This document shows, piece by piece, positions 1 through 64,000 of a stretch of 64,000 bases of DNA. The notes under the pieces were generated by a model that saw nothing but the letters and a program-made list of their open reading frames with translations, had not been told where the DNA came from and made no database searches. This DNA comes from Natrialba taiwanensis DSM 12281 (lineage in GTDB: Archaea > Halobacteriota > Halobacteria > Halobacteriales > Natrialbaceae), in assembly GCF_000337595.1 (NCBI RefSeq), contig NZ_AOIL01000034.1:24621-88620 (forward strand), in the 5' to 3' direction. Each line of letters opens with the position of its first letter. Within the stretch, counting starts at the first letter, position 1. A program made the position numbers and the translations under genes.

Positions 1-295
1 CCATGAGAGAACAACCAGTTTCGTGGAGGGGGATGGCGAACGCCCTGACGGGCGGCCTCAGAACCCAACGAGTTCTGATGTGCTGCAGGGGAGTGAGGTT
101 CTCCTGAACGTCGCCGTCCGCTTGTTTTCCCACGATTCTTCTAAATCCGCCCGTAACTTTCGCTGAGCAGGTTTGCGAGCATCTTGCCCAAGAAACTCAA
201 CGGCTGCTCACTGCTCAAGCTGATTCAACTAGACAGTGCCGATAATGAAATACTCTCCATGTAGCATAGTCAAGATAGGAATCTTTTAGTACAGA
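1..295. other. Non-coding left edge, possible insertion-sequence end
   Basis: No convincing gene lies here. The nine bases GACAGTGCC at 232-240 read GGCACTGTC on the other strand, which resembles the terminal repeat start of IS6-family elements. No transposase residues are recognisable in any frame of the 240 bases to the left, so this is at most a remnant or the outer end of an element beyond the window. An AT-rich stretch near 283-289 (CTTTTAG) is the likely promoter of the levansucrase gene that follows. Confidence 0.25.
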
Positions 296-1660
296 GTGAG
301 TAAATACTCGTTTGAAATGGGAGATAGAAGTAGTAATATTGAGTTGAATAGACGTGGCGTACTCAAAGCAACCGGCGCAATTGGCGCGGCCGGCCTCGGA
401 CTGGCAGCCGGAACTGGATCTGGGGCCGCACGTGAAACGGGCGAGGCCAGCGCATGGACGCGTGAACACGCGAACAACATTGAACTCACAGATGATCTGA
501 CTGCGCCAGTGATCAACGAAAACCCCGACGTGATCTCGGACGACTACTGGATCTGGGATACCTGGCCGCTTCGATACCGCGACGGTTCAATCGCAAAGAT
601 CAACGGCTGGCAAGTCGTCTTCTCTTTGACGGCGTCGAAGGACCTCGTACCCGGTGCTCGTCACAACGAGGCAACAATTCGATACTTCTATTCCCGGAAC
701 GGCCATGACTGGCAGGAGGGCGGTACGGCCTTGGACGACCCACTCGGCCATCACCAGTGGGCCGGATCCGCGATGTATGACCGCAGCGAGGACCAGATCT
801 ATCACTTCTACACGCCAACCAGCGCAGAACCGGAGTTCCGCCAGCGGCTTGCGCTTGCGAAGGGCGCAACGCTAGAGACAGGCCCACATGGCGTTGAGGT
901 GGTTGGAGAGCAGGAACACATCCTCATAGGTAAGGCTGACGGAGAACTCTACCAGACCTTAGAGCAGTCCCGAGAGCAAGGTATCGTTTATGCGTTCCGT
1001 GATCCGTGGTACTTCCAGCACCCTGATACGGGAGAGGACATGGTCGTGTTTGAAGGTAACACGCCCACAGCAGGAGAGAACCCGGACGACCCACAGAGCT
1101 ATAACGGGAACGTTGGCGTGGCACGAGCGACGAACGACGAACTCACCGAGTGGGAGCTGCTCCCACCGAACCTCGAAGCCATTGAAGTCAACCAGCAACT
1201 TGAGCGCCCTCACTACGTCTTCCAGAACGGCAAGTGGTACCTGTTCGTGCTGAGTCACGAGTTCACCTTTGCTCCCGGCCTCCAGGGCCCTGACGCACTG
1301 TACGGGTTCGTGAGTGACTCGCTCTATGGTGACTACGAGCCGCTTAACGGCAGCGGACTGGTCATTGCCAACCCCGAGGAGGCCTCTTTCCAGGGCTATT
1401 CATGGCTGGCGATGCCCCAGGGGAACGACGCACTCGTCGAGAGCTTCGAGAACTTCCGTGGTCTCGACGACACTTCTCGGGGTGAAATCAGTCTCGACGA
1501 AGTCGGATATCTCCCTCCCGAAGAGCAAAAGGAACTGTTTGGTGGTACGCTTGCCCCGAGTTTAAAGCTGCAACTCAATGGGACGGAAACGCGAGTCGTA
1601 AACGAACTCAACGATGGCCACTTCCTCCCCTCGGGTGGATCGAACGGAAGAGGGAAATAA
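296..1660 (+). CDS. Secreted levansucrase / inulosucrase-type fructosyltransferase (GH68)
   Basis: Predicted extracellular fructosyltransferase that splits sucrose and either hydrolyses it or builds levan. The N-terminus has a twin-arginine signal (NRRGVLKATG, residues 18-27, then an Ala/Gly-rich core). All three GH68 catalytic residues are visible: nucleophile Asp88 in WDTWP, transition-state stabiliser Asp236 in FRDP, and acid/base Glu303 in LERP. The family motif QWAGSA is at 154-159. The length of 454 residues is normal. The frame opens with GTG at 296, but an ATG at 317 lies about 30 nt after the TATA-like box at 283-289 and fits a leaderless start; it would remove seven residues. It stands alone, with no sucrose transporter or kinase nearby. 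Levan versus inulin specificity cannot be told. Confidence 0.9.
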   Translation: MSKYSFEMGDRSSNIELNRRGVLKATGAIGAAGLGLAAGTGSGAARETGEASAWTREHANNIELTDDLTAPVINENPDVISDDYWIWDTWPLRYRDGSIAKINGWQVVFSLTASKDLVPGARHNEATIRYFYSRNGHDWQEGGTALDDPLGHHQWAGSAMYDRSEDQIYHFYTPTSAEPEFRQRLALAKGATLETGPHGVEVVGEQEHILIGKADGELYQTLEQSREQGIVYAFRDPWYFQHPDTGEDMVVFEGNTPTAGENPDDPQSYNGNVGVARATNDELTEWELLPPNLEAIEVNQQLERPHYVFQNGKWYLFVLSHEFTFAPGLQGPDALYGFVSDSLYGDYEPLNGSGLVIANPEEASFQGYSWLAMPQGNDALVESFENFRGLDDTSRGEISLDEVGYLPPEEQKELFGGTLAPSLKLQLNGTETRVVNELNDGHFLPSGGSNGRGK

Positions 1661-2408
1661 GAGAACCCAATTGCTCCAGTGAGTGCTGCTATTCACTTGC
1701 TTTCGATCCCTGAAAAATAGACGGAGGGAGGGACCTACTCCGTCATAAGGGCAGCCATGGTAATCTTAGCAGCCGCCTTGTGAAGCACGTTATTGAGGGG
1801 AGAGCTGTCTGGTGGTTTCGACACAATACGGAGTTCATCAAGTGCCGATCACGCTATCGATCTGAGCAGCTATGAGGTTGGTTTTACGGCCGACCATGAA
1901 CGCTAATCGTGGGTACCAATAATCTCCTTCCCATTGGTGATTACAATCGTACCTTCGTAATCTAGTGGGTTTCCACCGGTCAGTTCAATACCGCATTTCT
2001 ACCTTGCTTTAGGTTCCCATTGTTCCCACCTGCAACCGCGATCCTCTATTCGGAACCCTCAACGACGTTTGTCGTTGGTGAATATTCCCGGCACTACTTA
2101 TCCGCCGGACGCAGTCATATTGCTCAGTATTCTCAGTGACCGTCACAGTCATGCATTTCAGCGGAATTCGAAATAGTCGTAATAGCCTTCCCAGGTTTGG
2201 TATTAACCCCCATGTCATATGGGGGCATTCGGGGGCATTCTGACTATCTCGAATACTCGCGATCGCTTTCGGTTATCCTGTGAGTTCGCTCCCCGAGTTC
2301 TGTCTCGCTCATTTCGCACCGACCCCAGCGGCGTCTCGCAACGGAGACGATCGTACAGTACAGGATTTCTGGCGGCGGCGAAATATCCAACTGTGGGCGG
2401 ATTGCCTG
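1661..2408. other. Intergenic region with no recognised gene
   Basis: About 750 bases between the levansucrase stop and the stop of the convergent ligase gene. Short frames here have no recognisable domain and composition unlike the neighbouring genes. The only structure noted is a pair of inverted 18-base elements at 2166-2183 and 2237-2254, with a direct repeat GGGGGCATTC at 2221-2230 and 2231-2240 touching the second element. Confidence 0.5.
2166..2254. promoter_or_regulatory. Inverted pair of TTCGAAATAGTC elements
   Basis: ATTCGAAATAGTCGTAAT at 2166-2183 is met in the opposite orientation by ATTCTGACTATCTCGAAT at 2237-2254. The start-to-start distance of 71 bases is exactly that of the second pair at 14349-14437. 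One related site abuts the promoter of the IclR gene at 13459-14226. The role is inferred: a regulator-binding arrangement or the ends of a small dispersed element. Confidence 0.4.
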
Positions 2409-3101
2409 TTAGATGCCCACAGAGACGCGTTCCCGCTGTATCTGTGTACCATCCCGTTCACTTCCGGCGACTAATGCGTCTTCGATAGCTTGACGGACGC
2501 GTTCGGGACTCGCCTCGCTACCCGCCTGACGGACGCTCCCCATGGCGTCCGGATCGAACGGAATATCGAGTTCTGCATAAACCGGCTCGAGGACGGCGAT
2601 AAGTTCGTCGCGGTCGCGAGGGACGACGATGCCGGCCGTCAGCGCCGCGTTCTGGCGAACGCGTTGGGCGATGCCGACGAGCTTTCCGCCGGCCGACAGG
2701 GAGTGCGTTCCGGGACAGAAGGCCGCTTCGGGCTCGCCCCGTTCGGACGCTACATCGACAGCATCGAGTGCGATCCGTAGTCGATCGAGAATCCGCTCGT
2801 AGCGGTCCGTCAATCCTGCTCGCTTGTCAGCCACTGTATCGATATGTGCGAAACAGATGGTCGTCCCCGTGTACGCCACTGCCCGGCCACCGACGCTGCG
2901 CTCGTATGTTCCGTATCCCAGCTTTCTGGCGGTTTCACACGCCCGTTCGTATCGGTCTTCCTGGACGTCTCGAGGTCCGAACGCGACGTGTCGAAGCGGA
3001 CGCCACACTCTGACGGCGGTTTCGATCGGTTCCGAGAGTAGTGATTGTGTTACCGCGTGATCCCGTTCGATGGTGGACGCTCGACCGCGGAGTACACGCA
3101 T
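2409..3101 (-). CDS. lplA: Lipoate-protein ligase A family protein
   Basis: Predicted to attach lipoate to the lipoyl domain of E2 proteins, here most likely the acetoin dehydrogenase E2 encoded at 7681-9024. The biotin/lipoate ligase fold is recognisable from SVGGRAVAY (69-77), which corresponds to the conserved substrate-binding loop, and SAGGKLVGIAQR (136-147), whose Lys140 matches the catalytic lysine of LplA. At 230 residues it lacks the C-terminal accessory domain of bacterial LplA, as in bipartite archaeal ligases; no partner subunit was seen in the window. A TATA-like CTTATTTC on the minus strand near 3127-3134 lies about 30 nt before the ATG, so the message is probably leaderless. 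It could alternatively be an octanoyltransferase. Confidence 0.8.
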   Translation of the reverse strand: MRVLRGRASTIERDHAVTQSLLSEPIETAVRVWRPLRHVAFGPRDVQEDRYERACETARKLGYGTYERSVGGRAVAYTGTTICFAHIDTVADKRAGLTDRYERILDRLRIALDAVDVASERGEPEAAFCPGTHSLSAGGKLVGIAQRVRQNAALTAGIVVPRDRDELIAVLEPVYAELDIPFDPDAMGSVRQAGSEASPERVRQAIEDALVAGSERDGTQIQRERVSVGI

Positions 3102-3239
3102 ACAAACGACAGACGTTGTCCCCCGAAATAAGCGTTATAGGTACTGATCAGTAGACAGCCAACGCTGGGAAGGAGTGGAGCGTGTGAGGTGGGCTACTCG
3201 GACGGTACCAGCAGCGAGTCGGTCGCTCGGTATTCGCCG

Positions 3240-4316
3240 CTAGTCGTTCGGCTTGACAAGGATTTTGATGTGATCGCTTTCAGGATCAATGAGCCGCTCG
3301 AACCCGTCGTCGACAATTTCCTCGAGACCGATCTGGTCGGTGATAAACGGGTCGGGATCGAGTCGACCGTCGGCGAGCATGTCGATCACCATTCCGTACT
3401 CCTCGTCGGATCGAGGGCCGCCGAGATAGGCGAGCGTTCCAGTGACCGTCCGCTCACCGAGCACGAGGTTGTTCGGATGAGTGCTCACTTTTTCCTCCCA
3501 GATGCTCACGACAGTCATCTGACCGCTCGGAACCGTACTCTCAATTGCCGCGTTGAACGAGGCTTCGACACCCGCGACCTCGAACGAAACGTCGACACCG
3601 CCGTCGGTATTCGAGGCGATGTACTCGACGGGATCCGCATTCGAGGGATCGATGAGTTCGTCGGCGCCACACGCTACTGCGCGGTCGCGCCTGGCCTCTC
3701 GCGGTTCGGAAACGAATATCGACCTCGCGCCCGCGACCCGGGCGCACTGAATCACGGCCAACCCGATCGGCCCCGCTCCGAAGACCGCGACCGAATCGCC
3801 GGAGTGAAGTCCGGAGCGTCGCACCGCGTGCAACGCGACGGTTAGCGGTTCGACCAGCGCACCGTACTCGATCGGCACGTCGTCACCGAGTGCTACGGCG
3901 TGTTCCGCGTCTAGGACGACGCTTTCGGCGAATCCACCGCCGCCGCCCGAGAGTCCGATGAAGCCGATCGAATCACAGATGTGGTAGTTTCCTTCCCGAC
4001 ACTGGCGACACTTCCCGCAGGAGAGGATTGGGTTGACGGCGACGGCGTCACCCGAATCCAATCCCGTTACCCCCTCGCCAACGTCAGAGACGGTTCCGCT
4101 GAACTCGTGTCCCATCCTTATCGGTGCCGTTTCCTGCGACACTGGATGCGGTTCATCATCGGGTACGAAGATCGGTCCGGCAGTGTACTCGTGGAGATCT
4201 GAGCCACAGATACCGCACGAATCGATCTCGATACGAACCTGCCCTCTCCCGACGGCCTCCTGTTCAACGTCCTCGACACGGATGTCTTTCCGCCCGTGAT
4301 AGGTAACAGCTCTCAT
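3240..4316 (-). CDS. bdh: Zinc-dependent 2,3-butanediol dehydrogenase
   Basis: Medium-chain alcohol dehydrogenase predicted to oxidise 2,3-butanediol to acetoin (or sorbitol-like polyols) with NAD. CGICGSDLHEY (34-44) carries the catalytic-zinc cysteine, GHEFSG provides the conserved His-Glu pair, and the four-cysteine structural zinc lobe CGKCRQCREGNYHIC is present. The Rossmann motif GAGPIGL follows. The insert rich in DEPHP before GHEFSG is typical of butanediol dehydrogenases. The gene is divergent from acoA, with about 120 bases between the starts. On its strand TATATTTATC at 4344-4353 lies about 30 nt before the ATG. Divergence from acoAB supports the butanediol assignment over other polyols. 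Confidence 0.85.
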   Translation of the reverse strand: MRAVTYHGRKDIRVEDVEQEAVGRGQVRIEIDSCGICGSDLHEYTAGPIFVPDDEPHPVSQETAPIRMGHEFSGTVSDVGEGVTGLDSGDAVAVNPILSCGKCRQCREGNYHICDSIGFIGLSGGGGGFAESVVLDAEHAVALGDDVPIEYGALVEPLTVALHAVRRSGLHSGDSVAVFGAGPIGLAVIQCARVAGARSIFVSEPREARRDRAVACGADELIDPSNADPVEYIASNTDGGVDVSFEVAGVEASFNAAIESTVPSGQMTVVSIWEEKVSTHPNNLVLGERTVTGTLAYLGGPRSDEEYGMVIDMLADGRLDPDPFITDQIGLEEIVDDGFERLIDPESDHIKILVKPND

Positions 4317-4439
4317 ACCAACCGATAGTTACCATGCACCGTGATAAATATAGTGGACGAGTACTGCTCCCCCAGTGAGAGGTCTTGGATGAAAAATCGA
4401 TAATATTATGTCTTAATGTATGGTAGGCCTTGACGGAGC

Positions 4440-5486
4440 ATGGAAGATTATACGCTAGACACGGAAGACGGCAGACTCGAAGCCTTGCGTCGAATGCTGA
4501 CGATCCGTGAATTCGATACGAAAGCCGGCGAGTACTTCGCCGACGGCGAAATTCCCGGATTCGTTCACCTGTATATCGGTGAGGAGGCGGTCGGTGTCGG
4601 GACATGTGCTGCTCTTGAACCGGACGATTACATTACCAGTACACACAGAGGCCACGGTCACTGCATCGCGAAGGGGCTGGACACCAAGCTGATGATGGCC
4701 GAACTGTTCGGCAAACGGAGCGGATACTGTAACGGGAAGGGTGGTTCAATGCACATCGCCGACGTAGACGCCGGGATGCTGGGCGCAAACGGCATCGTGG
4801 GTGCGGGCCCGCCGCTTGCGACCGGTGCCGCGTTGTCGATCGACTACCAGGACCGCGATCAGGTCGCGTTGGCCTTCCTTGGCGACGGCGCGGTCGCACA
4901 GGGACAGGTTCACGAGGCCGTGAACATGGCCTCGACGTGGGATCTTCCGGCGATTTTCCTGGTCGAAAACAACAAGTACGGTGAGGCCACGCCCGTCGAG
5001 AAGCAGCATAACGTCAAACAACTCAGTGACACCGCACAGGCCTACGATATTCCCGGGGTCACAGTCGACGGGATGGACGTGACGGCCGTAACCGAGGCCG
5101 TCGAAGAGGCGCGAAAGCGGGCGCGAGCCGGTGATGGGCCGACCATGATTGAAGCCGAGACCTACCGCTACAACGGCCACTACGAAGGTGACGAACAGAA
5201 CTACCGTGACGAGGAAGAGGTCGCACAGTGGAAGGAACGCGATGCAATCGAGTCTTTCAAGGAGCGACTTCTCGACCGCGGCGAACTGACCGAGGCGGAG
5301 TTCGGAGAGCTCCAGGCCGAGGTCGAGGACGAAATTGCCGACGCGGTTGAATACGCACAGAACTCCGACCTGCCGGAACCCGAGGAAGCTTACGAAGACA
5401 TGTTCAGCGAATCGGTACCCGAAGTCGAACAGTTCGCGAGCCGCCTCCGTACCGACGGTGGTTCCAGCCGAGGTGATTCGCAATGA
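4440..5486 (+). CDS. acoA: Acetoin dehydrogenase E1 component, alpha subunit (TPP-dependent)
   Basis: Alpha subunit of the thiamine-diphosphate E1 enzyme that cleaves acetoin (or decarboxylates a 2-oxoacid) and passes the acyl group to lipoyl-E2. The TPP motif runs from GDG (148-150) to the paired asparagines NN (177-178). The phosphorylation-loop region contains YRYNGHYEGD. The length of 348 residues is normal; the C-terminal tail of about 30 residues is acidic and variable. The stop overlaps the acoB start (ATGA at 5483), so the two subunits are translationally coupled. A short leader with GGAG precedes the ATG. The 2-oxoacid dehydrogenases are hard to tell apart by sequence; the acetoin assignment rests on the adjacent AcoX-like gene, butanediol dehydrogenase and acetoin reductase. 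Confidence 0.85.
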   Translation: MEDYTLDTEDGRLEALRRMLTIREFDTKAGEYFADGEIPGFVHLYIGEEAVGVGTCAALEPDDYITSTHRGHGHCIAKGLDTKLMMAELFGKRSGYCNGKGGSMHIADVDAGMLGANGIVGAGPPLATGAALSIDYQDRDQVALAFLGDGAVAQGQVHEAVNMASTWDLPAIFLVENNKYGEATPVEKQHNVKQLSDTAQAYDIPGVTVDGMDVTAVTEAVEEARKRARAGDGPTMIEAETYRYNGHYEGDEQNYRDEEEVAQWKERDAIESFKERLLDRGELTEAEFGELQAEVEDEIADAVEYAQNSDLPEPEEAYEDMFSESVPEVEQFASRLRTDGGSSRGDSQ

Positions 5487-6487
5487 CTGCTCAGGCAGAA
5501 CTCGAGCGGGAAGAGACGGAGACGATGACAGTCCGGGAGGCTATCCGAGAGGCATTGCGCGAGGAGTTGGCACGCGACGAGGATGTCTACATCATGGGTG
5601 AAGATGTCGGTGCGTTCGGCGGCGTCCTTGAGGTGACCGGTGACCTTTACGAGGAGTTCGGCGAGGAACGGGTCCGTGACACACCCATCGCCGAAGCCGG
5701 GTACGTCGGTGCTGCGACGGGAGCGGCCGCAACCGGAACGCGCCCTGTCATCGAGCTCATGTTCTCGGATTTCATCGGCGTTTCGATGGAACAGATCATG
5801 AACCAGATGGCGAAGATGCGGTACATGTTCGGTGGGAAGACCGAGATTCCTGTCACCGTTCGCGCAACCGAAGGTGGTGGGATGGGTGCTGCCAGCCAGC
5901 ACTCCGGAACAGTTCACGCGTGGATCTCACACTTCCCCGGCCTGAAAGCCGTCGCGCCGGGTACTGCTGCTGCCGCGAAGGGGCTGACGAAGGCCGCCAT
6001 CAGGTCAAACGACCCCGTGTTCGTCTTCGAGAACAAGATGATATACGAGCAGCAAGGAGATGTTCCAACTGACGAGGACTATATCGTTCCAATCGGCGAG
6101 GCGGCCGTCGAACGCGAGGGCGAGGATGTCACCGTGGTTGCGACCCAGCGACTTGTCGGCGAATCACTCGATGTCGCTGATCGCCTGGCCGGTGACGTGA
6201 GCGTCGAGGTCATCGACCCGCGTTCGCTCTATCCGCTCGACACTGAAACCATCGCCGAGAGTCTCAGAAAGACCGGACGGATGGTTGTCGCCGACGAGAC
6301 CCCGCTCTCGTATGGCACCCACGCCGAAATCATCACGCGGGCACAGGAAGAGGCGTTCTTCAGCCTCGACGCTCCCATCCAGCGCGTCGGTACGCCCGAT
6401 ACACACATGCCGTTCAGCACGCCGCTCGAACAGGAGGTCCTTCCCGACGGCGAGGGGGTCGAGAATGCCATCAGGCGGATAACCTGA
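5483..6487 (+). CDS. acoB: Acetoin dehydrogenase E1 component, beta subunit
   Basis: Beta subunit completing the E1 heterotetramer with AcoA. It has the transketolase-like pyrimidine-binding domain in the first half (MGEDVGAFGG, then DTPIAEAGYVGAATGAA) and the C-terminal transketolase domain (VIDPRSLYPLDTETI). The Glu in MGEDV corresponds to the residue that activates the TPP aminopyrimidine ring in this family. Its 334 residues are typical. It overlaps acoA by four bases and is followed seven bases later by the AcoX-like gene, so acoA-acoB-acoX form one operon. Confidence 0.87.
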   Translation: MTAQAELEREETETMTVREAIREALREELARDEDVYIMGEDVGAFGGVLEVTGDLYEEFGEERVRDTPIAEAGYVGAATGAAATGTRPVIELMFSDFIGVSMEQIMNQMAKMRYMFGGKTEIPVTVRATEGGGMGAASQHSGTVHAWISHFPGLKAVAPGTAAAAKGLTKAAIRSNDPVFVFENKMIYEQQGDVPTDEDYIVPIGEAAVEREGEDVTVVATQRLVGESLDVADRLAGDVSVEVIDPRSLYPLDTETIAESLRKTGRMVVADETPLSYGTHAEIITRAQEEAFFSLDAPIQRVGTPDTHMPFSTPLEQEVLPDGEGVENAIRRIT

Positions 6488-6493
6488 CCACAC

Positions 6494-7513
6494 GTGGCCC
6501 ACGTTGGACTCATCGTCAATCCATCGGCCGGCCGCGACATCCGCCGTCTCACTGGCGGTGCGAGCGTCGTCGACAACTACGCGAAACGCCGTGTCGCCGA
6601 GTGCGTCCTCGACGGCCTCTCTCTTGCCGGCGAGTTCCCCAGTGTCGCCGTTATGCCGGACAAGACTGGTATCGCCTCGCACGCCATCGCGGAAGCGCCC
6701 ACCAAGATGGACATCGAACCGGTCGAGATGCCCATCAAAGAATCAGCCGCGGACACGCGGCGCGCCGCAGCGCATTTCCGCGAGAGCGCCGACGTCGTCG
6801 TCGTTCTCGGCGGTGACGGGACGAGCCGCGACGCGGCACTCGAACTCGGCGACGTTCCGCTCGTCTCCGTCTCGACGGGAACGAACAACGTCGTGCCGAC
6901 GCCCGTCGATGGAACCGTCGCTGGCGCGGCCGCCGCCGCCGTTGCGAACGACGCGGTCGACGGCGACGCCGTGACCTACCGTCACGGACGGATCGACGTC
7001 CGAGCCGACGACGTCACCGGAGAGAAGCGACTCTCTGGTCTAGCGACCGTCGGCATCATTGATCGGTCGTTCGTCGGAACGCGGGCCGTTATCGATCCGT
7101 CGGAGCTACTCGGGGGCGTCGTTTCGCGGGCGCATCCCGCAGCCATCGGGCTCACCAGCGTCGCAGGGTGTATCGAACCGCTGGCTCCCAACGCACCCGG
7201 TGGAGCCGCACTTCGCCTCGGTGACCCCGATGAGACTGACCGGTCCGTCCGCGCGGTCCTCGCACCGGGAATGACGACGACGGTTGGCATCGAGGCACAC
7301 GAGCCGCTAGACTGGGACGAGCCGGCAACCTTCGCGGTAACGGACGGCGTCGTCGGCGCGGACGGAGAGCGTGAACTCGAGCTCACCGACGCGATCGTCA
7401 GTATAACGCCCACCGCCGACGGGCCACGTCTCGTGGACGTAGACACCGCCTTAGAGGCGGCCGCAGCAGCTGGATCCCTCGTCAGCAGTGAGACACCGAT
7501 TGGAGACCGATAA
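6494..7513 (+). CDS. acoX: AcoX-like protein, ATP-NAD kinase fold
   Basis: Member of the ATP-NAD kinase / diacylglycerol kinase fold family. The nucleotide-binding motif GGDGT is at 106-110, preceded by a hydrophobic strand, and an N-terminal GLIVNPSAGRD segment is conserved. AcoX is found in acetoin operons of bacteria, where its function is still not settled. Here it starts with GTG seven bases after acoB and ends the operon. Its presence is the strongest gene-level sign that this E1 works on acetoin rather than pyruvate or branched-chain acids. The N-terminal segment between residues 15 and 40 is consistent with the AcoX branch rather than true NAD kinase. Whether it phosphorylates NAD is unknown. 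Confidence 0.75.
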   Translation: MAHVGLIVNPSAGRDIRRLTGGASVVDNYAKRRVAECVLDGLSLAGEFPSVAVMPDKTGIASHAIAEAPTKMDIEPVEMPIKESAADTRRAAAHFRESADVVVVLGGDGTSRDAALELGDVPLVSVSTGTNNVVPTPVDGTVAGAAAAAVANDAVDGDAVTYRHGRIDVRADDVTGEKRLSGLATVGIIDRSFVGTRAVIDPSELLGGVVSRAHPAAIGLTSVAGCIEPLAPNAPGGAALRLGDPDETDRSVRAVLAPGMTTTVGIEAHEPLDWDEPATFAVTDGVVGADGERELELTDAIVSITPTADGPRLVDVDTALEAAAAAGSLVSSETPIGDR

Positions 7514-7680
7514 CCTCGCGTTCCGTTTTCGCCACTATCGAGTCGATTATCCCTACAGACCTATCGTGTCCGTTTCGCCGGATCGTCTCGAGTGACTCAA
7601 CCAGCTTCGAGAATCTTGGTTGGTCCGAAAATGGATTCGGACGGAGTTCAGATAGACGCTCGACGAGGAGTGGTGTCTTC

Positions 7681-9024
7681 TTATTCCGTACCGCGGTACG
7701 ATTCGAGAACGAGTTCGGACGCACGTTCGGCCCGCTCAAAGAACCGCTGTAAGAAGGCGTCGGCCTCGGATTCGTCTATCGCTCGCGTGTCGTAGGTCAG
7801 ACTAGCAGTCACGAGTGGGCGGAGATCGACACCGCTGCCCTCTGGAACCGCCCGCTGGCCAGTCGCATCGAACTCGAGAGCCGCGACGCACGGTGGATTG
7901 ACGAGCATCCCGTCGGAGTCCGTCTTGGCCGCGTTTGCGAGGGTGAACGAGGGCTCTCCCTCGCTGTCATCGTCGAGCCGTTCGCGTGTGTCGACGATCT
8001 CGGTCAGCGACTTCTCCTCAACGTTCGGAACGACGCCCGTGTGGAGTTCGTCGTCGAGTTCGGTCACGAGGGCAATGTCCTGGCTTTCTCGGAGCTGGTG
8101 CGTCGATTCCGCGTAGATTCCGTTCATGAGCGGTCGATCCGCGAGCGCCGCCGAGGCGACCACGAGCAACACGTCGATACTCGTGACTCGCTCCTCGAAC
8201 GCCGACCGAACCGCTTCCGTGGTTTCGAGCAACGCCGTTCCGGCGGACGGGTCGGCCACAGCCGTGGCTCGCTCGAACCGGTTGGAAGCGGTCCGCTCGG
8301 GAGTGATTTGCCGAACTTCCGCACCGCTCTCCCGCGTGGCTTCAGCGGCCGCCTCGACGTCGTCTTCGGTGATCGAATCCATCGGTCCGGTACCCTCGAC
8401 GGACGTGAGGTCGACGCCGGCCTCCTCCGCGCGCTTTTTGGCTCGGGGAGAAGCTTTGATGGACTCTTCTCTCTCTGTCCCATCGCCGACTGCCGCCTCA
8501 ACGTCGTCCTCGGTGATCGAATCCATCGGCCCGGTACCCTCGACAGACATGAGGTCAACACCGAGTTCCTCCGCTCGACTCCGTGCTCGCGGGGACGCCT
8601 TCACTTCGGTCGTCTCCTCTGCGGCCGCGGGAGCGGCCGAACTTCTCGCGGACGCGGCCGATTGCGTCTCGGCCGTGACGGCATCGTCCTCCGTGTCCGA
8701 TGGGTCGGCTATGGTATCCCGTTCTGTTTCGGTCTTTCCGTCGATTTCGGCCTCGGCTTCGGCCTCGAGATCGGAGATATCAGTATCGGCCGCTGCGAGG
8801 ATACCAATCGGTGTGCCGGGTGGAACGGATTTGCCTTCCTCGACGTAGATCCGACGGAGGACACCGTCTTCACGCGCCTCGACCTCGCCGATACTCTTCT
8901 CGGATTCGACTTCGGCGAGCTTGTCCCCTTCCGACACGTCGTCTTCCGACTCACGGAACCATTCGAGGACGGTCCCCTGTTCCATTTCGAGCCCTAGCTT
9001 TGGCATCTTGATAATATACGCCAT
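7681..9024 (-). CDS. E2-type lipoyl protein of the acetoin dehydrogenase complex, catalytic histidine missing
   Basis: Domain order is a lipoyl domain (1-80, lipoyl-lysine Lys43 in ESEKS), an acidic linker, two peripheral-subunit (E3) binding domains in tandem, and a shortened 2-oxoacid dehydrogenase acyltransferase domain of about 200 residues. The two E3-binding copies (SPRARSRAEELGVDL and SPRAKKRAEEAGVDL, each ending GTGPMDSITEDDVEAA) are almost identical and 48 residues apart. The acyltransferase ends with LTYDTRAIDESEADAFL, where active E2 enzymes have DHRxxDG: the catalytic His is Thr and the Gly is Glu. It is transcribed towards acoX, with a TATA-like CGTTTTAG about 28 nt before the ATG. 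It may be a scaffold, an unusual acyltransferase, or rely on another enzyme. Confidence 0.82.
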   Translation of the reverse strand: MAYIIKMPKLGLEMEQGTVLEWFRESEDDVSEGDKLAEVESEKSIGEVEAREDGVLRRIYVEEGKSVPPGTPIGILAAADTDISDLEAEAEAEIDGKTETERDTIADPSDTEDDAVTAETQSAASARSSAAPAAAEETTEVKASPRARSRAEELGVDLMSVEGTGPMDSITEDDVEAAVGDGTEREESIKASPRAKKRAEEAGVDLTSVEGTGPMDSITEDDVEAAAEATRESGAEVRQITPERTASNRFERATAVADPSAGTALLETTEAVRSAFEERVTSIDVLLVVASAALADRPLMNGIYAESTHQLRESQDIALVTELDDELHTGVVPNVEEKSLTEIVDTRERLDDDSEGEPSFTLANAAKTDSDGMLVNPPCVAALEFDATGQRAVPEGSGVDLRPLVTASLTYDTRAIDESEADAFLQRFFERAERASELVLESYRGTE

Positions 9025-9226
9025 TATAAATCATCCATGTGTGCCAATCTACTAAAACGTATCTCTTGACCGATGATGATTTCGACGGAGTACGTGACAG
9101 GTTCGGCCCGCGAGGCGCTCGCGGTGCAGTCATTCACGCCTTTCTTCTCCGAATCGGAATCAGTCGAGAAGCTGGTTACGTCGGTCACACTATTGGATAA
9201 AAATATGCTGCGCCGGGGATCCCCCT

Positions 9227-10039
9227 CTAGAGGACGTTCTGGAGAATGCCACCGTCGACGACCACGGACTGTCCAGTGACGTTCCGGTTCTCCGCGAAAA
9301 AGACGGCGAGTCTCCCCATGTCCTCAGGCGTCTGGTCGCGCCCCATCGGAATGGCTCGGTCGATAGTCTCGTCGTACGATTCGCCGATTTCCGGCGTCAA
9401 AACGTCTTCCCACATCGGAGTCTCGACGATTCCTGGACAGATAGCGTTGACCGTAACATCCGGCGCCAACTCGAGACTGAGCGACTTCGTGAGCCCGAGT
9501 ACGGCGTGTTTCGACGCACAGTAGTGTGCGAGGCCGGCGGCGCCGATCTCACCCGCGATGGAGGCGGTGTTGATGATGGTCCCCTCCGACTCGCGGAGGT
9601 GTGGAATCGCGGCGCGTGCCGCGAGGAACATCCCCTTCGCATTCACGTCCATTACCGTCTCCCACTCCGCTTCGGCCATCTCCTCGACCGGTGTGGCGGT
9701 GATGACGCCCGCGTTGTTTACGAGGACATCAATCCGACTGAACTCGTCGATGACCTCGTCGACCATCGCGTCGATCTGGGCTGCTTTCGTGACGTCACAG
9801 TCCACGACGTGTGCGCGCTGGTCTTCCGACTCGATGCGATCCACGAGTTCACGTGCACGCGTCGCCCCGCCGATCTCCGCGGATGATTTCTGGTTGTACT
9901 CCGTCTCCATGATGTCCACGTCGGCGATAACTACGTCACTTCCCGCAGCCGCGAGTTCTGTGGCGATCCCACCACCGATGTCTCCGCCGCCACCGGTCAC
10001 GATCGACACCGCTCCGTCTAGTGTGTTCTTGTCTACCAT
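9227..10039 (-). CDS. Short-chain dehydrogenase, probable acetoin/diacetyl reductase
   Basis: Classical SDR with an NAD(P)-binding glycine motif TGGGGDIGGG (15-24), an NNAG motif and the YCASK catalytic Tyr/Lys. The asparagine-rich region INTAS and the C-terminal VVVDGGI are standard. The acidic residues after the second strand (IADVD) favour NAD over NADP. Its place between the E2 and the esterase inside an acetoin/butanediol island suggests interconversion of diacetyl, acetoin and butanediol stereoisomers, alongside the zinc enzyme at 3240-4316. A TATA-like TTTATAATTATATAG at 10058-10072 lies about 25 nt before the ATG. SDR substrates cannot be fixed from sequence, so this rests on context. 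Confidence 0.72.
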   Translation of the reverse strand: MVDKNTLDGAVSIVTGGGGDIGGGIATELAAAGSDVVIADVDIMETEYNQKSSAEIGGATRARELVDRIESEDQRAHVVDCDVTKAAQIDAMVDEVIDEFSRIDVLVNNAGVITATPVEEMAEAEWETVMDVNAKGMFLAARAAIPHLRESEGTIINTASIAGEIGAAGLAHYCASKHAVLGLTKSLSLELAPDVTVNAICPGIVETPMWEDVLTPEIGESYDETIDRAIPMGRDQTPEDMGRLAVFFAENRNVTGQSVVVDGGILQNVL

Positions 10040-10178
10040 CGTCTCTCGATTAGAGGATCTATATAATTATAAATCATGGTGGCAAGAACCGAAACGGATG
10101 GACCGCGACAGACAATGGGACTGGTATCGGATGACGGAGACTCGTCGTGGCTTGTCCTCGAGAGGCGGGTGAACTCGC

Positions 10179-11120
10179 TTACTGCAACTCGTCTCGAACT
10201 CTCTCTCCGATTTCCTCGAGGGCCTCGTGTGCCCGATCCAGTTCCGGATCAGAGAGCATGATCAGGAACCCATGGATCATATCCTCATACTGCACGTGGT
10301 CGGTCGAAACGCCGGCTTCAGACAGCCGACTTGCGAGTTCCGTGCCGTCGTCGCGAAGCGGATCAAACCCGCACGTCAGAACGAGCGTGGGTGGGAGTCG
10401 GTCCAGGCTCTCGGTACGAAGCGGCGACGCGTACGGATGCTCACCGTCCAGTTCGCTCTGGAGGTACCCGTCCCAGAACCGCTCCATGTCCTTTCGCGTG
10501 ATGAAGTATCCCTGTGCGTTCTCCTCGTAGGACTCCGTATCGAACGCGTAGTCCGAAGCGGGGTACGCGAGCACTTGATAGTCGATCGCTGGTCCGTCCC
10601 GATCGCGTGCCAGGAGCCCGACGCCGAATGCGAGTGATCCCCCGGCGCTGTCTCCGGCGATAGCCAATGTATCGGGCCTGGCATCGATCGCTTCGGCGTT
10701 GTTCGCCACCCAGCACGTCGCGGCGTAACAATCCTCGAGTCCGGCTGGGAACCGGTGTTCGGGCGCGCGTCGGTAGTCGACGGAGATGACGATGCACTCG
10801 GTCGCGTTCGAGAGCGCCCGACACAGCGCGTCGTACGTCCCCAAATCCCCGAGCATCCATCCACCACCGTGGAAGAAGACAAGCGGTGGATGCGGTCCGT
10901 CCCCAATTGGCTTGTAAATCCGCACGGGGATATCCGTCGCTGGACCCGGGATAGTGCGGTCTATCACGGCTGCGACCGTGATTGGGGGTTCGCTGGGAAT
11001 GCTGAGATCGCGATATGTCTCACGGGCTTCTTCTAGTGACAGCCGGTAGAGCGGTGGTAAGCCCTGTTCTGACAGCCCGTGAAGGTACTTCTCGACTTGC
11101 GGGTGGAGTGTCGATGACAT
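10179..11120 (-). CDS. Alpha/beta hydrolase of the hormone-sensitive lipase group
   Basis: Cytoplasmic esterase-type hydrolase. The oxyanion-hole motif HGGG is at 84-87 and the nucleophile motif GDSAGG at 156-161 with Ser158. The acid and histidine of the triad are in DPLRDD and MIHGF near the C-terminus. The 313 residues are full length. It is divergent from the E3 gene and in the same island as the E2 that has lost its acyltransferase histidine. In some bacteria (Pseudomonas, Ralstonia) the AcoC protein has an alpha/beta-hydrolase catalytic domain in place of the usual E2 domain, so a role in acyl transfer or release is conceivable. That is inference; it may equally be an unrelated carboxylesterase. 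Confidence 0.8.
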   Translation of the reverse strand: MSSTLHPQVEKYLHGLSEQGLPPLYRLSLEEARETYRDLSIPSEPPITVAAVIDRTIPGPATDIPVRIYKPIGDGPHPPLVFFHGGGWMLGDLGTYDALCRALSNATECIVISVDYRRAPEHRFPAGLEDCYAATCWVANNAEAIDARPDTLAIAGDSAGGSLAFGVGLLARDRDGPAIDYQVLAYPASDYAFDTESYEENAQGYFITRKDMERFWDGYLQSELDGEHPYASPLRTESLDRLPPTLVLTCGFDPLRDDGTELASRLSEAGVSTDHVQYEDMIHGFLIMLSDPELDRAHEALEEIGERVRDELQ

Positions 11121-11230
11121 TGCTTCACTTATGCCATCCGTCTAGAGCGGCATAATTGTACCTTTTATCAGACGAAATAGAAAACGAGAAGGGTCCTCTT
11201 TTTTATCCTTCCGCGTGACAGTGACAGTAG

Positions 11231-12655
11231 ATGGTTGGAGAATCCATCCCGGTAGAAACGGATATAGTAGTGATTGGTGCCGGTCCCGGCGGATACGTAG
11301 CCGCTATCCGGGCTGCCCAATCCGGCTTCGACGTAGCGCTCGTCGAGAAAGATGCCTACGGTGGGACCTGCCTCAACGTCGGCTGCATTCCTTCGAAGGC
11401 ACTCATCGCAGCGGCCGATATCACACACGACGCTACTCACGCTGAGCACATGGGGATCCAAGCCGAACTCGACGTGGACTTCAGTCGAATGGTCGGCTGG
11501 AAGAACGATGTCGTGAAGCAACTCACCGGTGGCGTCGAGAAGCTCTGTACGGCCAACGGTGTAACCCTAATCGACGGGACTGCGACCTTTACAAGCGAAA
11601 CAGAGGTCCAGATCACACGGAACGGAACGAACCTCGGGTCAATCGCGTTTACTCACGCCGTCATCGCTACCGGGTCGCGTCCGGTCGAACTCCCCGAGTT
11701 CCCATTCGATGGCGAATACGTTCTCTCCTCGACGCACGCGCTCGGACTCGAGTCGCTTCCCGAACGGCTGCTCGTCGTCGGCGCGGGCTACATTGGTATG
11801 GAACTCTCGACGGTGTTCGCCAAACTTGGCGTCGACGTGACGGTCGTCGAAATGCTCGATCAGGTACTGCCCGGCTACGAGCGGGATATCGCTCGCGTCG
11901 TCAGGAAGCGCGCCGAAAGCCTCGGTATCAACTTCCACTTTGGCGAAGGGGCCCGTGGCTGGGAGGCAACCGGCCGCGGTGTCCGCGTCTTCACTGAGAG
12001 TGACGACGCCGACCGGTCCGAATACGAGGCTGACCGCGTGGTAGTCGCCGTCGGACGGGAGCCCGTCACCGACACGATTAACCTGGGAGCAGCAGGTATC
12101 GAGACCGACGATCGGGGGTTCATTCCGACCGACAAGCAGACTCGAACTGTCGCCGAACGGATTTTCGCCGTCGGCGACGTCGTCGGCGAGCCACTGCTCG
12201 CCCACAAGGCAAGCAAGGAGGGCGAAATTGCGGCCGACGTTATCGCTGGCGAGGCGGCCACATTCGACTCCCGAGCAATTCCGGCCGCCGTCTTCACCGA
12301 TCCCGAAATCTGCACGGTCGGGATGACCGAGGCCGAGGCCGAGGCCGAGAACGCGGGTCTCGATCCAGTCGTCGGACGGATGCCGATGCGAGCCTCGGGG
12401 CGTGCACTTACGTTCGGCGAGACTGATGGGTTCGTGCGTATCGTCGCGAACGGGAGCTCCGGCACGGTCCTCGGCGCGCAGCTAGTCTGTCCCGACGCCT
12501 CGGAGCTAGCTGCTGAACTCGCCCTGGCTATCGAGACGGAGGCCACGCTAGAAGATATCGCAACGACGGTTCACACGCACCCGACTCTCACCGAGGCGGT
12601 CATGGAGGCGGCCGCGAACGCTCGCGGCGAAGCGGTCCACACGCTCAACAACTGA
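11231..12655 (+). CDS. lpdA: Dihydrolipoyl dehydrogenase (E3)
   Basis: FAD-dependent E3 that reoxidises dihydrolipoyl groups on E2 with NAD. It has the FAD motif GAGPGG (16-21), the redox disulfide GGTCLNVGCIPSK (Cys47, Cys52), the NAD-binding motif GAGYIGMEL and the second FAD motif AVGDV. The active-site His-Glu pair of the dimer interface sits in HTHPTLTEA near the C-terminus. All residues needed for activity are there. The T-rich box TTTTTTAT at 11202-11209 lies about 25 nt before the ATG, giving a leaderless transcript divergent from the esterase. It is the only E3 in the window and would dock on the two E3-binding domains of the E2. Confidence 0.93.
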   Translation: MVGESIPVETDIVVIGAGPGGYVAAIRAAQSGFDVALVEKDAYGGTCLNVGCIPSKALIAAADITHDATHAEHMGIQAELDVDFSRMVGWKNDVVKQLTGGVEKLCTANGVTLIDGTATFTSETEVQITRNGTNLGSIAFTHAVIATGSRPVELPEFPFDGEYVLSSTHALGLESLPERLLVVGAGYIGMELSTVFAKLGVDVTVVEMLDQVLPGYERDIARVVRKRAESLGINFHFGEGARGWEATGRGVRVFTESDDADRSEYEADRVVVAVGREPVTDTINLGAAGIETDDRGFIPTDKQTRTVAERIFAVGDVVGEPLLAHKASKEGEIAADVIAGEAATFDSRAIPAAVFTDPEICTVGMTEAEAEAENAGLDPVVGRMPMRASGRALTFGETDGFVRIVANGSSGTVLGAQLVCPDASELAAELALAIETEATLEDIATTVHTHPTLTEAVMEAAANARGEAVHTLNN

Positions 12656-12929
12656 CGAAACAGTAGCCGACGACCCAGTTACGGTTCGACCGGCGGCTAG
12701 GATGGGTACGAGGCCCGAAACGAGATGCGTCCGTCGTTTCGTCTACGCGCTATTCATTTCCATTTGTCTCTTCCAGCTGGGGCGATCAATCTTGATTGAG
12801 GGTATCCGCTAGCAGCGTGCCACCCATTCAACGATCCCGCGAGCATACCGTCCTGATAGCTCCGATCGGCAGGATGAAACGCCCTGCTACGAGAGCCGCT
12901 TTCCACGGTTACGTGCCGACTATCGGAAG

Positions 12930-13181
12930 CTACTGTTCGATTCTGATGACCGGCTCGTCCTCGTACTCAATCGTTACCACATGTCCTGCATACAGAAAAT
13001 CGATTTTCCCCGTACGCATCGTCCCACCCTCCGTCCGTGTGAAGATCATTTCAAGCGCTTCCGGATCTATTGCTTCGTAGAGTGGTGGAAGGTCCGCCGG
13101 GTCCCTCCCTTCGAAATCCGCAACTTCCCTGACGATTCGTTTGGAGAGGCACCAGGCGTCGTACCGATCGCTCTCAGTCAT
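12930..13181 (-). CDS. HalOD1-domain protein
   Basis: Small acidic protein matching the halobacterial output domain HalOD1: an N-terminal helix with SKRIVREVADFEGRDPADL, then LPPLYEAIDPEALEMIF and a C-terminal beta pair (IDFLYAGHVVTIEYED). These single-domain proteins are abundant in haloarchaea and are thought to act in signal output, but no activity is established. The ATG at 13181 is preferred to one at 13190 because most members begin a few residues before the first helix. It stands alone between the E3 gene and an IclR regulator, with about 270 bases free on each side, in which I see nothing. Confidence 0.7.
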   Translation of the reverse strand: MTESDRYDAWCLSKRIVREVADFEGRDPADLPPLYEAIDPEALEMIFTRTEGGTMRTGKIDFLYAGHVVTIEYEDEPVIRIEQ

Positions 13182-13458
13182 CCACCACACTTCTCTACGA
13201 CGTTCCCCTTACTGTTTTCGATCGTCTCAGTCTCAGTAAACGAGAGTCGCAAGGGACGCGGATCATCCATACGGATGTCACGCTATTTGGCGGAAAAGGG
13301 ACTCGTAGGATTCGGTGACGATGATTTCTTAGTGTTAGCGTGATGCTGGTTCCCGATTTCAATAACTGGAGCCGCTGAAAAGCCAGCGAAACATCTTCCA
13401 ATTCGCAACGCACAGCGTTACTGAGTGTGGAATAGAACTGACAATATTCACCATGTGA

Positions 13459-14226
13459 TCACGAATATTCCAGATTTCCCTGGATGATGTTTGCATATTC
13501 CTGCACTACGGATGGATACTTTTTGAAGAAAACGTCATCAGTTAGACGACTCGGTGGCCCATAAAGTGCGATACCGCCCACGAGATCGTCTGTTTGACTA
13601 ACGACCGGAACGCCGATACCGCGCATCCCATCGAAGCATTCCTCGTCATCAAGCGCGTATCCACGTTGACGAATGAGCTCAATTTCTTCGAAGAGAGGAT
13701 CAATTTCGGTTATCGTGTTATCTGTTCTGGGATGGAGGCCATACTGATCTATTACGTCCTGAATCTCTGTATCAGATAATTGGGCTAAAATTGCCTTTCC
13801 ATAGGCTGTCGTATTGAGTCGGGATTTGACACCTGGATGCGTCCGGCTGACGTGGAGTCGTTTTACCTTGTCCCCTTTTTTCATCGATAATAACACTCCG
13901 AGATTGTCCTCTTTCACCATTAAGCCGGCGAACTCTCCCGTTTCTTCAGCCAATCGTCGGGTTTCCGACTCTCCAACCCTATAAATAGCATAGTTCCGTC
14001 GAACTTGATTTCCGATCTCGAGAAAGGAAAGGCTCACACAATAGCGGCCATTTGGTTTCTTGGTAATGTAATTGATCGTCTCGAGCGTGTTCACATACTC
14101 ATACATCGTGCTTAGCGGCATATCAAATTCGGCAGCTAACTCACTTACAGATGCGGACTCCATTTCGACAAGCCGTTCTACGATACGATTAGCGCGACAG
14201 AGAGATTTGAGTGGTTGTGATGACAT
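13459..14226 (-). CDS. IclR-family transcriptional regulator
   Basis: DNA-binding regulator of 255 residues with an N-terminal winged helix (ASVSELAAEFDMPLSTMYEYVNTL) and a C-terminal IclR effector domain (TTAYGKAILAQLSDTEIQDVIDQYG, DDEECFDGMRGIGVPVV). The effector domain usually binds a small carboxylate or sugar acid. It follows the acetoin island and may control it. On its strand the TATA-like ACTATAATGG (14250-14259) lies about 28 nt before the ATG, and directly behind it is a site related to the ATTCGAAATAGTCAGAAT element that recurs at 14349, 14420, 2166 and 2237. That placement suggests autoregulation. Confidence 0.88.
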   Translation of the reverse strand: MSSQPLKSLCRANRIVERLVEMESASVSELAAEFDMPLSTMYEYVNTLETINYITKKPNGRYCVSLSFLEIGNQVRRNYAIYRVGESETRRLAEETGEFAGLMVKEDNLGVLLSMKKGDKVKRLHVSRTHPGVKSRLNTTAYGKAILAQLSDTEIQDVIDQYGLHPRTDNTITEIDPLFEEIELIRQRGYALDDEECFDGMRGIGVPVVSQTDDLVGGIALYGPPSRLTDDVFFKKYPSVVQEYANIIQGNLEYS

Positions 14227-14257
14227 GGTAACAGACTCTCAATCAACCTCCATTATA

Positions 14258-14275
14258 GTTCCGGTTATTTCGAAG
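14258..14275 (-). promoter_or_regulatory. Candidate operator next to the IclR promoter
   Basis: On the minus strand this reads CTTCGAAATAACCGGAAC. It shares 14 of 18 positions with ATTCGAAATAGTCAGAAT. It overlaps the upstream edge of the TATA-like box of the IclR gene at 13459-14226, a place where a bound protein would affect recruitment of basal transcription factors. Operator function is inferred from position and recurrence. Confidence 0.4.
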
Positions 14276-14348
14276 AGGGAAGCGTTGAACTGAAGAATAG
14301 TGGTCTGCTATAATTGTGTGAGCGAGTTAGGCAGATTGATAGGAGTCT

Positions 14349-14437
14349 ATTCGAAATAGTCAGAATAGATCCTTGAGAAGAGGCACGATATAAGTAGAGG
14401 CTAGAACTCCGGTGATCTCATTCTGATTATTTCGAAT
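14349..14437. promoter_or_regulatory. Second inverted pair of TTCGAAATAGTC elements
   Basis: ATTCGAAATAGTCAGAAT at 14349-14366 faces ATTCTGATTATTTCGAAT at 14420-14437. The two halves are inverted copies with one mismatch (AGTC against AATC). The 71-base offset is the same as in the pair at 2166-2254, while the bases in between are unrelated apart from a short AT-rich TAT(A/T)A patch. It lies about 120 bases upstream of the IclR gene at 13459-14226. Confidence 0.45.
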
Positions 14438-14819
14438 TCTTTCTGATGATAGAGTCTATGACTCTCATTATTCAGCACCGGTCAGCACTGTCACGATTGT
14501 TGCAGCACAATCAACCGCTTCAGGACTACGACCCGGAAAACGACTAGATCGATTACTACAAAGACATTGCCGAAATCGTCGTAATGTATTGGCTATTAAA
14601 TATGAATCTCAATGTGAACTGGGTAATCGATTCTCCTCAGTTCCCGTACTTCCCCCTCGATAGTGGCAGTGGCCTGTAGAATGGATTACGAACGTACACA
14701 TGTAATTAATCGATGAGGGACATCTGACTCCCGCTGAGGCGTCACTGAAACGCAGTCGTGCCGGGAGAACACTCCGGTCCGCACCTACTGGAGCGGACAG
14801 AGCGCATGGATCAGAGACA

Positions 14820-14840
14820 GTGTCCAACGACAGTGGACAC
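14820..14840. promoter_or_regulatory. Palindrome of the GTCCAAC-N3-GTTGGAC family
   Basis: Perfect 7-base arms GTGTCCA and TGGACAC around seven bases. In the 7-3-7 frame the core is GTCCAAC-GAC-AGTGGAC at 14822-14838. It lies in non-coding DNA with no intact gene next to it, probably left behind by a lost promoter. Confidence 0.5.
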
Positions 14841-14999
14841 TAGTGGGCTCAACAGTGCCCTGCTGACAGTGCCGCTGGCTGCGTCCGCGTTCCACGGAGG
14901 GGAGATCGGACACGTTCGCAAGCCACGAGGCCGCTCGCGCACTCATGGTCATTTCGGGGCTCAAACCAGGCTTTCAAGGTCAGATCTGTCCCCGTTCTA

Positions 15000-15364
15000 G
15001 TCGCCGCACGTTCCCAGCGACGATGTCGGCCAGTTGTAACCTGTATTCGAGCACCTGTTTGGCGTATGGATGCCCGAGACGTTTGTCACCGCGACGCCGT
15101 GGTCGGCCAGCGCGTTGAGCGGCGGGTGGTCGTACCCCACCGCGGCGACTGTGAATAGTTCGAGTTCCGTCGTGTTGTCGAGCAGGGCCGCGTCGGGTGG
15201 ATCGAGCTGATTACCCTAGCGTTCGCGGCGAGTTGCCGCTTCCTGGGTACCGGTGCCACCTCGATGCGGTGATCGGGTAGCCGGTCTCGCAGTGCGGCGG
15301 CATAGTCCGCCGCGGGCATCCCGTGGGTTACGCTTCGCGGGACCAGCACGTCGATAGTACTCAT
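15000..15364 (-). pseudogene. 2-hydroxyacid dehydrogenase pseudogene, N-terminal fragment
   Basis: From an ATG at 15364 the frame reads MSTIDVLVPRSVTHGM, the start of a D-isomer-specific 2-hydroxyacid dehydrogenase. After about 50 residues homology moves to another frame, which continues ELELFTVAAVGYDH and GVAVTNVSGIHTPN, unmistakable catalytic-domain segments of that family, and then changes frame again before QVLEY. Only about the first 120 of some 320 residues remain; the NAD-binding domain is absent. The gene is divergent from the broken SDR that follows and shares with it a promoter region holding a perfect palindrome at 15451-15467. It once probably reduced or oxidised a sugar-derived 2-keto acid. 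Confidence 0.75.
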
Positions 15365-15450
15365 GGGCGTGTAGTGACTCTGAACGAATGCGTACCAATG
15401 CTTTTCTCCGGAGGCCACTGTCGGACCGATTTGACCGTGGAGCCAGCCGT

Positions 15451-15467
15451 GTCCAACGACGTTGGAC
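15451..15467. promoter_or_regulatory. Perfect palindromic operator GTCCAACGACGTTGGAC
   Basis: Seven-base arms GTCCAAC and GTTGGAC around GAC, without mismatch. It sits between two divergent pseudogenes (starts 15364 and 15529). A further half-site GTCCAAC follows at 15484-15490, just before the AT-rich GAATTATTCC that is the probable TATA box of the SDR. This is the best copy of a motif seen six times in the 14.8-31.0 kb interval and is probably bound by the IclR protein encoded at 16284-17045. Confidence 0.6.
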
Positions 15468-15528
15468 CCGTGGCTCAGTTCCGGTCCAACCCGAGGAATT
15501 ATTCCGTAGGCAGACGGACGTGGGGGCG

Positions 15529-16271
15529 ATGTCGGGAGACCTGTACGGGAAGAGCGCTTTCGTTGTCGGAGCGAGTCGCGGGATCGGGAAGGAGGTTGCT
15601 GAGGAATACGCTGATCGGGGAGCTGACGTGGCTGTGGTCGCCCGGTCCTCGGACGACCTGGAGACCTTTGCCGAATCGCTGCCGACTAGGTGCGTGCCGA
15701 TCGAGTGCGATGTCCGGGATGATGAGACCGTCGAGCGGGCCGTCACGACCGCGGTCGACTGCCTCGGAGCGATCGACGTGGCTGTCAACAGCGCGGGAAT
15801 GATCACACGAGGACGGCTTCACGAGGCGGACGAGGCGGATATGACCGCGGTGCTCGACGTGAACCTTCTCGGCGCGCTTCGGGTCAGCAAGCATGTCCTG
15901 CCAGCGCTGATAGAGACGGAGGGGACGCTCCTCCATGTCACTTCTGAAGCGGGGTCGGTCGGCGTGCCGGAGCTCCCCTCGTACTGCGCAAGTAAGGGCG
16001 GCCTCGATGCAGCGGTCCGGCAGCTCGCGGTCGACTACGGCTCTGACGGTGTCTCAGTGGTGGCGATAGCCCCAGGAACAACGAAGACATCGATGAATGA
16101 GGGGTTAGGGCGGAGGACCCGTCGTGGGTCGAGGAGCGGGCCGAGAACGTCCCGTACGGCCGCCTCGGGACGCCGGAGGACATCAGCGACCTTGCGGCGT
16201 TTCTCGCGCGGGATCAGTCGGACTACCTTACCGGCGAGGTAATCCACGTTGACGGCGGATCGACCGCGTGA
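15529..16271 (+). pseudogene. Short-chain dehydrogenase with a C-terminal frameshift
   Basis: From ATG 15529 the frame encodes a normal SDR: GASRGIGKEV nucleotide motif, NSAG, SYCASKGG catalytic Tyr/Lys. Near 16100-16110, after TKTSMNEG, the frame breaks down into arginine-rich nonsense. In the plus-one frame the expected ending resumes (EDPSWVEERAENVPYGRLG, then LTGEVIHVDGGSTA) and stops at 16271. One small indel near 16106 therefore separates the two halves. Programmed frameshifting is unlikely, since no slippery site is evident. A sequencing error is possible, but the neighbouring fragment at 15000-15364 is clearly decayed. The stop is 12 bases from the IclR gene end. Confidence 0.75.
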
Positions 16272-16283
16272 GGGCGGTGGGGA

Positions 16284-17045
16284 TCAGTAGTGTTTGGTCT
16301 TGAGTTCGACTACGTTCGCGGTGTTCTGGAGCGCTGGGAGCAGCTCCTCCTGGATGCGCTCGGGGGTGAACTCGTGTTTCGGCCCGGCGGCAGAGATGGC
16401 GGCATCGGGCGTCTCACTGTCGCTTTCGACCTGTACGGCGACGGACTTGACGCCCTTGACGCGCTCCTCGTCCTCTATCGCGTACCCCTGCAACCTGATG
16501 GTCTCTATCTCGTCGAGCAGGGCGTCGCGGTCGACGATCGTGTGCTCAGTCGCCCGCGGGAGCCCGTGGCGGTCGGCGATCTCAGTGATCTCCTCGTCGG
16601 ACTTCTGTGACAGTATCGCCTTGCCGAGTGCCGTCCAGTGCATCCGGGTGTACTCGCCGGTCGACGCGTTGTTGAAGATGGCACCGGTCGGCTCGGTCCG
16701 GTACAGCATCACCCGGTAGCCGTTCTCTTCACAGCCGATGGTGGCAACCTCGCTTATCGTCCGGGCCAAGTCGTCGACCTCGTTGCGGCTTACCTGGTAG
16801 AGGCTGTTGTTGTGCCGGACCTGTCCCCCTACGTTTAGGAACCGAAGGCTGAGCTGGTACTGCTCATTCCGCCTGACCACGTACCCGGTGTCTTCCAGCG
16901 TCTTGAGGTAGATATGGGCTGTGCTCTTCGGGAGGTCCATGTGATCCGCCAACTCCCTGACCCGGCAGCCGTCGAGCTTCCCCCCGTTCTCGACGATTTC
17001 GAATACGTTCTCGACCGCCTTGATCCGGTTTGGACCGTTCGTCAT
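16284..17045 (-). CDS. IclR-family transcriptional regulator of the sugar-acid cluster
   Basis: Regulator of 253 residues with an N-terminal helix-turn-helix (CRVRELADHMDLPKSTAHIYLKTLEDTGYV) and an IclR effector domain (MHWTALGKAILSQKSDEEITEIADRHGLP, DDEERVKGVKSVAVQV with E for D at one site). The ATG at 17045 is preferred. An in-frame ATG at 17075 would add ten residues, seven of them a His-Thr repeat made by a (CA)9 tract, which is more likely leader. A palindrome at 17105-17121 lies just upstream of the TATA-like GAATATTG, pointing to autoregulation. Related palindromes near 15.4, 14.8 and 30.8-31.0 kb suggest it controls the surrounding sugar-acid genes. Effector unknown; a keto-deoxy sugar acid would fit. 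Confidence 0.88.
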   Translation of the reverse strand: MTNGPNRIKAVENVFEIVENGGKLDGCRVRELADHMDLPKSTAHIYLKTLEDTGYVVRRNEQYQLSLRFLNVGGQVRHNNSLYQVSRNEVDDLARTISEVATIGCEENGYRVMLYRTEPTGAIFNNASTGEYTRMHWTALGKAILSQKSDEEITEIADRHGLPRATEHTIVDRDALLDEIETIRLQGYAIEDEERVKGVKSVAVQVESDSETPDAAISAAGPKHEFTPERIQEELLPALQNTANVVELKTKHY

Positions 17046-17064
17046 TGTGTGTGTGTGTGTGTGT
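17046..17064. repeat. (TG)9 dinucleotide tract before the IclR start
   Basis: Nineteen bases of alternating T and G touch the ATG of the IclR gene on the other strand, where they read (CA)9. They lie between two possible in-frame starts (17075 and 17045). Slippage would put the upstream start out of frame but leave the downstream one untouched. Confidence 0.8.
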
Positions 17065-17104
17065 GTATGTATCACATACTGCCCTCAATATTCTTTTCGA
17101 AATT

Positions 17105-17121
17105 GTCCAACGATACTGGAA
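17105..17121. promoter_or_regulatory. Palindrome upstream of the IclR gene
   Basis: GTCCAAC-GAT-ACTGGAA, one perfect arm and a four-of-seven second arm in the same 7-3-7 geometry as the site at 15451. It lies about 60 bases upstream of the IclR start at 17045 and immediately upstream of its AT-rich promoter box, as expected for an autoregulatory site. Confidence 0.5.
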
Positions 17122-17340
17122 TCGTATCCTCGGCACCCAGGATCGATATTCGTTATAGTTTGGGTCGTCAACGGCCGCCGTGAGGGTGCCAGCGAAGCGG
17201 CGGATAAGCATGAACGACTGGCTGAGGGACACAGGAGAGGGGCGACTATGGCGGAACAACGAATAGCCGTCACACTGGACGGGTGAGAGAAACTCTGTGC
17301 TTGCGCGCCGACGCGGCAGGCCGACGACGCGTCAGTCGTA

Positions 17341-18303
17341 CTACCGCTGGGTCTGTTCTAGCAGGCCTCGCATGTAGCCGACCGCGAACAGCCGTCCCTT
17401 CGTGTGGTAGCCGGGGTTAGAGTTATCCTCGCCCACCATCGTCGGGACATGGTCGGGGCGCATCACCACGTCGTCGTCGACGGCGTCCTGGTAAGCCTCC
17501 ATCGCCGCGAGCATGTCGCGGGGGCCCTCGTCGTGCCACGTCTCGACGAAGTCGTCAGCGTCGCCCTCAATGTCCCGGAAGTGAACGAAGTTGATGCGGT
17601 CGCCGAACCGCCGGATTGTCTCTGGGAGAACGACGCCCATCGCGGCGAAGTTGCCTTGACAGAACGTGATGCCGTTGTGCTCGCTATCGTAGCTGTCGAG
17701 AACGCGCTGGTACGCCTCGGTGCTGTTGATGATTCGGGGGACACCGCCCACTGACTCTCGTGGCGGGTCGTCCGGGTGGAGTCCGAGCTTCACCCCGGCC
17801 GCCTCCGCGACCGGCGTCACCTCCTGCAGGAAGTACTCCAGCGCGTCCCAGAGCTGCTCGCGCGAGGCGTCGACCGCCGGTCCCGCCCTACACCTGTGCA
17901 TCCGATCGTTCGAGTACGCGGTCACCAGCGAGCCGCCCCGAGTCTCGACGTGGGCCTCCGTGCGCGCCCAGCGGATGCCGACCATCCAGTCGTAGCAGAC
18001 GACCGGGATATCGAGCTGTCCGCAGTGCCGGATGAACTCCTTGAACTCCTCGATGTCCTCGTCGCGTCCTTCCATCCCGAGCCTGACGCGGTCGGTCAGG
18101 GGGACGCTCCCCTCGATGACGCTGACGTCGAGCCCAGCGTCCTGGTACCAGTTCTTGAGATGTAGCAGATCGTGATACGACCAGGTGGTCTTTCCGTCGC
18201 CGATCTCCAGGGTGTGTACGACGGCGTTTTCTACGCCCATCTGCTTGGCTATCTGCCATCTCTCGTCCGGCTGTGGCGGTAGGACTACCGCTAAGTCGAC
18301 CAT
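17341..18303 (-). CDS. uxuA: D-mannonate dehydratase (UxuA-type)
   Basis: Dehydrates D-mannonate to 2-keto-3-deoxy-D-gluconate in the glucuronate branch of hexuronate breakdown. The TIM-barrel enzyme shows the family signatures GLHPDDPP, ITFCQGNF, INFVHFRDI and the C-terminal VMRPDHVPTM with PGYHTKGRLFAVGYMRGL, which carry the metal-binding His, Cys and Asp residues. It is 320 residues from the ATG at 18303. That start is chosen because CTATTTAACC on the minus strand lies about 27 nt before it, giving a leaderless transcript; an earlier ATG at 18324 would fall inside the promoter. The gene is divergent from the SDR at 18487. It is more compact than bacterial UxuA (about 390 residues). Confidence 0.9.
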   Translation of the reverse strand: MVDLAVVLPPQPDERWQIAKQMGVENAVVHTLEIGDGKTTWSYHDLLHLKNWYQDAGLDVSVIEGSVPLTDRVRLGMEGRDEDIEEFKEFIRHCGQLDIPVVCYDWMVGIRWARTEAHVETRGGSLVTAYSNDRMHRCRAGPAVDASREQLWDALEYFLQEVTPVAEAAGVKLGLHPDDPPRESVGGVPRIINSTEAYQRVLDSYDSEHNGITFCQGNFAAMGVVLPETIRRFGDRINFVHFRDIEGDADDFVETWHDEGPRDMLAAMEAYQDAVDDDVVMRPDHVPTMVGEDNSNPGYHTKGRLFAVGYMRGLLEQTQR

Positions 18304-18486
18304 AGCGTGACGAATTGGAACCACGGTTAAATAGCTTTCTTTTAGTCGGGTTGCTGCCGAACGGGCGGCGGGGAGCTGAGGTATGGCGAGCGAGTGGGCC
18401 CGCGATATGCGAGCGGAACGATCAGGACAGCGGAAAAGAGGGAAAAATAGAAACTCCCCGCCGTGCGAGTCTTCGATGGATCACGA

Positions 18487-19275
18487 ATGAGCGACACGTT
18501 CGCAGGAGACACGGCCATCGTCACGGGCGCATCGAGAGGTATCGGTAGCGGAATCGCAACCAAGCTCGCGGAGCAGGGGGCGTCGGTGGTGGTCAACTAC
18601 CGCTCCTCCGAGACGCAAGCGGAGTCGGTTGTCGACGAAATCGCCGACCGAGGCGGCGAAGCCGTCGCGGTGCAGGCCGACGTGAGCGACGAGGATGACG
18701 TGGCGGCGATGGTCGAGGCGACCGTCGACCGCTTCGGCTCGCTGGACGTGATGGTGAACAATGCGGGCATGACGACGCTTGGTCCGGCGGAGGAAATCAC
18801 CATTGAGGACTGGCGGCGGGTGGTCGATGTCGACTTGACGGGCGTGTTCATCAGTAGCCGTGCCGCGGGGCGACAGATGCTCTCCCAGGACGACGGCGGG
18901 GCAATCGTCAACGTCGCATCGATGATGGGTGAGATGGGCTTTCACATGCGAGCGCCGTACTGCGCGGCGAAGGCGGGCGTCATCAACCTCACCCGGACCC
19001 TCGCCGTGGAGTGGGCGGAGGACGGCATCAGCGTGAATGCGCTCGCGCCGGGATTCATCAAGACGGACATCACAGATCAGACGCAGGACTCGGCGGAGTA
19101 TACCGACACCGACATCCGGCGGCGGACGCCGATGGCGCGATACGGCACCGTCGAAGAGATGGCCAACTGCGTGAGCTTCCTAGCGCGGGTCGACAACTAC
19201 GTCACCGGCGAGGTGCTTCGGGCCGACGGTGGGTGGACCTCGGACGCGTGGCGGTACTGCGAGAACCGCGCGTAG
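18487..19275 (+). CDS. Short-chain dehydrogenase, probable sugar-acid oxidoreductase
   Basis: Classical SDR of 262 residues: TGASRGIGSGIA nucleotide motif, NNAG, catalytic Ser-Tyr-Lys (APYCAAK), and LRADGGWT near the C-terminus. The ATG at 18487 places the nucleotide motif at the normal distance from the N-terminus; a GTG at 18463 would add eight residues. Divergent pairing with mannonate dehydratase suggests fructuronate to mannonate reduction (an SDR replacement of UxuB). With the FAH hydrolase and enolase-family dehydratase downstream, a 2-keto-3-deoxy-sugar-acid 4-dehydrogenase is the main alternative. Sequence alone does not separate them. Confidence 0.78.
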   Translation: MSDTFAGDTAIVTGASRGIGSGIATKLAEQGASVVVNYRSSETQAESVVDEIADRGGEAVAVQADVSDEDDVAAMVEATVDRFGSLDVMVNNAGMTTLGPAEEITIEDWRRVVDVDLTGVFISSRAAGRQMLSQDDGGAIVNVASMMGEMGFHMRAPYCAAKAGVINLTRTLAVEWAEDGISVNALAPGFIKTDITDQTQDSAEYTDTDIRRRTPMARYGTVEEMANCVSFLARVDNYVTGEVLRADGGWTSDAWRYCENRA

Positions 19276-19368
19276 CGGCGTCGAACGCGCCATCCTCGAT
19301 AGAGTGGTGGCGAAATTCTCCACAGGGGGAAGTTTTTTACCATTAAGGCTGAACCTGTGTGATGAACC

Positions 19369-20376
19369 ATGTTAGATGGAGCTTCTGGTGTCAGTAGACG
19401 CTCGGTAATCAACGGCATCGGCGCAGGCGCAATCGCGGCAACAGCCGGCTGTGCCGGCGGTGGCAGCAGCGGCGTCGAGATGACGATCGCCAGTACATTT
19501 GAACCGGGTCACATCCTGGTCCAGGCCGCCGAGAATTTCAAGGAGCAGATCGAGGAGGAGTCCGACGGCGATATCTCCGTTGAGATCAGCCCTGGCGGCT
19601 CCTACGGGTCGGAAGACGAGATCGGCGAGGTCGTCAGCCAAGGCGGTGTTGAGGCGCACTCCGCAGGTAGTTTCCCCTACTACCAGTTTGCATCAGAGTA
19701 CTGGTTCTTTGGCTGCCCGTTCGTCCTCTCGGGCTACGATCAGTTGCTCTCGGTGCTCGACAGTGAGCAGATGCAAGAGGGTCACGACACGCTCATCGAG
19801 AACGGAAACCAGCGGCCGATCGGCCAGCAGATCTACCGCGGTGCTCGGCACTTCACGTCGAACACGCCGATCCGGGAACCGGGCGACGTCAACGGGCTCA
19901 ATCTGCGTCTCCCGGAACTCGACCCGTGGGTCCAGACCTGGGAGCAGGTCGGTGCCTCACCGACTCCGGTCGCGCTGGACGAACTGTATAGTGCGCTCGA
20001 ACAGGGCACGGCCGACGCCTCAGAGGGCGGCGCGGAACAGATCAGTTCGTTCAACCTTCACGAGGTCCAGAGCCACCTGAGCCTGACGAGCCACCTGATC
20101 GCGAACGGGAACATCTACATCAACGAGTCCTTCTACCAGGGGCTCGACGAGACCAACCAGGATCTGATCATGGAGGTCGGCCAAGAAGCGACGCAGTCCG
20201 CCGCCGAGAAGTCCCAGGAGCGCGAGCAAGAACTGATCGACGAGCTCGGTAATCAGGGTATGGAGGTCATCGAAGACGTCGACACTGAAGCGTTTCAGGA
20301 GGAGGCGGCGCCCGCCGTGGAACAGCTGTTCGATGAGACGTGGGCTTTCGACTGGGAAACCGTCCGGAACATGTAA
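19369..20376 (+). CDS. dctP: TRAP transporter substrate-binding lipoprotein (DctP family)
   Basis: Extracytoplasmic binding protein that delivers an organic acid, probably a uronate or aldonate, to the DctQM membrane pair. The N-terminus has paired arginines (SRRSVINGIG) and a lipobox TAGC with Cys28, then a Gly/Ser linker: a Tat-exported lipoprotein. The mature part begins TIASTFEPGHILVQAAENFKE and contains the DctP motif region with GLNLRLPE, where the arginine typically contacts the carboxylate of the ligand. The length of 335 residues is usual. GTTTTTTACC lies about 30 nt before the ATG, so this starts its own transcript, followed by the small and large permeases. Confidence 0.9.
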   Translation: MLDGASGVSRRSVINGIGAGAIAATAGCAGGGSSGVEMTIASTFEPGHILVQAAENFKEQIEEESDGDISVEISPGGSYGSEDEIGEVVSQGGVEAHSAGSFPYYQFASEYWFFGCPFVLSGYDQLLSVLDSEQMQEGHDTLIENGNQRPIGQQIYRGARHFTSNTPIREPGDVNGLNLRLPELDPWVQTWEQVGASPTPVALDELYSALEQGTADASEGGAEQISSFNLHEVQSHLSLTSHLIANGNIYINESFYQGLDETNQDLIMEVGQEATQSAAEKSQEREQELIDELGNQGMEVIEDVDTEAFQEEAAPAVEQLFDETWAFDWETVRNM

Positions 20377-20430
20377 CTGTGAACCGGCGACGCATGTTAC
20401 ATACCGACAATCACCACCCTTTCACTGATC

Positions 20431-20994
20431 ATGGAAATCGACCAATCACTCGACCTGAAGCGCGATCACGTTTTCGACAAGATCGTACTCTACAGTGCGA
20501 CGGGACTGTTTACGTTCACGATCATCTTGACCACGCTTCAAGTTTTCATTCGATTGTTGAGCCTCCCCACGTTCGGGTTCCTTCACTGGACCGAACCGGC
20601 GGCACGGTTCGTACTCATCGTCGCGACGTACCTGGGTGCTGCCGTTGCCGTCCGGAACAACGAACACATCTCGATACAATTCCTCCTCGAACGCCTTACG
20701 AGGTGGAACTCCAGTGTCGGTCTGATAGTTCAAATTCTGGGCGAACTGATCGTCATCGGCTTCCTGTCAGTCGCCCTCTGGGGAGCCATCCGTACAACCA
20801 TCGGCGACTGGACGACGTCGATCGGCGGGATCGAGGCCGTTACGTCAGGTCACCTCTATCTCGGGATCACGATCGGCATTGCGTTGATGCTGATCTATGC
20901 TCTGATCGACATCGTAACGTTGGGACGCGAGATAGCGGCGTCCAGGACCGACAACGCCGCCGCCCAGTTCGAGGAGGGGATAGCCGATGAGTGA
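20431..20994 (+). CDS. dctQ: TRAP transporter small permease (DctQ family)
   Basis: Four-helix small membrane subunit of the tripartite transporter. Hydrophobic stretches lie near residues 22-42, 58-75, 93-115 and 128-152, and the DctQ-like motif TYLGAAVAVRNNEHISIQFL joins the second helix. Size (187 residues) fits. It follows dctP after 54 bases and overlaps the dctM start by eight bases, so the two permease genes are coupled. Confidence 0.88.
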   Translation: MEIDQSLDLKRDHVFDKIVLYSATGLFTFTIILTTLQVFIRLLSLPTFGFLHWTEPAARFVLIVATYLGAAVAVRNNEHISIQFLLERLTRWNSSVGLIVQILGELIVIGFLSVALWGAIRTTIGDWTTSIGGIEAVTSGHLYLGITIGIALMLIYALIDIVTLGREIAASRTDNAAAQFEEGIADE

Positions 20995-22291
20995 GCTGCT
21001 CGTAATCGGCACCCTGTTCCTCGGAATGCTCCTCGTCATGTACGCGCTCGGCGTCCCGGTCGGGATTGCGATGGGCGCGACGTGCGTCCTAGTGATGCTC
21101 TCCCCCTTCGGAAGGGGCCTCAACTACGGCCTCATCTCCCAGCAGTTGCTCTACGGGCTCAACAGTTTTACGCTACTCGCGATCCCGTTCTACCTCCTGC
21201 TCGGGCGGTTGATGAACCGCATCGGGATGACTCAGCGGATCTTCGATTTGGCGAACTCGATGGTAGGACAGTTCCGCGGCGGGATCGCCCACGTCAACAT
21301 CGTCGCGAGCATGATCTTCTCCGGGATGTCGGGCCTCGCTGTCGCCGACGCTGCGGGGCTTGGCCGCGTCGAGTACGCCGCGATGCGCGACCAGGGGTAC
21401 GAAAAAGACATCTCGCTCGGCGTCACTGGGTCGTCGGCCATCATCGGTCCGATCATCCCGCCGAGCGTTCCTATCATCATCTATGCCGTGCTGGCCGAGG
21501 AGTCGATCGGCCAGCTGTTCCTGGGTGGGATCATCCCCGGTATCCTGATCGGCGTCTTCCTGATGGCGCTCGTCTTCCTGTTCGTGTATCTGCGGGAGTA
21601 CGAGACCGAGGACTCCTTCGACCTCGCTGACTTCTGGAAGAGTTTGAAGGAGGCGGTGTTCCCGCTGTTCGCGCCGCTCCTCATCATCGGCGGGATCCTC
21701 TCCGGCACATTCACCGCCACCGAAGCGGGCGCAATAGCCGTCGTATACACCATCCTCCTCGGAATGTTCGTCTACAGAGATCTCACCCTCGAGGGGCTCT
21801 TCGAGGAACTCCAGTACGGGATGGTCGAGACGTTCTCGCTGACGTTCATCATCGGCGTCGCGTCGCTGTACGGCCTCGTTGCCCTCCAGCTCCGCCTGCC
21901 GATCCTGATGGCCGATTCGATCACGAACTTCTCCAGCGATCCGACGGTCGTAATGTTGCTGCTGGTCGGGCTTCTCCTCGTCGTCGGGACGTTCATGGAG
22001 ACGATCGCCGCGATCACGATCCTCGTTCCGATCTTCATGCCAATCCTGGACATCACTGGCATTGATCCGCTCCACTTCGGCATCGTGATGATCCTAACGC
22101 TGATGCTCGGGCTGTTGACCCCGCCGTTCGGCGTCATCCTCTTCGTCCTGGAGAAGGTGACCGACGCGACACTGGAGGAGGCGATGAAAGCGGTGTTGCC
22201 CTACTACGTGCCGATCCTCCTGGTGTTGCTGCTCACCATCTTCATCCCGGAGATCGTCACGTACCCGGTGACCACGCTGATGGGCGCCTGA
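20987..22291 (+). CDS. dctM: TRAP transporter large permease (DctM family)
   Basis: Large membrane subunit of 434 residues with about twelve predicted helices, driving sodium- or proton-coupled uptake. Family motifs include AIPFYLLLGRLMNRIGMTQRI, HVNIVASMIFSGMSGLAVADAAGLG, SSAIIGPIIPPSVPIIIYA and LLTPPFGVILFVLEKV. It overlaps dctQ. The position between the mannonate and altronate-type dehydratases suggests hexuronate or hexonate import, similar to uronate TRAP systems of bacteria. The specificity is inferred from neighbours only. Confidence 0.92.
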   Translation: MSELLVIGTLFLGMLLVMYALGVPVGIAMGATCVLVMLSPFGRGLNYGLISQQLLYGLNSFTLLAIPFYLLLGRLMNRIGMTQRIFDLANSMVGQFRGGIAHVNIVASMIFSGMSGLAVADAAGLGRVEYAAMRDQGYEKDISLGVTGSSAIIGPIIPPSVPIIIYAVLAEESIGQLFLGGIIPGILIGVFLMALVFLFVYLREYETEDSFDLADFWKSLKEAVFPLFAPLLIIGGILSGTFTATEAGAIAVVYTILLGMFVYRDLTLEGLFEELQYGMVETFSLTFIIGVASLYGLVALQLRLPILMADSITNFSSDPTVVMLLLVGLLLVVGTFMETIAAITILVPIFMPILDITGIDPLHFGIVMILTLMLGLLTPPFGVILFVLEKVTDATLEEAMKAVLPYYVPILLVLLLTIFIPEIVTYPVTTLMGA

Positions 22292-22381
22292 CGTGGCGCC
22301 CACGCTCGATTGTCCGCCCCGTCACCCGGCGACGGCTGCGCTGACGGAAACGTTTTTCCTGGTTGACGGAGAGACCCAACC

Positions 22382-23569
22382 ATGGCAACGTTCGATGGAT
22401 ACCCACGGGAGAGCGGTCCCGCCGGGGTACGAAACTACGTCGCAGTGATACCGATATCGGTCACGGCGTCGCCGGTCGCCGAGGCTGTCGCCGACCGGAC
22501 GGCCGCAAACGTCAGCGCCACGCCCCACCAGATGGGGACGGACCCGCCCGAGGCGGCTCGCGAACAGGTCGAGCGGACGCTGTCGGGCGTCGCCTGCAAC
22601 CCGAACGTCGGGGCAGCACTCGTCGTGTCGCTGGGCACGGAGACGGTGGACGCCGACGCCGTCGCCAATGCGGCGGCGGCCGCCGGGCGGGACGTCGAGA
22701 CACTCTCAGTCCGTGAGACGGGCGGAACGGCCGCAGCGGTCGACGAGGGAACCGAGCTGGCCCGCGACCTCCACGCCGAGATTACCGACCGACGCCGGGA
22801 GGAGTGCGACGCAAGTGAACTCGTCTTCGGCGTCGAATGCGGCGGCTCCGACGCGACGAGCGGGATCGCGGCGAATCCCGCGGTCGGCGCAGCCTGTGAC
22901 CGCCTCATCCGAGACGGCGGCACGGCGACGTTCTCGGAGACGCCGGAGTTCATCGGCGCGGAGCACGTCCTTGCGGAGCGGTGTGTGGATGAGGCGGTCC
23001 GCGAGCGGCTTCTGGAGCGTGTCAATCACCGGGAGGCGACGGCCGAACTGATGGACGTGGACCTGCGGGGCGCACAGCCCAGCCCCGGCAACCAGGAGGG
23101 CGGCCTGACGACCATCGAGGAGAAGAGTCTCGGGGCCATCTCGAAGGGCGGGACGACCCCGGTCCGCGGTATCGTGGACTACGCCGAGCGGCTCCCGGTC
23201 GGCGGCGGTCTGGTGCTGATGGACACGCCGGGGTACGATATCGAGAGCGTCGTCGGCAAGGTCGCAGGCGGGGCGCAGGTCGTCGCCTTCACCACCGGGC
23301 GAGGGTCGACGACCGGGAACCCGCTAGCCCCGGTGATCAAGGTGACCGGGAACCCGAAGACGGCGGACCGACTCGCGGCGAACATGGATGTGGATGCGAG
23401 CGGCGTCATCGACGGCGAGCCGATCGACTCGGTCGGCGAGCGGATCTACCGGACGCTGCTTGACGTCGCCAGCGGCGAGCGGACCGCCGCGGAACGCCGC
23501 CAACTGGAGGAGTTCGCGGTCAACGAGCTCCAGCCGAACGAACTCGCCGAGCTGCGGGGGGACGCATGA
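22382..23569 (+). CDS. UxaA-type altronate/galactarate dehydratase, large subunit 1
   Basis: Large domain of the UxaA/GarD dehydratase family, which removes water from an aldonic or aldaric acid to give a 2-keto-3-deoxy acid. It begins GYPRESGPAGVRNYVAVIPI, the family N-terminal signature, and continues VFGVECGGSDATSGIAANPAVGA, the conserved segment with the iron-binding cysteine, and GGLVLMDTPGYDIESV. The small SAF domain is a separate gene right after it, overlapping by four bases. At 395 residues it is a full large domain. CGTTTTTCC lies about 28 nt before the ATG. A second large-subunit paralogue follows the SAF gene, an unusual arrangement. Altronate is the best guess. Confidence 0.85.
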   Translation: MATFDGYPRESGPAGVRNYVAVIPISVTASPVAEAVADRTAANVSATPHQMGTDPPEAAREQVERTLSGVACNPNVGAALVVSLGTETVDADAVANAAAAAGRDVETLSVRETGGTAAAVDEGTELARDLHAEITDRRREECDASELVFGVECGGSDATSGIAANPAVGAACDRLIRDGGTATFSETPEFIGAEHVLAERCVDEAVRERLLERVNHREATAELMDVDLRGAQPSPGNQEGGLTTIEEKSLGAISKGGTTPVRGIVDYAERLPVGGGLVLMDTPGYDIESVVGKVAGGAQVVAFTTGRGSTTGNPLAPVIKVTGNPKTADRLAANMDVDASGVIDGEPIDSVGERIYRTLLDVASGERTAAERRQLEEFAVNELQPNELAELRGDA

Positions 23570-23877
23570 AGGGGACGGTCCTCGGCGACGCGGGGCTGCA
23601 CATGGCCGCGCAGGACAACGTCGTCACGGCCATCGACGACCTAGATGCAGGGACGGGGATACCGTACGACGACCGGACGGTCGAACTCGCGGAGGCCATC
23701 CCGTTCGGCCACAAGGTTGCGCTGGTCCCACTGGAGCCGGGGGACGCCGTCGTGAAGTACGGCGAGATGATCGGCGAGGCCGTTGAGCCGATCGCCCCCG
23801 GTGAGTGGGTGCACACGCACAACTGCGAGAGCAGGCGCGGCCGGGGCGACCGCACCGCGGACAGGGAGGTGGCCTGA
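23566..23877 (+). CDS. UxaA-type dehydratase small subunit (SAF domain)
   Basis: SAF-domain subunit of 103 residues, equivalent to the N-terminal region of bacterial UxaA. It has the segment NVVTAIDDLDAGTGI, a hydrophobic IPFGHKVAL strand and the C-terminal WVHTHN motif, the conserved histidines of this domain. The start overlaps the stop of the first large subunit (ATGA), and its stop overlaps the ATG of the second (TGATG). It probably associates with one or both large subunits. Confidence 0.87.
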   Translation: MKGTVLGDAGLHMAAQDNVVTAIDDLDAGTGIPYDDRTVELAEAIPFGHKVALVPLEPGDAVVKYGEMIGEAVEPIAPGEWVHTHNCESRRGRGDRTADREVA

Positions 23878-25013
23878 TGTCGGCGCCGAGTGGAGCCCCA
23901 CGGCGGCGCGTCCCGGGAACGTCGTTCGACGCGTACCGGCGATCGGACGGGCGCGTCGGCGTGCGGAACCGCGTACTGGTCGTCCCATCGGTGATCTGCT
24001 CGCACCTCGTCGCCGAGCGGATCGCCGCGGAGCACGACCACGCTGTCGCGGCCCCGCACGACCACGGCTGCGGTCAGGTCGGCGATGACCACGAGCGCAC
24101 GGAGCGGACGCTCCTGAACCTCGCCCGCAACCCGAACATCGCGGGCGCGCTCGTCGTGGGGCTGGGCTGCGAACACCTTCAGAGCGGCCCGTTCGCCGAC
24201 AGGATCGGGGAGCGGGGTGTAGCGGTCCGCGAGACGGCGATCCAGGACGCGGGCGGTACGGAACCCTGCGTCGAGGAGGGCGTCGCCGCGACCGCCGACC
24301 TCGCGGACGCCGCGGCGGACGCGGACCGCGCTGGCGCTGGGCTTGCGGACCTCACCGTCGGTGTCGTGAGTTCGGACCTTGATGGCTCGACGCGCGCGGT
24401 TGCGGATCCGCTCGTGGGCGAGGCCGTCGATGCGCTGGTCGACGCCGGGGCGCGCGTCATTGTCGCCGGGACGGAGCGGCTCGCCCCCCACACGGACGCC
24501 GCCGCTGACCGCGCCACGACGGCGGACGTCGCCGACGCGATCTGCGAGGTCGGAAAGCGTCACACGGGCCGCCCCGGGAACGTACGACGGATCGCCCGCC
24601 ATGCTGCGGACGCACCGTTCGACGAGGTCGTCGGCGTCTGGGGGAGCATGAACGTCGACGAGTTCATTCCGTATGGCGGCCGGGCGTCGGCCGACGCCGG
24701 GGTGACGCTGGTCGACTCCCCCGCCCGCTTCGAGGAGGCGGCGACCACGCTCGCGGCAGCTGGGGCGTCGGTCGTCATCCACGTCACGGCCGACGGGGTA
24801 CCGACGGGCCACCCGGTCGTCCCGGTCCTCAAGGTGACCGGCGACGGGACCACGGCGGACGCGCTCGCCGACGACATGGACCTCGACGCCCGCGGGGCCG
24901 ACGCGGATGCGCTGCTGTCCGAGATCGCTCGTGTCGCCGACGGCGGCCGGACGGCCAGCGAGGAGCATGGACTCACGTCGTTCGCCGTCAGCCGCATCGG
25001 TCCGTCGCTATAG
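23877..25013 (+). CDS. UxaA-type dehydratase, large subunit 2 (paralogue)
   Basis: Second large-domain protein of the same family, 378 residues from the ATG at 23877 that overlaps the SAF stop. It has the N-terminal signature FDAYRRSDGRVGVRNRVLVVPS, then HDHGCGQVGDDHERTERTLLNLARNPNIAGALVVGLGCE, a region with two cysteines and histidines typical of the metal site, and the C-terminal GHPVVPVLKVTGDGTTADALADDMDLDARG seen also in paralogue 1. Conservation of this kind of site differs between the two large subunits: this copy keeps the CGQ segment that is replaced by NVSATPHQMG in copy 1, while copy 1 has ECGGSDA where this one has SSDLDGS. Together they may share one complete active site. Confidence 0.82.
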   Translation: MSAPSGAPRRRVPGTSFDAYRRSDGRVGVRNRVLVVPSVICSHLVAERIAAEHDHAVAAPHDHGCGQVGDDHERTERTLLNLARNPNIAGALVVGLGCEHLQSGPFADRIGERGVAVRETAIQDAGGTEPCVEEGVAATADLADAAADADRAGAGLADLTVGVVSSDLDGSTRAVADPLVGEAVDALVDAGARVIVAGTERLAPHTDAAADRATTADVADAICEVGKRHTGRPGNVRRIARHAADAPFDEVVGVWGSMNVDEFIPYGGRASADAGVTLVDSPARFEEAATTLAAAGASVVIHVTADGVPTGHPVVPVLKVTGDGTTADALADDMDLDARGADADALLSEIARVADGGRTASEEHGLTSFAVSRIGPSL

Positions 25014-25199
25014 AGGACCATGTACCGCTGGCGGCGGCGTGGACACAAAGCTTAGGTTGCCCACTCGCGGAGTACTTGATGAGATGGTACTGCTCGAACG
25101 ACAGTCAACGGCGGAACAGGAGCGCTGGGAGCCGACGCCCGGCGACGACGCGACGGAACGGATCCACGGAGATGTCTCTGCGGTACAGGGGTGGCGAGC

Positions 25200-26225
25200 G
25201 TGAGAGCGGTGTCGCTCGTCGAGTCGGGGACGTTCGAACTGGACGCCAGGGAGTGCCCCGCGCCCGGCCCATCGGAGGTGCTCGTCGAAATGAGCGATGT
25301 TGGCATCTGCGGCTCCGACATCCACTGGTACGAGCACGGCCGGATGGGTGACCGGGCTGTCGAGGAGCCGCTGGTGCTCGGACACGAAAGCGCGGGCACG
25401 GTTGTCGAAGTCGGTGCGGACGTCGACGGCCACGCTGTCGGCGACCGGATCGCGATCGAACCCGGCGTTCCGTGCGGCGAGTGCGAGTACTGTTGTCGGG
25501 GAACGTACAATCTCTGCCGGGACGTCGAGTTCATGGCGACGCCCGGCACCGACGGCGCGTTCAGGGAGTACGTTGCCTGGCCCGCAGAGTACGCCTATGG
25601 CCTCCCGGACGCCGTCTCCACCCGAGAGGGGGCGCTGTGCGAGCCGATCAGCGTCGGTGTCCACGCCGTGCGGCGCGCCGACGTGGGAATTGGTGACTCG
25701 GTGCTCGTCATGGGCGCGGGTCCGATCGGGCTGCTCGCCGCAGACGTGGCGCGGGCGGCGGGCGCGGCGGACGTGGCCGTCGTCGACGTGGTCGACTCGA
25801 AACTCGACAGGGCCGTCGACCGCGGGGCCGACCTGGCTATCGACGGCCGCGAGGCGGATGTCGCGGCGGCGGTCCGCGAGGCGTTTGGAACGGGCGTCGA
25901 TGCCGCGATAGAGGCGACCGGGGCCCCGCCAGCGATCGAGTCGGTACTTGACGTTACGCGGCCGGACGGCACCGTCGTCCTGGTCGGCCTCGCACCCGAC
26001 ACCGAGGTGCCGGTGGACACGTTTGAACTGGTTCGGCGGCAGGTCGACGTGCGGGGGAGCTACCGGTTCGCCAACACGTACCCGACGGCGATATCCCTGA
26101 TAGCGGGCGGTGACGTGGACGCGGCGGAGATCATCGACTTCGACTTGCCGCTCGACCGCGTGAGCGACGCGTTCGAGCGGGCCGCGGAGCCGGTCGTGGT
26201 CAAGGGCATGATCTCGATGGATTGA
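25200..26225 (+). CDS. Zinc-dependent polyol / sugar-acid dehydrogenase
   Basis: Medium-chain dehydrogenase resembling sorbitol, L-idonate and threonine dehydrogenases: CGSDIHWYEHGRMGD (the sorbitol-dehydrogenase-like loop), GHESAGTVVEVG, structural zinc cysteines CGECEYCCRGTYNLC and the Rossmann motif GAGPIGL. Asp after the second strand (VVDVVD) favours NAD. The GTG at 25200 gives the usual VRAVSLVE start; GTG 25191 is possible. It lies about 190 bases after the dehydratase genes, whose gap contains no convincing gene. Likely roles are oxidation of an aldonate or reduction of tagaturonate or fructuronate. Confidence 0.8.
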   Translation: MRAVSLVESGTFELDARECPAPGPSEVLVEMSDVGICGSDIHWYEHGRMGDRAVEEPLVLGHESAGTVVEVGADVDGHAVGDRIAIEPGVPCGECEYCCRGTYNLCRDVEFMATPGTDGAFREYVAWPAEYAYGLPDAVSTREGALCEPISVGVHAVRRADVGIGDSVLVMGAGPIGLLAADVARAAGAADVAVVDVVDSKLDRAVDRGADLAIDGREADVAAAVREAFGTGVDAAIEATGAPPAIESVLDVTRPDGTVVLVGLAPDTEVPVDTFELVRRQVDVRGSYRFANTYPTAISLIAGGDVDAAEIIDFDLPLDRVSDAFERAAEPVVVKGMISMD

Positions 26226-26252
26226 GGCGGACCCCCAGGCTAACATTTATAT

Positions 26253-26274
26253 TTGAATGGATACCTCCATTCAA
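26253..26274. promoter_or_regulatory. Palindrome between TATA box and UspA start
   Basis: Perfect 8-base arms TTGAATGG and CCATTCAA around ATACCT. It begins at the end of the TATA-like ATTTATATTT and ends one base before the ATG of the UspA gene at 26276. A protein bound here would cover the transcription start. The motif is unlike the GTCCAAC family, so a different repressor is implied. Confidence 0.6.
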
Positions 26275-26275
26275 C

Positions 26276-26707
26276 ATGGTCATCGTTGCAGCGATTAGTG
26301 GTTCCGATCAGTCGACAGCGATCGCCGCGCAGGCCGATGAACTCGCACGGGCGTTCGACGACGAACTCCACCTCGTCCACGTCATCGAGGAGACCGAGTA
26401 CACGCGGCTGGTGGAGAAACGATCCAGCGTGCGGGAGACCGGGTCCGAGGGCTCCATCGAGGACGACGCTGCGGCCGCCGCGGCCGAGGGGATAGACGAG
26501 GCACTCGACGCGGACTACGAGGTCGTCGGCCGGGTCGGAACTCCGAGAAAGAAGGTCGTCGAGTACGCCGACGAGATTGACGCGCGGTATGTCGTCGTCG
26601 GCGGGCGGGCGCGGTCCCCGACCGGGAAGGCGTTGTTCGGCAGCGTCACGCAGTCGATCCTGCTGAACACAGAGCGCCCGGTTGTCACCGTCATGGAGGC
26701 AGAGTAG
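26276..26707 (+). CDS. Universal stress protein (UspA family)
   Basis: UspA-fold nucleotide-binding protein of 143 residues. It starts MVIVAAISGSDQSTAIAAQADELA and ends with the ATP-binding motif VVGGRARSPTGKALFGSVTQSILLNTERPVVTV, which matches G-2X-G-9X-G(S/T). The ATG at 26276 is fixed by the TATA-like box at 26244-26253 and by the family start; a longer frame from 26222 would run through the promoter. It lies between the zinc dehydrogenase and the lactate-oxidation genes. Stress proteins often accompany haloarchaeal transporters and catabolic clusters, but no specific role can be assigned. Confidence 0.88.
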   Translation: MVIVAAISGSDQSTAIAAQADELARAFDDELHLVHVIEETEYTRLVEKRSSVRETGSEGSIEDDAAAAAAEGIDEALDADYEVVGRVGTPRKKVVEYADEIDARYVVVGGRARSPTGKALFGSVTQSILLNTERPVVTVMEAE

Positions 26708-26821
26708 GCGGCCGCGGGTCGACCGTGAAGTCACCACGAACCGCCGGTCCGGTGGGCCGACCCCGGCCGAAACGGACAGGAACAATGCAAGACTTATTTC
26801 GATACAATCCATGGAGAAGGT

Positions 26822-27334
26822 ATGAGCACGGGTTCGGTGGAGCAGTTTCAGCAGTCGCTGTCACGCCTGAATACGGCGTCGACCGCCGTTGCACCCGACG
26901 AGCTGGTGTCGACGGTGGCCGACCTGGTCGAGCCCCCCGCAGTCGGGGCCGAACTGCCGTTCGACGGCCTCTCGATCGCGGACGCGCCGGTGACGCTCGA
27001 TCCGTCTCCCTCCCGGCTCAGGGAGGCGGTGACAGGCGTAAGCGGGTCGCGCATGGGCATCGCCTCGCTGGGGACCGTCGCGGTCGAGTCCCGGGCCGAG
27101 GGCGACGAGTTCATCGCGCTGTACCCGGAGCGGCACGTAGTCGTCGTCAGGGCGAGCGACCTGCGGACGGATCTGTCGGACGCCTTCGGCTGGCTCCGGG
27201 CGGAGTTCGAGGAGGACTGTCAGTCGTTCATCCTCGCGACGGGGCCGAGTTCGACGGGCGACATGGGCGCGCTCGTCCAGGGCGTCCACGGGCCGAAAGA
27301 GGTCCACGTCATCATCGTCAGAGACAATGAGTGA
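26822..27334 (+). CDS. lutC: LutC-type LUD-domain subunit of lactate oxidation
   Basis: LUD-domain protein of 170 residues similar to LutC of the LutABC L-lactate utilisation complex. It has IADAPVTLDPSPS, GSRMGIASLGTVAVESRAEGDEFIALYPERHVVVV and the C-terminal TGPSSTGDMGALVQGVHGPKEVHVIIV, which match the LUD core and its GPS(S/R)T(A/G)D motif. It is shorter at the N-terminus than bacterial LutC (about 240). CTTATTTCG lies about 27 nt before the ATG. It overlaps the LutB-LutA fusion by eight bases, so the two are coupled. In haloarchaea LUD proteins have been linked to L-lactate dehydrogenation during rhamnose growth. Confidence 0.85.
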   Translation: MSTGSVEQFQQSLSRLNTASTAVAPDELVSTVADLVEPPAVGAELPFDGLSIADAPVTLDPSPSRLREAVTGVSGSRMGIASLGTVAVESRAEGDEFIALYPERHVVVVRASDLRTDLSDAFGWLRAEFEEDCQSFILATGPSSTGDMGALVQGVHGPKEVHVIIVRDNE

Positions 27335-29540
27335 ATCACAACAACTGGATGCCGACCGCATCCGCACGCTGCTCGAATCGGAAGGCGACGAGATAAAGGA
27401 GAACACGCGCCTATTCAACACGGAACGGTACGACGCGGTGAAAGCCGTCGGCGAAGGCGCACACGAGGACAACCGCACCCAGGCGCGAGAGATAAAAGCG
27501 GACGCGATCGAGCGCCTCCCCGAACTCATCGACCGGACACGGAAGGCCGTCGAGGCGAACGGAGGGACGGTGTACGTCGCCGACGACGCCGAGGACGCGA
27601 ACCAGTACCTCGCCGAGGTAGCCGACAATGTCGACGCCGACAGCGTCGTGAAGTCGAAGTCAATGACTACCGAGGAGATGGACCTGAACGAGGCCCTGGA
27701 GGCCGACGGACTCGACGTCTGGGAGACGGACCTCGGCGAGTTCGTCATCCAGGTCGCCGAGGAGGCGCCGTCGCACATCGTCGGCCCGTCACTCCACAAG
27801 TCCCGCGAGGAGATCACGAAGCTGTTCGAGGAGGAGTTCGACCCGGACGAGTCGCTCGACTCCGCGGAGAAGCTGACGGCGTTTGCACGGGAGTACCTCG
27901 GCGAGTGCATCGACGACGCCGAGGTCGGGGTCACGGGCGCGAACTTCGTCCTAGCCGAGAGCGGGTCGATAGCGCTGGTGACCAACGAGGGCAATGCCCG
28001 CAAGTGTGCGTCGATCCCCGACACGCACGTCGCCGTCGCCGGGATCGAGAAAATCATCCCATCGATCGCGGAATTGGAGCCGTTCGCGGAGCTCATCTCG
28101 CGGTCGGCGACGGGTCAAGACATCCCGCAGTACCTGTCGCTGTTGACACCGCCGGTCGACACGCCTGCGATCGACTTCGACAGCAGGGACGAGTCGTACT
28201 TCGGGAACAGCGATGCGGACCGCGACTTCCACCTCGTGCTGCTCGACAACGGGCGGCGGGAGATGCGCGAGGATGACGACCTCCGCGAGACACTGTACTG
28301 CATCCGATGTGGGGCCTGTGCGAACTCGTGTGCGAACTTCCAGTCCGTCGGCGGCCACGCCTTCGGCGGGGAGACATACACGGGCGGCATCGCCACCGGC
28401 TGGGAGGCTGGGATCGAGGGCAACGACGTTGCGGCGGAGTTCAACGACCTCTGTACTGGCTGCTCCCGCTGCGTGAACGCCTGTCCGGTGAAGATCGATA
28501 TCCCGTGGATCAACACGGTCGTTCGGGACCGCATCAATCGCGGGAAGGACCCCGGCTTCGACGACATGCTAGTCGACGGCCTCGTGCCGGACAAGGAGGA
28601 ACCCGGTACGCCGCTCCGCAAGCGCTTCTTCGGGAACTTCGAGACGGTGGCGAGGATAGGTAGCGCGACCGCGCCGCTGTCGAACGCCGTCGCCTCGACG
28701 GGGCTCGCGCGAAAGGCGATGGAGTCGGTTCTGGGGATCGACGCCCGGCGCGACCTGCCGGAGTTCCGGCGCACCACGCTCCGCGAGTGGGCGGCGTCGC
28801 GCGAGCCCCGCGTCGCCGATCCGGAACGCCGCGTCGCGCTGTATCCGGACGTGTACACGAACTACGTCCGGGCGGAGCGCGGGAAGGCCGCAGTTCGCGT
28901 GCTGGAGGCGCTCGACTGCGAGGTCGTCGTCCCAGACGTGGGCGGCTCCGGCCGCGCGCCGCTGTCCCAGGGGATGATTGCCACGGCCGAGAAGAAGGCC
29001 AAGACCGTCGCGGAGTCGCTCTTGCCGTACGTCGAGGACGGGTACGACGTGGTCGCCGTCGAGCCCAGCGACCTGGCGATGTTCCGCCGGGAATACGAGA
29101 AGCTGCTCCCCGAAGCTGCGTACGAGCGGCTCGACGGGAACAGCTACGAGGTGTTGGAGTACGCTTACGGCCTGCTGGAGAACGGTGCGGACCCCGACGT
29201 CCTGCCCGCGGGTGACGGCGACGGCATCGCGTACCACAGCCACTGCCAGCAGCGGACGCTCGGCTTGGAGGGGTACACTGCGGCGGTGCTGGAGCGGCTC
29301 GGGTACGACGTGCTCACCTCCAACGTCGAGTGCTGTGGGATGGCTGGGAGCTTCGGTTACAAGAGTGAGTACTACGACCTGAGCATAGATGTCGGAGAGA
29401 CGCTGGCCGACCAGTTCGAGGGGGCCGCCGACGAGCGGACGGTTGTCGCCAGCGGCACCTCCTGTATGGAGCAGCTCGACTCGCTGCTGTCCCCGGAGAC
29501 GCACCACCCGGTCGAGCTGCTCGACCCCGAACGCCGGTAG
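27327..29540 (+). CDS. LutB-LutA fusion, iron-sulfur lactate dehydrogenase
   Basis: A single 737-residue protein joining LutB and LutA. The LUD domain occupies roughly 70-310 (GANFVLAESGSIALVTNEGNARKC). Two 4Fe-4S motifs follow, C325-x2-C328-x2-C331-x3-C335 and C376-x2-C379-x2-C382-x3-CP from Cys386. The LutA part with CCG-type domains starts near 500 (VALYPDVYTNYVRAERGKAA) and contains HSHCQQRTLG and ECCGMAGSFGYKSEYYD. In bacteria these are separate subunits that pass electrons from lactate. Overlap with lutC and location in a sugar-acid cluster suggest it handles lactate released by a diketo-hydrolase pathway. Glycolate or another 2-hydroxy acid cannot be excluded. Confidence 0.87.
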   Translation: MSESQQLDADRIRTLLESEGDEIKENTRLFNTERYDAVKAVGEGAHEDNRTQAREIKADAIERLPELIDRTRKAVEANGGTVYVADDAEDANQYLAEVADNVDADSVVKSKSMTTEEMDLNEALEADGLDVWETDLGEFVIQVAEEAPSHIVGPSLHKSREEITKLFEEEFDPDESLDSAEKLTAFAREYLGECIDDAEVGVTGANFVLAESGSIALVTNEGNARKCASIPDTHVAVAGIEKIIPSIAELEPFAELISRSATGQDIPQYLSLLTPPVDTPAIDFDSRDESYFGNSDADRDFHLVLLDNGRREMREDDDLRETLYCIRCGACANSCANFQSVGGHAFGGETYTGGIATGWEAGIEGNDVAAEFNDLCTGCSRCVNACPVKIDIPWINTVVRDRINRGKDPGFDDMLVDGLVPDKEEPGTPLRKRFFGNFETVARIGSATAPLSNAVASTGLARKAMESVLGIDARRDLPEFRRTTLREWAASREPRVADPERRVALYPDVYTNYVRAERGKAAVRVLEALDCEVVVPDVGGSGRAPLSQGMIATAEKKAKTVAESLLPYVEDGYDVVAVEPSDLAMFRREYEKLLPEAAYERLDGNSYEVLEYAYGLLENGADPDVLPAGDGDGIAYHSHCQQRTLGLEGYTAAVLERLGYDVLTSNVECCGMAGSFGYKSEYYDLSIDVGETLADQFEGAADERTVVASGTSCMEQLDSLLSPETHHPVELLDPERR

Positions 29541-29595
29541 GCACAGCGCACGGGTCACCCCCAGCCGCGGGAAACTGATTTGTACCGGGGAGGCG

Positions 29596-30705
29596 ATGTC
29601 CGAACGAGCCATGAGCTGGACGGCGACGGATACGATACGCACTGCCGACACCAACCTCTACCGCGTGCCGAACGAGCAGGCATTGGAGGACGCCACGCAG
29701 TCGTTCGACACGCTGGAGGTCATCGCGGTCACCCTGGAATCGGAGGACGGCCACCGCGGCCTCGGATTCACCTACACCATCGGCCGCGGCGGTGCGGCGA
29801 CGAAGCAGTTCCTCGACGACGAACTCGTCCCGCTACTGGAGGGACAGCCAGTCGCCCCGCGGACCGTGCGCTCGAACCTGCGCGGGGAGACGACGTTCAT
29901 CGGGCGGGAGGGCATCAGCGAGTTCGCCGTCGCGGCCGTCGATGTCGCCGTCTGGGACCTACTCGGGAAGGTCACGGGGCTCCCGCTATGTGAATTGCTC
30001 GGCGGGAGCCGGGAGGCGGTACGGATGTACGAGACGGACGGTGGCTGGCTCCAGTACGACGCCAATACCCTTGTCGAGAACGCGCGGAGGATTGCCGAGG
30101 ATGGGTTCGCGGGGATGAAAATGAAGGTTGGATCGTCGGTCGACCGCGATGTCGAGCGCGTGCAGGCCGTCCGGGACGCGCTTCCGGCCGACCTGGACCT
30201 GATGCTCGACGCCAACTGCTCGTACACGGTGCCCGAGGCGCGGGACCTGACCGGGCGCTTGGACGATGTCGCGATAACCTGGCTGGAGGAACCGCTCCCG
30301 AAGGGCGACTACGCGTCGTATGCCGACCTTCGGGAGCGAATCGATGTCCCGATCGCCACCGGCGAGAACTTCTACAACGAGACGCAGTTCCGGCAGGCGA
30401 TCGCGCAGGACGCGGTGGACTACGTCCAGCCCGACGTCTGCCGCGTGGGCGGGATCACGCCGTGGATGAACGTCGCCGAGCAGGCGGCTGCGACCGGCCT
30501 CGCCGTGTCGCCCCACTTCATCGAACCGCTCCACGCTCACCTCGCACGTGCCGTCGACAACGTCCCCTACATCGAGCACCATTCGACCGTGTTGGACGAG
30601 CTGCTCGCCGACCCCGTTCCGGTCGAGGACGGCAAGATCCGGCCGCCGGATCGGCCGGGCCACGGGATGGCCTTCGAGGGCGCGAGCGAGTACAGGGTGG
30701 ATTGA
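29596..30705 (+). CDS. Enolase-superfamily acid-sugar dehydratase (mandelate racemase group)
   Basis: Metal-dependent dehydratase of 369 residues that abstracts a proton alpha to a carboxylate. It shows the KMKVG lysine motif, the three metal ligands Asp in LDANC, Glu in LEEPL and Glu in GENFYN, and the C-terminal SPHFIEPLHAH histidine. The capping domain starts RTADTNLYRVP. The substrate could be L-rhamnonate, L-fuconate, galactonate or gluconate; the size is nearer to rhamnonate and galactonate dehydratases than to fuconate dehydratase (about 440). It follows the lactate-oxidation genes after 55 bases and precedes the FAH hydrolase, which fits a diketo-hydrolase route. ATG 29596 is the family-consistent start; a second ATG lies 15 bases later. 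Confidence 0.85.
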   Translation: MSERAMSWTATDTIRTADTNLYRVPNEQALEDATQSFDTLEVIAVTLESEDGHRGLGFTYTIGRGGAATKQFLDDELVPLLEGQPVAPRTVRSNLRGETTFIGREGISEFAVAAVDVAVWDLLGKVTGLPLCELLGGSREAVRMYETDGGWLQYDANTLVENARRIAEDGFAGMKMKVGSSVDRDVERVQAVRDALPADLDLMLDANCSYTVPEARDLTGRLDDVAITWLEEPLPKGDYASYADLRERIDVPIATGENFYNETQFRQAIAQDAVDYVQPDVCRVGGITPWMNVAEQAAATGLAVSPHFIEPLHAHLARAVDNVPYIEHHSTVLDELLADPVPVEDGKIRPPDRPGHGMAFEGASEYRVD

Positions 30706-31175
30706 TCCACGATGGCAATCGGTCGAATGCCGTGGTAGCGACCATCAAGGCGTACGCGATTACTTCTCATACCCGGGTCTAACGATATTGGACAAGGCGT
30801 GGGACGTGTCCACACGGATTGGTCCTCGGGAATTACAACCATATGCTCGTAATCCTGTGGCCGCGTTCAGAGATAGACATAAAGGAACATCTCGCGTTCC
30901 GCGATCAACGGTGTTGGACGCCGTTCGGGCGTGTTTCGTTGTTTCCAACTTCGTTGGACACTGTCGAACCGCGTCCCAGAGTGGTGGCGTAACAGTCAGC
31001 TGAACGAGAACACCAGCTTGCAGGTCCCGAAGTTCACGAACGCCTTGAGCGACGCCGTCGGGTCGTCGATGTCGAACGAGGCGTCGAGCATCGCCGACGG
31101 CTCTATCATCCGTTGCAACCGGCGAGCGATGCGGCCATCAGAACGCTTTTGGCGGTTGGTACTGACCCACACCGT
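30706..31175. promoter_or_regulatory. Intergenic region with three GTCCAAC-type palindromes
   Basis: Three sites in the 7-3-7 geometry: GTCTAAC-GAT-ATTGGAC at 30777-30793, GATCAAC-GGT-GTTGGAC at 30902-30918 and TTCCAAC-TTC-GTTGGAC at 30942-30958. The last two start 40 bases apart. They lie upstream of the FAH hydrolase (start 31176), whose TATA-like box CTTTTGG is near 31146. A short gene remnant occupies 30996-31112. The sites match those beside the IclR gene at 16284-17045. Confidence 0.5.
30996..31112 (-). pseudogene. C-terminal remnant of an unidentified gene
   Basis: The minus strand is open for about 40 codons and reads MIEPSAMLDASFDIDDP, then SLKAFVNFGTCKLVFSF and a TGA stop at 30996-30998. 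The shape resembles the last residues of a medium-chain zinc dehydrogenase (hydrophobic FD-x2-D helix, then a K-x-V strand at the very end), but the match is too short to be sure. No upstream continuation is recognised. It may mark a deleted gene replaced during rearrangement. Confidence 0.3.
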
Positions 31176-31907
31176 ATGCGACGAGTTCGATTCAGCGACC
31201 CAGCGGGGAGCGTACGGACCGGCTTCTGGACGGACGACGGAATCGAGTTCGGCGGACGGACGTACGACCCCGCCGAGGTCGACGTGCTACCCCCGGTCAA
31301 GCCGAGCAAGATCGTCTGCGTCGGCCTCAACTACGCCGACCACGCCGAGGAGGAGGGGATGGAGCTGCCCGATCGGCCGATGCTGTTCCTGAAGCCGCCG
31401 AACACCGTGTCTGGCCACGGCGACACAATCTCGCTCCCGCAGGGCAAGGAGACGGTCGAGTGGGAGGCCGAACTGGGCGTCATCATCGGCGAGCAGTGCC
31501 GCAACGTCCCCGAGAGCGAGGCGATGGACATCGTCGAGGGGTTCACCTGCCTCAACGACGTGTCGAATCGCGACGACCAGCGCGTCGAGCAGAACTGGGT
31601 CCGCGGGAAGGCGTTCGACAACGCCGCGCCGGTCGGCCCGGTCGTGGCGCCGACGGAGGTGGTGCCCGACGACGCGGGCATCGAACTGCGTGTGAACGGC
31701 GAGGTCCGCCAGAACTCCGGTCGCGACCAGTTCATCTTCTCCGTCGAGGAGCTGATCGCCGAGATCACGGCGTACATGACGCTGGAGTCGGGAGATGTAA
31801 TTTCAACCGGGACGCCCGCGGGCGTCGGCCCGATCTCGGACGGAGACATCGTCGAGGTCGAGGTCGAGGGCGTCGGCGTACTGGAAAACGAGTTCACCCG
31901 ACAATGA
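31176..31907 (+). CDS. Fumarylacetoacetase-family hydrolase, probable diketo-deoxy sugar-acid hydrolase
   Basis: FAH-superfamily enzyme of 243 residues that hydrolyses a C-C bond in a beta-diketone acid. Metal ligands are in EWEAELGVIIG (Glu pair) and CLNDVSNRDDQ (Asp), with IVCVGLNYADHAEE at the start of the catalytic domain and GDVISTGTPAGVGPI near the end. The ATG at 31176 is preferred to one at 31113, since a promoter-like CTTTTGG lies between. It overlaps the Gfo/Idh gene by four bases. In the haloarchaeal rhamnose pathway a homologue splits 2,4-diketo-3-deoxyrhamnonate into pyruvate and L-lactate, which matches the lactate-oxidation genes nearby. A decarboxylase or acylpyruvase role is possible. 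Confidence 0.82.
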   Translation: MRRVRFSDPAGSVRTGFWTDDGIEFGGRTYDPAEVDVLPPVKPSKIVCVGLNYADHAEEEGMELPDRPMLFLKPPNTVSGHGDTISLPQGKETVEWEAELGVIIGEQCRNVPESEAMDIVEGFTCLNDVSNRDDQRVEQNWVRGKAFDNAAPVGPVVAPTEVVPDDAGIELRVNGEVRQNSGRDQFIFSVEELIAEITAYMTLESGDVISTGTPAGVGPISDGDIVEVEVEGVGVLENEFTRQ

Positions 31908-33001
31908 TGTACCGAGCCGGTATCATCGGCACCGGCGGGATCGCCGGGATGGGTATCCTCGGGATGCACGACGAGGAGGCCATCGGGCAGGAGAAGATCC
32001 GCGCTAGCCACGCGGGTGGCTACGACGAGACGCCGGGCGTCGAACTCATCGCAGTCGCCGACATCGACGAGGAGAGCCTCCACAAATTCGGCGAGGCGTG
32101 GGATATCCCGTCTGAGTGCCGCTATGAGGGCCACGATGCGATGCTGGCCGCCGAGGACCTAGACGTTGTGTCGGTATGCACGCCGTCGTTCCTGCACCGC
32201 GACCACGTCGTCGACGCCGCCAGATCCGAGACGGACCCGGACGTGATCTGGTGCGAGAAGCCGATTGCCTCCGCCGTCTCCGACGCCGAGGCGATGATTG
32301 AGGCCTGTGATGACGCCGATGCGGAGTTCCTCGTGAACCACTCGTTCCGGTTCACCGACAAGCTTCGGCGTCTCCACGAACTGATCCAGGAAAAGGACCT
32401 GCTGGGCGACGTCCACTCGGTGTCGAGCCAGTTTCGGATGGAACTGCTCCGGAACTCGACGCACCTGCTCGACACGCTGGTCTACCTGCTGGACGCCCGT
32501 GCCGACCGGGTGTCCGGCTATATCTCCGGGGAGAACGAGGCGGTCAACTCACTCGATGCCGACAGGGGCGTCGACGACGCTGCGGGCGGCGGCTATGCCT
32601 TCATGGACGACGGCACGTTCACCACGATAGACTGCACCATTCCCCGGGACGACTCCTCGATGATCCTCTCGTTTGTCGGGAGCGAGGGCAAGCTGTACAT
32701 GAACAATGACGACGGAGAGTGGCGCTACTGGTCGCTGGAGGACGGCGAGCACGTCGAGGAACCGCTGCCCGGTATCGAGGGTGCGTGGACGTGGGAAGAC
32801 GACTACGAATCGGCGTTTGGCAACGCGGCGAGCCATGTCGTCGAACTTCTCGACGGCGAGGCGACGAACCGGTCGCCGGGTCGGGAGGCCGCTCGGTCGC
32901 TGGAGATCATCGCCGGATTCTATATCTCACACTACACCGGCGGGGACGTGTCGATTCCGCTTGACCAGCCACTCCGCGACGTGACGATCACTTCCTGGTG
33001 A
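31904..33001 (+). CDS. Gfo/Idh/MocA-family sugar dehydrogenase
   Basis: NAD(P)-dependent oxidoreductase of 365 residues with the N-terminal motif GIIGTGGIAG, the VSVCTPSFLH strand, and WCEKPIA with the catalytic lysine motif EKP. The second domain holds a helix with RNSTHLLDTLVYLL where the H-L-x-D pattern typical of the active site is seen. It overlaps the FAH gene (ATGA), and a second ATG three bases later is possible. Its substrate may be a sugar or sugar acid processed by the same operon, such as an aldose or inositol-like compound. Confidence 0.83.
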   Translation: MMYRAGIIGTGGIAGMGILGMHDEEAIGQEKIRASHAGGYDETPGVELIAVADIDEESLHKFGEAWDIPSECRYEGHDAMLAAEDLDVVSVCTPSFLHRDHVVDAARSETDPDVIWCEKPIASAVSDAEAMIEACDDADAEFLVNHSFRFTDKLRRLHELIQEKDLLGDVHSVSSQFRMELLRNSTHLLDTLVYLLDARADRVSGYISGENEAVNSLDADRGVDDAAGGGYAFMDDGTFTTIDCTIPRDDSSMILSFVGSEGKLYMNNDDGEWRYWSLEDGEHVEEPLPGIEGAWTWEDDYESAFGNAASHVVELLDGEATNRSPGREAARSLEIIAGFYISHYTGGDVSIPLDQPLRDVTITSW

Positions 33002-33781
33002 TGGCCGAATCGCCCGGTTCGGCCCGGAACTCGACGTACGAAACCGTGCCGAATCGTGGCCGTTAAACAATCAAATTTCACTCTTAAATGGTGCCGCGGT
33101 CGCCCGCTTGTGTGGGCCGATCGGGCCCCTGGTACGATCGGCCGTTTGAACCCCTTGCCTGTGAACCCAAGCGGGAAACATATAGGGAAATCGACTGCTC
33201 AGTGAAGCCTGGTTAATCTCCTCAAATGCGGACCAGTCGCTTCTGGCACCGATTTCCCTCCTATAGAACTACCGACTCGGCCAGATCATGGCTTACCGCT
33301 TTCGCTATTCTTCAAAATGCAACGTTCTAACCTTGATATTCACTACCTACCTAAATATGGGAAATATATCGAGTAATAGTGAATGGGTTCATAGCTACTT
33401 CGTCACACTTCCGAAGTAACTAATCTTCGTTCACTATCGTCTATTCGTTTAGGGATATTAAACTCGTGTCTCAGACACTTATCAGATATCTATCTAGAAA
33501 TAGCCAGAATATATCTATTTAGCGGAATATTTTACAATTGTACTCCCGTAACAGAACACGATACACGTCGAAATTTGACACTTGCGCCGGACGAATTTCC
33601 GCTCATCGTTACCAATATACACCGTCTTTGCGGTGCTGGCGTCTGCAGTCGTAGTGCGACGAAAGGACCTGTTTAGTACTGTAAAACGCTATCTCGGTCG
33701 AACGAGTACACCCGGTGGCCGACGGTCGAGTGCCTCGAGCGATATCGAATCACAGGAGCGGACCGAAATCTGATAGACCCA
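33002..33781. other. AT-rich intergenic region
   Basis: About 780 bases between convergent gene ends, much richer in A and T than the flanks. A perfect inverted repeat lies at 33115-33143. GAAATAGCCAGAAT at 33497-33510 resembles the TTCGAAATAGTC element. TATTCACTA and TAGTGAAT are inverted around 33340-33385. A 63-codon frame at 33582-33773 has one hydrophobic stretch followed by arginines but no recognised family or clear start signal, so it is not called. The change in composition suggests a junction between the two clusters. Confidence 0.5.
33115..33143. repeat. Perfect 9-base inverted repeat
   Basis: GGCCGATCG and CGATCGGCC flank 11 bases. It lies 114 bases after the stop of the Gfo/Idh gene. 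No T-run follows, so it is not a classic archaeal terminator; it could be an RNA hairpin at the end of the long upstream operon or a protein-binding site. Confidence 0.5.
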
Positions 33782-34738
33782 TCAGAGCGAAACTGGTTCG
33801 CCGGTTTCGATCGCCTCGTTCGCGGCCAAGGTCAACTCGAGAGTTCGTGCGGCGTCGGCGTAGTCGGTCCGGATAGATGACTCGTCTCGCTCGGTGACGG
33901 CGTCGACGAACGCATCCACTTCGCGGCGTAGCGACGACGCGGCGTCGTCAGGTACGTAGTGGATCGACTCACTGTCGACCGTTCCGGTGAGCGTCTGGTG
34001 AGTGAAATCGATTTCGAGGGCGAATTCCTCGCCGGCCAACTCGAGTTTGCGGCCGACCGATGTCACGCAGTTCGTCGAGACGTAGCTGACGATCCCGTTC
34101 TCGTGTTTCATCGTGGTCGAGTTGACGTCCTCGAAGTCAATCGACTCGAGATTCACTCGCGAGCCGCCGACAGCGGCGAGGTGATCGACCTCGCCCCCGA
34201 AGTAGCGAACGAGGTCAAAGATATGTGTCGACAGTTGGACCGTGCTCCCGCCGGACTTGGCCTTCTCCCGCCCCCACTCGCGTCCGGGGACCCCGCCCCA
34301 ATAACGACCCTCGATGAGGCTGACCGTCCGATCACTGATCACCTCCTCGGCGCGATCGACCAACGGCGAGTACCGGGAGAGATAGCCCGACTGGGAGATA
34401 ACACCGTGCTTCTCGATCGCGGTGCGAATTTCTGCAGCCTTCTCGGTCGTCCGCGCGACCGGTTTTTCGACAAACAAGTCGAGGCCGCGCTTGGCGGCAC
34501 CGATCGCCTGGTCGGTGTGTGCGAACGACGGGATCGCCAGAACGACGGCGTCGAGCGATTCGTTCCGGTAGAGCCGATTATGATCCGTGTATACCGTCGC
34601 GTCACGCGTTTCCGCCGCTTCGCGAGCGGTTTCCTCATCGAGATCGCAGATCGCCACGATACGGACGTCGTCGTGATGGTCGAACTGTTCGAGCAGGCGC
34701 TGGCCCATGATGCCGGCGCCGACGCAGGCGAGATCCAT
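33782..34738 (-). CDS. Gfo/Idh/MocA-family oxidoreductase
   Basis: Protein of 318 residues with the nucleotide motif CVGAGIMGQRLL, the VVLAIPSFAHTDQA strand and LFVEKPVART. The second domain has GGSTVQLSTHIFDLVRYFGG, the usual substrate-facing helix with His and Asp. CTTATTAG on the minus strand lies about 29 nt before the ATG. It is the last gene on its strand before the ABC binding protein. Related enzymes oxidise sugars or open glycosidic bonds by redox chemistry; the substrate here is unknown. Confidence 0.83.
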   Translation of the reverse strand: MDLACVGAGIMGQRLLEQFDHHDDVRIVAICDLDEETAREAAETRDATVYTDHNRLYRNESLDAVVLAIPSFAHTDQAIGAAKRGLDLFVEKPVARTTEKAAEIRTAIEKHGVISQSGYLSRYSPLVDRAEEVISDRTVSLIEGRYWGGVPGREWGREKAKSGGSTVQLSTHIFDLVRYFGGEVDHLAAVGGSRVNLESIDFEDVNSTTMKHENGIVSYVSTNCVTSVGRKLELAGEEFALEIDFTHQTLTGTVDSESIHYVPDDAASSLRREVDAFVDAVTERDESSIRTDYADAARTLELTLAANEAIETGEPVSL

Positions 34739-34863
34739 ACCAGCAGTAACCCGTTCGAATACTAATAAGCGTGCCGCCTGACGGGATTTGCCGATCGGCG
34801 GGCTCGAAAGCGGGTTGCGGATCGAAACGGCGGGTGGCGTAGTCGTTCGAGCGCCGGGACTTG

Positions 34864-36711
34864 CTAGTCCGACGGGGAGATGTGGCCGCGCTTCAGGCCA
34901 CGGTACGCACCGCGGTACGCCTCCCAGTCATTGGACTCAGTGTTGAAATCGTAGTCTTGGGTGTTGCCGAAGGTTCCGGTCTGCACCTCGACGAGGTTGA
35001 CTCCGGGCAGATGGAAGTTCCAGTACCACGAGAACGTCTCGGCGATCTCCTGGTTGCGCTGTTCGTCATTGACGCTTCGCCACTCCTGGTCGAGTTCGAA
35101 GAGGTTGACCTCCTCGGTCGACCCGGAGAGATCCTCCTGGCCGACCTCCGTCGGCACCTCGACGACGATCTCGCGGCCGTTATACGGCGATTGCGTCTCG
35201 CCGGCGTCGAGCGCCTGCTCGATGTCGACAGTTTCGCCGAGCTCGTTGCCCGCCGTGTGATTGTGCCGGAAGTAGTAGAACGGGTGTGCGATCTGTCCGC
35301 CGTGATTTTCGATCGTCAGGTCGAAGTCGACGTTGTTCGACTTCCGATCGTTGTACGTCGCCGACTCAAGGACGTTGAGATCGATCTCGAAGCCGAAGTT
35401 GATGAGTTGATCGGAGATTGTTCGGGCGAGGTTCGTCCGGAAGTCCGGGAGGACCAGCTGCAGTGAGACGAGGTCGCCGTCCTCGTCGACCCATTCGTCG
35501 CCCCTGAGTTCGTATCCGGCTTGTTCCATCAGTGCCGCCGCGCGCTCCTCGTCATCCTGAACTGGATAGTCGATATAGGACTCGACGTAGCTATCGTCGA
35601 GCCAGTTCTCGGTTACCGCCGATGGGAGTCCGGTCTGTGCCTCCCGTGGGACGCTCTCGGTATTGTAGTTCGTCGAGATGTGTTCGAGGTTCAGGACGTG
35701 CGCGATCGCTCGTCGAACCTCACGTCGGCGGAGGTGTTCAGCTCCTGGCCCCTGCCCAAAGAACTCGAGTTTTCGCATGAACGTATCGTTGTAGACGGTG
35801 ATGTTGTCCATGGAGTTGGGCGCCGTTCCTTCGCCGACCCACTGCTGGAGCAATCCGAAACCGAAGTCAACGACGCCGCCCTGAATCCGCTGCGCGAGGG
35901 CGTCGTCCTGTGCGAGTACGAACTCGAACTCGTCGATTTCGATCTCGTCGGCATAGGGGTGGTCCTCAAACAGTTCGCAGTAGATCCCCTCCGTGTCGTA
36001 GTCGACGATCTCGAACGGCCCGTTCCCGAGTCCTTCGTCCATAACCGTCGAGATATGCAGCGGCATCTCCTCAGCCATCTCCTCTTGAATCTCTAGCCGT
36101 TCGTCGTGGTCCGCCGCATCCTGGAGTTCTTCTGCCCACGGCTTGAACTTGTCCCGATGGACGCGTTGCATCTCGCCGAGGTAGCCACCCAGCTGGTACT
36201 GGACCAACTCGGGGTTCTGGGGTTCCTTGTACACCCGGGTGAGTGTCATCTCGTCCTCGAGAATTAGTTCCTCGATGTCGCTGCCGTCTCCTTGGAAGAG
36301 GCGAGCGCACTCCTCGTACCAGTACTTGTCCTCGGCGGTGACCTGGTCGCCGTTCCACCAGTACCAGCCCTCCTCGAACTCTACGGTCACCGCCTGTTCG
36401 TCCGGATCGTAATCCCAATCGCTGATCTGCTCGAGCGTCATCGAGCCGTCAGCATAAAATCGCTGAACCGGCTCGAGGAGCATCCACGACTGCGACCACG
36501 GGTATCCCGTCGCCCAGGAATTGAAATTAATCTCGTCCGGGATCGTCGGCTGCCACGAAGAGATCCCACCTTCTCCTCTGCCTTCTTTTTCACCACCTAT
36601 GCAGCCAGCGACCCCCGCCGCGACCATCGCCGAACTCGCGGCGAGCATCTGTCGCCGCGTCAGGAACTCTTCGGCAGAGTCCACGGTTCCGTGTCTGTCA
36701 CTACTTGGCAT
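34864..36711 (-). CDS. ABC transporter substrate-binding protein, family 5 (oligosaccharide/peptide type)
   Basis: Extracytoplasmic binding lipoprotein of 615 residues. The N-terminus has a twin-arginine motif (FLTRRQMLAAS) and a lipobox ending in Cys (VAGC, about 37), then a Gly/Lys linker. The body is the large two-lobe SBP_bac_5 fold (WATGYPWSQSWMLLEP, VRRAIAHVLNLEHIS, SYIDYPVQDDEERAAALMEQAGY). Family 5 proteins bind peptides, nickel or oligosaccharides; the polysaccharide enzymes around it favour an oligosaccharide. AAATATTTAACC lies about 30 nt before the ATG. A decayed copy of the same gene lies directly upstream. Permeases and ATPase are encoded on the other strand at 38-42.7 kb. Confidence 0.87.
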   Translation of the reverse strand: MPSSDRHGTVDSAEEFLTRRQMLAASSAMVAAGVAGCIGGEKEGRGEGGISSWQPTIPDEINFNSWATGYPWSQSWMLLEPVQRFYADGSMTLEQISDWDYDPDEQAVTVEFEEGWYWWNGDQVTAEDKYWYEECARLFQGDGSDIEELILEDEMTLTRVYKEPQNPELVQYQLGGYLGEMQRVHRDKFKPWAEELQDAADHDERLEIQEEMAEEMPLHISTVMDEGLGNGPFEIVDYDTEGIYCELFEDHPYADEIEIDEFEFVLAQDDALAQRIQGGVVDFGFGLLQQWVGEGTAPNSMDNITVYNDTFMRKLEFFGQGPGAEHLRRREVRRAIAHVLNLEHISTNYNTESVPREAQTGLPSAVTENWLDDSYVESYIDYPVQDDEERAAALMEQAGYELRGDEWVDEDGDLVSLQLVLPDFRTNLARTISDQLINFGFEIDLNVLESATYNDRKSNNVDFDLTIENHGGQIAHPFYYFRHNHTAGNELGETVDIEQALDAGETQSPYNGREIVVEVPTEVGQEDLSGSTEEVNLFELDQEWRSVNDEQRNQEIAETFSWYWNFHLPGVNLVEVQTGTFGNTQDYDFNTESNDWEAYRGAYRGLKRGHISPSD

Positions 36712-36781
36712 ACGAAACTACCATTACAAGTCATGGGTTAAATATTTTTCTCGGGTTCGCACGTTTGGACCGACGGTACAT

Positions 36782-37465
36782 TCACTTCGGAGAGACGTGG
36801 CCCCGTTTCACGCCGCGGTACGCGCCGCGATAGCAGTTCCAGTCCTTTGTGTCCGTGTGGAACTCGAAGTCTTGGATGTTGCCGAAGGTGCCGCTCTGGA
36901 CCTCGAAGTGGCCGACTTCGCGGAGGTGGAAGTTCAAGTGTCACGAGAACGTCTCGGCGATCTCCCTGCTTCGCTCCTCGTCGGCGGTGACCCGCCACTC
37001 CTGGTCGAGTTCAAAGAGAGTGACTTCCTCGGTCGACTCGGAGAGATTCTCCCGGGCGATCGCTTCGGCAGTTCGACGCGATCTCGCGGCCGTTGATCCG
37101 GGTGAGCGTCATCTCTCCCTCGAGAATCAGTCTCTTGACGTCGCTGCCGTCTCCCTAAATGAACCGAGCGTACACCTCGTACCAGTACGTGTCCTCCGCG
37201 ATGATCTGATCGCCGTTCCACCGTACCAGTCCTCCCCTCGAACTCCACCCTCACGGCCTATTCGTCCGGGCCGTACTCCCAGTGTTTGATCATCTGGTTT
37301 TCGATGGAGCCGTCGGCGAAGAACCGCTGGACTGGCTCGAGGAGCAGCCACGTCTGCGACCGCGGGTACCTGACGCCCAGGTGTTGAAGTTCACCTCGTC
37401 GCGAGCATTCGGCGACGCGTCAGAAATGCCTCGGCCAAGCCAATACTGTGATGAGTGTCATCACA
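36782..37465 (-). pseudogene. Decayed paralogue of the ABC substrate-binding protein
   Basis: The end reads HVSPK before a stop at 36782-36784, parallel to HISPSD of the intact gene, and the 180 bases before it are a near copy of the intact 3' end, though in shifted frames. Near 37070-37100 similarity jumps straight to the N-terminal third (stretch matching LILEDEMTLTRV), so over 1 kb is deleted internally. Further up, segments equal to WWNGDQ, VQRFFADGS and DEVNFNTWA follow, then a signal-like FLTRRRMLA fused directly onto them, losing the lipobox. Multiple deletions, frameshifts and no usable start make this a dead gene from a tandem duplication. Confidence 0.88.
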
Positions 37466-37569
37466 ACCTGTCGGATAAGTATACACGGTATCAGTTACCC
37501 ATTCGCTCGCTAGTGACAGAATTACGGGTTTCCCGCCGATTCCCAATGCTAGACCGGATAGACGCCGGA

Positions 37570-37830
37570 TCAGTCCCGTCGAAACCACGTCAACAGCACG
37601 TAAAACGATCCTGCGGAGACGATCGCCGTGATCCCAAACACGCCGAGTATCCCAGCGATGACACCGTCCTGACTAGTGAACCGGAAGGGGAGCTCGAAAA
37701 CGGCGCCGATGAGCAGCAGGAGGACGCCGATCGCCACGATCGATAGCAGGAGCGATCCCCGAAGTATCTTGAGAATCCTGTACAGTGGTTCGTCCGTCTG
37801 ACTCGGGTCACTCTCCGAAGCGGTTGCCAT
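37570..37830 (-). CDS. Small two-helix membrane protein
   Basis: Protein of 86 residues with a short acidic N-terminus and two hydrophobic helices (GSLLLSIVAIGVLLLLIGAV and IAGILGVFGITAIVSAGSFY), ending with WFRRD. ATG 37830 is used; a frame extending further upstream lacks a start signal. No family is recognised. It lies between the binding-protein pseudogene and the fused ATPase, and a similar small membrane protein follows the ATPase at 40260. It may be a transporter accessory or simply a hypothetical protein. Confidence 0.55.
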   Translation of the reverse strand: MATASESDPSQTDEPLYRILKILRGSLLLSIVAIGVLLLLIGAVFELPFRFTSQDGVIAGILGVFGITAIVSAGSFYVLLTWFRRD

Positions 37831-38022
37831 TGTGTCTGCTCTACGTTCTGTAAGATTCGATATAAAACTTTGTACGCCGTTACCGGGTTCGGTCGGCGAG
37901 ACGAGATCGATCGTCGCAAAGATTAATATGTGTTGTGACAAACCATATCACAGGGAATACCGATGTACCATTCCGCCGAAGAACCGAGAGACGAGAAGCG
38001 ACCGACGGCCGGTAGCTGAACC

Positions 38023-40215
38023 ATGACGCGAACCGAAACAGAACTCGAGATTACGCGCGACGACAGTAGCTCGCACGACGTCATCCTTGAGGTACGCGAC
38101 GTGGACGTGACCTTCGACATGGAACGAGGCACCTCCCGCGTCCTCGATGGCGTGAGATTCGATGTCCACCGAGATGAGATGCTCGGCATCGTCGGCGAGA
38201 GCGGAAGCGGCAAGTCGATGTTCGCGTCGGCTCTGCTCAACGCTGTCGTTGACCCCGGCCAGACATCCGGCGAGATCATCTACCACCCGCCCGACGGCGA
38301 ACCCGTCGACGTGCTCTCGCTGAGCGAATTCCAACTCGAACGGTTCCGCTGGGAGGAAATCTCGATGGTGTTCCAGGGAGCGATGAGTTCGTTCAACCCG
38401 ACAATGAAGATCGGGGAGCACTTCGAGGAGACGATCAGAGCCCATGGGGAGGACATCGAAGAGCGGATGGAGCACGGGTGGCAGTTGCTCGCGGATCTCT
38501 ATCTTGATCCAGGGCGGGTCTTCGACTCGTACCCGCACGAACTGTCTGGCGGGATGAAACAGCGGACGCTCATCGCACTGAGCCTGATCCTCGAGCCGAA
38601 GGTCCTCGTGATGGACGAGCCGACCGCGGCCCTGGACCTGCTTATGCAGCGATCGATCATGAGTCTCCTGGGGAACCTCCAGGAGGAGTACGACCTGACG
38701 ATCGTCTTCATCACCCATGATCTGCCGCTCGTTGCCGGACTGGCCGATCGGCTCGCCGTCATGTACGCCTTCGAGTTCGTCGAGTACGGTCCGAGCGAGC
38801 AAGTCATTCGCGACGCCACGCACCCCTATACGCGGGCGCTGTTAAAGTCGGTGCCGAGCGTGGACGCGTCGTTGGAGGATATGCACCCGATCGAGGGCGA
38901 GAGCCCGGACCCGGTCAACGCACCGAGCGGGTGTTCATACCATCCGCGCTGTCCGCTCGCGACCGTGGAGTGCGTGCAGGCGGATCCCGACTACCACGAG
39001 GTCTCCGAGGAACGAGGGGCGGCCTGCTTCCACTGGGAACAGTCGGGCGACGAGATCGAGTACGCGCTCGGCGTCGATCCAGATGAATTTCCGGAGTCCA
39101 CCGCGGCGTTCGAGTCTGAGGAGGAGACCGTTGTCTCGCTGGATGACGTCGACGTTCACTTCGAACAGGCGGGACTTATCGACGAACTGTTCGGCAAGGA
39201 GAGCGTGGTCCGCGCGGTCAACGACGTGTCGATCGAGCTGCGGGAAAACGAGGTCGTCGCCCTCGTCGGCGAATCCGGGTGCGGGAAGACGACCCTCGGA
39301 AAGACCGTGATCGGACTCCAGGAGCCGACGGACGGCTCGGTTAGCTACCGCGACCAGGACATCTGGGAGGCGAAAGCCGGGGGCGGCGACTACGAGTTCG
39401 ACGACATCCGTCGCGCCCTCCAGATCGTCCACCAGGACCCGGGAAGTTCGTTGAACTCTTCCCGGACGGTCCGTGCGAGCCTGTCGGCGCCGCTGAAGCG
39501 GTGGCGGCCGGACCTTGGCCCGAGCGACCGGGAGACGGTGATCTATAACCTGCTCAAGCGCGTCGGCATGAAGCCGCCTGAGGACTACGCGGCGCGGTTC
39601 CCCCACCAGCTCAGCGGCGGAGAGAAACAGCGCGTCGTCCTCGTTCGCGCGCTCCTGATGAGCCCTGACCTCATTCTCGCCGACGAGGCGGTGAGTGCGC
39701 TCGATGTCTCCTTGCGGGTCGAGATGATGGACCTGATGCTCGACCTCCAGGAGCTGTTCGACACGTCGTACCTATTCATCTCTCACGACTTCTCGAACGC
39801 ACGCTATCTCACCGAGAAGTCCGACGGACGGATCGGCATCATGTACCTTGGCAACCTCGTCGAGATCGGGCCGGCACAGGAGATCATCTCTGACCCGAAA
39901 CACCCCTACACCAAGGTGCTCCGGTGGGCGACGCCACCACTCGATCCGGACGAGGCCAAGGAAGCGAACGCCACCGATCCGCCGATCAGAGAGATCGACA
40001 TTCCGGACCCGACCGACCCGCCGAGCGGCTGTCCGTTCCAGACGCGGTGTCCTGATGCCCGCGAGGTCTGTACCCGAGAGGTTCCCGAACTGCAATGCAC
40101 CGAAGGTGCTGCTCGCGTCGCCTGCTTTCGCGAGGACGACGATCACGAGTACTGGGCGAGCGAACCGATCGAAAGCGACACCGTCTCGCTCGAGACGGAG
40201 AGCGAAGCCGACTGA
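38023..40215 (+). CDS. Fused double ABC ATPase of the family-5 transporter (DppD-DppF type)
   Basis: A 730-residue protein with two complete ABC ATPase domains. Domain 1 has Walker A GESGSGKS (58-65), the signature LSGGMKQR and Walker B VLVMDEPTAAL. Domain 2 has Walker A GESGCGKTT, the signature LSGGEKQR and Walker B LILADEAVSAL. Each ends in the oligopeptide/dipeptide-type cysteine motif (CSYHPRCPLA and CPFQTRCPDA), which in some members binds an iron-sulfur cluster. In bacteria the two domains are separate genes. It powers the permeases encoded at 40555-42679. The Walker B of domain 2 has DEA in place of DEP, a minor variation. Confidence 0.93.
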   Translation: MTRTETELEITRDDSSSHDVILEVRDVDVTFDMERGTSRVLDGVRFDVHRDEMLGIVGESGSGKSMFASALLNAVVDPGQTSGEIIYHPPDGEPVDVLSLSEFQLERFRWEEISMVFQGAMSSFNPTMKIGEHFEETIRAHGEDIEERMEHGWQLLADLYLDPGRVFDSYPHELSGGMKQRTLIALSLILEPKVLVMDEPTAALDLLMQRSIMSLLGNLQEEYDLTIVFITHDLPLVAGLADRLAVMYAFEFVEYGPSEQVIRDATHPYTRALLKSVPSVDASLEDMHPIEGESPDPVNAPSGCSYHPRCPLATVECVQADPDYHEVSEERGAACFHWEQSGDEIEYALGVDPDEFPESTAAFESEEETVVSLDDVDVHFEQAGLIDELFGKESVVRAVNDVSIELRENEVVALVGESGCGKTTLGKTVIGLQEPTDGSVSYRDQDIWEAKAGGGDYEFDDIRRALQIVHQDPGSSLNSSRTVRASLSAPLKRWRPDLGPSDRETVIYNLLKRVGMKPPEDYAARFPHQLSGGEKQRVVLVRALLMSPDLILADEAVSALDVSLRVEMMDLMLDLQELFDTSYLFISHDFSNARYLTEKSDGRIGIMYLGNLVEIGPAQEIISDPKHPYTKVLRWATPPLDPDEAKEANATDPPIREIDIPDPTDPPSGCPFQTRCPDAREVCTREVPELQCTEGAARVACFREDDDHEYWASEPIESDTVSLETESEAD

Positions 40216-40259
40216 ACCGACCGAAGGTTTTTGCTACCGTGACGATATCGCAGAGGTAG

Positions 40260-40481
40260 ATGAGCAGAAAATACGACAAGACGTACCTCGATCACCTCTG
40301 TGATTACGAGAGCGCGTGGCGGATGCTGTTTACGTTCTCGTCCGGTCTGCTCGGGCTCATGATCATCTGGCTCGTCGTCGCCGACTCGGGCAGTGAGACG
40401 TTCGTCGTCGCACTCATGAACGTCGCGGGGCTCTCCGCCCTCACGGCACTGAGCGGCGGGCTCCTGTGGCGGTGTCGGTAG
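40260..40481 (+). CDS. Small membrane protein in the ABC operon
   Basis: Protein of 73 residues starting MSRKYDKTYLDHLCDYESAWR with two hydrophobic stretches (MLFTFSSGLLGLMIIWLVVA and FVVALMNVAGLSALTALSGG). It lies 44 bases after the double ATPase and 73 bases before the first permease, on the same strand, so it is likely cotranscribed. No family is recognised. It resembles the protein at 37570-37830 only in size and topology. Confidence 0.6.
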   Translation: MSRKYDKTYLDHLCDYESAWRMLFTFSSGLLGLMIIWLVVADSGSETFVVALMNVAGLSALTALSGGLLWRCR

Positions 40482-40554
40482 TGTCTTGCGGCCGCGAAAA
40501 TTCACAGAAGGACAAAATATATCACCACTGCAACGAGATACCATACCATAGTAG

Positions 40555-41577
40555 ATGAGATACTTTGTCAAGCGGGTCGTTCACGCAGCTGTGACGCTCG
40601 TCTCTGTGACGACGATCACGTTTGCGCTCTTTCGGCTCATGCCGGGCAATCCCGCCCAAGCGATGCGCGCCCAGTTCGAGGCAGATATGGAAGCGGGTGG
40701 CGGGACGGCTGACCCCGAAGTACTCGACGCGATGGTCGAACAGCACATCGGGTTCAATCCGGACCAGCCGTGGTACATCCAGTACGTCGAGTACCTGCGG
40801 GATATCATCCTCTACCAGGATTTCGGCCAGTCGTACTTCTACAACGAAGCCGTGTTTGACATCCTGTTCACGGCGATGCCGTGGTCGATCTTCATCAGCG
40901 TCTACGGGCTGGCGCTCGGCTACACGACGAACATCCTCCTCGGAGCGGCAATGGCCTACAAGGAAGGCTCACGTTTCGACAACTATGCGACCGTGCTCGC
41001 GACGTTCCTGAACTCGGTGCCGTACTACGTCGGCGCGATCCTCTTCCTGGCGTTCTTCGGCTACGAACTCGGGCTCTTCCCGACCGGCGGCCGGTATAAC
41101 ACGGATCTACAGACGGGTCTAAACGTCCGGTTCATGGCGAGTATCTCCTACCACGCCGTCCTGCCGGTGATGTCTAGTTTCATCGTCGGGTTCGGCGGCG
41201 GTGCCCTCTCGATGCGAGGGAACTCCATTCGAATCCTGGGAGAGGATTACCTCCGGGTCGCGCGACTTCGTGGGATCAGTTCGACGCGTATTGCGACCCG
41301 CTACGTTGCGCGCAACGCGATCCTGCCGCTGTACACCCAGATGATGATCGGCATTGCCACGGTGTTCTCGAGCAGCGTCTTACTCGAGTTCATCTTCACG
41401 TATCCCGGTGTCGGCTGGTACACCTACGACGCGGTCATGCGTCGGGACTATCCACTGTTGATGGGGTCGTTCCTCTTCTTCACGATCGTCACGCTCATCG
41501 GCATCCTCATCGCCGAGTTCACGTACGGACTCGTCGACCCACGGATCGGTTCAGGTGATCACAGTGAGTCATACTAA
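40555..41577 (+). CDS. ABC transporter permease, DppB type
   Basis: Inner-membrane permease of 340 residues with about six helices. It begins with the typical MRYFVKRVVHAAVTLVSVTTITFALFRLMPGNP and has the cytoplasmic ATPase-contact loop EDYLRVARLRGISSTRIATRYVARNAILP. A leading AT-rich box (AAAATATATC near 40513) suggests a separate promoter. It overlaps the second permease. Together with the double ATPase and the binding protein it completes a family-5 importer. Confidence 0.92.
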   Translation: MRYFVKRVVHAAVTLVSVTTITFALFRLMPGNPAQAMRAQFEADMEAGGGTADPEVLDAMVEQHIGFNPDQPWYIQYVEYLRDIILYQDFGQSYFYNEAVFDILFTAMPWSIFISVYGLALGYTTNILLGAAMAYKEGSRFDNYATVLATFLNSVPYYVGAILFLAFFGYELGLFPTGGRYNTDLQTGLNVRFMASISYHAVLPVMSSFIVGFGGGALSMRGNSIRILGEDYLRVARLRGISSTRIATRYVARNAILPLYTQMMIGIATVFSSSVLLEFIFTYPGVGWYTYDAVMRRDYPLLMGSFLFFTIVTLIGILIAEFTYGLVDPRIGSGDHSESY

Positions 41578-42679
41578 CGAATCAGGTTTCGAAACGGACG
41601 AACAGCTCACGGATGAACAACTGTTCGGCCACCTTGCCGAGGATGACACCGTTTCCCTCTCGAGACGGGAACGATTCGAGCGGATCCTGGATGCGTACTT
41701 CCTCGCGCCGGGACGGGTCGCCTGGGACGACTGGCGAACGCGAATCGGAATCCTGGTCGTCACCCTGTTCGTCTTCTTCGGGACGATTGGGCCGCGACTG
41801 GTCACGCCGCCGGCAACGAACCAGGCACCGAACAACCTCCAGCCGTTCGACGGTGGCGTCGCCGCCCTCTGGGAGGAGGGTGGCTGGATCGATATCGGCG
41901 TCGACCACCAGCTGTCCATGGGGCCGATCTCCGTCCCGGGGATCGACATCCGGTATCCGCTCGGCGCCGACAACTACGGGACGCCGATCGGACGCAACCT
42001 TATCCACGCGACGCCGGACATGCTAGAGATGGTGGTCGCCGGCGCGATCGTCTCTGTCGGTCTCGCCGCGATCTTTGGGATCACGGCCGGCTACAAGGGC
42101 GGAAAGACGGACGAGTTCCTCATGTACATCACGGACATCGTCATGACGATGCCCGGCCTGCCGCTGCTCATCGTGATCGTAGCGATCTGGTCTCCTCGCC
42201 AGGCGTGGCTCATCGGGGTCGTGCTGGCGATCGACGCCTGGCCGGGGCTCGCGCGGGCACTTCGCTCCCAGGTTCTGACCCTCCGTGAGGAGTCGTACGT
42301 CGAGGCCTCCCGGACGATGGGCCTGCCCTCGCGGACGATCCTTGCCAGGGACATCTCGCCACAGTTGATGCCGTACATCCTCATCAACTTCGCCAACGCG
42401 GGCCGCCAGGTCGTGTTCGGCTCCGTCGCGCTGTACTTCCTCGGTGTCCTCCCGCTTACGACCGCGAACTGGGGAATCATGATGGACACCGCGTACTCCG
42501 AGGCCCACGCGCTGGTCAACCTGAGTAACTTCTACCAGATCTTCTGGCCGATGGCCGCGGTCGTTGTTCTCTCGTTTGGGCTGATCCTCTTCGCACAGGG
42601 TATGGACCGCGTGTTCAACCCGCGCATCAGGGCCCGACACGCGAAGAAGGTCGGCAGCGACGAAGAGCAGATCAACTGA
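41555..42679 (+). CDS. ABC transporter permease, DppC type
   Basis: Second permease, 374 residues. It has a long cytoplasmic N-terminus (EQLTDEQLFGHLAEDDTVSLSRRERFERILDAYFLAPGRVAWDDWRTR), a first helix (IGILVVTLFVFFGTIG), an extracellular segment of over 70 residues, then five helices and the ATPase-contact loop EESYVEASRTMGLPSRTILARDISPQLMP. GTG at 41555 or 41564 serves as start and overlaps the end of the first permease. The large extracellular loop is longer than in peptide permeases and may help dock the binding protein. Confidence 0.9.
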   Translation: MITVSHTNESGFETDEQLTDEQLFGHLAEDDTVSLSRRERFERILDAYFLAPGRVAWDDWRTRIGILVVTLFVFFGTIGPRLVTPPATNQAPNNLQPFDGGVAALWEEGGWIDIGVDHQLSMGPISVPGIDIRYPLGADNYGTPIGRNLIHATPDMLEMVVAGAIVSVGLAAIFGITAGYKGGKTDEFLMYITDIVMTMPGLPLLIVIVAIWSPRQAWLIGVVLAIDAWPGLARALRSQVLTLREESYVEASRTMGLPSRTILARDISPQLMPYILINFANAGRQVVFGSVALYFLGVLPLTTANWGIMMDTAYSEAHALVNLSNFYQIFWPMAAVVVLSFGLILFAQGMDRVFNPRIRARHAKKVGSDEEQIN

Positions 42680-42737
42680 TCAGTCCGTTTCCCCGTTCAT
42701 CGTAGAATTCCGAGCCGTTCAAGCGAGTTCGCTTCGC

Positions 42738-43949
42738 CTACGAGAGCGTCGCCCGAATGCGATCGACCACGTAGTCGGCCTCCTCGTCGGTGAGACACAT
42801 CGGGTTGACCGTGAACTCCTCGGCGTCCAATCGATCGGCGCCGACGAACACGCGCGGGGTCTCTCGCCGGAGCGATTCGACGAGTCTCGTCGCGTCGGTC
42901 GCCGCGCGGTCCGAGTCGACGGTCGCAACCACCTGGGCGACGGCATCGGTCTTGTCCCCGCCCTCGAGTTGCGTCTCGAGTCCCGTGATATCGGCAAGTC
43001 CCGCTGCGAGATGTTCCGCCCGCTCGTTCCATTTTCGGAGGCAGTCCCCGTGGTCCTCCTTGAGGAACAACTCGAGCGCGCGGATCAGGCCGACGATTTC
43101 CTCCTTGCCGACTTTCATCGAACGACCGATTCCCTGGCGTGGCACGCCCGGTAGCTCGTCAGTGGTAATAAGATCGGCTGGCGGATCGTACACTGCGTCG
43201 GCCGCGTGCATGTCGAGGTGCTGGCAGGCGACTGATCGGATCAACTCTTCGTCGCCGGCGAGGATGCCCGTTGACTGGGGGCCACGAATCGCCTTCCCAC
43301 CGCTGAACGCGACGAGATCAGCGCCCTGCTCGACGAATCGCGAGAGGTTCTCGGCCGGCGGGAGCTCCGCCGCCGCGTCGACGATGACCGGCACGTCGTG
43401 GTCGTGGGCAATCTCGCAGACCGTCTCGAGCGGTGGCTGCGTGTAGGGTTTCTCCATGTAAGCGATGGCGGCGGTGTCGTTCGTGATGGCTGCCTCGATC
43501 TCCCAGGGCTCGACGTTCTCCGAACCGGTGCCGAGGTGGTGGTCGTTCGTCCCGATGTCGACAATCGTCGCTCCGGGCAGGCGAAGGGCGTGATCGTAGC
43601 CGTTCCGGTGGGTCCGCGGCATGACGATCTCGTCCGCCACACCCTCGGTGTCGGGGAGTCGAGCCATCACCTCGAGATCGTCTCCGGAAAGACACGCCGC
43701 GGCGGCCATCGACAGCGCGGCGCTCGCACCGCTAGTGACGTAGCCGGCGTCAGCGCTGGTCGCCTCGGCGACGAGTTCCGAGGCGCGCTGTTGCAGGTCC
43801 GAGATGCGGACGAACGAACGGGAGGCGTCGCGCATCGCGTCCGCCGCCTCCTCGCGCATCAGCGACCCGCTGATGCGGGTCTTCGTCCCGGTCGCGTTGA
43901 TGACGGTCGGGACCTCGAGATCGTCGTAGATTGTCGCCTTGTCAGGCAC
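42738..43949 (-). CDS. SelA-fold PLP-dependent enzyme, possible amino-sugar-acid lyase
   Basis: Fold-type I PLP enzyme of 403 residues from the SelA-like family. It starts VPTVINATGTKTRISGSLMREEA, and the PLP lysine is Lys219 in FSGGKAIRGPQS. The active-site aspartate is in VIVDAAAELPP. Close families include D-glucosaminate-6-phosphate ammonia-lyase (DgaE) and other 2-amino acid lyases; true selenocysteine synthases are bacterial and not expected. Being next to a heparinase-like lyase and near GH20, it may remove ammonia from a 2-amino-2-deoxy aldonate. The gene is divergent from the lyase, with about 190 bases between. Confidence 0.75.
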   Translation of the reverse strand: MPDKATIYDDLEVPTVINATGTKTRISGSLMREEAADAMRDASRSFVRISDLQQRASELVAEATSADAGYVTSGASAALSMAAAACLSGDDLEVMARLPDTEGVADEIVMPRTHRNGYDHALRLPGATIVDIGTNDHHLGTGSENVEPWEIEAAITNDTAAIAYMEKPYTQPPLETVCEIAHDHDVPVIVDAAAELPPAENLSRFVEQGADLVAFSGGKAIRGPQSTGILAGDEELIRSVACQHLDMHAADAVYDPPADLITTDELPGVPRQGIGRSMKVGKEEIVGLIRALELFLKEDHGDCLRKWNERAEHLAAGLADITGLETQLEGGDKTDAVAQVVATVDSDRAATDATRLVESLRRETPRVFVGADRLDAEEFTVNPMCLTDEEADYVVDRIRATLS

Positions 43950-44142
43950 TCTGAATCACCGACTGCGATCGAACTGACATACTTACTCGGTTCGAAAACG
44001 GACCGGAAAAACCTTCCGCCGTCGGGTGTGGGTTCAATTCCCGATGGAGATCGGTTCGTGAAGCGACCCAGTTGTCCGTAAATCTCACTCAGAACTTATA
44101 TAACCGAAGCTTATTTTATTGGTTACGGTGATATGTTCATTG

Positions 44143-47100
44143 ATGACACGAGACATACGTGACCAGGTCGATAGCCCCTGGTCTCGAGAGCGATTGTGTT
44201 CGGTAGCCAATAGCGGGGATGCGTTTGATCTGTCGCGACGATCGATACTTGCGACAACGGGTGCCGGAGCGCTTGGCGGACTCGTCTCGATCGGCGACAC
44301 CACCGCGGCGGCCGAGAACGACGAGCGGTATCACCTGAAGACTCGGCCAACGATGTGGACCGAGGAGATGCGGACGAACGCGCGGACGAATATCGATCGG
44401 TACGACTGGGCCGAGAGCCAGCGCGACAGCGCGCTCAGCGAGGCCGACACGCGCCTCGCACAGTATGGGCCGGACCTCGAGAGCCTCTGGAGGCTGGTCA
44501 CGTCCCAGAAGATCCCTCGTGGCGGCGGCGAGACGTTCGAGCGCCGCATCCTTGGCGGTCACAGCCAGCCCGGAACGGACCGTCTCTGGAAGATCGAGAC
44601 GACGGTTGAGAACCCCCACGGAGAGGGGAACCTGATCGTGCCGACGAACGACTTCGGGGCCTACCGGAAGAGCGGACTGGACGACCGCGGCATGTTCGAT
44701 CCTGAGCTGGCCGACGATTCCCTGTTGGTCAACGAGGAACACCCCGAGATGGGCGAGGGCTGGGGCGTCGACGACGGCTGGGGCTGGCACGACGAGGACG
44801 ACGACCTCGGCGGTGGCGCGGGGAACCGCTGGAACTTCGTCGCGTACTACAACCACTGGTTCACGTGGCGACCCGGCGGGATCAGACGACTCGTCAACGC
44901 CCTCGTCGACGCGTACCTGCTCACCGAGGAGTCGGAATACGCGATCGCCGGCCTGGTCGTCCTCGACCGAATCGCCGACGTCTACCCCGAGATGACAATC
45001 TGGGACTACCAGCGCGGAGAACACGGCTTCTGGAACAATTCCGGCGGCCGCCAGACCGGTCGTATCATCGGCTCCCACTGGGAAGGCAATCTCGCCCGCA
45101 ATCTGCTGGTCGCCTACGACGCGTTCTTCCCCGCACTTGATGATGCCGAGGCCGCGGACGCAGTGGTTGACTTTCTCGAGACCAAAACCGACGAGTACCC
45201 CGACCTGCCAGAGAAGGACTCGGTCGCGAAGATTCGCGAGAACATCGAGGAGAACTACCTCCAAGAGATGCTTCCGGCTGCGAAGGAATCGGACATGGCG
45301 CCGGGGCGAGGACAGCTGTCGGCGGTTACGATCTCCGCGCGCGTCCAGGATGACACCCGCGAGGACGGCTACACGCGAGAGGCGCTCGAGTGGGTGTTCC
45401 AGCCCGGCGACGAGTATTTCGACGGCGATCAGTGGAACGAAGAGCCCGAGAACTGGTATACGACCGGCGGGAACGTGCTCGCACCGATCGTCGACGAGTG
45501 CGATCGCGACGGCTACTGGCACGAGGGATCGCTGGGGTACAACCGGATCCGGATGTCGTCGATCCAGCAGGTGGCCGAGAACCTGGAGGGATACGACGGG
45601 TTCGATGGCACCGACCTCTACCAGCACCCGAAGTTCCAGAACGCACTCAAGATCAATGCCGACCTGCTCCTGCTCGATGAGTTCTCGCCCGCACTCGGCG
45701 ATACCCACCACCCCTCGAGAACCGAGTGGAGCCAGAGCGCGGTGTCCGAAGGGTACGAGGCGACGGAACGGCCGATCTTTGCCAAGCTCTGGCACTACTC
45801 GAACGGCTACTCGACGGCTGGCATCCGGGGTTCGATCTACGAAGCCGAACCCGAGGGACTTGCCGACGATATCCAAGCGGTCATCGACGCGGAAGGACCG
45901 CTCGACCTGTCTAGTCAGAACCTCGCCGGGTTCGGCTTCGCCGCGCTTCGCGACGGCACAAATCACGAGATCGGGTCTCTCGGCGAAACTCACGACACCT
46001 CTGCGCTGTTCGCCGAGGCCTCCGCACCCGTCGACGACAGCTTCGAGGAAGCCATCCAGTTCGAGGCGACCAAGGCCGGCGAGTGGTGGTCATTCGAGTT
46101 CGCCGTCGACGAGGCAGCGGAGTATGAACTCGAGATCGAGACGCTGTTCGTCGATACGTATGGGATCTACGAGCTGTACGTCAACGATGAGTACGTCGCC
46201 ACGGTCGACTTCATGGCCGACGGGACCGGGCAGGAGACGCTCGCGTACCCGCTCGACCTCCAGGCGGGCACCAACGAGATGCGCTGGGAGTGTATCGGCC
46301 GTAACGAGGACGCGAACGGGTACAGCATGGCGCTATACTACCTGACGGTGCTCGACGAGGGCGACCGGGAACAGCGGGACGCTGCTGACGAGATGGGGAA
46401 CACCAAGCGCGCCGTCTGGATGTACTACGGTCGTAACGGGAACGGGGCCGGCGGGACGACCCACGCCCACCGGGACGCGTTACAGATCGGCGTCGCGGCC
46501 AACGAGATGGAGCTCTCGCGCGACCTCGGCTACCCAGAGGCGACCGGCGACCATCCGCCGCGGCTGTTCTTCACGGACAATACGATCAGCCACAACACGG
46601 TTGTGGTCGACGAGCGCGGACAGGACCACCACTGGGTCGGCGTCCCGCGCCACTTCGACGGGAACGACGAGCGGGTGAGCCTGGTCGACGTCGAAGCACC
46701 CCACGTCTACGAGGAAACCGACGAATACCGGCGGACGATCGCCACGATCACGGTTGACGAGGAGCACTCCTACGCGATCGACTTCTTCCGCGTCGACGGC
46801 GGCGACGATCACCGCTTCAGTTTCCACGCGACGGAGGCGGATGTCTCCACCGAGGGACTCGAGCTCGACGCCCAGAACGGCGGAACGCTGGCTGGCCCGG
46901 ATGTCCTGTACGCCGACGACGACTATAACCAGGCTCGCTCGCCGAACTCGGCGGGCTCTGGCTTCAACTACTTCGATACCGTCGAGCGCGACGCTGAGCC
47001 CGACCGGCAGGTTGTCGTCGACTGGGATGTCGCAGATCACTTTAACCGCCGTAACGACGACGCCGAGGATGTCCACCTGCGTCTGACATCGTTCGGCGAG

Positions 47101-47898
47101 TTCGACGACGTTGCCCTCGCTGACGGCTACCCGCCGCACAGTCCGGAAAGTACCGCCCCGGAAGACAGTCTGCGCTACGCGTTCCTCAGCCGGCACGGTA
47201 CGGACCTCGAGACGACGTTCACATCCGTACTCGAGCACTACGAAGGCGACCGCGTCGTCGAATCGATCGAGGACGTTCCGGTCACCGGCGATAAGAGTCG
47301 CGCCCTCAAACTCGAACTCGCGACCGGACGCACCGACTACGTCGTCTGTACGGACGGGCAACCGAACCCGGTCACCGTCGACGACACGTTCAGGTTCCAG
47401 GGCTTCTTCGGCGTCTACTCGCTCGAGGACGGCCAACCCGAGTACGCGTACGTCCACGACGGGACGCTGCTCGCCCCCGTCGGCGGCGAGCCGCTCGTGC
47501 AGGAATCGACCGGACAGGTGCGAGGATTCATCGAGGACTTCACGCGCGGCATGTGCCTCGAAAACGAACTCGACCTCCGAATTGCCAACGACCGAGACGA
47601 ACTCGATCGGCACGCGGGGTTCGTCTACGTCGACAACGACGATTCGAACCAGTGGCGTGGACCGCCAACCTCGGAGATTCCCATCCTCGAGGGACCGCGC
47701 GCTCCCGACAACGGTGCGTACCCGATCGAGGACCTGGAGACCGGTAACGGGAACACGGTGACCGTCGATGTCGGCGAGCGGACACTCGTCCGGCAGTTCG
47801 AGGATCCGGACCAGCTCGAGGACGGCGGTTACGAGCACATCATCACGGAGAACGACGACATCAGAATCCCGCTGACATCGACCTGGTCGCGGGAGTAA
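44143..47898 (+). CDS. Tat-exported heparinase II/III-like polysaccharide lyase, 1,251 residues
   Basis: Predicted secreted lyase that cleaves an acidic polysaccharide by beta-elimination. A twin-arginine signal (DLSRRSILATTGAGALGG) occupies about 25-50. An alpha/alpha-toroid domain follows, containing YWHEGSLGYN at 458-467 with Tyr466. A beta-sandwich insert of about 110 residues (roughly 630-745) comes next. Then the heparinase II/III C-terminal domain begins with GGTTHAHRD, where His774 and His776 match the conserved His motif, and FFTDNTISHNTVVVDERGQ. Further beta domains complete the protein. It is about 400 residues longer than most members. TTATTTTATT lies about 27 nt before the ATG, so it is leaderless. 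Substrate unknown: heparin-like, alginate-like or ulvan-like. Confidence 0.82.
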   Translation: MTRDIRDQVDSPWSRERLCSVANSGDAFDLSRRSILATTGAGALGGLVSIGDTTAAAENDERYHLKTRPTMWTEEMRTNARTNIDRYDWAESQRDSALSEADTRLAQYGPDLESLWRLVTSQKIPRGGGETFERRILGGHSQPGTDRLWKIETTVENPHGEGNLIVPTNDFGAYRKSGLDDRGMFDPELADDSLLVNEEHPEMGEGWGVDDGWGWHDEDDDLGGGAGNRWNFVAYYNHWFTWRPGGIRRLVNALVDAYLLTEESEYAIAGLVVLDRIADVYPEMTIWDYQRGEHGFWNNSGGRQTGRIIGSHWEGNLARNLLVAYDAFFPALDDAEAADAVVDFLETKTDEYPDLPEKDSVAKIRENIEENYLQEMLPAAKESDMAPGRGQLSAVTISARVQDDTREDGYTREALEWVFQPGDEYFDGDQWNEEPENWYTTGGNVLAPIVDECDRDGYWHEGSLGYNRIRMSSIQQVAENLEGYDGFDGTDLYQHPKFQNALKINADLLLLDEFSPALGDTHHPSRTEWSQSAVSEGYEATERPIFAKLWHYSNGYSTAGIRGSIYEAEPEGLADDIQAVIDAEGPLDLSSQNLAGFGFAALRDGTNHEIGSLGETHDTSALFAEASAPVDDSFEEAIQFEATKAGEWWSFEFAVDEAAEYELEIETLFVDTYGIYELYVNDEYVATVDFMADGTGQETLAYPLDLQAGTNEMRWECIGRNEDANGYSMALYYLTVLDEGDREQRDAADEMGNTKRAVWMYYGRNGNGAGGTTHAHRDALQIGVAANEMELSRDLGYPEATGDHPPRLFFTDNTISHNTVVVDERGQDHHWVGVPRHFDGNDERVSLVDVEAPHVYEETDEYRRTIATITVDEEHSYAIDFFRVDGGDDHRFSFHATEADVSTEGLELDAQNGGTLAGPDVLYADDDYNQARSPNSAGSGFNYFDTVERDAEPDRQVVVDWDVADHFNRRNDDAEDVHLRLTSFGEFDDVALADGYPPHSPESTAPEDSLRYAFLSRHGTDLETTFTSVLEHYEGDRVVESIEDVPVTGDKSRALKLELATGRTDYVVCTDGQPNPVTVDDTFRFQGFFGVYSLEDGQPEYAYVHDGTLLAPVGGEPLVQESTGQVRGFIEDFTRGMCLENELDLRIANDRDELDRHAGFVYVDNDDSNQWRGPPTSEIPILEGPRAPDNGAYPIEDLETGNGNTVTVDVGERTLVRQFEDPDQLEDGGYEHIITENDDIRIPLTSTWSRE

Positions 47899-47957
47899 CC
47901 CTCATCCCACCTCCCTGGCCGTTCCGAGACGCACTTTTTCGACTCGAGAACGGCTTC

Positions 47958-48719
47958 CTACGACATCCGACGGAGGTACTCGAGGTCGGTCTCGATCGCC
48001 CGGCGGTAGGGGCGATCGTCGGCGACGAACTCGACGTTTACGAAGCCGGAGAAGCTGGCGTCCTCGAAGATTCCGAGCAGTTCCTCGAGATCGAAGAAAG
48101 CGTCTTCGAGCGGGCAACGGTCGCGGGAGCCCCGTTCCGGAACCGCCTGGACGTGTACGTTATTCGAGAGCGGCGCGAGGTTGCGGGCCGTCTCGACCAG
48201 CGCGTCGGGCTCCATCGAGAACGTGGGCTGCCAATTGAGCCAGCAGTTCTCGCGGTCGACCGCCTCGAGAAGCCGTCGCGCGCCCTCGCTGTCGTTCGTG
48301 AGCGTGTTCGCGTGCTTCTCGACTGTGACGCCGATCCCCCGATCGGCCGCAAGGCGACTCGTTCGCTCAAGATCCGCAACCGCCTGCTCCCAGTGTGCCT
48401 CGTCGTGGTTACCGTACTCCTGGCTGCCGGCCCAGACGCGGATCAGATCCGCGTCCAGTCGGCGCGCGATCTCGAGTTCGCGCTCGACCGTCTCGCCGAA
48501 GTCGGATGAGCCGACGCGCAGGTACGAACTGTAGACAGGGATCTCGACGTCCGCTTCGCGGGCGGTCTCGTGGACTGACCGACACGTCTCCGGATCGCCA
48601 TTGCCGACATGGTCTTTGCCCCACACTTCGACGCCGTCGTAGCCCGTCTCGCCGGCCTCGCGAATTACGGCATCGACGCTCGCATCCCGGTTCGAGATCG
48701 TACAGAGTCCGATCTGCAT
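47958..48719 (-). CDS. Xylose-isomerase-like TIM barrel, sugar isomerase/epimerase
   Basis: AP-endonuclease family 2 TIM-barrel protein of 253 residues. It has GLCTISNRDASVDAVIREAGETGYDGVEVWG at the start, VTVEKHANTLTNDSEGARRLLEAV (metal-ligand Glu and His), NCWLNWQPTF and the C-terminal FVNVEFVADDRPYRRAIETDLEYLR. Such proteins isomerise or epimerise keto sugars, or dehydrate inositol-derived compounds. The start is 24 bases upstream of the esterase stop on the same strand, so they are probably cotranscribed. No closer assignment can be made. Confidence 0.8.
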   Translation of the reverse strand: MQIGLCTISNRDASVDAVIREAGETGYDGVEVWGKDHVGNGDPETCRSVHETAREADVEIPVYSSYLRVGSSDFGETVERELEIARRLDADLIRVWAGSQEYGNHDEAHWEQAVADLERTSRLAADRGIGVTVEKHANTLTNDSEGARRLLEAVDRENCWLNWQPTFSMEPDALVETARNLAPLSNNVHVQAVPERGSRDRCPLEDAFFDLEELLGIFEDASFSGFVNVEFVADDRPYRRAIETDLEYLRRMS

Positions 48720-48743
48720 GAGAAACGCGTGAGTGCGAGCGGG

Positions 48744-50792
48744 CTAAACTGTTTCGTCGGCCGACGGGTGGCGGTACCGCGAGAGGTCGCCGTCCCAGTC
48801 GATGTCGCGGTCCTTGAGCGCCGGCAGCAGTTGCGGAATATCGAACTCGCCGACGATCCCGTGGACGTTCAGCCGGTGATCGACCGGAATCTCCGCCGTT
48901 GTAGCCTGCTCGTGGAACGAGGGGAACGGTTCGACGGCCGATACCGTCCGGATCGACGGTTCGACGACCGCCGTGAGCAATGCCTGGATCCCCCACGGAC
49001 CGCGACCCTCGATCGCGAGTTCCGTGTTACCCTCGTCGAGTCGAGAGCGGAGGTACTCGGTCGCACGGAGGATGTCGAACGTCTGCAGCGCGAGCAGTGA
49101 CGTGCCGAGCATCAGCGCGTCGGAGGCGAGCTTGTACACGGTGCCATGGTAGTCGTAGTAGTCGCCGCCGTTCTGCAGCCGCGTGTTGACGTCGCGTGCG
49201 CAAACGCCCCCGACGCCGCGAGGGTCGGTGACGACGACGGTCCCGTGTTTGCGCGCGAGCGCCGCGACCTCCTCGCGGCGTTCCTCAATCTCGTCGGTCC
49301 CCTCCTCGAGCAGCAGGACGAGCGGCTCCTCGGTCCCGCCGTCGTCGACGGTCGCGATGATCGCCGTGACGATGACCTCCCGCTCGCTCGGGAAAAACAC
49401 CTTCTCCCACGTTACGTCGCCGTTGCACTCGGTCTCGATCGTCCGCGGGTACAGATCGGGTCGGTCGCGTTCAAGGTCGAACCGGTCGATGAGGCGTTCG
49501 CGGAGCTGGCAGGTGTAGTCGTCCGTGTCATCGACCGCCGGAGCCGTCGCCGCCTCCGGCGCGGTCTCTGCGAGGTACTCCCGGTTGAGATCAATGACAG
49601 TTCGGCCGTCGGGGTATGCATCCCTGACCTCGCCGGCCTCGGTGCACCGAAGTCGCTCCCGATCCTCGGTCGAGGGATCGTCTGTCTCGAACGTCGGCGG
49701 CTCCCCGGCCAAGTGCCGTCGGAACCAGTTGACCGTCGCCTCGCGCAACTCCGGGCCGAACCCATGGGTCGAGTCGGCGACCGTCAACTCGAGCGCGTCG
49801 CCCGCCTCGTAGAGGTTGTACACACTCGAGGCGCGCTCGTAGGACTGGTGGGTGCCCTCAATGCAGAGGAAATCGGACTGTGAGGCCCCGATCAGCGCGG
49901 GCTTCGGTGCGAACGCCAGCAGGAAGTCGTCGTAGCGGGGGCCGCGCTCGATCGCGCGGTGGATGATCTGCTCGCCGTCCTGGCCTTGTCCGGTCCGCAT
50001 GTAGGCCTCCTTCGAGGTGATAAAACAGCACGCCGCGGCGGCGGCAATCCGGTCATCGGCCAGCATGAGGTAGCTGGTCTGCATCCCGCCGCCGGAGTTG
50101 CCGGTCACGCCGAGGCGGTCGGCGTCGACCTCAGGGCGGGACTCGAGGTAGTCAAGCGCGCGGATCCCGTCCCAGACGAAGTAGCGCGCGACGTTCGCGC
50201 CGGCGAACATACACTGACGGGCGAGGTAGGTGTGCTCGAGCGTGTTCACCCGCGGGTAGTCCCGCGAGTCATCGGCGATTGGAATCGCCTCCGCCTCGGA
50301 GTCGTAGAACTGGTGGCGCTCGCCTTGGCCGATCGGATCCATCGCGAGGACGACGAAGCCGTTGCGCGCGAGTTCGATACACCCCTGCTGGTAGCCGTCG
50401 GCGGTCTTCGCGGTGGCGGCGTGGCCGCAGACGAACAGGACCGCAGGACGAGGGTCGTCGGCAGAAGCGCTCTCGGGGACGTAGACGTTCGTCGTCACGT
50501 GAAAGCCGGGGAGACTCTCGAAGATCACCGTCTCAACCGCGTACCCGTCGTACTCGAGTCGACCGGTCCGCGTTGCGTTCAGGTCCGTCCGCTCCTTGGG
50601 CAGGCCTCCGATCGCCTCGAGGAAGTCCTCGCGGACACGCTCGCGGTGTTCCTCGGCCGCCGCGACCGAGTCGATTGCCTCCCGGTGCTCGTCGCCGCGC
50701 TCGAATTGTGGTTCGGCCAGCCGCCGGAGGTACCGCGGCAGCTGGTTCTCTACGTCGTAGTAGCCGTCGACGTTCTCGTCGAACTGTCTCAT
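48744..50792 (-). CDS. Carbohydrate-esterase-like protein with two alpha/beta-hydrolase domains
   Basis: Protein of 682 residues related to acetylxylan-esterase / Abhydrolase_7-type enzymes. Domain 1 (about 80-360) has the strand RPAVLFVCGH, MDPIGQGER and the nucleophile elbow GNSGGG (231-236, Ser233), with STHGFG providing the likely histidine. Domain 2 (about 430-660) repeats the fold (LVLLLEEGTDEIEER, VVTDPRGVGG), but its elbow reads GRGPWG with no serine, so it is probably inactive. There is no signal peptide, so the substrate would be an imported oligosaccharide. It lies in a run with the TIM-barrel isomerase and GH20. An acetyl or uronoyl ester substrate fits, but is inferred. Confidence 0.8.
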   Translation of the reverse strand: MRQFDENVDGYYDVENQLPRYLRRLAEPQFERGDEHREAIDSVAAAEEHRERVREDFLEAIGGLPKERTDLNATRTGRLEYDGYAVETVIFESLPGFHVTTNVYVPESASADDPRPAVLFVCGHAATAKTADGYQQGCIELARNGFVVLAMDPIGQGERHQFYDSEAEAIPIADDSRDYPRVNTLEHTYLARQCMFAGANVARYFVWDGIRALDYLESRPEVDADRLGVTGNSGGGMQTSYLMLADDRIAAAAACCFITSKEAYMRTGQGQDGEQIIHRAIERGPRYDDFLLAFAPKPALIGASQSDFLCIEGTHQSYERASSVYNLYEAGDALELTVADSTHGFGPELREATVNWFRRHLAGEPPTFETDDPSTEDRERLRCTEAGEVRDAYPDGRTVIDLNREYLAETAPEAATAPAVDDTDDYTCQLRERLIDRFDLERDRPDLYPRTIETECNGDVTWEKVFFPSEREVIVTAIIATVDDGGTEEPLVLLLEEGTDEIEERREEVAALARKHGTVVVTDPRGVGGVCARDVNTRLQNGGDYYDYHGTVYKLASDALMLGTSLLALQTFDILRATEYLRSRLDEGNTELAIEGRGPWGIQALLTAVVEPSIRTVSAVEPFPSFHEQATTAEIPVDHRLNVHGIVGEFDIPQLLPALKDRDIDWDGDLSRYRHPSADETV

Positions 50793-50838
50793 TGAACGGT
50801 CCGATACTAGCAGTAGGACGGATTATAAGTTCGGGTCC

Positions 50839-52548
50839 TCAGGGGCGGTCGATCACGCCGCGCCCCTCCCGGTCGGCGACCCCGACGAGCCACTCGAGAC
50901 AGTCTCGGTACGCTGCCGCCGTCTCCGGATAGACCACCTCATCCGCTTCCGAAAGCGACCCGAGCGTCTCGAGAGTGTCTTCGTAGTCGTCGCGGGCCTC
51001 GAGCGGGGTCCGATCCCCGAGTGAGCGGTGCGCGTGGGCCGGCGGCGAGGGGTCGTTCTCCCCTTCCGTCGGGAGGATCGTCCCGCCGAGTTCACGGTAG
51101 ATATCGAAGCCAGCGGGGACGAACGGGCCGAGCGCGTGTCGCGTCAGCGCTGTCGCAAACGATCGACGGTCCGCGATCGCGTCGGGGTTCCAGAGTCGGT
51201 CGGCAAAGACGGGAATCGCCGACGGAAGCGCACGTTCGAAGTACTCGCGGGTCTCCTCGGCGGCGGGCTCCCACGCCAGGAGTTCGCCGCCAATCACCTG
51301 TTCCGCTCGTTCGTCCGGAATGGACGGGCGACTCCGCGGTTCCCAGCCGAGCAGATACTCTTCCGAGATCCAGCCGTTGACGTAGGCTGCGTAGACGTAC
51401 GAGTTGACGACCTCGAACTCCTCCTCGAGGAACCGCTCGAGGCTGCACCCCTCGACGGGGCCGCGTCCCTTCCCGGAGACGCGCCAGAACTGCACCAGCG
51501 CGTCCCGCGGCACGTCCGGCGCTTCGGCGATATCGATCTGGTCGTTCCAGCACATCAGCCGGCGGTCGTTCGCCTCGAGCGTCTCGTGGAGCCGGCGGAC
51601 GAACTCGTAGAAGTGCTCGGCGACCGTCTCCGACCCCTCGCGGATCATCCGTTCTCGGCACCGCGAGCACTCGTTCCACGAGCAGTTCATCGCCCACTCG
51701 TCGCCACCGACGTGGACCGTCTCGAAGGGGAACAGCTCGATCACTTCCCCGAGCAGCGTCTCCACGAACTCGTCCGTCCGCGTCGTTCCGAGACACAACG
51801 TCCCGTCGCTGGGCTCGCCGTCCTCGACGGTGCACTGAAGTTCGGGGTACGTTTCGAGGACGTGACTGGCGTGGCCGGGAACGTCGACCTCGGGGAGAAT
51901 CTCGATCCCGCGGCGGCCGGCGTACTCGATCAGGTTCTCGATCTCTTCGGAGGAGTACGCCGGTCGATTCTCGCCATCGGGGCCACGGCTCAGTTCGGGA
52001 AACGCCTCGGACTCGAGGGCGTACGATTCGTGATCGAGCAGGTGGAGGTGAAGTCGATTCAGCTTCGCCCGGGCGGCCTGGTCGATCCGCCGTTTGACGC
52101 GTTCGAGCGGGAGAATACCCCGCGCCGGATCGAGCATGAATCCTCGCCACCGGGTCGCGGGCCAGTCTCGGATCTCGCCGGCCGGAAACAGCCAGTCGCC
52201 GTCACCCCGTTCGAGACCCCCGACGATGGTCTGACAGCCGTGTCGCAGGCCGTCGGCCGTCGACGATCGAACGATGATCCCGTTCCCGTCGGCCTCGAGG
52301 ACGTACCCTTCCGAGTCGTCGACCAGACTCGAGGAAGCGTCGTCGATCGTCAGCCGAACGTCCGGGCCCTCGTTCGACCTGACAACCCGTTCGTTCGTCT
52401 CGCGCTCGAGGAGGTCCGACAGCAGCGCGACGACCGCACCCGCACCGTTGTCCGTTTCAACCGCGAACGGGGCCTCGAGACGGACCGCCTCGCCGGTCAG
52501 GTCCGCTCGACGCGGTCGGGGGACGACGTCGAGTTCGCGTGAAGGCAT
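50839..52548 (-). CDS. GH20 beta-N-acetylhexosaminidase
   Basis: Removes terminal N-acetylglucosamine or N-acetylgalactosamine from oligosaccharides. The N-terminal GH20b-like domain occupies 1-130; the catalytic TIM barrel begins WRGFMLDPARGILPLERVKRRID and holds the hallmark Asp-Glu pair Asp283-Glu284 in HVGGDEW. LLDHESYALESEAFPEL and LPEVDVPGHASH are other conserved strands. No signal peptide is seen, so it works in the cytoplasm on imported oligosaccharides. At 569 residues it is full length; a variable C-terminal part of about 80 residues follows the barrel. It is upstream of the esterase on the same strand. Confidence 0.9.
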   Translation of the reverse strand: MPSRELDVVPRPRRADLTGEAVRLEAPFAVETDNGAGAVVALLSDLLERETNERVVRSNEGPDVRLTIDDASSSLVDDSEGYVLEADGNGIIVRSSTADGLRHGCQTIVGGLERGDGDWLFPAGEIRDWPATRWRGFMLDPARGILPLERVKRRIDQAARAKLNRLHLHLLDHESYALESEAFPELSRGPDGENRPAYSSEEIENLIEYAGRRGIEILPEVDVPGHASHVLETYPELQCTVEDGEPSDGTLCLGTTRTDEFVETLLGEVIELFPFETVHVGGDEWAMNCSWNECSRCRERMIREGSETVAEHFYEFVRRLHETLEANDRRLMCWNDQIDIAEAPDVPRDALVQFWRVSGKGRGPVEGCSLERFLEEEFEVVNSYVYAAYVNGWISEEYLLGWEPRSRPSIPDERAEQVIGGELLAWEPAAEETREYFERALPSAIPVFADRLWNPDAIADRRSFATALTRHALGPFVPAGFDIYRELGGTILPTEGENDPSPPAHAHRSLGDRTPLEARDDYEDTLETLGSLSEADEVVYPETAAAYRDCLEWLVGVADREGRGVIDRP

Positions 52549-52576
52549 GTGATGGGTAGCAATGAAGACGGATGCC

Positions 52577-53761
52577 TTAATGGTTGTCTACTGGCCGGTT
52601 CTCGTGTACGTGCTCGGGCGACGGTTCGTTCTCGCCTTCGAGCCGTTCGAGTGCGCGCGTCGCGGCGTCGCGAACCGCCGGCTCGGGGTCGTCCGCCACG
52701 AGCACCTCAAGGTCGTCGACCGCATCCCCGTAGCCGGTTAGCCCGAGCGTCAGCGCCGCGTTCGCCCGAACCGGTGCGTGGTCGTCCGCGAGGAGCTCGT
52801 GAACGCGCGGGAGCAGCCCCTCGACAGACGAGGGATCGACCTGCGTGACGTAGGTGAGGAGGCCGATTCCGACCCCACGGATTCCGGGATCGCGCCGCTT
52901 GAGGAGGGCGTCGATGTCGTCGACGACTGACCCGAGGGCTGCGCCGACAAGCTCTGGGTACTCACCGCCGACGGCGTTGAGCGCGTCCGCCGCGCGCCAC
53001 GGAACGGGGTGGTCCGTGTCCGAAGCGAGGCGATCGACCAGTGCCGGGACGAACGGGGCCACCTTGTCGGAGTGGCCCTCGGCGAGCGACTCGAGCACCT
53101 CGCACGTTCCCGACCGGATCAGGTGGTGGTCGTCCTCGAGCAAAGCTACGACCTGATCGACGTGACCGACGATCGTCTCCGGCCGCTCGGCCGCAATCCG
53201 CGTGAGTCCGGCCATCGCCTGAACGCGAGTTGCCAACCTCCGGTCGCGTTCCGGGCCGACGCTCGACGACGCTCCCGGCGATGCGTCGGCCGGTGATTCC
53301 GCCGAAACGACTCTAGCATGACAGACGTCGAGGAGGAGTTCGACCGCCCCCGTCACCGATTCGGGGCGCTCGAGCCCGATCGTGGCCAGCGCACGGACCG
53401 CGGCGTCGCGACCCGGCTCAGCGGGATCGCTTCCGATCGCCTCGAGCGGCGGGACGAGCGCTTCGAACGACTCGGTATCCGCCCCTTGTATCGCCGCCCC
53501 CGCCGAGAGTGCCGCCCTGCGGCGGACGTGCGGATCGCCGTCCTCGAGCAGCCGCTCGAACGCGGTGACGGCGGCTTCGGACGCCTCAGGCCGGACGTCG
53601 AGCGTGGCCTCGAGACACTTCATCGCAAGTCGGCGCGTCTCCGGGTTGCCGAGCACGAGCAGTTCGACGACGTGCGCGAGCGAGATCTGCGCGGGGTCGG
53701 CCGTTGCCGCGTCCAGGAGTTCCCTCGCGCGGTCGGTCGCGTCTTCGCCGGGCGAGATCAT
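52577..53761 (-). CDS. HEAT-repeat protein
   Basis: Protein of 394 residues made almost wholly of helical HEAT/PBS-lyase-like repeats (for example GNPETRRLAMKCLEATLDV, GDPHVRRRAALSAGAA, DHAPVRANAALTLGLTGYGD, DPEPAVRDAATRALERL). No catalytic motif is present. The ATG at 53761 is preferred; earlier starts (53788, 53887) would run into the promoter of the divergent Gfo/Idh gene at 53897. These proteins usually mediate protein contacts. Its location just upstream of GH20 on the same strand suggests cotranscription, but the role is unknown. Confidence 0.75.
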   Translation of the reverse strand: MISPGEDATDRARELLDAATADPAQISLAHVVELLVLGNPETRRLAMKCLEATLDVRPEASEAAVTAFERLLEDGDPHVRRRAALSAGAAIQGADTESFEALVPPLEAIGSDPAEPGRDAAVRALATIGLERPESVTGAVELLLDVCHARVVSAESPADASPGASSSVGPERDRRLATRVQAMAGLTRIAAERPETIVGHVDQVVALLEDDHHLIRSGTCEVLESLAEGHSDKVAPFVPALVDRLASDTDHPVPWRAADALNAVGGEYPELVGAALGSVVDDIDALLKRRDPGIRGVGIGLLTYVTQVDPSSVEGLLPRVHELLADDHAPVRANAALTLGLTGYGDAVDDLEVLVADDPEPAVRDAATRALERLEGENEPSPEHVHENRPVDNH

Positions 53762-53896
53762 GGTACGTCGTATCGAGTTCCGTGCCATCTTATAGCTGCC
53801 GTCGCCGAGCCCCGTGGTCGTCCGCTCGGCGACGGAGCGTTGAAGTGAGGAGGTCCGGTACCTATTTGTTGATACGTTCACAACCATTCTGGCACC

Positions 53897-54988
53897 GTGT
53901 CAGACTACGACATAGCTTTCATTGGAACAGGGCCGGAGCCGGACAACCCGGTGTGGGGCGAAAGTGCGGCGATGGCGTACCACCACGCGAGCGCGTACGA
54001 CGGGGACGAGCGCTGCTCGCTCGTCGCCTGCGCCGACATCGTCGAGGAGAACGCGCTCGCATTCGCCGAGCGCAACGACATCGATCCGGCGAACGTCTAC
54101 ACCGACTACGAGCGGATGCTTCGGGAGGTCGAACCCGACATCGTCAGCGTCTGTACGCCGGTGCCGACCCACGCCGACATCGTGATCGACTGCGCGAACG
54201 CGGACGGGCCGCGAGCGATCCACTGCGAGAAGCCGATGGCCGACACCATGGCGGACAGCAAGCGCATGGTGGCGGTTTGCGACGAACGGGACGTCCAGCT
54301 GACGTTCAACCACCAGCGGCGGGTCGCAACCCCGAGCCGGCGCGCAGCGGAGCTGGTCGCGGCTGGCGACCTCGGCGAAGTCACCCGCGTCGAACTCGCG
54401 ACGAAGAACCTCTTTGACGCCGGTACCCACCTCATCGATCTCTGTAATTCCATTCTCGACGATCGTTCCGCGGCGTGGGTGATGGGCCAGATCGATTACC
54501 GTGAGGAGAACGTCCGTTACGGTGTCCACAACGAGAACCAAGCATTCGTGCGTTGGCAGTACGAGGACGGAACCGACGCCGTCATCGCGACCGGCGACGA
54601 GAACCCGTTCATCGACTGCGACGTTCGCGTCGTGGGGACCGAGGGCGTCCTCGAACTCAATCCCGACGGCAACGCCCAGATTCGGGTGCGGACGGCCGAC
54701 GCCGCGGCGTGGGACGAAATCGACACGGGCGAGCCGCTGGCGGACATTCCGGCCGCAGTCGGCGACATTATTCGTGGCCTCGAGACGGACGCAGAGCCCC
54801 AGTTGGGCGCGCAGCGGGCGTTCGCGACGATGGAGATTATTTTCGGCTGCTACGAGTCGGTGCGCCGGCGCGAGCGCGTGGCGTTCCCCCTCTCGATCGA
54901 CGATAACCCGCTCGTCTCGATGGTCGAGTCGGGCGAACTCTCTCCCCGTCCGGCCCACGAGGAGGTCGCGCCGGACACCGACTCCTGA
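53897..54988 (+). CDS. Gfo/Idh/MocA-family oxidoreductase
   Basis: Protein of 363 residues. The N-terminus is YDIAFIGTGPEPDNPVWGESAAMAYHHASAY, an unusual glycine motif with a long insert after the first strand, then VSVCTPVPTHAD and HCEKPMADTM. The catalytic-domain helix reads NLFDAGTHLIDLCNSIL with the H-L-x-D pattern. GTG at 53897 is the start. It is divergent from the HEAT-repeat gene. Function as sugar dehydrogenase is inferred. Confidence 0.82.
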   Translation: MSDYDIAFIGTGPEPDNPVWGESAAMAYHHASAYDGDERCSLVACADIVEENALAFAERNDIDPANVYTDYERMLREVEPDIVSVCTPVPTHADIVIDCANADGPRAIHCEKPMADTMADSKRMVAVCDERDVQLTFNHQRRVATPSRRAAELVAAGDLGEVTRVELATKNLFDAGTHLIDLCNSILDDRSAAWVMGQIDYREENVRYGVHNENQAFVRWQYEDGTDAVIATGDENPFIDCDVRVVGTEGVLELNPDGNAQIRVRTADAAAWDEIDTGEPLADIPAAVGDIIRGLETDAEPQLGAQRAFATMEIIFGCYESVRRRERVAFPLSIDDNPLVSMVESGELSPRPAHEEVAPDTDS

Positions 54989-55058
54989 CCGAGCGGCGCG
55001 GGACGCGAAGCTACCTGCGAGAGCGGCGTCCGTTCTTCCGACGCTCCGTGACGGTCGT

Positions 55059-55952
55059 TCAGTAGTACGGTTCGTAGTCGGCGAGGAACGACTCGCTGGC
55101 GACCTCGGCCGTCTCGAGCGCGCCGGTGTCGGGTGTCACCGGATCACCAGTCTCGAGGGCGGTCTGCACGCCGACGAGGAGCGTCCCCGCGTCGGTGACG
55201 CGGTTTCGGTCGTCGCGTTCACCGCGGACCGCCGCGAGGAACTCATCCAAGAACGGTTCGTACATCTGCTCGAGTTCGGCGGTCGAACTGCCAATCTGGA
55301 CGGTTTGCGTGCGTTCGCCGACCGTGAGGAAGCCGAACGTGCCGTCGCCCTCCGGTCCGTCGAACCGGAGCGTCGCCGCGGAGCCGTCCGCGAAGTCGAT
55401 CGTCGCGACCCGACCCGGGCCGTGGTTCGGCGTCACCTGCGTCCAGTCGGTCCCCGCAAGCAGTCGAACGCTGTCGACGAGGTGAACGCCGTAGTAGAAC
55501 GTATCTCCGTAGCCGACGGAGAACGCTGTGTCCGGCATCGTCTCGGCGAGCGACGAAACCGACGGGTGAAACGGGAGTGCCGAGCCGCCGAACAGCGGCG
55601 CGCCGCCGCGGACCGCCGCCCGCTCGATCGCGATCACGTCAGCGACTGATCCCGCCACCGGTTTGTCGACCATCGTCGGGATACCCGCTTCGAGAAACGG
55701 CACGGCGAGGTGACGGTGCCCGTTCCAGTCGACCGTGAGGACCATCGCCGCATCGACGTCGCCGATCATTGCGTGCGGATCGTCGTACCTGGTCGCACCG
55801 TAGCGCTCGCAGAACTCGCGCGTGTACTCGCTCTCGCGGACGTCACCGCCGTCCCAGACGGCCGTAACCGACGCGTTGGACCGGCTCTCGAGAATGTTTG
55901 CGAATGTTTCCGAGTGACTGGTGTCTAGTCCGAGTACCCCTAGCTCGATCAT
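55059..55952 (-). CDS. Gfo/Idh/MocA-family oxidoreductase, short form
   Basis: Protein of 297 residues. The nucleotide-binding part starts ELGVLGLDTSHSETFANIL, where the usual GxGxxG is replaced by GLDTSH, a variant seen in a subgroup of this family. AAMVLTVDWNGHRHLAVPFLEAGIPTMVDKPVAGSVAD carries the DKP variant of the EKP motif. The second domain is short (YYGVHLVDSVRLLAG). TTATATATC lies about 27 nt before the ATG. The altered motif suggests a different cofactor grip or a distinct substrate. Confidence 0.8.
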   Translation of the reverse strand: MIELGVLGLDTSHSETFANILESRSNASVTAVWDGGDVRESEYTREFCERYGATRYDDPHAMIGDVDAAMVLTVDWNGHRHLAVPFLEAGIPTMVDKPVAGSVADVIAIERAAVRGGAPLFGGSALPFHPSVSSLAETMPDTAFSVGYGDTFYYGVHLVDSVRLLAGTDWTQVTPNHGPGRVATIDFADGSAATLRFDGPEGDGTFGFLTVGERTQTVQIGSSTAELEQMYEPFLDEFLAAVRGERDDRNRVTDAGTLLVGVQTALETGDPVTPDTGALETAEVASESFLADYEPYY

Positions 55953-56146
55953 TGTAGATACGTCTACTTTCTTGATATATAATTCTGATTACTGCTGAAA
56001 CGGGTCTCGCCCTCGAACTCGGTGACAGAATGCGCGGGTCGACCGAACCAACGAGTTCGCCGGTGCGGCCGCGTCGTCGCGAACCGTCGTTGCGGCTCGC
56101 GACCGGGTAGCCTTGCGACCGGACCGGTTGAACGGCCGGTGACGTT

Positions 56147-57295
56147 CTAGACGTGCTCCGTCGGCCAGATGTAGAACTGGAGCGGCAGTGTCGCCTCGAG
56201 GAACGGGTCCTGTTGTCGGAGCGTGCGCTTCCGATCGTGGAAGCCGAACAGCAAGCCCGTCATCGAAATTCGATCGAGCGAGAGATCGGGATCGTCGGCG
56301 ACGCGCTCGACCGTCACGCGTCCCGGACCGTACGAGAGCTGAACAGCTGCCTCCTCTTCTTCGAGCGCCAGCGAGATTTCACCGGTCTCGGTCCGACCCC
56401 CGTCGCGCCAGCGCCGCTCGAACTGTCCCTCGAAGGCCTCGAGGAGTGCGGACAGATCCCGGATGTTCAACTTCCGGTGCGGTCGCTGTTGCCAGAACCG
56501 GCTATGGCGGTGAAACACGTCGTCGAGCGGGTGGCGCGGGTGGACACAGGCCGTCAGGTCGTTCAGGTCGTACATCGCGAGCACGTGGCCGAGCAGCGCC
56601 TCGAGGCCGTGTTCGGAGCCGCCGAATTCCTTTATCGTGCGGCTACGACTCTCCCGCGTGAGGCTGAGGTACGCCGGGCCGCTGTCGCCCTCGTACAGGA
56701 GCGTCTCGAGCCCGCGTTGGCCGAACGTAGTCCGGCTTCGCTCCCGGTCGCGCCGAACGCGGTACGGTTCCTGGCCGTGGATCCCGCGGAGCACCTCAAG
56801 GTGTGCGTCCGATCCGTCGTGAGTTACGACGGCGTCGACCGCGGGTTCGGGCGTCGTCGCGAACGAGCGTTTCGAGATCGTGTACCGGAGTTCCGCGCCG
56901 GCATTCTCGTACCCGAAATGGTTGTAGCGCTGGCGGTTCCCGCTGAGTTCCGACAGCGGGACGCCGGCGTCGTCCATCCGATCGAGCCAGAACTCGAGCA
57001 GCTGACTCATATACCCGTTTCCGCGGTACCGTTTGTCGGTCGCGACGCCGCCGATCCCCCAGCATTCGACGGTTCCCTCGCCGACGACGAGCGTCTGTGG
57101 TATCGCGGCAATGTGACTCACGATCTCCCCGTCCTTCTTGATGATAGCGTGGCGCTCGCTGCGTTCCGAGTCGTAGCAGAACGGGAGTCGGGCGGTCATC
57201 CCGTAGCGCTCGTAGGCGAAGTGTCGATCGAGCAGTGCCGTCATTTCGTGGAAGTCGTCCGTGGTCGCGAGCCGCGGACTCTCGGTGTCCGTCAT
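56147..57295 (-). CDS. GNAT acetyltransferase, Eis-like with C-terminal SCP2-type domain
   Basis: Protein of 382 residues. The N-terminal GNAT domain has the acetyl-CoA loop GVATDKRYRGNGYMSQLLEFWLD, then a second GNAT-like half, and a C-terminal region (ISLALEEEEAAVQLSYGPGRVTVE) that matches the sterol-carrier-like domain of Eis proteins. ATG 57295 is used because it begins the family sequence (MTDTESPRLATTDDFHEM); an upstream open frame runs antisense through the sulfatase. It is divergent from the sulfatase with 153 bases between. It may acetylate an amino sugar or another amine; this is not shown by sequence. Confidence 0.8.
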   Translation of the reverse strand: MTDTESPRLATTDDFHEMTALLDRHFAYERYGMTARLPFCYDSERSERHAIIKKDGEIVSHIAAIPQTLVVGEGTVECWGIGGVATDKRYRGNGYMSQLLEFWLDRMDDAGVPLSELSGNRQRYNHFGYENAGAELRYTISKRSFATTPEPAVDAVVTHDGSDAHLEVLRGIHGQEPYRVRRDRERSRTTFGQRGLETLLYEGDSGPAYLSLTRESRSRTIKEFGGSEHGLEALLGHVLAMYDLNDLTACVHPRHPLDDVFHRHSRFWQQRPHRKLNIRDLSALLEAFEGQFERRWRDGGRTETGEISLALEEEEAAVQLSYGPGRVTVERVADDPDLSLDRISMTGLLFGFHDRKRTLRQQDPFLEATLPLQFYIWPTEHV

Positions 57296-57448
57296 GCAAT
57301 ACCGAGCCAGAGGAAGTCCTGTCACAAAAGCTTTGTCAGCGGTGTGATCTGCAGCGGCCAACTGCGGAATGCAACTCCGGTCGTCGAAGGGCGGAGTGCC
57401 GAGTTGCTCGGGGAAACTTATTTTATCGATACTGGCCGTTATCGGTGC

Positions 57449-58927
57449 ATGCGGATACTGTACATCGACTGTGACTCGTTGCGGCCGGATCACCTTGGCT
57501 GCTACGGCTACCACCGCGAGACGTCGCCCAACATCGACGACCTGTCGGCAGAAGGGCGAACGTTCACCACTGTCTATACTTCTGACGCGCCCTGTCTCCC
57601 CTCGCGGACGGCGTTCTACACGGGCCGATTCGGGATCCACACCGGCGTGATCAACCACGGCGGCCGCAACGCGGATCCTCGACGCCACGGCTCGAGTCGG
57701 CGCGCGAACTACCCGGGCCGGTTCAGGACGCTCGCGTCGGCACTGAACAACGCGGGAATTCACACGACGATGATCAGTCCGTTTCCGGACCGCCACGACG
57801 GCTGGCAGGTGGTTGAAGGATTTCGGGAGCTGTACGACACCGGGGGCAACGGTGGCGAGCGCGCCGACGAGGTGTACCCCTACGCCCGCGACTGGCTCGA
57901 GGCGCACGCGACGGAAGACGACTGGTACTGCCACGTCAACTTCTGGGATCCACACACGCCCTATCGCACCCCGGCGGAGTACGGAAACCCGTTCGCCGAC
58001 GAGCCCGCACCAGAGTGGTTGACCGAGGACCTGATCGAGCAGCACTACCAGGAGTCGGGTCCCCACAGTGCGCAGGATCTCAAAGGGTGGGTCAGGTCGT
58101 GGGACCGCCCACGGATGCCGCCGGAGATTTCCTCTCGCGAGGAGTTCAAGACGATGATCGACGGCTACGATGTCGGCGTCCGCTACATGGATCACTACAT
58201 CGGGAAACTGATCGATCTCCTCCGCGAGCGGGACGTTCTCGAGGAAACGCTCGTCGTGATCAGCGGCGACCACGGCGAGAATCTCGGCGAACTCAACGTC
58301 TACGGAGACCATCAACTGGCCGACAATATGACGTGTCGGGTCCCCCTTATTGTTCGCGGTCCCGAAGTCGAGCCAGGAACCGACAACGATCTGCGCTACC
58401 AGCTCGATCTTGCACCCACGCTCGTCGATCTCGTCGGCGGCGACGTGCCCGAGGGTTGGGACGGCCGCTCGTTCGTCGACGCAGTTACCAACGGCTCCGC
58501 GGACGGGCGCGACGAACTGATCGTCAGTCAGGGGGCGTGGACGTGCCAGCGGGGCGTTCGCTGGGACGACTGGCTGTTGCTCCGTACCTACCACGACGCC
58601 TATCGGAGCCGCCTCGAGGACGTCATGCTGTTCGACCTCGCCGCCGACCCACACGAGACGACCGATCTCTCCACGGCGAAGCCGAACGTCGTCGATGACG
58701 GGCTGGCCAGGCTGCAGCGCTGGCACGACGACCGACTGCTCGAGGCGGCCCGCGGCGAGCGCGGCGGCAATCCGGACGCCCCGAACGGCGTCACCGACCC
58801 GATGTGGCAGGTACTCCGCGAGAAGGGACCCTACTACACCTGGGACCGGGTAGACGACTACGCCAGCCACCTCGAAGAAACGGGTCGCGAGGAACACGCG
58901 GCGGAAATTCGCGACCGACTCGAGTAA
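57449..58927 (+). CDS. Sulfatase of the formylglycine type
   Basis: Type I sulfatase of 492 residues that hydrolyses sulfate esters. The active-site motif CLPSR (49-53) supplies Cys49 for conversion to formylglycine. Metal-binding Asp residues are at the start (YIDCDSLRPDHLGCYGY) and in DHGENLGE (GDHGEN). WYCHVNFWDPHTPY is another family hallmark. No signal peptide is present, so desulfation would take place in the cytoplasm or the enzyme is exported by other means. TTATTTTAT (57418-57426) lies about 27 nt before the ATG. It needs a formylglycine-generating enzyme, which is not in the window. The substrate is probably a sulfated sugar released by the lyase. Confidence 0.92.
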   Translation: MRILYIDCDSLRPDHLGCYGYHRETSPNIDDLSAEGRTFTTVYTSDAPCLPSRTAFYTGRFGIHTGVINHGGRNADPRRHGSSRRANYPGRFRTLASALNNAGIHTTMISPFPDRHDGWQVVEGFRELYDTGGNGGERADEVYPYARDWLEAHATEDDWYCHVNFWDPHTPYRTPAEYGNPFADEPAPEWLTEDLIEQHYQESGPHSAQDLKGWVRSWDRPRMPPEISSREEFKTMIDGYDVGVRYMDHYIGKLIDLLRERDVLEETLVVISGDHGENLGELNVYGDHQLADNMTCRVPLIVRGPEVEPGTDNDLRYQLDLAPTLVDLVGGDVPEGWDGRSFVDAVTNGSADGRDELIVSQGAWTCQRGVRWDDWLLLRTYHDAYRSRLEDVMLFDLAADPHETTDLSTAKPNVVDDGLARLQRWHDDRLLEAARGERGGNPDAPNGVTDPMWQVLREKGPYYTWDRVDDYASHLEETGREEHAAEIRDRLE

Positions 58928-58936
58928 CGGAGAAAC

Positions 58937-59800
58937 TCAGCCGAGCAACCGGTTCAGCTCCGCGAGTTCGTGCTCGGCGACCTCGCGTTCGTCCTCGAGC
59001 TCGTCCCGCGGAACGTGGCACTCACCGGTGACGTAGCCATCGTACCCTGCCTCCGCAAGTGCGTCGAACAGCGGGCCGTGGTCGACGGCGCCCTCACCGA
59101 GCAGCCGCGGCTGAAACGTCTCGAGTCCGTCGTCAGTCTCGAGTTCGAACGCGCCCGGCCGGTCCGGATCGTCGATCCGCTGCTCGTCCTTGACGTGGAC
59201 GTGGACGAGGTTGTCTCCGAGTTCGCGTACCGACGCCAGTCCGAAGTCGTCGAGCGTGATGTACATGTTTCCGGCGTCGTGAATCGCGCCAACGTTCTTG
59301 CGGTCGATCTCCGCTAAGAGTCGTTGCGTCGAGTCGACCGTCTCGGCGATTGTGTGCGCGTGGATTTCAATGCCGATCGTCACGTCGTACTCGGCGGCGC
59401 GGTCGGCGGCGCGAGCGAGCCACGACGCGGCGTGCTCGTAGTCGTCGTCGGTCGCCTCCCGGACCGGCGGTCCGCCGGGACCGTGCCTGACGATTCCGCA
59501 GTCGAGCACGTCCGCGAACTCGAGGAACCGTTCGAACGTCTCAAGTTCCGCCTCACACTCTTCCCGGGTCTTGCCGACGTAGTGACCAGTGTACGTTGCC
59601 AGACACGGGACTTCGAGGCCGAGGTCGTCGAGATGATCGCGGAATGCGGTTACCTCTTCAAGCGAACGGTCTGCGTCGAGATGGGGGTCTCGGCACATCG
59701 GCTCGAACCCGTCGTAACCGATCTCCGCTACGAGTTCGGCCGCCTCCTCGAGCGAGCGGTCGCGGAGCACCTTGCTAAACAGGGCTGTCCGTATCGCCAT
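58937..59800 (-). CDS. Xylose-isomerase-like TIM barrel, sugar isomerase/epimerase
   Basis: Second AP-endonuclease family 2 TIM barrel, 287 residues. It starts RTALFSKVLRDRSLEEAAELVAEIGYDGFEPMCRD and contains VTIGIEIHAHTIAETVDSTQRLLAEI (Glu and His ligands), VGAIHDAGNMYI, LVHVHVKDE (His-x-Lys-Asp) and YVTGECHVPRDE. These are all metal-site strands of the epimerase/isomerase group. Its stop is nine bases from the sulfatase stop on the opposite strand. It shares only fold-level similarity with the protein at 47958-48719. Confidence 0.82.
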   Translation of the reverse strand: MAIRTALFSKVLRDRSLEEAAELVAEIGYDGFEPMCRDPHLDADRSLEEVTAFRDHLDDLGLEVPCLATYTGHYVGKTREECEAELETFERFLEFADVLDCGIVRHGPGGPPVREATDDDYEHAASWLARAADRAAEYDVTIGIEIHAHTIAETVDSTQRLLAEIDRKNVGAIHDAGNMYITLDDFGLASVRELGDNLVHVHVKDEQRIDDPDRPGAFELETDDGLETFQPRLLGEGAVDHGPLFDALAEAGYDGYVTGECHVPRDELEDEREVAEHELAELNRLLG

Positions 59801-59940
59801 TGCGACTACGATCGCACCGCTGAACCTTAAAGTCTGGTGTACGATCAGTCTCGCTGTAGCGAGGGGTTCCGCTTCGCACGGTCGTTATTTCGACCCACGA
59901 GAAAACAGCCGACAGCGGTGCTGTTGCCGAAGGCACCGCG

Positions 59941-61191
59941 TCAGAGATACTGCACGAGTTCAGAGACGACTTCGTAGAGATAGTTGCCGACGATTCCGAC
60001 GATGGCGAGGTAGCCGACGACGCCCAGAACGGTGGCGAAGCGGCCGTTCGAGTGCGGTCCCATGACATCGTCGCTGCTGGCGAGCGCGAGGATAAGGAAG
60101 CCGAGGATCGGAAACGCGACCACGGCGGCTGCCTGGGCAATACGGAGCAGTTCGACCGGATCGCCCTCGAAGACCAGGACGACGACGAGTCCGAACACCA
60201 CGGCAACCGTCGACCAGATCTTGACCGGACGACCGTCCATCGAGGGATCGAGGCCGAGCCCGTCGACCAGCAGTGTCGCCCCGATGAGCGCGTTGACGAC
60301 GAGCGACGAGAGGCTTGCGAAGAAGAACCCGAATGTGAACAGGTAGAACGCACCCGATCCGGCGACGGGCTCGAGCTGGGTGGCCATATCCGTCGCCGAG
60401 AAGGCCGGTTCGCCCGTCCCGGAGATGACGCTCGCGCTGGTCAGGAGGATGACCGTGACGATGAGTCCCAGCACGGCGATCCCGAGGATGCTGTCCATCC
60501 CTTTCTCTGACAGCTGGTCGACGCCCCAGTCCTTCTCGCGCACCAGGTAGCTCTGGTAGGTCGCCGCGGCAATGGAGAAGGTCGTCGCGGCCATCCCGAG
60601 CGCGAGGAGCGCGGCGTCCACATCGGGGATGGTCGGTACGATACCGGTCGCGCCGGCCCGGATGTCGAAGCCGACGGTTGCGAGCGTCCCAACGAATGCG
60701 AGCAGCATGACGCCGACGACGGCCTTCACCAGCAGTTCGACCTTGTCGTACAGGTCGGGCAACCAAAGGAAGCCGATCGCGGCGAGTGAGAAGATTGCGG
60801 CCCACAGGCGAATGTCGTAGCCAACGAGTGCGTTCGTCGCGAACCCGATTCCGGCGTTGTTCCCGGCCTGGAACGCGAGGATCGCGAGGAAGCCGAAGAA
60901 CCCGCCGGCCGTCGCGACTGCCGACCCGTATCGTCTCCTTGCGACTTGCAGGATCGTCTCGCCGGTGACCAGCCCGATCCGCGCGGCCATCCACGTGTAC
61001 GTGATCATGAAGACCGTCGTCACGATCGGCACCCAGAGCAGCTGGTAGCCGTACGTACTTCCAGCGATTGTGCTGAGCGCGATGCTCCCCGGACCGACGA
61101 CGACTGCTGCGAGAACGAGCGCCGGTCCGAGCGCCCGCAGTTGATTCCACACCGTCCCGCCCGTTATGGCACCCGAGATGCGTGTCGCCAT
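59941..61191 (-). CDS. Nramp-fold transporter lacking the metal-binding residues
   Basis: Integral membrane protein of 416 residues with about eleven helices. It aligns well with Nramp in helix 1 (LGPALVLAAVVVGPGSIA) and the GYQLLW and IGLVTGETI segments, but the DPGN motif is GPGS, removing the Asp and Asn that bind the metal. In helix 6, where Nramp has an MPH motif, it reads GMAATTFSIAAATYQS. The usual Mn/Fe site is therefore absent. The ATG at 61191 is preferred to 61218 since TAGTTATTTATG (about 61216-61227) lies about 30 nt before it. The gene is surrounded by sugar-catabolism genes, so it may carry another cation or a non-metal solute. Confidence 0.78.
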   Translation of the reverse strand: MATRISGAITGGTVWNQLRALGPALVLAAVVVGPGSIALSTIAGSTYGYQLLWVPIVTTVFMITYTWMAARIGLVTGETILQVARRRYGSAVATAGGFFGFLAILAFQAGNNAGIGFATNALVGYDIRLWAAIFSLAAIGFLWLPDLYDKVELLVKAVVGVMLLAFVGTLATVGFDIRAGATGIVPTIPDVDAALLALGMAATTFSIAAATYQSYLVREKDWGVDQLSEKGMDSILGIAVLGLIVTVILLTSASVISGTGEPAFSATDMATQLEPVAGSGAFYLFTFGFFFASLSSLVVNALIGATLLVDGLGLDPSMDGRPVKIWSTVAVVFGLVVVLVFEGDPVELLRIAQAAAVVAFPILGFLILALASSDDVMGPHSNGRFATVLGVVGYLAIVGIVGNYLYEVVSELVQYL

Positions 61192-61417
61192 ATATATCGG
61201 TACGTGATGACGTACCATAAATAACTACCGGCGAGACAGTCCATCATGAGTGGATCACACGCGCCGCAAGCTACATTAGGAACTAGTTCGTCAAGCTAGA
61301 CCAGCGAATGCCTGTAAACAGCCATGTGTTCGGGGAGAGACCAGGGTCCCTCCGCCGCACCGACGACAGAATCCTTCTCACCGCGACCAACGGAACCGAG
61401 AACGAGGTGACGCGAGC

Positions 61418-62398
61418 GTGAAGTTCGGCGTTTTTTTGAATCAGTACTACACGCCCGGCGACGAGTTCGAGGCCGCCGGTCTGTACGAGCAAGCTGAACT
61501 GATCGAGGACGTCGGCTTCGACGGCGTCTCGCTCGGCGAGCGACACGTCCACGACGAGGGCGTCGTCGAGCCGATCACGGCGCTCTCGGGAATCGCGGCG
61601 CGAACCGAGACGCTCGATCTCTCGACGATGGCTATGCTGCCGATGCTGTACAACCCGCTACACCTCGCCGAGTACATCGCGATGATCGACCGACTCTCAG
61701 GCGGACGCATGCACTTTGGCGCCGCGATCGGTTACCGCGAGCGCGAGATCGAACCGTTCGGGATCGACATGGAGGAACGATCGAAAGCGATGATCGAATC
61801 GCTGCATGTGCTCAAGCGGCTGTGGAGCGAAGAGAGCGTTACCCACGACGGTGATCAGTGGTCGTTCGAGGATGTGTTCGTCAGTCCTCGCCCGGAAAGG
61901 GAGCTGCCGGTCTGGATCGGCGGCCATGCAGACATCGCGATCAAACGGGCGGCCTACCGCGGCGACGCCTGGATTGCAAGTGCCTCCTCGACGACGGCCG
62001 ACCTCGAGGAGCAGATCGATGTCTACGAATCCTCACTCGAGGAGTTCGATATGGATCGCGAGGACAACGAAGTCATCCTTATGCGCGACTGCTTCGTCGC
62101 CGACTCCGTCGAGGAGGCAAAAGATACCATCGAGCCCTACCTCCTGAAGCTCTACCAGATGTACGCCCGCTGGGGCCAGACATATATGGACGAACACGAG
62201 GTCGAGGTCGACTACGATGACCTCGAAGAGAAGTTCGCTATCGGCTCGCCCGCGGACTGTATCGAGCAACTTCGCGAGTACGAGGAGCTCGGCGTCGACC
62301 AGGTGTACGTCCGCTGTCAGTTCCCCGGGCAGCCCCATGACACAACACTCGAGACGCTCGAGCGCTTCGGCGACGAAGTCATCCCTGCGTTCGAGTGA
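61418..62398 (+). CDS. Luciferase-like (LLM) flavin-dependent oxidoreductase
   Basis: TIM-barrel flavin or F420-dependent monooxygenase of 326 residues. It begins MKFGVFLNQYYTPGDEFE with GTG and contains SLGERHVHDEG, LSTMAMLPMLYNPLHLAEYIAMIDRLSGGRMHFGAAIGYR, and PVWIGGHADIAIKRAAYRGDAWIA, typical of the family. It overlaps the following Gfo/Idh gene frame closely (stop 62398, next ATG 62401), so they form an operon. Possible roles are oxidation of a sulfonate, an alkanal or a catabolite; nothing in the sequence decides. Confidence 0.85.
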   Translation: MKFGVFLNQYYTPGDEFEAAGLYEQAELIEDVGFDGVSLGERHVHDEGVVEPITALSGIAARTETLDLSTMAMLPMLYNPLHLAEYIAMIDRLSGGRMHFGAAIGYREREIEPFGIDMEERSKAMIESLHVLKRLWSEESVTHDGDQWSFEDVFVSPRPERELPVWIGGHADIAIKRAAYRGDAWIASASSTTADLEEQIDVYESSLEEFDMDREDNEVILMRDCFVADSVEEAKDTIEPYLLKLYQMYARWGQTYMDEHEVEVDYDDLEEKFAIGSPADCIEQLREYEELGVDQVYVRCQFPGQPHDTTLETLERFGDEVIPAFE

Positions 62399-62400
62399 CC

Positions 62401-63507
62401 ATGGCCGGATCAGACACTGAGACTGGCAACAGCACTATTGGCGACGGGACGGAGGCTCCAACCGTCGGCTACGTCGGTCTCGACCACCACCACGCCGAGC
62501 CGTACCTGCGGACCCTCGAGACGCTGCCGGCGACGGTGACCTGCGCCTGTGAGCCGAACGATGCGTTCGATGTCGACTCCGTGGCGAGCCTCGGCGACGT
62601 ACCAGTCTACGGCGACCTCGAAACGATGCTCGCCGACGCCGCCGTCGACGCGGTGTTCCTGACGCTCTCGAACCGAGACACGCCGGCGGCCGTCGAACAG
62701 GCCCTCGAGCGCGGCGTCGACATCTACACGGAGAAGCCGGCGGGCCGAACCGCCGCTGAACTCGAGCCGCTGCTCGACCTCGAGGCCCGGACCGGCGCGA
62801 CGGTCTGCGTCTCCTACCCGTGGCAGAGCCATCCGATCGCCGCGCAGCTGAAGTCCCGCCTGGACGACGGCTTCTTCGGCGACCTCCGCGGATTTGAGGC
62901 ACGGTTCGTCGCCTCGCAGCTCGCGTACCGAAACACCGACCACTTCGTCTTCGACACGGACGCGAGCCGCGGCGGCATCCTCCAGTGGCTTGGCATCCAC
63001 TGGATCCAGTTACTCACCTGGCTCCTCGAGGCACCGATCGCCCGGGTGAATGCTAGTATGACCGCGGGGTTCGACGGAGTCGACGTCGAAGACGGCGCGA
63101 CGCTCCAGCTTGAGACCGAAACCGGAACGCTCGGGACCGTCCACTGCGGCTACTACCTGCGTGATGGAATCTACGACACCCAGCTCAATCTCTACGGCAG
63201 CGGCGGCCGAAGCAACTGGAATCCGATGGGTCGGACCTTCGGCTTCGACGGCGAGACCGAACTCGAACTCGAGTCGGCGGACGACGACTGGAGCGCAACG
63301 CCACACCGGACGATCACGCACGAGTACGAGCCGGGAGCCGGATACGGCGGTACGTGGGGCCGAGAGTTCGTCCGGGAATTCTTTGCGGCCTGCGAAGCCG
63401 ATGCGGAACCGCCCGTCACCCTCGAGGACGCCCTGACCGTCCTCCGGGTTCTCGATGCAGCGTACGAATCGGCCGAGACGGATCGGTGGGTGACAGTCGA
63501 GAAGTAG
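62401..63507 (+). CDS. Gfo/Idh/MocA-family oxidoreductase
   Basis: Protein of 368 residues with VGYVGLDHHHAEPYLRTLETL at the N-terminus, again a modified glycine motif with three histidines, similar in kind to the one at 55059-55952. VFLTLSNRDTPAAVEQALERGVDIYTEKPAGRTAAE carries the EKP motif. The substrate domain has SRGGILQWLGIHWIQLLTWLLEAP. It starts two bases after the stop of the LLM enzyme and is probably cotranscribed. It ends close to the convergent FAH hydrolase. Confidence 0.82.
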   Translation: MAGSDTETGNSTIGDGTEAPTVGYVGLDHHHAEPYLRTLETLPATVTCACEPNDAFDVDSVASLGDVPVYGDLETMLADAAVDAVFLTLSNRDTPAAVEQALERGVDIYTEKPAGRTAAELEPLLDLEARTGATVCVSYPWQSHPIAAQLKSRLDDGFFGDLRGFEARFVASQLAYRNTDHFVFDTDASRGGILQWLGIHWIQLLTWLLEAPIARVNASMTAGFDGVDVEDGATLQLETETGTLGTVHCGYYLRDGIYDTQLNLYGSGGRSNWNPMGRTFGFDGETELELESADDDWSATPHRTITHEYEPGAGYGGTWGREFVREFFAACEADAEPPVTLEDALTVLRVLDAAYESAETDRWVTVEK

Positions 63508-63522
63508 TTCGACGACTCGTTC

Positions 63523-64000
63523 TCAGCGCGCGACGACGTGATTCTCGAGCGTCCCGACGCCTTCGAACTCGACCTCGACGACATCGCCCTCGCCGAGCGG
63601 ACCGGGCCCGAACGGTGTGCCGCTCGCGATGACATCCCCGGGCTCAAGGGTGATGAGTTCGCTCACCTCGGTGATGAGATTCGGAACGGAGAAGATCATC
63701 ATGTCGCGGGTCGTTTCCTGTTTCACCTCGCCGTTGAGCCGGAGTTCGAGGCGGGCGTCATCGGGCACCTCGTCGGGCGTAGCGAGCACCGGGCCTATCG
63801 GGAGCGAGGCGTCGAACGCCTTGCCGCGGACCCAGTTGCGTTCCTCGGCCTGGTCGTCGCGGTTCGAGATATCGTTGACGCAGGTGAACCCGCGGACGAA
63901 CTCCATCGCCTCGTCCTCGTCGACCGCACGACACTGCTCGTCGATCACGATGCCGAACTCTGCCTCGAACTCGACCTCGTCCCGTCCTGGCGGCAGTTCG
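63523..64000 (-). CDS. Fumarylacetoacetase-family hydrolase, 5' end beyond the window
   Basis: C-terminal part of an FAH-superfamily hydrolase, open to the right edge, so the start is not seen. Visible motifs are VEFEAEFGIVID (metal Glu pair) near the edge, CVNDISNRDDQAEERNWVRGKAFD (metal Asp), and LEPGDVIASGTPFGPGP. It closely resembles the FAH protein at 31176-31907, in particular in the SNRDDQ and NWVRGKAFD segments, and is likely a paralogue acting on a related diketo acid. It converges on the Gfo/Idh gene with 15 bases between stops. Confidence 0.85.
   Translation of the reverse strand, partial: ELPPGRDEVEFEAEFGIVIDEQCRAVDEDEAMEFVRGFTCVNDISNRDDQAEERNWVRGKAFDASLPIGPVLATPDEVPDDARLELRLNGEVKQETTRDMMIFSVPNLITEVSELITLEPGDVIASGTPFGPGPLGEGDVVEVEFEGVGTLENHVVAR

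Follow-up and report, generated by a model that had tools for sequence, protein, structure and literature searches.

Background

How can a lipoyl arm be unloaded if the E2 protein which carries it has lost the catalytic His of its acyltransferase domain? E2 chemistry is usually presented as one mechanism, that of a CAT-fold trimer with this residue. The question is raised by an E2-like gene (7681..9024, minus strand) of Natrialba taiwanensis DSM 12281. It is located in the window, by which we mean the whole stretch of 64,000 nucleotides that was analysed.

The plus strand around the gene encodes an acoA-like E1 alpha (4440..5486; assigned by Pfam, with the NCBIfam models below cut-off), an acoB-like E1 beta (5483..6487; Pfam and NCBIfam), an acoX-like protein of the NAD-kinase family (6494..7513; Pfam), and dihydrolipoyl dehydrogenase, E3 (11231..12655; NCBIfam TIGR01350, 522 bits at a cut-off of 408.8). 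The AcoX protein, which shares 97% identity with its Natrialba aegyptia counterpart, served as the anchor of our comparisons. The minus strand carries the gene of a lipoate/octanoate ligase-transferase-like protein (2409..3101; Pfam PF21948), which is a possible source of lipoylation, and that of a zinc alcohol dehydrogenase (3240..4316; Pfam), possibly a butanediol dehydrogenase. Three further genes share this direction: the E2-like gene; a short-chain dehydrogenase gene (9227..10039), similar to acetoin/butanediol dehydrogenases at scores below the curated NCBIfam cut-offs; and an Abhydrolase_3 gene (10179..11120), which lies two genes from the E2-like one, on the other side of the short-chain dehydrogenase.

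Judging by these gene neighbours only (acoX and the dehydrogenases), acetoin is the presumed substrate of the complex. The gene acoX is described as typical of acetoin dehydrogenase clusters (PMC3543383). The E1 of Haloferax oadhAB3, possibly the AcoX cluster of that genus, shares 54%/47% identity with BSU08060/BSU08070, the acetoin enzyme of Bacillus, and the same source reports no identified substrate for it (PMC8305020).

Results

The E2-like protein (447 aa) consists of a lipoyl domain (residues 5-75, 8800..9012; Pfam PF00364), two E3-binding domains (Pfam PF02817) and a degenerate 2-oxoacid acyltransferase domain of the CAT fold (residues 262-439, 7708..8241; supported by Pfam PF00198, an AlphaFold2 model and a fold search), all on the minus strand. 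The first E3-binding domain occupies approximately residues 143-178 (8491..8598, minus strand; limits taken from the sequence) and the second one, which the first-pass annotation does not mention, residues 189-224 (8353..8460, minus strand). The PF00198 match reaches 62 bits at a cut-off of 23; it covers profile positions 38-231 of 232 and is N-terminally incomplete. Two other PF00198 proteins of this genome score 304 and 229 bits.

The tandem E3-binding domains are very similar to each other. A second copy is seen in most printed alignment rows, those of the DHR type included; in L058 and L070, one copy is degenerate.

The motif DHRxxDG is replaced by DTRAIDE (7771..7791, minus strand), and a Thr codon, ACG (7786-7788), stands where the catalytic His is expected. 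The first-pass annotation had proposed both His to Thr and Gly to Glu, and the ORF translation and the alignment agree with it. In the phmmer alignment with human PDH E2, 'DhRvvDg' corresponds to 'DtRaiDe' and 'FTISN' to 'FTLAN'. In the E2 of Natrialba aegyptia, at 97% identity, the motif is DTRAIDG; both proteins have Thr for His, and only the window protein has Glu for Gly.

A second position is affected. Ala363 of FTLAN (7936..7938, minus strand) occupies in the alignment the place where FT[IV][ST]N has Ser or Thr, to which we assign the oxyanion role. We also equate the FTIS serine and the DHR histidine with Ser558 and His610 of Azotobacter E2p. The titles of the structure entries 1dpb, 1dpc and 1dpd name roles of Ser558, His610 and Asn614 in that enzyme.

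FTLANAAK, VNPPCVAALEF and the lipoyl lysine, which had been described as intact, are all present; the lysine is K43 in ESEKS (codon 8896..8898, minus strand), invariant in 20 of the 20 aligned His-less proteins. Of the features of an E2, the window protein has a lipoyl domain with K43, E3-binding domains and a CAT-like fold, and it has neither the catalytic His nor the oxyanion Ser/Thr. It scores 71.7 bits against NF011457, the model of the hydrolase-type acetoin E2, for which the cut-off is 307.

The same gene was compared with its relatives in two samples. The AcoX-anchored scan took the best 80 of 244 loci from named records, not selected by E2 type, and 20 further neighbourhoods (13 His-less, 7 DHR) were hand-picked from E2 matches. 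The AcoX loci, these neighbourhoods and the window, less nine duplicates and L084, whose contig stops before an E2, left 69 distinct acoA-acoB-acoX clusters of haloarchaea that include an E2. Bacterial loci served as an outgroup or for architecture only, and L141 (G133), an incomplete cluster whose contig ends inside E1 alpha, is outside the His-less set. The DHR E2s of L050 and L107 and the hydrolase of L071 are split over frames and were scored as present.

The His is absent from 22 of the 69 clusters, while 47 are of the DHR type. The triplet at this place is DTR in 13 of the 22 (the window included), DAR in 3, DSR in 2, and DTN, DPR, DTH and HPR in one each, so that none has His at the catalytic place; the tally also included two extra E2-like proteins, from L082 (DHR) and L052 (DHD). 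In the full alignment, which comprises 20 of the 22 proteins (L060 and L095 left out), the oxyanion position is Ala in 16, Gly in 3, Glu in 1 and Ser/Thr in none. The standard E2 base is thus gone, as the annotation had it, and the comparison with other haloarchaeal acetoin-cluster E2s, which it had recommended, reveals a recurrent loss. Its view that the gene is not simply decaying also stands, considering the intact ORF and a His loss common to 22 distinct clusters. A sequencing error or a single decaying copy was considered and is ruled out by the same loss in all these clusters, which is far beyond chance. A separate search with the E2 in 293 genomes drawn from the order gave matches in 229; among the best 30 E2 loci, 13 were His-less (own included) and 17 had DHRxxDG.

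Some variants of the site are odd. In L067 (11183-12541) it reads YDTHAIDG, with His one place on, and in L095 (15950-17119) YHPRAVGN. The E2s near AcoX in three Desulfovibrio-type MAGs (L116, L118 and L122) read NHM.TDG, with His kept and the flanking Asp and Arg altered; L122 has a second E2 with DHRVLDG.

Related clusters contain OsmC domains. By a phmmer count, 28 of the 47 DHR-type AcoX-cluster E2s have such a domain at the C-terminus; the complete order (lipoyl, two E3-binding, CAT, OsmC) was obtained with Pfam for L053 only (9400-11214). A separate OsmC gene, not fused, is found beside E1 alpha in three His-less clusters (L046:5439-6017, L045 and L060), and a separate one also occurs in three DHR loci (L080, L108 and L115). 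In bacteria, lipoylated proteins reduce OsmC/Ohr enzymes; by analogy, the OsmC fusion may give these E2s a peroxidase of their own that is driven by the lipoyl arm.

Residues 232-447 were modelled with AlphaFold2 at a mean pLDDT of 84.6, and the fold search against solved E2 cores gives Z of about 20-22. Human E3BP (6h60) is matched with Z 21.2 (2.5 A over 187 residues), a tie with active E2 cores; therefore, the fold alone does not separate a scaffold from an enzyme. Taken together with the lost active site, the modelled fold best suits one option of the first-pass annotation, namely that the domain is only a scaffold. We conclude that the CAT domain of the window protein is most likely a dead scaffold.

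Other E2-like genes were sought in the genomes concerned. All 14 His-less genomes searched encode a canonical E2 elsewhere, at about 300 bits, and four of them (G000, G240, G249 and G050) have a strong standalone E2 core (223-231 bits, open frame of 248-284 aa). Weaker short E2-like frames (about 48-60 bits) occur in several genomes of both kinds, with G240, G249 and G279 among the His-less ones. The genome of the window has a second E1-like cluster with a split E2 (L002:1348-2184; G000, contig C32), where a lipoyl protein (132-aa open frame) is encoded just upstream of a 278-aa CAT core with DHRLVDG, as a separate gene; Pfam found no E3-binding domain in this core.

The Abhydrolase_3 gene (Pfam PF07859; minus strand) encodes an alpha/beta-hydrolase of the LipP1-type hormone-sensitive-lipase (HSL) family, to which both its score (NCBIfam NF058653, 427 bits at a cut-off of 350) and its intact triad assign it. 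It has the family motifs HGGGW and G[DE]S[AS]G and the family Asp and His. From our knowledge of the family, we take S158 of GDSAGG (the nucleophile, codon 10647..10649), D253 (10362-10364) and H283 (10272-10274), all on the minus strand, to be the catalytic Ser-Asp-His triad. Neither these columns nor HGGGW vary among the 20 sequences aligned (17 cluster, 3 non-cluster). The nearest solved structure by both sequence and fold is Est8 (4ypv; 282 bits, TM 0.90, 45% identity).

Haloarchaea often have HSL hydrolases with about 50% identity to this one (221 of the 293 genomes give matches at E <= 1e-60), and most of them are presumably esterases. The 16 best matches of the hydrolase search belong to the 14 His-less genomes with sampled clusters (G050 as a fusion) and to G111 and G133, both fusions; next come haloarchaeal relatives outside clusters, with about 50% identity (contexts checked for three).

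The presence of the hydrolase coincides with the loss of His, a link that the first-pass annotation does not draw. Searched with a profile of the window hydrolase, every one of the 22 His-less clusters contains a copy and none of the 47 DHR clusters does so in the stretches covered, where 11 of the 69 loci are without the full 7.5 kb on both sides and a hydrolase further out could be missed. The AcoX-anchored loci alone give 12/12 versus 0/43 (duplicates with the hand-picked set kept). A reference-free count of gene families within 7.5 kb of AcoX, whose crude gene caller misses genes (AcoX itself was called in only 16/22 and 20/47), places the hydrolase at the top among families found in at least five loci (18/22 versus 0/47), followed by E3 (6/22 versus 0/47), IclR (6/22 versus 0/47) and zinc dehydrogenase (7/22 versus 2/47). 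All these association counts ignore kinship. The position of the hydrolase gene varies: it is beside the E2-like gene in some clusters and upstream of E1 alpha in others; in L071 (a MAG) it is split over two frames.

Kinship was addressed with a tree of E1 alpha, E1 beta and AcoX (a quick method, with a long-branch warning), on which the trait switches three times, on well-supported branches. One of the switches separates L043 (His-less, with the hydrolase) from its nearest rows L047 and L048 (DHR, without it). The three independent pairs are all concordant; since there are only three, p = 0.25 (p < 0.05 takes six or more concordant pairs) and the association is not yet phylogenetically significant, and shared descent or cassette transfer could explain much of it. 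The lipoyl-domain tree (72 lipoyl rows, including three fusions and the second L082 E2; bacterial outgroup loci excluded) has 80 columns, which are too few to resolve whether the His-less E2s are one clade.

In three loci the hydrolase is fused to a lipoyl domain. Pfam recognizes lipoyl, E3-binding and Abhydrolase_3 domains in L043 (13917-15530, minus strand) and L141 (9478-11157, plus strand), and lipoyl and Abhydrolase_3 domains across a run of N in L095 (6173-7789, plus strand); no CAT domain was found by Pfam in any of the three fusions. The clusters L043 and L095, where the fusion is the cluster hydrolase, also hold a His-less E2-like gene, which in L095 is cut by the contig end; the G111 match is on the same contig as L095. 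The fusions L043 and L141 score 80 and 74 bits against NF011457, below the cut-off of 307, which the bacterial L135 and L132 exceed with 405 and 493 bits. The bacterial layout according to Pfam is lipoyl, E3-binding and alpha/beta-hydrolase in L135, and lipoyl and alpha/beta-hydrolase in L132 and L123. The bacterial and haloarchaeal hydrolase families differ in both Pfam and NCBIfam, which suggests separate recruitments, although it does not prove them. In the literature searched, mostly at the level of titles and abstract starts, we met no description of the mechanism of the alpha/beta-hydrolase-type acetoin E2.

Cap hydrophobicity was considered as a test for an acyltransferase versus a hydrolase and was rejected, since it fails to separate the cluster hydrolases from the non-cluster ones. 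The 22 cluster hydrolases, of which two are parts of fusions, give values of 14.6-23.2 (the L071 fragment, 0.8, was excluded; its N-terminus is in another frame, which was counted), and three non-cluster ones give 25.1, 13.7 and 19.4, with a published library mean of 13.65; the scale gave 18.22 for EST2, where 18.2 is published. These values allow acyl transfer.

Discussion

We believe that the hydrolase gene beside the His-less E2 probably does the acetyl hand-over in its place. The mechanism that we favour, and consider rather probable, combines a dead CAT scaffold with a serine acyl-enzyme hydrolase which unloads acetyl-lipoyl in trans, most likely to CoA. E1 would load the acetyl group onto the lipoyl arm; the cluster hydrolase (10179-11120) would take it from the arm onto its Ser and hand it to an acceptor, which is most likely CoA and possibly water; and E3 would reoxidise the arm. 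The CAT-fold domain would be catalytically dead and act as a scaffold, while the lipoyl arm and the two E3-binding domains would stay in use. The usual His-based transfer would then be replaced by the route from acetyl-lipoyl through acetyl-serine to acetyl-CoA. This reading is favoured by the co-occurrence of the hydrolase with the His-less E2, by its staying in the cluster while its position varies, by the fusions with a lipoyl domain and by the bacterial E2s of similar layout.

Both the action of the hydrolase on acetyl-lipoyl and CoA as the acceptor are what we infer, and the route is proposed from the invariant triad, the relation to Est8 and two published observations. An HSL-family Est8 is reported to transfer acyl groups in water, although weakly, and product hydrolysis soon dominates (PMC7383625; this Est8 is entry 6Y9K, possibly the 4ypv protein). 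ABHD11, a mammalian alpha/beta-hydrolase, cleaves glutaryl-lipoyl thioesters on an E2 (PMC12643935).

The main rival, which we regard as unlikely, accepts the action on the arm and differs in the acceptor: the hydrolase would be a thioesterase of acetyl-lipoyl, and the released acetate would later be activated by acetyl-CoA synthetase. HSL-family enzymes are mostly hydrolases, and ABHD11 is a thioesterase that hydrolyses the acyl group off the lipoyl arm of an E2; modelling could not place CoA in its pocket (PMC12643935). However, such a step would waste the thioester, and proteins with this layout in bacteria carry the name acetyltransferase, although by annotation only. Besides the hydrolase, only E3, IclR and zinc dehydrogenase are clearly enriched near His-less clusters; an acetate-activating enzyme could lie elsewhere.

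A further explanation dispenses with the hydrolase. The window protein could belong to a mixed core in the manner of protein X, where another active E2 of the cell transfers the acetyl group and the hydrolase is an unrelated esterase. The layout (lipoyl, E3-binding and a CAT fold without His) is the same, E3BP is matched as well as the active E2s are, and the canonical E2 present in all 14 genomes could supply the activity. We nevertheless find this explanation quite improbable: the stretches surrounding the 22 His-less clusters yielded no E2 of the DHR type, and both the association with the hydrolase and the lipoyl-hydrolase fusions are left unexplained. The strong standalone core occurs in only four of the 14 genomes, and here it is paired with its own lipoyl gene. 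A split E2 with the core of contig C32 as the missing catalyst was rejected on these same two grounds as not general.

It is very unlikely that the domain is still an acyltransferase in which some other residue replaces His, as another option of the first-pass annotation would have it. The fold and several residues are indeed kept, Y411-D412 and T308-H309 being invariant in the 20 His-less proteins. Against this, the position of His varies among Thr, Ala, Ser and Pro, and the window protein and its closest relatives have a shorter loop ahead of FTLAN. The invariant residues of the 20 proteins were screened for a substitute base, and nothing new and suitable stood out; H309 is also present in DHR relatives (printed alignment rows) and is therefore not new. 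Since the oxyanion Ser/Thr is lost too (in all 20) while a confident model keeps the CAT fold, a substitute base within this protein is unlikely.

Finally, the hydrolase could act upstream only, e.g., by freeing acetoin or butanediol from acetate esters, with the His loss a lineage coincidence linked by descent; the three independent switches only and the plasmid-borne His-less clusters (L055 and L067, by record titles), which imply that cassettes may move, would agree with this, but the fusions of the hydrolase with a lipoyl domain are hard to explain so, and we give it very little credence.

Returning to the transfer through the hydrolase, a broader claim can be put forward: the His-acyltransferase of E2 would have been replaced at least twice by unrelated alpha/beta-hydrolases, i.e., by a fused Abhydrolase_1 in bacteria and, in haloarchaea, by a LipP1/HSL protein that acts in trans or is fused, the former CAT domain surviving there only as a scaffold. 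For this claim we consider the arguments evenly balanced. If the hydrolase does the step, complexes of this type can empty the lipoyl arm in a second, modular manner, for which bacteria offer a parallel, and the serine acyl-enzyme chemistry would be unlike the textbook direct transfer. It would also explain the persistence of His-less haloarchaeal E2s and the role of the hydrolase-type bacterial acetoin E2s. The 22 clusters with the swap, the 47 without it and the natural fusions present a natural test system.

Comparison with known systems

ABHD11 resembles the proposed system in that an alpha/beta-hydrolase acts on the acyl-lipoyl arm of a 2-oxoacid dehydrogenase E2; however, it is a repair thioesterase beside an active E2 and no replacement (PMC12643935). 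Est8 and the bacterial HSL esterases are the closest solved relatives of the window hydrolase, but they are esterases, and no link with a lipoyl protein is named in the titles of the entries listed.

PDHX (protein X) lacks the catalytic His and has an active E2 as its neighbour within one complex. It shares with the window protein the lipoyl and E3-binding domains and the CAT fold (the match with 6h60 being tied with those of active E2s); in contrast, the window cluster has a hydrolase, and a DHR-type E2 was not found in it. A literature search on PDHX and histidine gave no match.

The haloarchaeal DHR-type E2s belong to the same cluster (E1 alpha, E1 beta and AcoX) and have a lipoyl and a double E3-binding domain (by Pfam, in L016 and L053 only). 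They differ in that DHRxxDG and the oxyanion Ser/Thr are kept, the stretch has no hydrolase gene, and OsmC is attached at the C-terminus in the 28 of 47 mentioned above.

The bacterial acetoin E2 of NF011457/PRK14875, presumably AcoC, also has adjoining E1-type genes, and its lipoyl arm (with an E3-binding domain in L135) is coupled to an alpha/beta-hydrolase instead of CAT. The difference is that the bacterial hydrolase is of Abhydrolase_1/6 and fused, whereas that of the window is an Abhydrolase_3 protein encoded by a separate gene, with the dead CAT kept.
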